Origin: an uncultured Ruminococcus sp.
GTDB lineage: Bacteria; Bacillota; Clostridia; Oscillospirales; Ruminococcaceae
Direction: 5' to 3'
DNA length: 9,300 nt
NCBI GenBank assembly: GCA_902783235.1
Contig: CACZQG010000298.1
Location: forward strand, 1 to 9,300
Within the stretch, counting starts at the first letter, position 1, and every line of letters starts with the position of its first letter. Shown piece after piece: positions 1 to 9,300 of this stretch. Made by a program: the position numbers and the translations under genes. The notes beneath the pieces were generated by a model. It saw nothing but the letters and a program-made list of their open reading frames with translations. It ran no database searches and had not been told where the DNA came from.

Positions 1-1
1 G

Positions 2-1114
2 CTTATGCGTTCCTTCAAGCCCGACTGCATCATCGCTCTGGGTGGCGGTTCGGCAATGGACGCAGGCAAGATCATGTGGGTACTTTATGAGCACCCCGAA
101 GCTGACTTCATGGATATGGCTATGCGTTTCATAGATATCCGCAAGAGAGTATATACATTCCCTAAAATGGGCGAAAAGGCATACTTCATCGCTATCTCCA
201 CTTCCGCAGGTACCGGCTCAGAAGTAACACCCTTCGCAGTTATCACTGATGAACAGTCGGGTGTAAAATATCCTCTTGCCGATTATCAGCTTCTTCCCAA
301 CATGGCTATAGTAGATACAGACTACCACATGAGCGCTCCAAAGGGTCTTACAGCCGCATCGGGTATCGATGCTGTTTCCCACGCTCTTGAAGCTATCGCA
401 TCTGTAATGGCTACAGACTATACAGACGGACTGGCAGTAAAGGCGCTCCAGACAATATTTGAATATCTGCCACGTGCATACGACAACGGACAGAATGACA
501 TTGAAGCCCGTGAAAAAATGGCTAATGCCGCTACAATGGCAGGGATGGCATTTGCAAATGCATTCCTTGGTGTATGCCACTCAATGGCTCACAAGCTGGG
601 CGCATTCCACCATATCCCTCACGGTGTGGCAAACGCTCTCATGCTTGAAGAAGTGCTCAGATTCAACGCTGAGGAAGCACCTGCTAAAATGGGAACATTC
701 TCACAGTACGACCACCCACACACACTTGCCCGTTACGCAATGGTAGCTGATGAATTACAGCTCGGCGGAAGCAATGACAAGGAAAAGCTCCAGAACCTTA
801 TAGATGCAGTTAATGAACTAAAAGTCAAGGTAGGCATAAAGCCTGCCATCAAGGATTACGTTACCAACGAAGCCGACTTCCTTGCACGTCTTGACGATAT
901 GGTGGAACAGGCATTCGATGACCAGTGCACAGGTGCTAACCCCCGTTATCCTCTCATGAGCGAGATAAAACAGATGTACCTGAACGCGTACTACGGCGAA
1001 AAGCACTTCACCGAAGAAAACAAGCCCGGTGTTGTTGATATCCCCGCAGCAGAGGATAAGCACAACTTCAAGAAAGCATATTATAAAACAAGAACAGCCG
1101 CAAAAGTACACTAA
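2..1114 (+). CDS. adhE: Bifunctional acetaldehyde/alcohol dehydrogenase AdhE, C-terminal part (5'-partial)
   Basis: This is the iron-dependent alcohol dehydrogenase domain of AdhE (Aad), which reduces acetyl-CoA through acetaldehyde to ethanol with two NADH in the cytoplasm. The frame is open through the left window edge, so the Met at position 5 is internal; about 370 residues of a family length near 870-890 are visible. Counting from that Met, a GGGS nucleotide-binding turn lies at 13-16, and the likely Fe ligands are D122 and H126 (GIDAVSHALEA), H192 (CHSMAHKLG) and H206 (HIPHG). The signature DDQCTGANPRYPL follows near the C-terminus. The N-terminal CoA-acylating aldehyde dehydrogenase half is outside the window; I infer it because the similarity is to AdhE rather than to single-domain alcohol dehydrogenases. 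The stop codon overlaps the ribosome binding site of the next gene, so this is the upstream part of the hydrogenase operon. In R. albus 7 an aad gene sits in the same transcription unit. No truncation or frameshift is visible. Confidence 0.95.
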   Translation, partial: LMRSFKPDCIIALGGGSAMDAGKIMWVLYEHPEADFMDMAMRFIDIRKRVYTFPKMGEKAYFIAISTSAGTGSEVTPFAVITDEQSGVKYPLADYQLLPNMAIVDTDYHMSAPKGLTAASGIDAVSHALEAIASVMATDYTDGLAVKALQTIFEYLPRAYDNGQNDIEAREKMANAATMAGMAFANAFLGVCHSMAHKLGAFHHIPHGVANALMLEEVLRFNAEEAPAKMGTFSQYDHPHTLARYAMVADELQLGGSNDKEKLQNLIDAVNELKVKVGIKPAIKDYVTNEADFLARLDDMVEQAFDDQCTGANPRYPLMSEIKQMYLNAYYGEKHFTEENKPGVVDIPAAEDKHNFKKAYYKTRTAAKVH

Positions 1115-1126
1115 GGAGGTGCCGTT

Positions 1127-1876
1127 ATGAATCTTGACAGAATTATTGCAGTAAGAAACAACAAGACCGTTTACCGTGACGGTGATAAAGCGCTCAAGGT
1201 TTTTGACAAGAGCTACTCAAAAGCCGATATACTCAACGAAGCACTCAATCAGGCTCGTGTTGAGGAAACAGGGCTCAATATTCCTAAAATACTCGAAGTA
1301 ACCATGACAGAGGGTAAGTGGACTATCGTTTCCGAATACATAAAAGGCAAAACTCTCGCCCAACTTATTTCCGAAGAACCCGATAAGAAAGACGAATATC
1401 TTGAAATGTTCGTTGACTTACAGCTTTCAATGCACGAAAAGACCTGTGCAGGACTTAACAAGCTCAAAGACAAGATGAACAGAAAGATAAGCGAGACAGA
1501 CTTATCAGCTACTGTCCGCTATGATCTGCACACACGCCTGGAAGGTATGCCAAAGCATAACAAGGTGTGTCACGGCGACTTCAACCCTTCAAACATTATC
1601 GTCACAGCCGACGGAACGCCCTATATCCTCGACTGGTCACACGCAACACAGGGCAATGCTTCCGCCGATGCAGCAAGAACATATCTTCTTTTCTGGCTTT
1701 CGGGAGATATTGACGGCGCTGAGAGATATTTAGAGCTGTTCTGTGAAAAGAGCAATACCGCTAAACAGTACGTGCAGAAGTGGATGCCGATAGTTGCCGC
1801 TTCACAGACAGTCAAGGGGAATGAAAAGGAAATCGAGTTTCTCCACACATGGATAAACGTTGTAGATTACGAATAA
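1127..1876 (+). CDS. APH-fold kinase-like protein (putative Ser/Thr or small-molecule kinase)
   Basis: A 249-residue cytoplasmic protein of the aminoglycoside phosphotransferase / choline kinase-like / Ser-Thr kinase superfamily. The catalytic loop HGDFNPSN (149-156; D151 base, N156 metal ligand) is intact, and the metal-binding Asp is D169 in ILDW, the APH-style replacement of DFG. K24 in ALKVF is the likely ATP-contacting lysine, and VSEYIKGKTL (68-77) resembles the hinge. No classical GxGxxG loop is obvious, and no signal peptide or membrane segment is seen. The start is supported by AAGGAGG at 1113-1119. It lies 12 bases after adhE and 13 before the first ferredoxin, so it is cotranscribed. 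The equivalent gene in the R. albus 7 operon was described as a serine/threonine protein kinase. Its position near a PP2C-type phosphatase suggests an antagonistic pair, but that is inference. APH folds also phosphorylate antibiotics, choline and sugars, so the substrate is open. Confidence 0.85.
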   Translation: MNLDRIIAVRNNKTVYRDGDKALKVFDKSYSKADILNEALNQARVEETGLNIPKILEVTMTEGKWTIVSEYIKGKTLAQLISEEPDKKDEYLEMFVDLQLSMHEKTCAGLNKLKDKMNRKISETDLSATVRYDLHTRLEGMPKHNKVCHGDFNPSNIIVTADGTPYILDWSHATQGNASADAARTYLLFWLSGDIDGAERYLELFCEKSNTAKQYVQKWMPIVAASQTVKGNEKEIEFLHTWINVVDYE

Positions 1877-1889
1877 GGAGGGTGACGAT

Positions 1890-2132
1890 ATGAAAGTAAC
1901 TGTATGCATCGGTTCTTCCTGCCACATAAAAGGTTCACGCCAGGTGGTGGAGCAGCTCCAGTACCTTATAAGCGAAAACAGCTTAGGAAACAAGGTGGAG
2001 CTTGCAGGAACATTCTGCATGGGCAAATGCCAGCAGGGTGTCTGTGTTACTGTTGATGATGAATTTTTCTCGGTAACTCCCGATAATGTAAAGGAATTCT
2101 TTGAAGAAAACGTTAGCTCCAAGGTGAATTGA
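1890..2132 (+). CDS. Small thioredoxin-like [2Fe-2S] ferredoxin, copy 1
   Basis: An 80-residue stand-alone [2Fe-2S] ferredoxin with the thioredoxin-like fold of the NuoE/HydC 24-kDa subunit family. The cluster ligands are C6 and C11 (CIGSSC) and C43 and C47 (CMGKC), matching the Cx4C...Cx3C pattern; an extra C52 lies just after. It is much shorter than NuoE because the N-terminal helical region is absent, so it is the cluster domain alone. AAGGAGGG at 1875-1882 supports the start. It is followed one base later by a paralogue with the same cysteine spacing. The probable role is one-electron transfer to or from a partner in this operon, most plausibly HydS just downstream; that is inferred from order only. 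No NADH- or flavin-binding subunit is present in the window, so this is not a complete HydABC-type bifurcating complex. Confidence 0.85.
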   Translation: MKVTVCIGSSCHIKGSRQVVEQLQYLISENSLGNKVELAGTFCMGKCQQGVCVTVDDEFFSVTPDNVKEFFEENVSSKVN

Positions 2133-2133
2133 T

Positions 2134-2397
2134 ATGATCATTCAGATATGTGTAGGTTCTTCCTGTCACCTGAAAGGTTCGGAAAAGATAGTCGAACTTT
2201 TTGGAAAGGTGATAGAAGAACATAAGCTTGAAAACGAGATAACATTAGCCGGAAGCTTCTGCACCGGCAAATGCAACCGTGTGGGTGTTACCATTTCAGT
2301 GGATGATGATGTCTATACAGGCATCACGCCCGAGAATTTCAGCGAATTTTTCAGCGAAAATGTACTTAACGCCCTGAATAAGGAAAGGGAGAGGTAA
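2134..2397 (+). CDS. Small thioredoxin-like [2Fe-2S] ferredoxin, copy 2
   Basis: An 87-residue paralogue of the preceding gene, with the [2Fe-2S] ligands C6, C11 (CVGSSC), C43 and C47 (CTGKC) at identical positions. The two proteins align over nearly their whole length (GSSCHxKGS, LAGxFCxGKC, VDDxxxxxTPxNxxEFFxENV), and 11 bases (GGTTCTTCCTG) are identical at 1910-1920 and 2154-2164, so they arose by tandem duplication. Copy 2 lacks the extra cysteine C52 and has a longer, charged C-terminal tail (NKERER). AAGGTG at 2121-2126, inside the end of copy 1, serves as ribosome binding site, and its stop abuts the ATG of hydS with no spacer, which implies translational coupling. The role is presumably electron transfer near HydS. 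Whether the two copies are redundant, form a heterodimer, or differ in redox potential cannot be read from sequence. Confidence 0.85.
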   Translation: MIIQICVGSSCHLKGSEKIVELFGKVIEEHKLENEITLAGSFCTGKCNRVGVTISVDDDVYTGITPENFSEFFSENVLNALNKERER

Positions 2398-4071
2398 ATG
2401 GAGTGTTTGACACTTAAAAAATCCAACTGTAAAAATTGTTATAAGTGTATCCGTCATTGTCCTGTCAAGTCTATCCGTTTTTCGGGGAATCAGGCTTATA
2501 TAATCGGAAATGAATGCGTTATGTGCGGTCACTGCTTTGTAGTCTGTCCCCAGAATGCCAAACAGATAGTTGATGAAACGGAAAAGGTAAAGGTACTCCT
2601 CCAGAGCGGAGCCCCGGTTGTTGTAAGTCTCGCTCCTTCCTTTATCGCAAACTATGACAGAATCGGCATAAACGCTATGAGAGAGGCTATAAAAAAGCTG
2701 GGATTTTATGATGTAGAAGAAACTGCCATTGGAGCTACTATCATAAAGCGTGAATATGACCGTATATGCCGCGAGGAAGACCGTGACATTATAATTACTT
2801 CCTGCTGTCACTCGGTCAATCTCCTTATACAGAAACACTTCCCGAAGCTTCTCCCCTACTTAGCGGATGTACTCTCACCCATGCAGGCACACTGCAAAAA
2901 TATAAAAGAGCGCATACCAAACGCCAAAACCGTATTTATAGGACCTTGCGTTGCTAAAAAAGACGAAGCCGAACACTATGAGGGCTTTGTTGATGCTGTA
3001 CTTACTTTTGATGAGCTGACAAACTGGTTCAAAACCGAAAATATAATTCCAGAGCAGAAAATGGACAGCGATGAAAACAGCAAGGCTCGTTTTTTCCCGA
3101 CTACGGGCGGCATCCTTAAAACCATGGAACTGAATGTACCAAGGTTCAACTATATAGCCGTGGACGGTATGGAAAACTGCATAGCCTCTCTAAAAGACAT
3201 AGAAGCCGGCAGTATTCATAACTGTTTTATCGAGATGTCCGCTTGTACAGGAAGCTGTGTTGGGGGTCCCGTAATGGAGAAATTCCACCGTTCGCCCATA
3301 AAAGATCATATTTCCGTTGCAAACTACGCAGGAAGCAAAGATTTTCAGGTTGATCAGCCCGACAGCACGCAGCTTCATAAGCCATTTGAGATAATCAGGC
3401 AAAAATCACCTGACCCAAGTGAAACAGAGATACGTGAAACGCTTTACCAGATGGGCAAGACCAAGCCCTCGGATGAACTCAACTGCGGTTCATGCGGCTA
3501 CAACACCTGCCGTGAAAAGGCGATAGCAATTTTACACGGCAAGGCGGAGATATCAATGTGTCTCCCCTTTCTGAAAGAAAAAGCAGAAAATCTGTCCGAC
3601 ATAATCTCACGCAACACACCCAACGGACTTATAGTCCTGAATGAAAAGCTTGAAGTACAGCAGATAAATAAAGCGGCGCTCAAAATAATGAATCTCCGTA
3701 CCCCCTCGGATATACTCGGAGATCAAGTAGTAAGAGTGCTCGACCCAAAAGACTTCCTGACGGTACTTTCAAAAGGATTTGCCCTTCACGGCAAACACGA
3801 ATACCTGGCGGAATACGGGAAATATGTTGAAAAGACTATCATCTATGACAGGGAGTACAAGCTTATCGTCGGCATTCTCCGCGATGTTACCGAGGAGGAA
3901 ACGCAGCGTGAGAAAAAAGAAAGCATCAGCCGTCAGACTGTTGAGATAGCCGACAAGGTAGTGGATAAACAGATGAGGATAGTTCAGGAAATAGCCTCAC
4001 TGCTCGGTGAAACTGCTGCCGAAACAAAGATCGCTCTCACAAAGCTAAAGGAGTCGATAGGCAATGAATAA
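2398..4071 (+). CDS. hydS: HydS: sensory-type [FeFe]-hydrogenase with PAS domain
   Basis: A 557-residue putative H2/redox sensor. Domains in order: a 2x[4Fe-4S] ferredoxin (C11, C14, C17, C21 and C40, C43, C46, C50); the H-cluster domain, about 70-300, with L1 TSCCHSV (134-140), L2 IGPCVAKK (181-188) and L3 EMSACTGSCVGG (279-290), giving cluster ligands C137, C184, C283 and C287; a further [4Fe-4S] motif with C363, C366, C371 and C388; a PAS domain, about 400-500; and a charged helical tail, 500-557. No kinase, methyl-accepting or DNA-binding output domain is present. The canonical motifs differ as in sensory (group C) enzymes: Pro to His after the L1 cysteines, Met to Gly in L2 (G182) and Met to Ser in L3 (S281); the proton-transfer cysteine C136 is kept. 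It starts directly after the second ferredoxin and overlaps the phosphatase gene by 8 bases, which points to that phosphatase as output. R. albus 7 carries the same hydS-hydA2 pair. Function as a sensor is inferred. Confidence 0.93.
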   Translation: MECLTLKKSNCKNCYKCIRHCPVKSIRFSGNQAYIIGNECVMCGHCFVVCPQNAKQIVDETEKVKVLLQSGAPVVVSLAPSFIANYDRIGINAMREAIKKLGFYDVEETAIGATIIKREYDRICREEDRDIIITSCCHSVNLLIQKHFPKLLPYLADVLSPMQAHCKNIKERIPNAKTVFIGPCVAKKDEAEHYEGFVDAVLTFDELTNWFKTENIIPEQKMDSDENSKARFFPTTGGILKTMELNVPRFNYIAVDGMENCIASLKDIEAGSIHNCFIEMSACTGSCVGGPVMEKFHRSPIKDHISVANYAGSKDFQVDQPDSTQLHKPFEIIRQKSPDPSETEIRETLYQMGKTKPSDELNCGSCGYNTCREKAIAILHGKAEISMCLPFLKEKAENLSDIISRNTPNGLIVLNEKLEVQQINKAALKIMNLRTPSDILGDQVVRVLDPKDFLTVLSKGFALHGKHEYLAEYGKYVEKTIIYDREYKLIVGILRDVTEEETQREKKESISRQTVEIADKVVDKQMRIVQEIASLLGETAAETKIALTKLKESIGNE

Positions 4072-5236
4072 TTTGTGTGCCGATATGGGTTACAAAAGTA
4101 TCAATCATTTCGGTGAACAGCTTTGCGGCGATCATGTTGATATCATTGAACAGGACGAGAACTCGTCTGTGATAGTTCTTGCCGACGGACTTGGGAGCGG
4201 AGTTAAAGCAAGTATTCTTTCCACACTCACATCCAAGATAATTTCTACCATGATGGCTGAGGGGCTGAAGCTTGAGGACTGTGTTTCCACTATTGCCGCA
4301 ACGCTTCCGATCTGCTCGGTAAGAGGTGTTGCTTACTCCACCTTTACCATACTTCATCTTATTGACAACGAAACTGTCGAGATAATCCAGTATGATAATC
4401 CTGATGTGATATTTCTGCGTGACAATGAGATATACGATTACCCGAAGCAGGAACTGAATATTGACGGAAAAAAGATGCTCAAATCCACGATAAGTCTCCG
4501 TGAAAATGATATACTGGTGACAATGAGTGACGGATGCCCTCATGCCGGTATCGGAATGGCTTTCAACTTCGGTTGGAAATGGGAAGAAATCGCAGAATTC
4601 ATGAAGGGTATATCCGCTGTGGGATATACCGCTAAAACCCTTGCCACCATGCTTGTGGATCAGTGCAACAAGGAATACGGTCACCGCCCCGGAGATGATG
4701 CGACCGCCTGTGTCATAAAGATAAGAAAGCGTGAACCGATAAACATTCTCTTCGGACCTCCAAGAAACCGTGACGACTGCGACAGGATGATGTCACTTTT
4801 CTTTTCAAAAGAAGGAAAGCACATTATCTGCGGCGGTACAACTTCTTCCATTGCCGCAGCATACCTCGGCAAACCTGTAAAGGCAAGTCTCACTTTTGAA
4901 AGAGGAGATGTTCCGCCGATTGCAGAGATCGAAGGCGTAGATCTGGTGACAGAGGGTGTTATCACCATAAACAAAGTCATTGAGTATGCCAAAGATGTTC
5001 TCGATAAAAATGAATGCTATGAAACATGGAGCTTCAACAGGGACGGTGCATCGCTTATATGTCAGCTTCTGTTTGAGGAAGCCACCGATATAAACTTTTA
5101 TGTAGGCAGAGCCGTTAACCCTGCACATCAGAATCCCGAACTGCCAATCACCTTCAATATCAAAATGAATCTGGTAGAAGAGCTTTCTTCATGCCTGAAA
5201 CAAATGGGAAAGCGTATAAAAGTAAGTTATTTTTGA
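4064..5236 (+). CDS. SpoIIE/PP2C-family protein phosphatase with extra C-terminal domain
   Basis: A 390-residue cytoplasmic Ser/Thr phosphatase of the PPM/SpoIIE family, which removes phosphate from proteins using two metal ions. Metal-binding motifs are ADGLGSG (D41), MSDG (D156) and GDDATA (D211, D212), so the catalytic core spans about residues 5-222 and looks complete. Residues 225-390 form a second region I do not recognise as a named domain; it contains GGTTSSIAAAYLGKP (257-271) and no membrane segment. The ATG lies inside the end of hydS (ATGAATAA arrangement), with AAAGGAG at 4047-4053, so translation is probably coupled and the two proteins likely work together. The R. albus 7 operon has a serine/threonine phosphatase in this role. 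In SpoIIE and RsbU the substrate is an anti-anti-sigma factor, but no STAS or anti-sigma gene is visible here. The substrate is unknown; the kinase-like protein upstream may oppose it. Confidence 0.9.
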   Translation: MNNLCADMGYKSINHFGEQLCGDHVDIIEQDENSSVIVLADGLGSGVKASILSTLTSKIISTMMAEGLKLEDCVSTIAATLPICSVRGVAYSTFTILHLIDNETVEIIQYDNPDVIFLRDNEIYDYPKQELNIDGKKMLKSTISLRENDILVTMSDGCPHAGIGMAFNFGWKWEEIAEFMKGISAVGYTAKTLATMLVDQCNKEYGHRPGDDATACVIKIRKREPINILFGPPRNRDDCDRMMSLFFSKEGKHIICGGTTSSIAAAYLGKPVKASLTFERGDVPPIAEIEGVDLVTEGVITINKVIEYAKDVLDKNECYETWSFNRDGASLICQLLFEEATDINFYVGRAVNPAHQNPELPITFNIKMNLVEELSSCLKQMGKRIKVSYF

Positions 5237-5243
5237 GAGGAGA
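5237..5243 (+). promoter_or_regulatory. Ribosome binding site that fixes the hydA2 start
   Basis: GAGGAGA sits just after the phosphatase stop and a few bases before the ATG at 5248. An in-frame ATG at 5191 would add 19 residues lying wholly inside the phosphatase gene, without a comparable Shine-Dalgarno sequence, so 5248 is the better start. Confidence 0.75.
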
Positions 5244-5247
5244 TATC

Positions 5248-6675
5248 ATGCATAAATTTGATACCAAGGTACAGCATCTGAAATACAAAGTCCTCCGTGA
5301 AGTCGCAAGGCTTGCATGGAATGACCAGCTTCTTGAAAATGTTCTCGATATACCCAAGACTATAGTTCCCGGCAAGACCCCGACCATGCGCTGCTGTGTA
5401 TACAAGGAAAGAGCGATACTCGGCGAACGTGTAAAGCTTGCTATGGGCGGCAATAAGGAAAACTCAAACATTATCGAAGTCATCGAAACAGCCTGCGATG
5501 AATGTCCCATGGGCGGATATGAGGTCACCAACGCCTGTCGCGGCTGTCTTGCACACAGATGCGAGGATGCGTGTAAATTCGGCGCTATATCCTTCGATCG
5601 GGATCATGTAGCGCATATCGACAAGTCTAAATGCCGTGAATGCGGTGCCTGTGCAAAGGTTTGCCCATATACTGCAATAATAAGCAGAAAGCGTCCCTGC
5701 GAGAACGCCTGCAAGATAAAGGCTATCCACATGAATGAAAGCAAAGCCGCCGCCATAGACAACGATAAATGCATATCCTGCGGTGCTTGCGTATATCAGT
5801 GTCCATTCGGTGCTATCATGGATAAGTCCTATATGCTGGACGTTATCGACTTAATAAAAAAGAGTGAACAGAACAAAAAATACAAGGTCTACGCTGTTGT
5901 TGCACCGTCTGTTTCCAGCCAGTTCAGGTATGCAAAGCTCGGGCAGGTCGTAACCGGACTAAAAGAGCTTGGTTTTCATACAGTTGTGGAGGCAGCGCTC
6001 GGTGCTGATATGGTAGCCGATTCTGAGAGCCGCGAGCTTGTGGAAAAGGGTTTTCTCACAAGCTCCTGTTGTCCCGCATTCGTTAGCTATATAGAAAAAA
6101 ATCATCCCGAAATGGTGTCTATGATATCCCATAATCTCTCTCCCATGGCTGCTATAGGCAAATACCTTAAAGAGCACGAACAGGGCTGTAAGGTAGTATT
6201 TATAGGACCTTGCACCGCAAAAAAAGCAGAAGTACAGAAAGAAACAGTAAAGCCCTACGTAGATGTTGCCATGACATTTGAGGAATTACAGGCACTATTT
6301 GATTCCAAAGACATAGATATAACCACACTGCCCGAGAGCGTTCTCGACAATGCCTCCTACTTCGGCAGGATATTCGCCCGTGTCGGCGGTCTTTCCGATG
6401 CTGTAGCACAGGCACTCAAAGAACACGGTGAAACAAACTTCGAGCTGAAAGCTGTATCGTGTGACGGCATAGTTCAGTGTAAAGCGGCGCTCCTCAAAAA
6501 GAGCAAAAACCTGAGCGATTTCAATTTTATTGAAGGCATGGCTTGTATCGGCGGTTGTATCGGCGGTGCAGGATGTCTTACCCACGGCGAAAAAAATAAA
6601 GCTGAAGTGGATAAATACGGCAGAGAAGCAATGGAAAAGACTATAACCGATGCAGTCTCTATGCTTAATGTATGA
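5248..6675 (+). CDS. hydA: HydA2: monomeric [FeFe]-hydrogenase, group B-like
   Basis: A 475-residue cytoplasmic [FeFe]-hydrogenase, probably evolving H2 from reduced ferredoxin. The N-terminal third is rich in cysteine: CDEC (83, 86), CRGC with C105 and C109, a ferredoxin motif C129-C132-C135-C139, C151 and C155, and a second ferredoxin motif C175-C178-C181-C185, together enough for three and possibly four [4Fe-4S] clusters. The H-cluster domain has L1 TSSCCPAF (271-278), L2 IGPCTAKKAE (319-328) and L3 EGMACIGGCIGG (429-440), giving ligands C275, C322, C433 and C437 and proton-transfer cysteine C274. L1 and L3 are near-canonical, unlike HydS, consistent with a working catalyst. The NACRGCLAHRCEDAC segment is what I associate with group B enzymes. 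It lacks NADH- or flavin-binding modules, so it is not bifurcating by itself. It is last in the operon, 11 bases after the phosphatase, and a terminator follows. R. albus 7 HydA2 was reported as ferredoxin-dependent. Confidence 0.93.
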   Translation: MHKFDTKVQHLKYKVLREVARLAWNDQLLENVLDIPKTIVPGKTPTMRCCVYKERAILGERVKLAMGGNKENSNIIEVIETACDECPMGGYEVTNACRGCLAHRCEDACKFGAISFDRDHVAHIDKSKCRECGACAKVCPYTAIISRKRPCENACKIKAIHMNESKAAAIDNDKCISCGACVYQCPFGAIMDKSYMLDVIDLIKKSEQNKKYKVYAVVAPSVSSQFRYAKLGQVVTGLKELGFHTVVEAALGADMVADSESRELVEKGFLTSSCCPAFVSYIEKNHPEMVSMISHNLSPMAAIGKYLKEHEQGCKVVFIGPCTAKKAEVQKETVKPYVDVAMTFEELQALFDSKDIDITTLPESVLDNASYFGRIFARVGGLSDAVAQALKEHGETNFELKAVSCDGIVQCKAALLKKSKNLSDFNFIEGMACIGGCIGGAGCLTHGEKNKAEVDKYGREAMEKTITDAVSMLNV

Positions 6676-6704
6676 TATTACCTTCCTTTTGATAATTGTG
6701 TATA

Positions 6705-6745
6705 AAACAAGAACTGCGGAGAAATCATCTCTGCAGTTTTTGTTT
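6705..6745 (+). terminator. Intrinsic terminator of the adhE-hydS-hydA2 operon
   Basis: AACTGCGGAGA (6712-6722) pairs with TCTCTGCAGTT (6728-6738) around a 5-base AATCA loop, 11 pairs with one G-U. A T-rich tail, TTTGTTT, follows; it can also pair with upstream AAACAA. It begins about 30 bases after the hydA2 stop. Confidence 0.9.
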
Positions 6746-6756
6746 ATGTGATAAAA

Positions 6757-6891
6757 AGCATTCTAAATGACACGGACATGGCAAAGGAAATGATGGAACT
6801 TACGCAGAACAACGTAATTTCACAGGCTGCTCAGTCGATGCTTTCACAGGCTAATACTCAGCCGTAGAACGTATTGCAGCTTTTGCAGTAA
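6757..6891 (+). pseudogene. Flagellin C-terminal remnant with in-frame TAG
   Basis: Reading from 6757 in frame gives SILNDTDMAKEMMELTQNN, then VISQAAQSMLSQANTQP, a TAG stop at 6865-6867, NVLQLLQ and a TAA at 6889-6891. This is the conserved D0 C-terminus of bacterial flagellins (in Bacillus Hag-like proteins: DMAKEM, NNILSQA, AQANQQPQNVLQLL), so the TAG replaces a conserved Gln codon (CAG to TAG). Only about 44 codons remain. Nothing resembling the rest of a flagellin (normally 250 residues or more) lies upstream: the homology stops about 12 bases after the operon terminator. There is no ribosome binding site or usable start. It is a relic left by a deletion or rearrangement and is not a functional gene. 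The match is from recognition of the motif, not from a search. Confidence 0.85.
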
Positions 6892-6917
6892 TCCCAATAT
6901 TAGCCAAATTTCTTTAA

Positions 6918-6946
6918 TTGACGTATTGATTATTTACGCATAATAC
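6918..6946 (+). promoter_or_regulatory. Predicted sigma-A promoter upstream of a structured non-coding stretch
   Basis: TTGACG (6918-6923) and TAATAC (6941-6946) are separated by exactly 17 bases, in an AT-rich setting. Transcription would start near 6952-6954 and run toward the terminator at 7029. No protein-coding gene lies in between. Confidence 0.55.
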
Positions 6947-6952
6947 AAAATT

Positions 6953-7063
6953 GATCTCTCATGGCAATTTGCGACCCTGCAATAAACTGTAATGAGAGAT
7001 TATTGTTATAATTGAATAGAGTAAGCATATGCCGTTGTGGGATATTCCCACAACGGTATTTTT
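6953..7063 (+). ncRNA. Candidate small structured RNA (about 110 nt)
   Basis: The interval is bounded by a well-spaced promoter and a strong intrinsic terminator and has no credible open reading frame. Right at the predicted 5' end, ATCTCTCAT (6954-6962) is the exact complement of ATGAGAGAT (6992-7000), closing a domain that contains a small inner hairpin, TTGC (6969-6972) with GCAA (6979-6982) around GACCCT. An AT-rich single-stranded stretch follows, then the terminator hairpin. This is the layout of a trans-acting small RNA. I do not recognise it as 6S, tmRNA, SRP, RNase P or a known riboswitch. It could also be the orphaned leader of a lost gene. Confidence 0.35.
7029..7063 (+). terminator. 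Strong intrinsic terminator, + strand
   Basis: ATGCCGTTGTGGGA (7029-7042) pairs with TCCCACAACGGTAT (7046-7059) around a 3-base TAT loop, 14 pairs with one G-U, followed by TTTT. No + strand gene ends nearby, so it presumably ends the candidate small RNA or a deleted transcription unit. Confidence 0.85.
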
Positions 7064-7095
7064 ATGAAAAAAATACCGCCCAACGTGTGGGCGGT
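7064..7095 (-). terminator. Intrinsic terminator of the Rpn-family gene
   Basis: ACCGCCCA (7075-7082) pairs with TGGGCGGT (7088-7095) around a 5-base loop. Read on the - strand it is followed by a run of seven T after a short TA, and it begins 6 bases past the stop codon of the - strand gene. Confidence 0.85.
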
Positions 7096-7101
7096 GTAAT
7101 A

Positions 7102-7947
7102 TTAGCTGTTCAAGCCTGTTTTTTCTTTAAATTCCATTTCGGTCATGTTGGCTTTTTTAGCGGCATCGGCTATAGATAAAATACCTTCGTTGACAAGTTC
7201 AGCAAGAATGTTAAGTTTTCCTTCTACTTTACCTTCCGCTTTACCCTCCGACCTTGCGATTGCCATTTCGTTTTCATAATCACGAATAGCTTTATCACGC
7301 TGGCGAATCTGCTCACGGAGTACTGTGTCGGCGTTCAATGCATATACTGCATCAATGCCCTTCTGAATTGCGGGATTTTGTGTTGTTGTTCTTACCATCT
7401 CCAACGCCTCCTCACTATCAGCCTTGATAAGCTTCATCCACATCTGCTTGTTATCGCCGCCGATAAGCTCCTTCGGGACTTTTGGCAGCTCAAATATATG
7501 GATAGACAGCTTATCTGTCAGTTTTTCATGTCGTTTATCTTCAAGAATGGAGTATGACGAATGATAATCGGTGCAACTGAGAAAATTGAAACCGAGGATA
7601 CTCACGGAATAAGTTTGTTCCAAATCTTCATATTTTCCGCCGGATTCAAACTTTTCGCCATAGATTTCGCACCAATAGTATAGTACACGCTCGGCATTAA
7701 AGCCCTTTTTCCTTGCCTGCATTTCTATATTGAATTTTCGGTTTGCCATATTCACATGAATATCCAGTCTGCTCAACTTGCCGTCAGCACTTTCGGGTAT
7801 CAGTTCGGGATTAAGTATTGTTACCTCATCATTCTCCGTAAGCGGCAAATCAAGTACATCACGGAGAAATACCCTTAGAAGATCGGGATTTCTCACAAAC
7901 AACGCCTTGAATACTACATCATGTGAGGCAGAAATTATTTCAGCCAT
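7102..7947 (-). CDS. Rpn-family PD-(D/E)XK nuclease / putative transposase
   Basis: A 281-residue protein of the Rpn family (PD-(D/E)XK nuclease transposase, PDDEXK_2). The N-terminal SASHDVVFKALF (6-17) and the nuclease core with D62 (SRLDIHV) and E75/Q77 (NIEMQ) are the expected D...ExQ variant of the active site. Residues 83-160 hold the family's YYWCEIYGEKF and aromatic segments, and the C-terminus carries three EGK repeats (233-244) and a short helical end. Length is near the family norm, so it looks intact. AAAGGAG lies 9 bases before the ATG and a consensus promoter precedes it. Related E. coli Rpn proteins are DNA endonucleases that stimulate RecA-independent recombination, and many Firmicute genomes carry several dispersed copies. 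The neighbourhood (flagellin relic, truncated helicase) fits a rearranged, accessory region. No terminal inverted repeats or target duplication were found, so autonomous transposition is not supported here. Confidence 0.88.
   Translation of the reverse strand: MAEIISASHDVVFKALFVRNPDLLRVFLRDVLDLPLTENDEVTILNPELIPESADGKLSRLDIHVNMANRKFNIEMQARKKGFNAERVLYYWCEIYGEKFESGGKYEDLEQTYSVSILGFNFLSCTDYHSSYSILEDKRHEKLTDKLSIHIFELPKVPKELIGGDNKQMWMKLIKADSEEALEMVRTTTQNPAIQKGIDAVYALNADTVLREQIRQRDKAIRDYENEMAIARSEGKAEGKVEGKLNILAELVNEGILSIADAAKKANMTEMEFKEKTGLNS
7216..7251 (-). repeat. Three tandem 12-bp repeats coding (S/A/V)EGK
   Basis: Three consecutive 12-base units (7216-7227, 7228-7239, 7240-7251) of the form TTTACCTTCCGC with a few substitutions lie inside the Rpn-family gene and encode SEGK-AEGK-VEGK. 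The unit length is a multiple of three, so copy number can change without a frameshift. Confidence 0.75.
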
Positions 7948-7971
7948 CGGCTACAACTCCTTTACATTTTT

Positions 7972-8000
7972 ATTATAGCACGTTTCTCCCGTACTGTCAA
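7972..8000 (-). promoter_or_regulatory. Consensus sigma-A promoter of the Rpn-family gene
   Basis: On the - strand, TTGACA (7995-8000) and TATAAT (7972-7977) are both perfect consensus hexamers with a 17-base spacer. The -10 lies about 24 bases from the start codon at 7947, with AAAGGAG (7957-7963) between. Confidence 0.9.
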
Positions 8001-8057
8001 GGAAAAACGCTGTAAATATCGTAAAACCAACCGTCCTCATGTCTTCTATACTATTAT

Positions 8058-8064
8058 AAAGGTG
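8058..8064 (+). promoter_or_regulatory. Shine-Dalgarno-like sequence before the truncated helicase frame
   Basis: AAAGGTG lies 5 bases before an ATG at 8070 that is in frame with the helicase remnant, just after an in-frame TAG at 8064-8066. It could allow translation of the remnant, but the match may be accidental. Confidence 0.3.
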
Positions 8065-8069
8065 TAGAA

Positions 8070-9300
8070 ATGGGCACGCCCATATCAAATTCGGTAACAG
8101 AAGCCTACATTATGAACAAATACCTTGACCCATACGGTCTTGCCGAAAAGGATATGAGAAGTTTCGATGCGTGGGCTGCAAATTTTGCCCAGCGTGTCAC
8201 CAAACTTGAATTTGCACCTACGGGCAAGGGTTTTCGTCAAAAAACTCGTATTTCAAAATTCAATAATCTTCCGGAACTAATGCAGATGTTTAAGAAATTT
8301 ACAGACATCAAGATGGCAGAGGATTTAAAACTTCCCGAACCCGAATGTGAACGCCACATTGTTAAAGCCGAGCGTAGTGAGATTCAGGCTGAACTTATGG
8401 AAAGCCTTTCGGAACGTGCGGAAAAGATACACAACAAGCAAGTTACTCCCGATCAGGATAATATGCTCCTTATCACTTCTGACGGAACAAAGATAGGTCT
8501 TGACCCACGCCTTATAAATCCCATGCTTCCCGACTTTGAGGGCAGTAAGGTGAATCTTTGTGTGAACAATGTGCTCGATATATATAATAGTACATCTGAA
8601 AAAAAGCTGACACAAGTTATTTTCTGTGACTACTCTACGCCTAAGTACGGTAAAACTGAGGGCTTTTCCTCGGTCTATGAGGATATTAAGCAAAAGCTGA
8701 TAAGCAAGGGTGTTCACGAAAATGAGATAGCATTTATTCATGACTGCAAGAACGATAAGCAGAAACAGCAGTTGTTCGATAAGGTAAAATCAGGCGATGT
8801 TCGTGTTATCATTGGTTCTACTCAAAAGATGGGTGCAGGTACTAACATTCAAGACCGCCTGTATGCTATGCACCACCTTGATTGTCCGTGGAAGCCCCGT
8901 AATCTGCAGCAGCGCCTTGGAAGAATGAAGCGACAAGGCAACATGAATGAAAAAGTTCATGAGTACATCTATGTTACACAAGACACTTTTGATGCCTACC
9001 GTTTCCAGACTGTTGAGAACAAGCAGGGCTACATAAGTCAGATCATGTCAAACAGCAATCCGTTACGCTCCTGCGAAGATGTTTCAAGCGAAGAAATGGG
9101 ATACGCCGCTGTCAAGGCAGCCTGTGTGGGTAATCCGCTTATCAAGGAAAAAATGGAACTTGATATTGTGGTAAATGAGCTGCAAGTGCTGAAAAAGGGC
9201 TTTATCAATTCACGCTACAAATTGGAGGACGATGTGAACATACATCTGCCTAAAAAAATTACCTCCGCTAAAACATCTTTTGAAAATGGCTTGCAGGATA
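8070..9300 (+). pseudogene. 5'-truncated SNF2-like helicase of a conjugative element or phage (continues past window)
   Basis: An uninterrupted frame runs from 8070 to the right edge (410 codons visible). It starts MGTPISNSVTEAY, equivalent to helicase motif III (normally A/S-T-G-T-P-I-S-N-S), and continues with FDAWAANFAQ, TSDGTKIGLDPRLINP, motif V (VIIGSTQKMGAGTNIQDR) and motif VI (QQRLGRMKRQGN), then FDAYRFQTVENKQGYISQIM. This matches the second helicase lobe of the very large methylase/SNF2-helicase proteins carried by Firmicute integrative conjugative elements and large phages. Everything upstream, including Walker A and the DEAD/H box, is absent: an in-frame TAG at 8064 precedes, and no matching sequence is found earlier in the window. 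It therefore cannot be an ATP-hydrolysing helicase. The remaining frame has no stops, suggesting recent truncation or retained translation. Codon use resembles the rest of the window. Confidence 0.85.

Follow-up and report, generated by a model that had tools for sequence, protein, structure and literature searches.

A predicted sensory-type hydrogenase with its phosphatase and an adhE-linked kinase: two probably separable modules on a likely single transcript in Ruminococcus

The window, a 9,300-nucleotide stretch of DNA from an uncultured Ruminococcus sp., begins inside an adhE gene that is followed on the same strand by genes for a kinase-like protein, two ferredoxins, a sensory-type hydrogenase (HydS), a phosphatase and a further hydrogenase (HydA2). 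A preliminary description had named this gene set, with adhE nearby, and profile matches confirm the genes and their positions, as follows.

2..1114, + strand: 3′ part of adhE (bifunctional acetaldehyde/alcohol dehydrogenase); NF010378, 535.9 bits, residues 1-334; a fragment, below the full-length cut-off
1127..1876, + strand: APH-fold phosphotransferase of 249 amino acids, named AdhE-linked kinase; PF01636 51.4 bits, RIO1 34.6 bits
1890..2132, + strand: thioredoxin-like [2Fe-2S] ferredoxin 1; PF01257
2134..2397, + strand: thioredoxin-like [2Fe-2S] ferredoxin 2; PF01257
2398..4071, + strand: HydS, sensory-type [FeFe] hydrogenase with a probable PAS region; PF02906 175.1 bits, Fer4 motifs, FeS PF04060, PAS_9 20.5 bits
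3619..3894, + strand: PAS region of HydS, residues 408-499; PAS_9 E 0.00061, below the curated cut-off
3928..4062, + strand: conserved C-terminal segment of HydS, residues 511-555, from column identity; candidate output/docking element
4064..5236, + strand: SpoIIE-type PP2C phosphatase; PF07228 51.1 bits
4736-5233, + strand: additional C-terminal region of PP2C, about residues 225-390
5248..6675, + strand: HydA2, ferredoxin-type [FeFe] hydrogenase of TIGR04105 (B1) type; TIGR04105 566.8 bits, cut-off 450
7029..7059, + strand: likely transcription terminator of the unit; 14-pair stem, then a T run

The adhE frame is open at the start of the window, which is also the start of the contig, and its 5′ part lies beyond the contig end; a second, complete adhE copy is present in the same genome (L122). 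The HydA2 score, above the curated cut-off, places this protein among the monomeric [FeFe] hydrogenases of the B1 type. The gene probably starts at 5248 rather than 5191, because the longer frame enters the TIGR04105 match only at its residue 23, and on that reading the intergenic gaps from adhE to HydA2 are 12, 13, 1, 0, -8 and 11 bases. Since these gaps are small and the site at 7029-7059 is the only terminator-like one listed on the + strand between 900 and 7100, the genes from adhE to hydA2 are likely to share one transcript; the cotranscription proposed earlier gains from the near-contiguity of the genes and the single strong terminator-like site behind them, and stands as a likely prediction. 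Promoter-like sites number 8, where shuffled sequences average 10.7, and so are in no excess over chance; Rfam gave no match in the window. The cysteine pattern C-x4-C...C-x3-C is kept in all 138 FD1-type sequences counted, and four cysteines are kept in all 80 FD2-type sequences counted.

The H-cluster domain of HydS has all four cysteine ligands (C137, C184, C283 and C287), invariant in 81 of 81 aligned sequences, which we take by motif to correspond to the H-cluster ligands of CpI. The PAS_9 match is weak (20.5 bits against a curated 27); the region and its position C-terminal to the H domain fit. Over the 81 sequences (80 from the survey plus the window), residues 511-555 reach a mean column identity of 0.756. 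The full-length protein averages 0.587, its H domain 0.546 and its PAS region 0.508. The earlier statement that HydS is without an output domain is thus doubtful: in addition to a PAS region, the protein has a C-terminal segment conserved above its catalytic domain, which we infer to be a helical hairpin and a candidate output or docking element. Sensory hydrogenases are described as altered at second-sphere residues equivalent to CpI C299, M353 and M497 (PMC10055695), and two of these three are altered in the window HydS, by a mapping that rests on motifs (G182 and S281); the cysteine at the C299 position is kept as Cys136, and 61 of the 81 aligned sequences have a cysteine there. TmHydS of Thermotoga maritima is a PAS-containing sensory hydrogenase, as the window HydS probably is, and both have small or polar residues at the M353 and M497 positions, but TmHydS is described as having Ala at the proton-relay position (PMC10055695), where the window HydS has Cys136.

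The distribution of these genes was surveyed in 291 related genomes, of which 81 contain a full HydS; the other 11 of the 92 HydS genomes, where the match is partial or divergent, were left out, and two of them (G144 and G244) have PP2C. Loci were compared in 80 stretches taken from 101 listed HydS matches, with two matches (G040) sharing one stretch. A PP2C ortholog is encoded in 80 of the 81 genomes, and the remaining one carries the first 88 codons of PP2C at a contig edge. In 79 of 80 survey loci PP2C immediately follows HydS, and the two genes are neighbors in 76 of 80 close loci; in one of the four exceptions (L073) HydS is the last gene on its contig. Four loci (L034, L062, L075 and L189) have no PP2C, yet the gene is found elsewhere in the genome, although one of these genomes has no more than a partial match. 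The two genes thus form a near-obligate pair, and the proposed link between HydS and PP2C, open to refutation by genomes that routinely carry hydS without the phosphatase, withstood this comparison. No HydS-PP2C fusion was noted among the HydS matches covering most of the query (frames of up to 615 residues; longer frames, up to 919 residues, are partial, divergent matches outside this check). The phosphatase domain is of the SpoIIE type by sequence and by fold, with its metal-binding aspartates present and its catalytic residues kept; for its C-terminal region no solved relative stands out in the structure searches, which were filled by the PP2C domain.

The kinase-like protein has the Lys, the Glu, the Asp/Asn of the HGDxxxxN motif and the second Asp expected of an APH-type phosphotransferase; among 40 sequences K24, E38, N156 and D169 are invariant and D151 is kept in at least 90%. 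It matches RIO1 (PF01163) at 34.6 bits against a cut-off of 22, over residues 128-175 only, and the protein kinase family (PF00069) at 27.3 bits, below the cut-off of 31.7; its weak sequence matches include Bud32 at E 9.4e-6 and, from E 0.0018 upward, protein kinases. The best 50 structural matches of its predicted structure are known or putative small-molecule kinases, and no protein kinase was seen among them.

The kinase gene usually follows adhE: at 59 of 70 strong APH places the next gene upstream is adhE, and a median of 18 bases separates the two matches. This adjacency occurs in 57 genomes from 24 family groups, and 32 of the 57 genomes are without HydS; of the 82 AdhE sequences that are 74% or more identical to the query, 59 are followed by APH, against none of 63 more distant ones. 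At one locus (L176) the order is Rex-Fd-HydS-PP2C-HydA-adhE-APH, so that the kinase there stays with adhE. At five listed places APH precedes HydS with no listed adhE upstream, one of them (G008) having an adhE fragment at the contig edge. These counts use an ortholog threshold of 240 bits, which leaves out matches in G049, G136 and G242, and exclude one of 76 APH rows, whose gene is split and is represented by its first piece (G039). Apparent natural fusions of AdhE (frames of 1144-1198 residues in G253, G172 and G150) contain an in-match stop and were taken as read-over. A candidate AdhE phosphosite was sought as a column kept in at least 90% of kinase-linked and at most 35% of unlinked sequences, and none was found. 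In the literature searched, the kinase gene appears only as an entry in expression tables, and possibly also as the "adjacent Ser/Thr protein kinase" of Zheng 2014.

The kinase and HydS are more loosely associated. Among the 291 genomes, 33 have APH with HydS, 33 APH only, 48 HydS only and 177 neither (odds ratio 3.7, uncorrected for kinship), so that the two are found together more often than expected; 33 of 66 APH genomes are therefore without HydS, and 48 of 81 HydS genomes are without an APH ortholog over 240 bits. APH is carried by 57 of the 80 closest HydS loci, whereas the four other HydS loci of the same genus have none in the stretch examined. For APH and PP2C the corresponding numbers are 32 with both, 51 with PP2C only, 34 with APH only and 174 with neither, so the two genes do not occur and vanish together as a dedicated pair would. 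Because kinase and HydS occur apart, and the kinase lies directly behind adhE at most of its places, the dedicated kinase-versus-phosphatase pair of the preliminary description finds no support; HydS routinely occurs without the kinase, which refutes it, and what survives is a weaker association of kinase and HydS, seen in the closest loci, in the survey counts and at the five places without a listed adhE. Joint absence of APH and PP2C from three loci where Rex is present instead (L034, L062 and L075) was considered as a sign of antagonism and dropped, since all three genomes have PP2C elsewhere, two of them as a full match and one as a partial match; a search for APH in the three genomes gave no match. 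The kinase would serve AdhE, acting on that enzyme or on a metabolite close to it, and would not be a dedicated antagonist of HydS, although kinase and PP2C could still meet on one target.

A H2-sensing role for HydS, which the preliminary description mentions as a proposal along with such a unit in Ruminococcus albus 7, has indeed been proposed in print, both for R. albus and for the hfs operon of Thermoanaerobacterium saccharolyticum. By description, the eight-gene cluster of R. albus 7 resembles the window in its adhE, ferredoxin-only hydrogenase, sensory hydrogenase (there with PAS) and putative Ser/Thr phosphatase, and it is reported to be 111-fold down in co-culture with a H2 consumer (PMC6776011, Greening 2019). 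A kinase is absent from the discussion of the cluster there (PMC6776011); Zheng et al. (2014) are quoted as proposing signaling to an adjacent Ser/Thr kinase in R. albus 7, which may be the APH gene of the window (PMC5707799). In hfsABCD of T. saccharolyticum, HfsB is said to share the sensory domain of HydS, HfsC to be a homolog of serine phosphatases and HfsD to resemble HydA2 (PMC11837493). Unlike in the window, adhE (Tsac_0416) and hfsABCD (Tsac_1550) lie at separate loci (PMC5886521), and the descriptions of the operon used here mention no APH gene; its deletion phenotypes need not carry over to the window. Deletion of hfsA or hfsB (called the HydS homolog) is reported to raise ethanol yield about 1.8-fold, and a rise in NADH-ADH without NADH-ALDH activity led the authors to suggest a possible post-transcriptional layer (PMC5707799).

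What the survey adds to the H2-sensor hypothesis, which others have published for operons of this kind, is its indication that the operon consists of two modules. In the reading to which we give about an even chance, these modules, adhE-kinase and ferredoxins-HydS-PP2C-HydA2, are separable and share one likely transcript, with HydS as a likely H2 sensor switching PP2C and with the kinase serving AdhE. The H-cluster of HydS would take its state from H2 and from how reduced the thioredoxin-like ferredoxins are. The FeS and PAS regions would relay the signal to the conserved C-terminal segment, and this segment would dock to PP2C and control how active the phosphatase is; PP2C would then dephosphorylate a target, either on the AdhE side or a remote regulator. 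The whole unit is predicted to be transcribed under Rex, which responds to NADH/NAD+, and given such control HydS-PP2C would form a second, post-translational layer. As HydS-PP2C lies beside an adhE-kinase pair that often occurs without HydS, H2 would likely tune ethanol formation through two joined modules and not through a single dedicated pair of kinase and phosphatase.

Control mainly by Rex is a serious rival explanation for H2-dependent transcription. In this account high H2 raises NADH, Rex leaves its operator, the genes from adhE to hydA2 are transcribed, and HydS-PP2C adds little. With the consensus quoted in PMC8457756, a Rex-like site matching at least 12 of 14 positions precedes adhE in 46 of 77 upstream regions, against a mean best of 9.6 in first-order Markov resampled sequences (30 per region). 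The genome of the window has a Rex-like site with one mismatch before its second adhE copy (L122:1395-1412) and one Rex-type match outside the window; the window itself has no site above chance, because it starts inside adhE. Rex sites are also predicted before adhE and hfsABCD in T. saccharolyticum, where adhE is up ten- to twelve-fold in a rex deletion (PMC5886521). However, Rex leaves unexplained the near-perfect co-occurrence of HydS and PP2C and the hfs deletion phenotypes, and rex expression is reported as raised in high-ethanol strains, contrary to expectation (PMC5707799). As the main account it is possible, but we lean against it.

The kinase might instead phosphorylate a metabolite of aldehyde or alcohol metabolism and be unconnected to the phosphatase, as its structural neighbors would suggest. 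In 54 loci inspected by eye, however, adhE is the only pathway gene recurring beside it; the RIO1 match exceeds its cut-off, and APH-fold proteins that act on proteins exist. This, too, we find a credible but somewhat doubtful reading. A more specific proposal, which we think unlikely as stated, is that the APH enzyme phosphorylates AdhE, or its spirosome state, and gates ethanol formation in Clostridia, and that certain lineages have gained the H2-sensing hydrogenase and its phosphatase as an addition to this pair, through joining that happened repeatedly or through horizontal transfer. Our quick trees, with many branches open, allow coarse statements only.

PP2C may also act by partner switching, as a SpoIIE/RsbU-like phosphatase that dephosphorylates a remote STAS protein, with the result that a GHKL anti-sigma kinase releases its sigma factor. 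Its SpoIIE-type domain fits this, and although, as stated earlier, no such substrate is encoded in the window, elsewhere the genome has six STAS and ten HATPase_c_2 matches (seven over the cut-off), which share contigs C42, C277 and C383. Genomes of this kind, however, commonly have STAS/GHKL pairs that serve sporulation and stress, and neither a STAS nor a GHKL family was recognized by eye among neighbor families present at three or more of 80 loci (the Pfam scan of these families covered c0, c1, c2 and c4). A SpoIIAB-like GHKL kinase expected beside HydS where APH is absent was likewise not recognized in the same families by eye. We consider partner switching improbable. The circuit first proposed, in which an APH protein kinase directly opposes a HydS-controlled PP2C on one phosphoprotein that sets ethanol versus H2, draws on the shared likely transcript, the catalytic residues retained in both enzymes, the matches to protein-kinase models (RIO1 being an atypical one), the HydS-APH association, the five places where APH precedes HydS and the quoted proposal of Zheng et al., but it is very unlikely given the many genomes with only one of the two genes, the APH-free loci of the same genus and the small-molecule kinases among its fold neighbors.

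The choice between ethanol and H2 in fermenting bacteria bears on methane precursors in the rumen and on the yields of cellulosic ethanol strains, and a dedicated AdhE kinase with a HydS-PP2C add-on would, if real, amount to a covalent, H2-controlled switch between the two. The sensor hypothesis was first printed in 2014, and the accounts consulted describe no output target; the survey splits the problem into the effect of HydS on a near-constant PP2C partner and the substrate of the adhE-linked kinase.

A comparable arrangement is found in Clostridium thermocellum, where Cthe_0422-0432 are reported among the genes most down-regulated under furfural (PMC3848806). The region is described as encoding Rex (0422), AdhE (Cthe_0423), an aminoglycoside phosphotransferase (0424), a hypothetical protein (0425), an Fe-S protein (0426) and SpoIIE (0427), then an NADH dehydrogenase of 24 kDa type and an Fe-only hydrogenase (PMC3848806). 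From gene order we infer that Cthe_0426 is HydS and Cthe_0425 a ferredoxin. Unlike in the window, a Rex gene heads this unit and the hydrogenase genes further down resemble those of the bifurcating HydABC type rather than HydA2; the Cthe_0422-0432 order is also seen at one survey locus (L152).

The plus strand of the window carries, in order, a 3′-terminal portion of adhE, an APH-fold phosphotransferase (kinase) gene, genes for two thioredoxin-like [2Fe-2S] ferredoxins, hydS (encoding a predicted sensory [FeFe] hydrogenase), a SpoIIE-type PP2C phosphatase gene, and hydA2 (encoding a second [FeFe] hydrogenase), with intergenic gaps of 12, 13, 1, 0, -8, and 11 bases. One plus-strand terminator-like site is listed for positions 900-7100, and it lies behind the run:

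7029-7059, plus strand, terminator-like site with a 14-pair stem and a T run, 3′ of the gene run

The run from adhE to hydA2 is a real unit of a known kind; an R. albus cluster and the idea that it senses H2 have already been published (PMC6776011, in the text available; Zheng 2014 as quoted in other papers). The cotranscription asserted in the preliminary description is supported by the short gaps and the position of the terminator-like site, and a single transcript is likely. HydA2 (5248-6675) passes the B1 family model; the accessible text of Greening 2019 assigns the R. albus ferredoxin-only hydrogenase to group A1.

Our analysis identifies HydS and the phosphatase as one unit. A survey of 291 genomes of the class Clostridia found HydS matches (E ≤ 1e-60) in 92, of which 11 with partial or divergent HydS were dropped, leaving 81. 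In the 80 stretches fetched and annotated out of 101 listed matches, PP2C lies directly 3′ of HydS in 79 (four of these below full length) and a ferredoxin directly 5′ in 71; in the exception (L189) PP2C and HydS share a contig but lie about 15 kb apart. A PP2C ortholog occurs in 80 of the 81 HydS genomes, the remaining one having the first 88 PP2C codons at a contig edge, and PP2C without a listed HydS was found in three genomes, two of which have a divergent HydS. Among the best 80 of 565 confirmed HydS loci (the close set), PP2C adjoins HydS in 76; HydS ends the contig in one of the misses (L073). Three close loci (L034, L062, and L075) lack PP2C at the locus; they have a Rex-type regulator directly 5′ of ferredoxin-HydS-HydA and PP2C elsewhere in the genome (a partial match only for L034). 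The proposal that the phosphatase is the partner of HydS is thus strongly supported. The window PP2C retains the conserved aspartates, and its structure model matches SpoIIE-type phosphatases; it also has a conserved C-terminal extension, about 165 residues long, that gave no match in a Pfam scan. At 11 of the 80 survey loci (L160-L163, L167, L169-L173, and L175), a protein of about 520 residues is encoded directly 3′ of PP2C or of PP2C-adhE; when one member was scanned, its only match was a weak one to a Cas12f1-like TNB domain (21.6 bits; cut-off 26.3), and the gene is possibly TnpB-like and mobile.

HydS had been described as lacking an output domain, a view that its C-terminus makes doubtful: across 81 aligned sequences, residues 511-555 have a mean identity of 0.756, comparable to FeS (0.749) and above Fer4 (0.684), the H domain (0.546), and PAS (0.508), with single 45-residue windows at 10-11 and 357-360 slightly higher (0.76-0.77). 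We infer that residues 511-555 may fold as a helical hairpin and dock to PP2C. The H-cluster cysteines are retained in all 81 sequences. Of three second-sphere positions reported to differ in sensory hydrogenases, the window HydS, mapped by motif, has changes at two; at the proton-relay position, also mapped by motif, it keeps Cys136, and 61 of the 81 sequences have Cys.

The kinase, cast earlier as the opposing half of a HydS circuit, appears from its gene context to belong first to AdhE; its presence at 57 of the 80 close-set loci counts against this. A profile search of the 291 genomes found APH in 69 (E ≤ 1e-25), 66 of them above 240 bits (strong); 33 of these 66 are not among the 81 HydS genomes, and 48 of the 81 have no strong APH. 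Of 70 strong APH places, 59, in 57 genomes of 24 family groups, immediately follow an adhE of like orientation (median gap between matches, 18 bases), and 41 of the 59 have no HydS behind; 32 of the 57 genomes (16 groups) lack HydS. Five places have HydS behind and no adhE listed upstream (in one, G008, the adhE end falls at a contig edge), and six have neither. Among 145 AdhE matches (E ≤ 1e-200), APH follows 59 of the 82 that share 74% or more identity with the query, and none of the 14 at 60-73% or the 49 below 60%. One locus (L176) has the order Rex-Fd-HydS-PP2C-HydA-adhE-APH. Across a sample of 348 genomes from the phylum, 10 have an APH match (E ≤ 1e-30), with a single strong one outside the class (G505, 354 bits). 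On a rapidly built tree with 67 APH sequences and many weak branches, 11 changes of the HydS-linked state are required, so APH and HydS probably joined or parted more than once.

Other arrangements include adhE-APH-hydA without hydS (L219 and L229, hydA TIGR04105-like), an APH gene overlapping a TIGR04105-like hydA by 1 base with neither hydS nor adhE (L234), and an APH paralogue directly 3′ of a glycogen branching enzyme-like gene, assigned by eye, away from adhE (L244, about 6455-9243). The AdhE proteins of six HydS-linked operons (L117-L119, L121, L122, and L124) have 896-905 residues, with C-terminal tails longer than most; a few unlinked copies are likewise longer.

It is possible that the kinase and PP2C have a common target, which is the most interesting point in the proposed circuit. 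Among the studies listed by literature searches, none deals with phosphorylation of AdhE or a kinase for it in these bacteria, the available text of PMC11365378 included. The APH gene is among Cthe_0422-0432 of C. thermocellum, reported as down-regulated together in the accessible part of PMC3848806.

The T. saccharolyticum counterpart of the R. albus cluster is the hfs operon. According to the text available (PMC5707799), strains lacking hfsA or hfsB make more ethanol and those lacking hfsC or hfsD divert flux to lactate; removing the entire operon does not reproduce the hfsB effect. In T. thermosaccharolyticum, a 2025 study, as available (PMC11837493), reports that expression of hfsD alone, with hydAB and nfnAB, suffices to raise ethanol, which counts against a necessary role for HydS/PP2C in the ethanol phenotype.

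Predicted Rex control alone could make adhE and its neighbors H2-responsive via NADH. Of 77 regions lying 5′ of adhE copies at the fetched loci, 46 contain a Rex-like palindrome scoring at least 12/14 (consensus as given in the accessible text of PMC8457756); resampled control sequences have a mean best score of 9.6. The window, which starts within adhE, has no such site above chance; its genome has one Rex-type match and, in a second copy of the run (L122), a predicted site:

L122:1395-1412, predicted Rex-like site, TTGTTATAATATTAACAA

This second copy (adhE-APH-Fd-Fd-HydS-PP2C-HydA, on contig C200) has a complete adhE, and its HydS is 94% identical to the window's; true duplication, strain mixture, or mis-binning could each account for the double run. 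The assembly is fragmented (2.12 Mb, 415 contigs, 88% complete).

HydS is present in five of 11 genomes of the genus, the window's own included. In the remaining four genomes HydS shares 55-59% identity with that of the window and lies in ferredoxin-HydS-PP2C runs with no APH within the fetched stretch; HydS of other families (L117, L118, and L119) shares 79-80% identity with it and clusters with the window genome's two copies. These comparisons suggest that the composite operon likely arrived horizontally, and wrong binning of the window contig could instead account for them. Just behind the operon are an Rpn-family nuclease/transposase gene (7102-7947, minus strand) and a helicase gene running off the window (8070-9299, plus strand), the latter with sub-cut-off matches to defense-system helicases.
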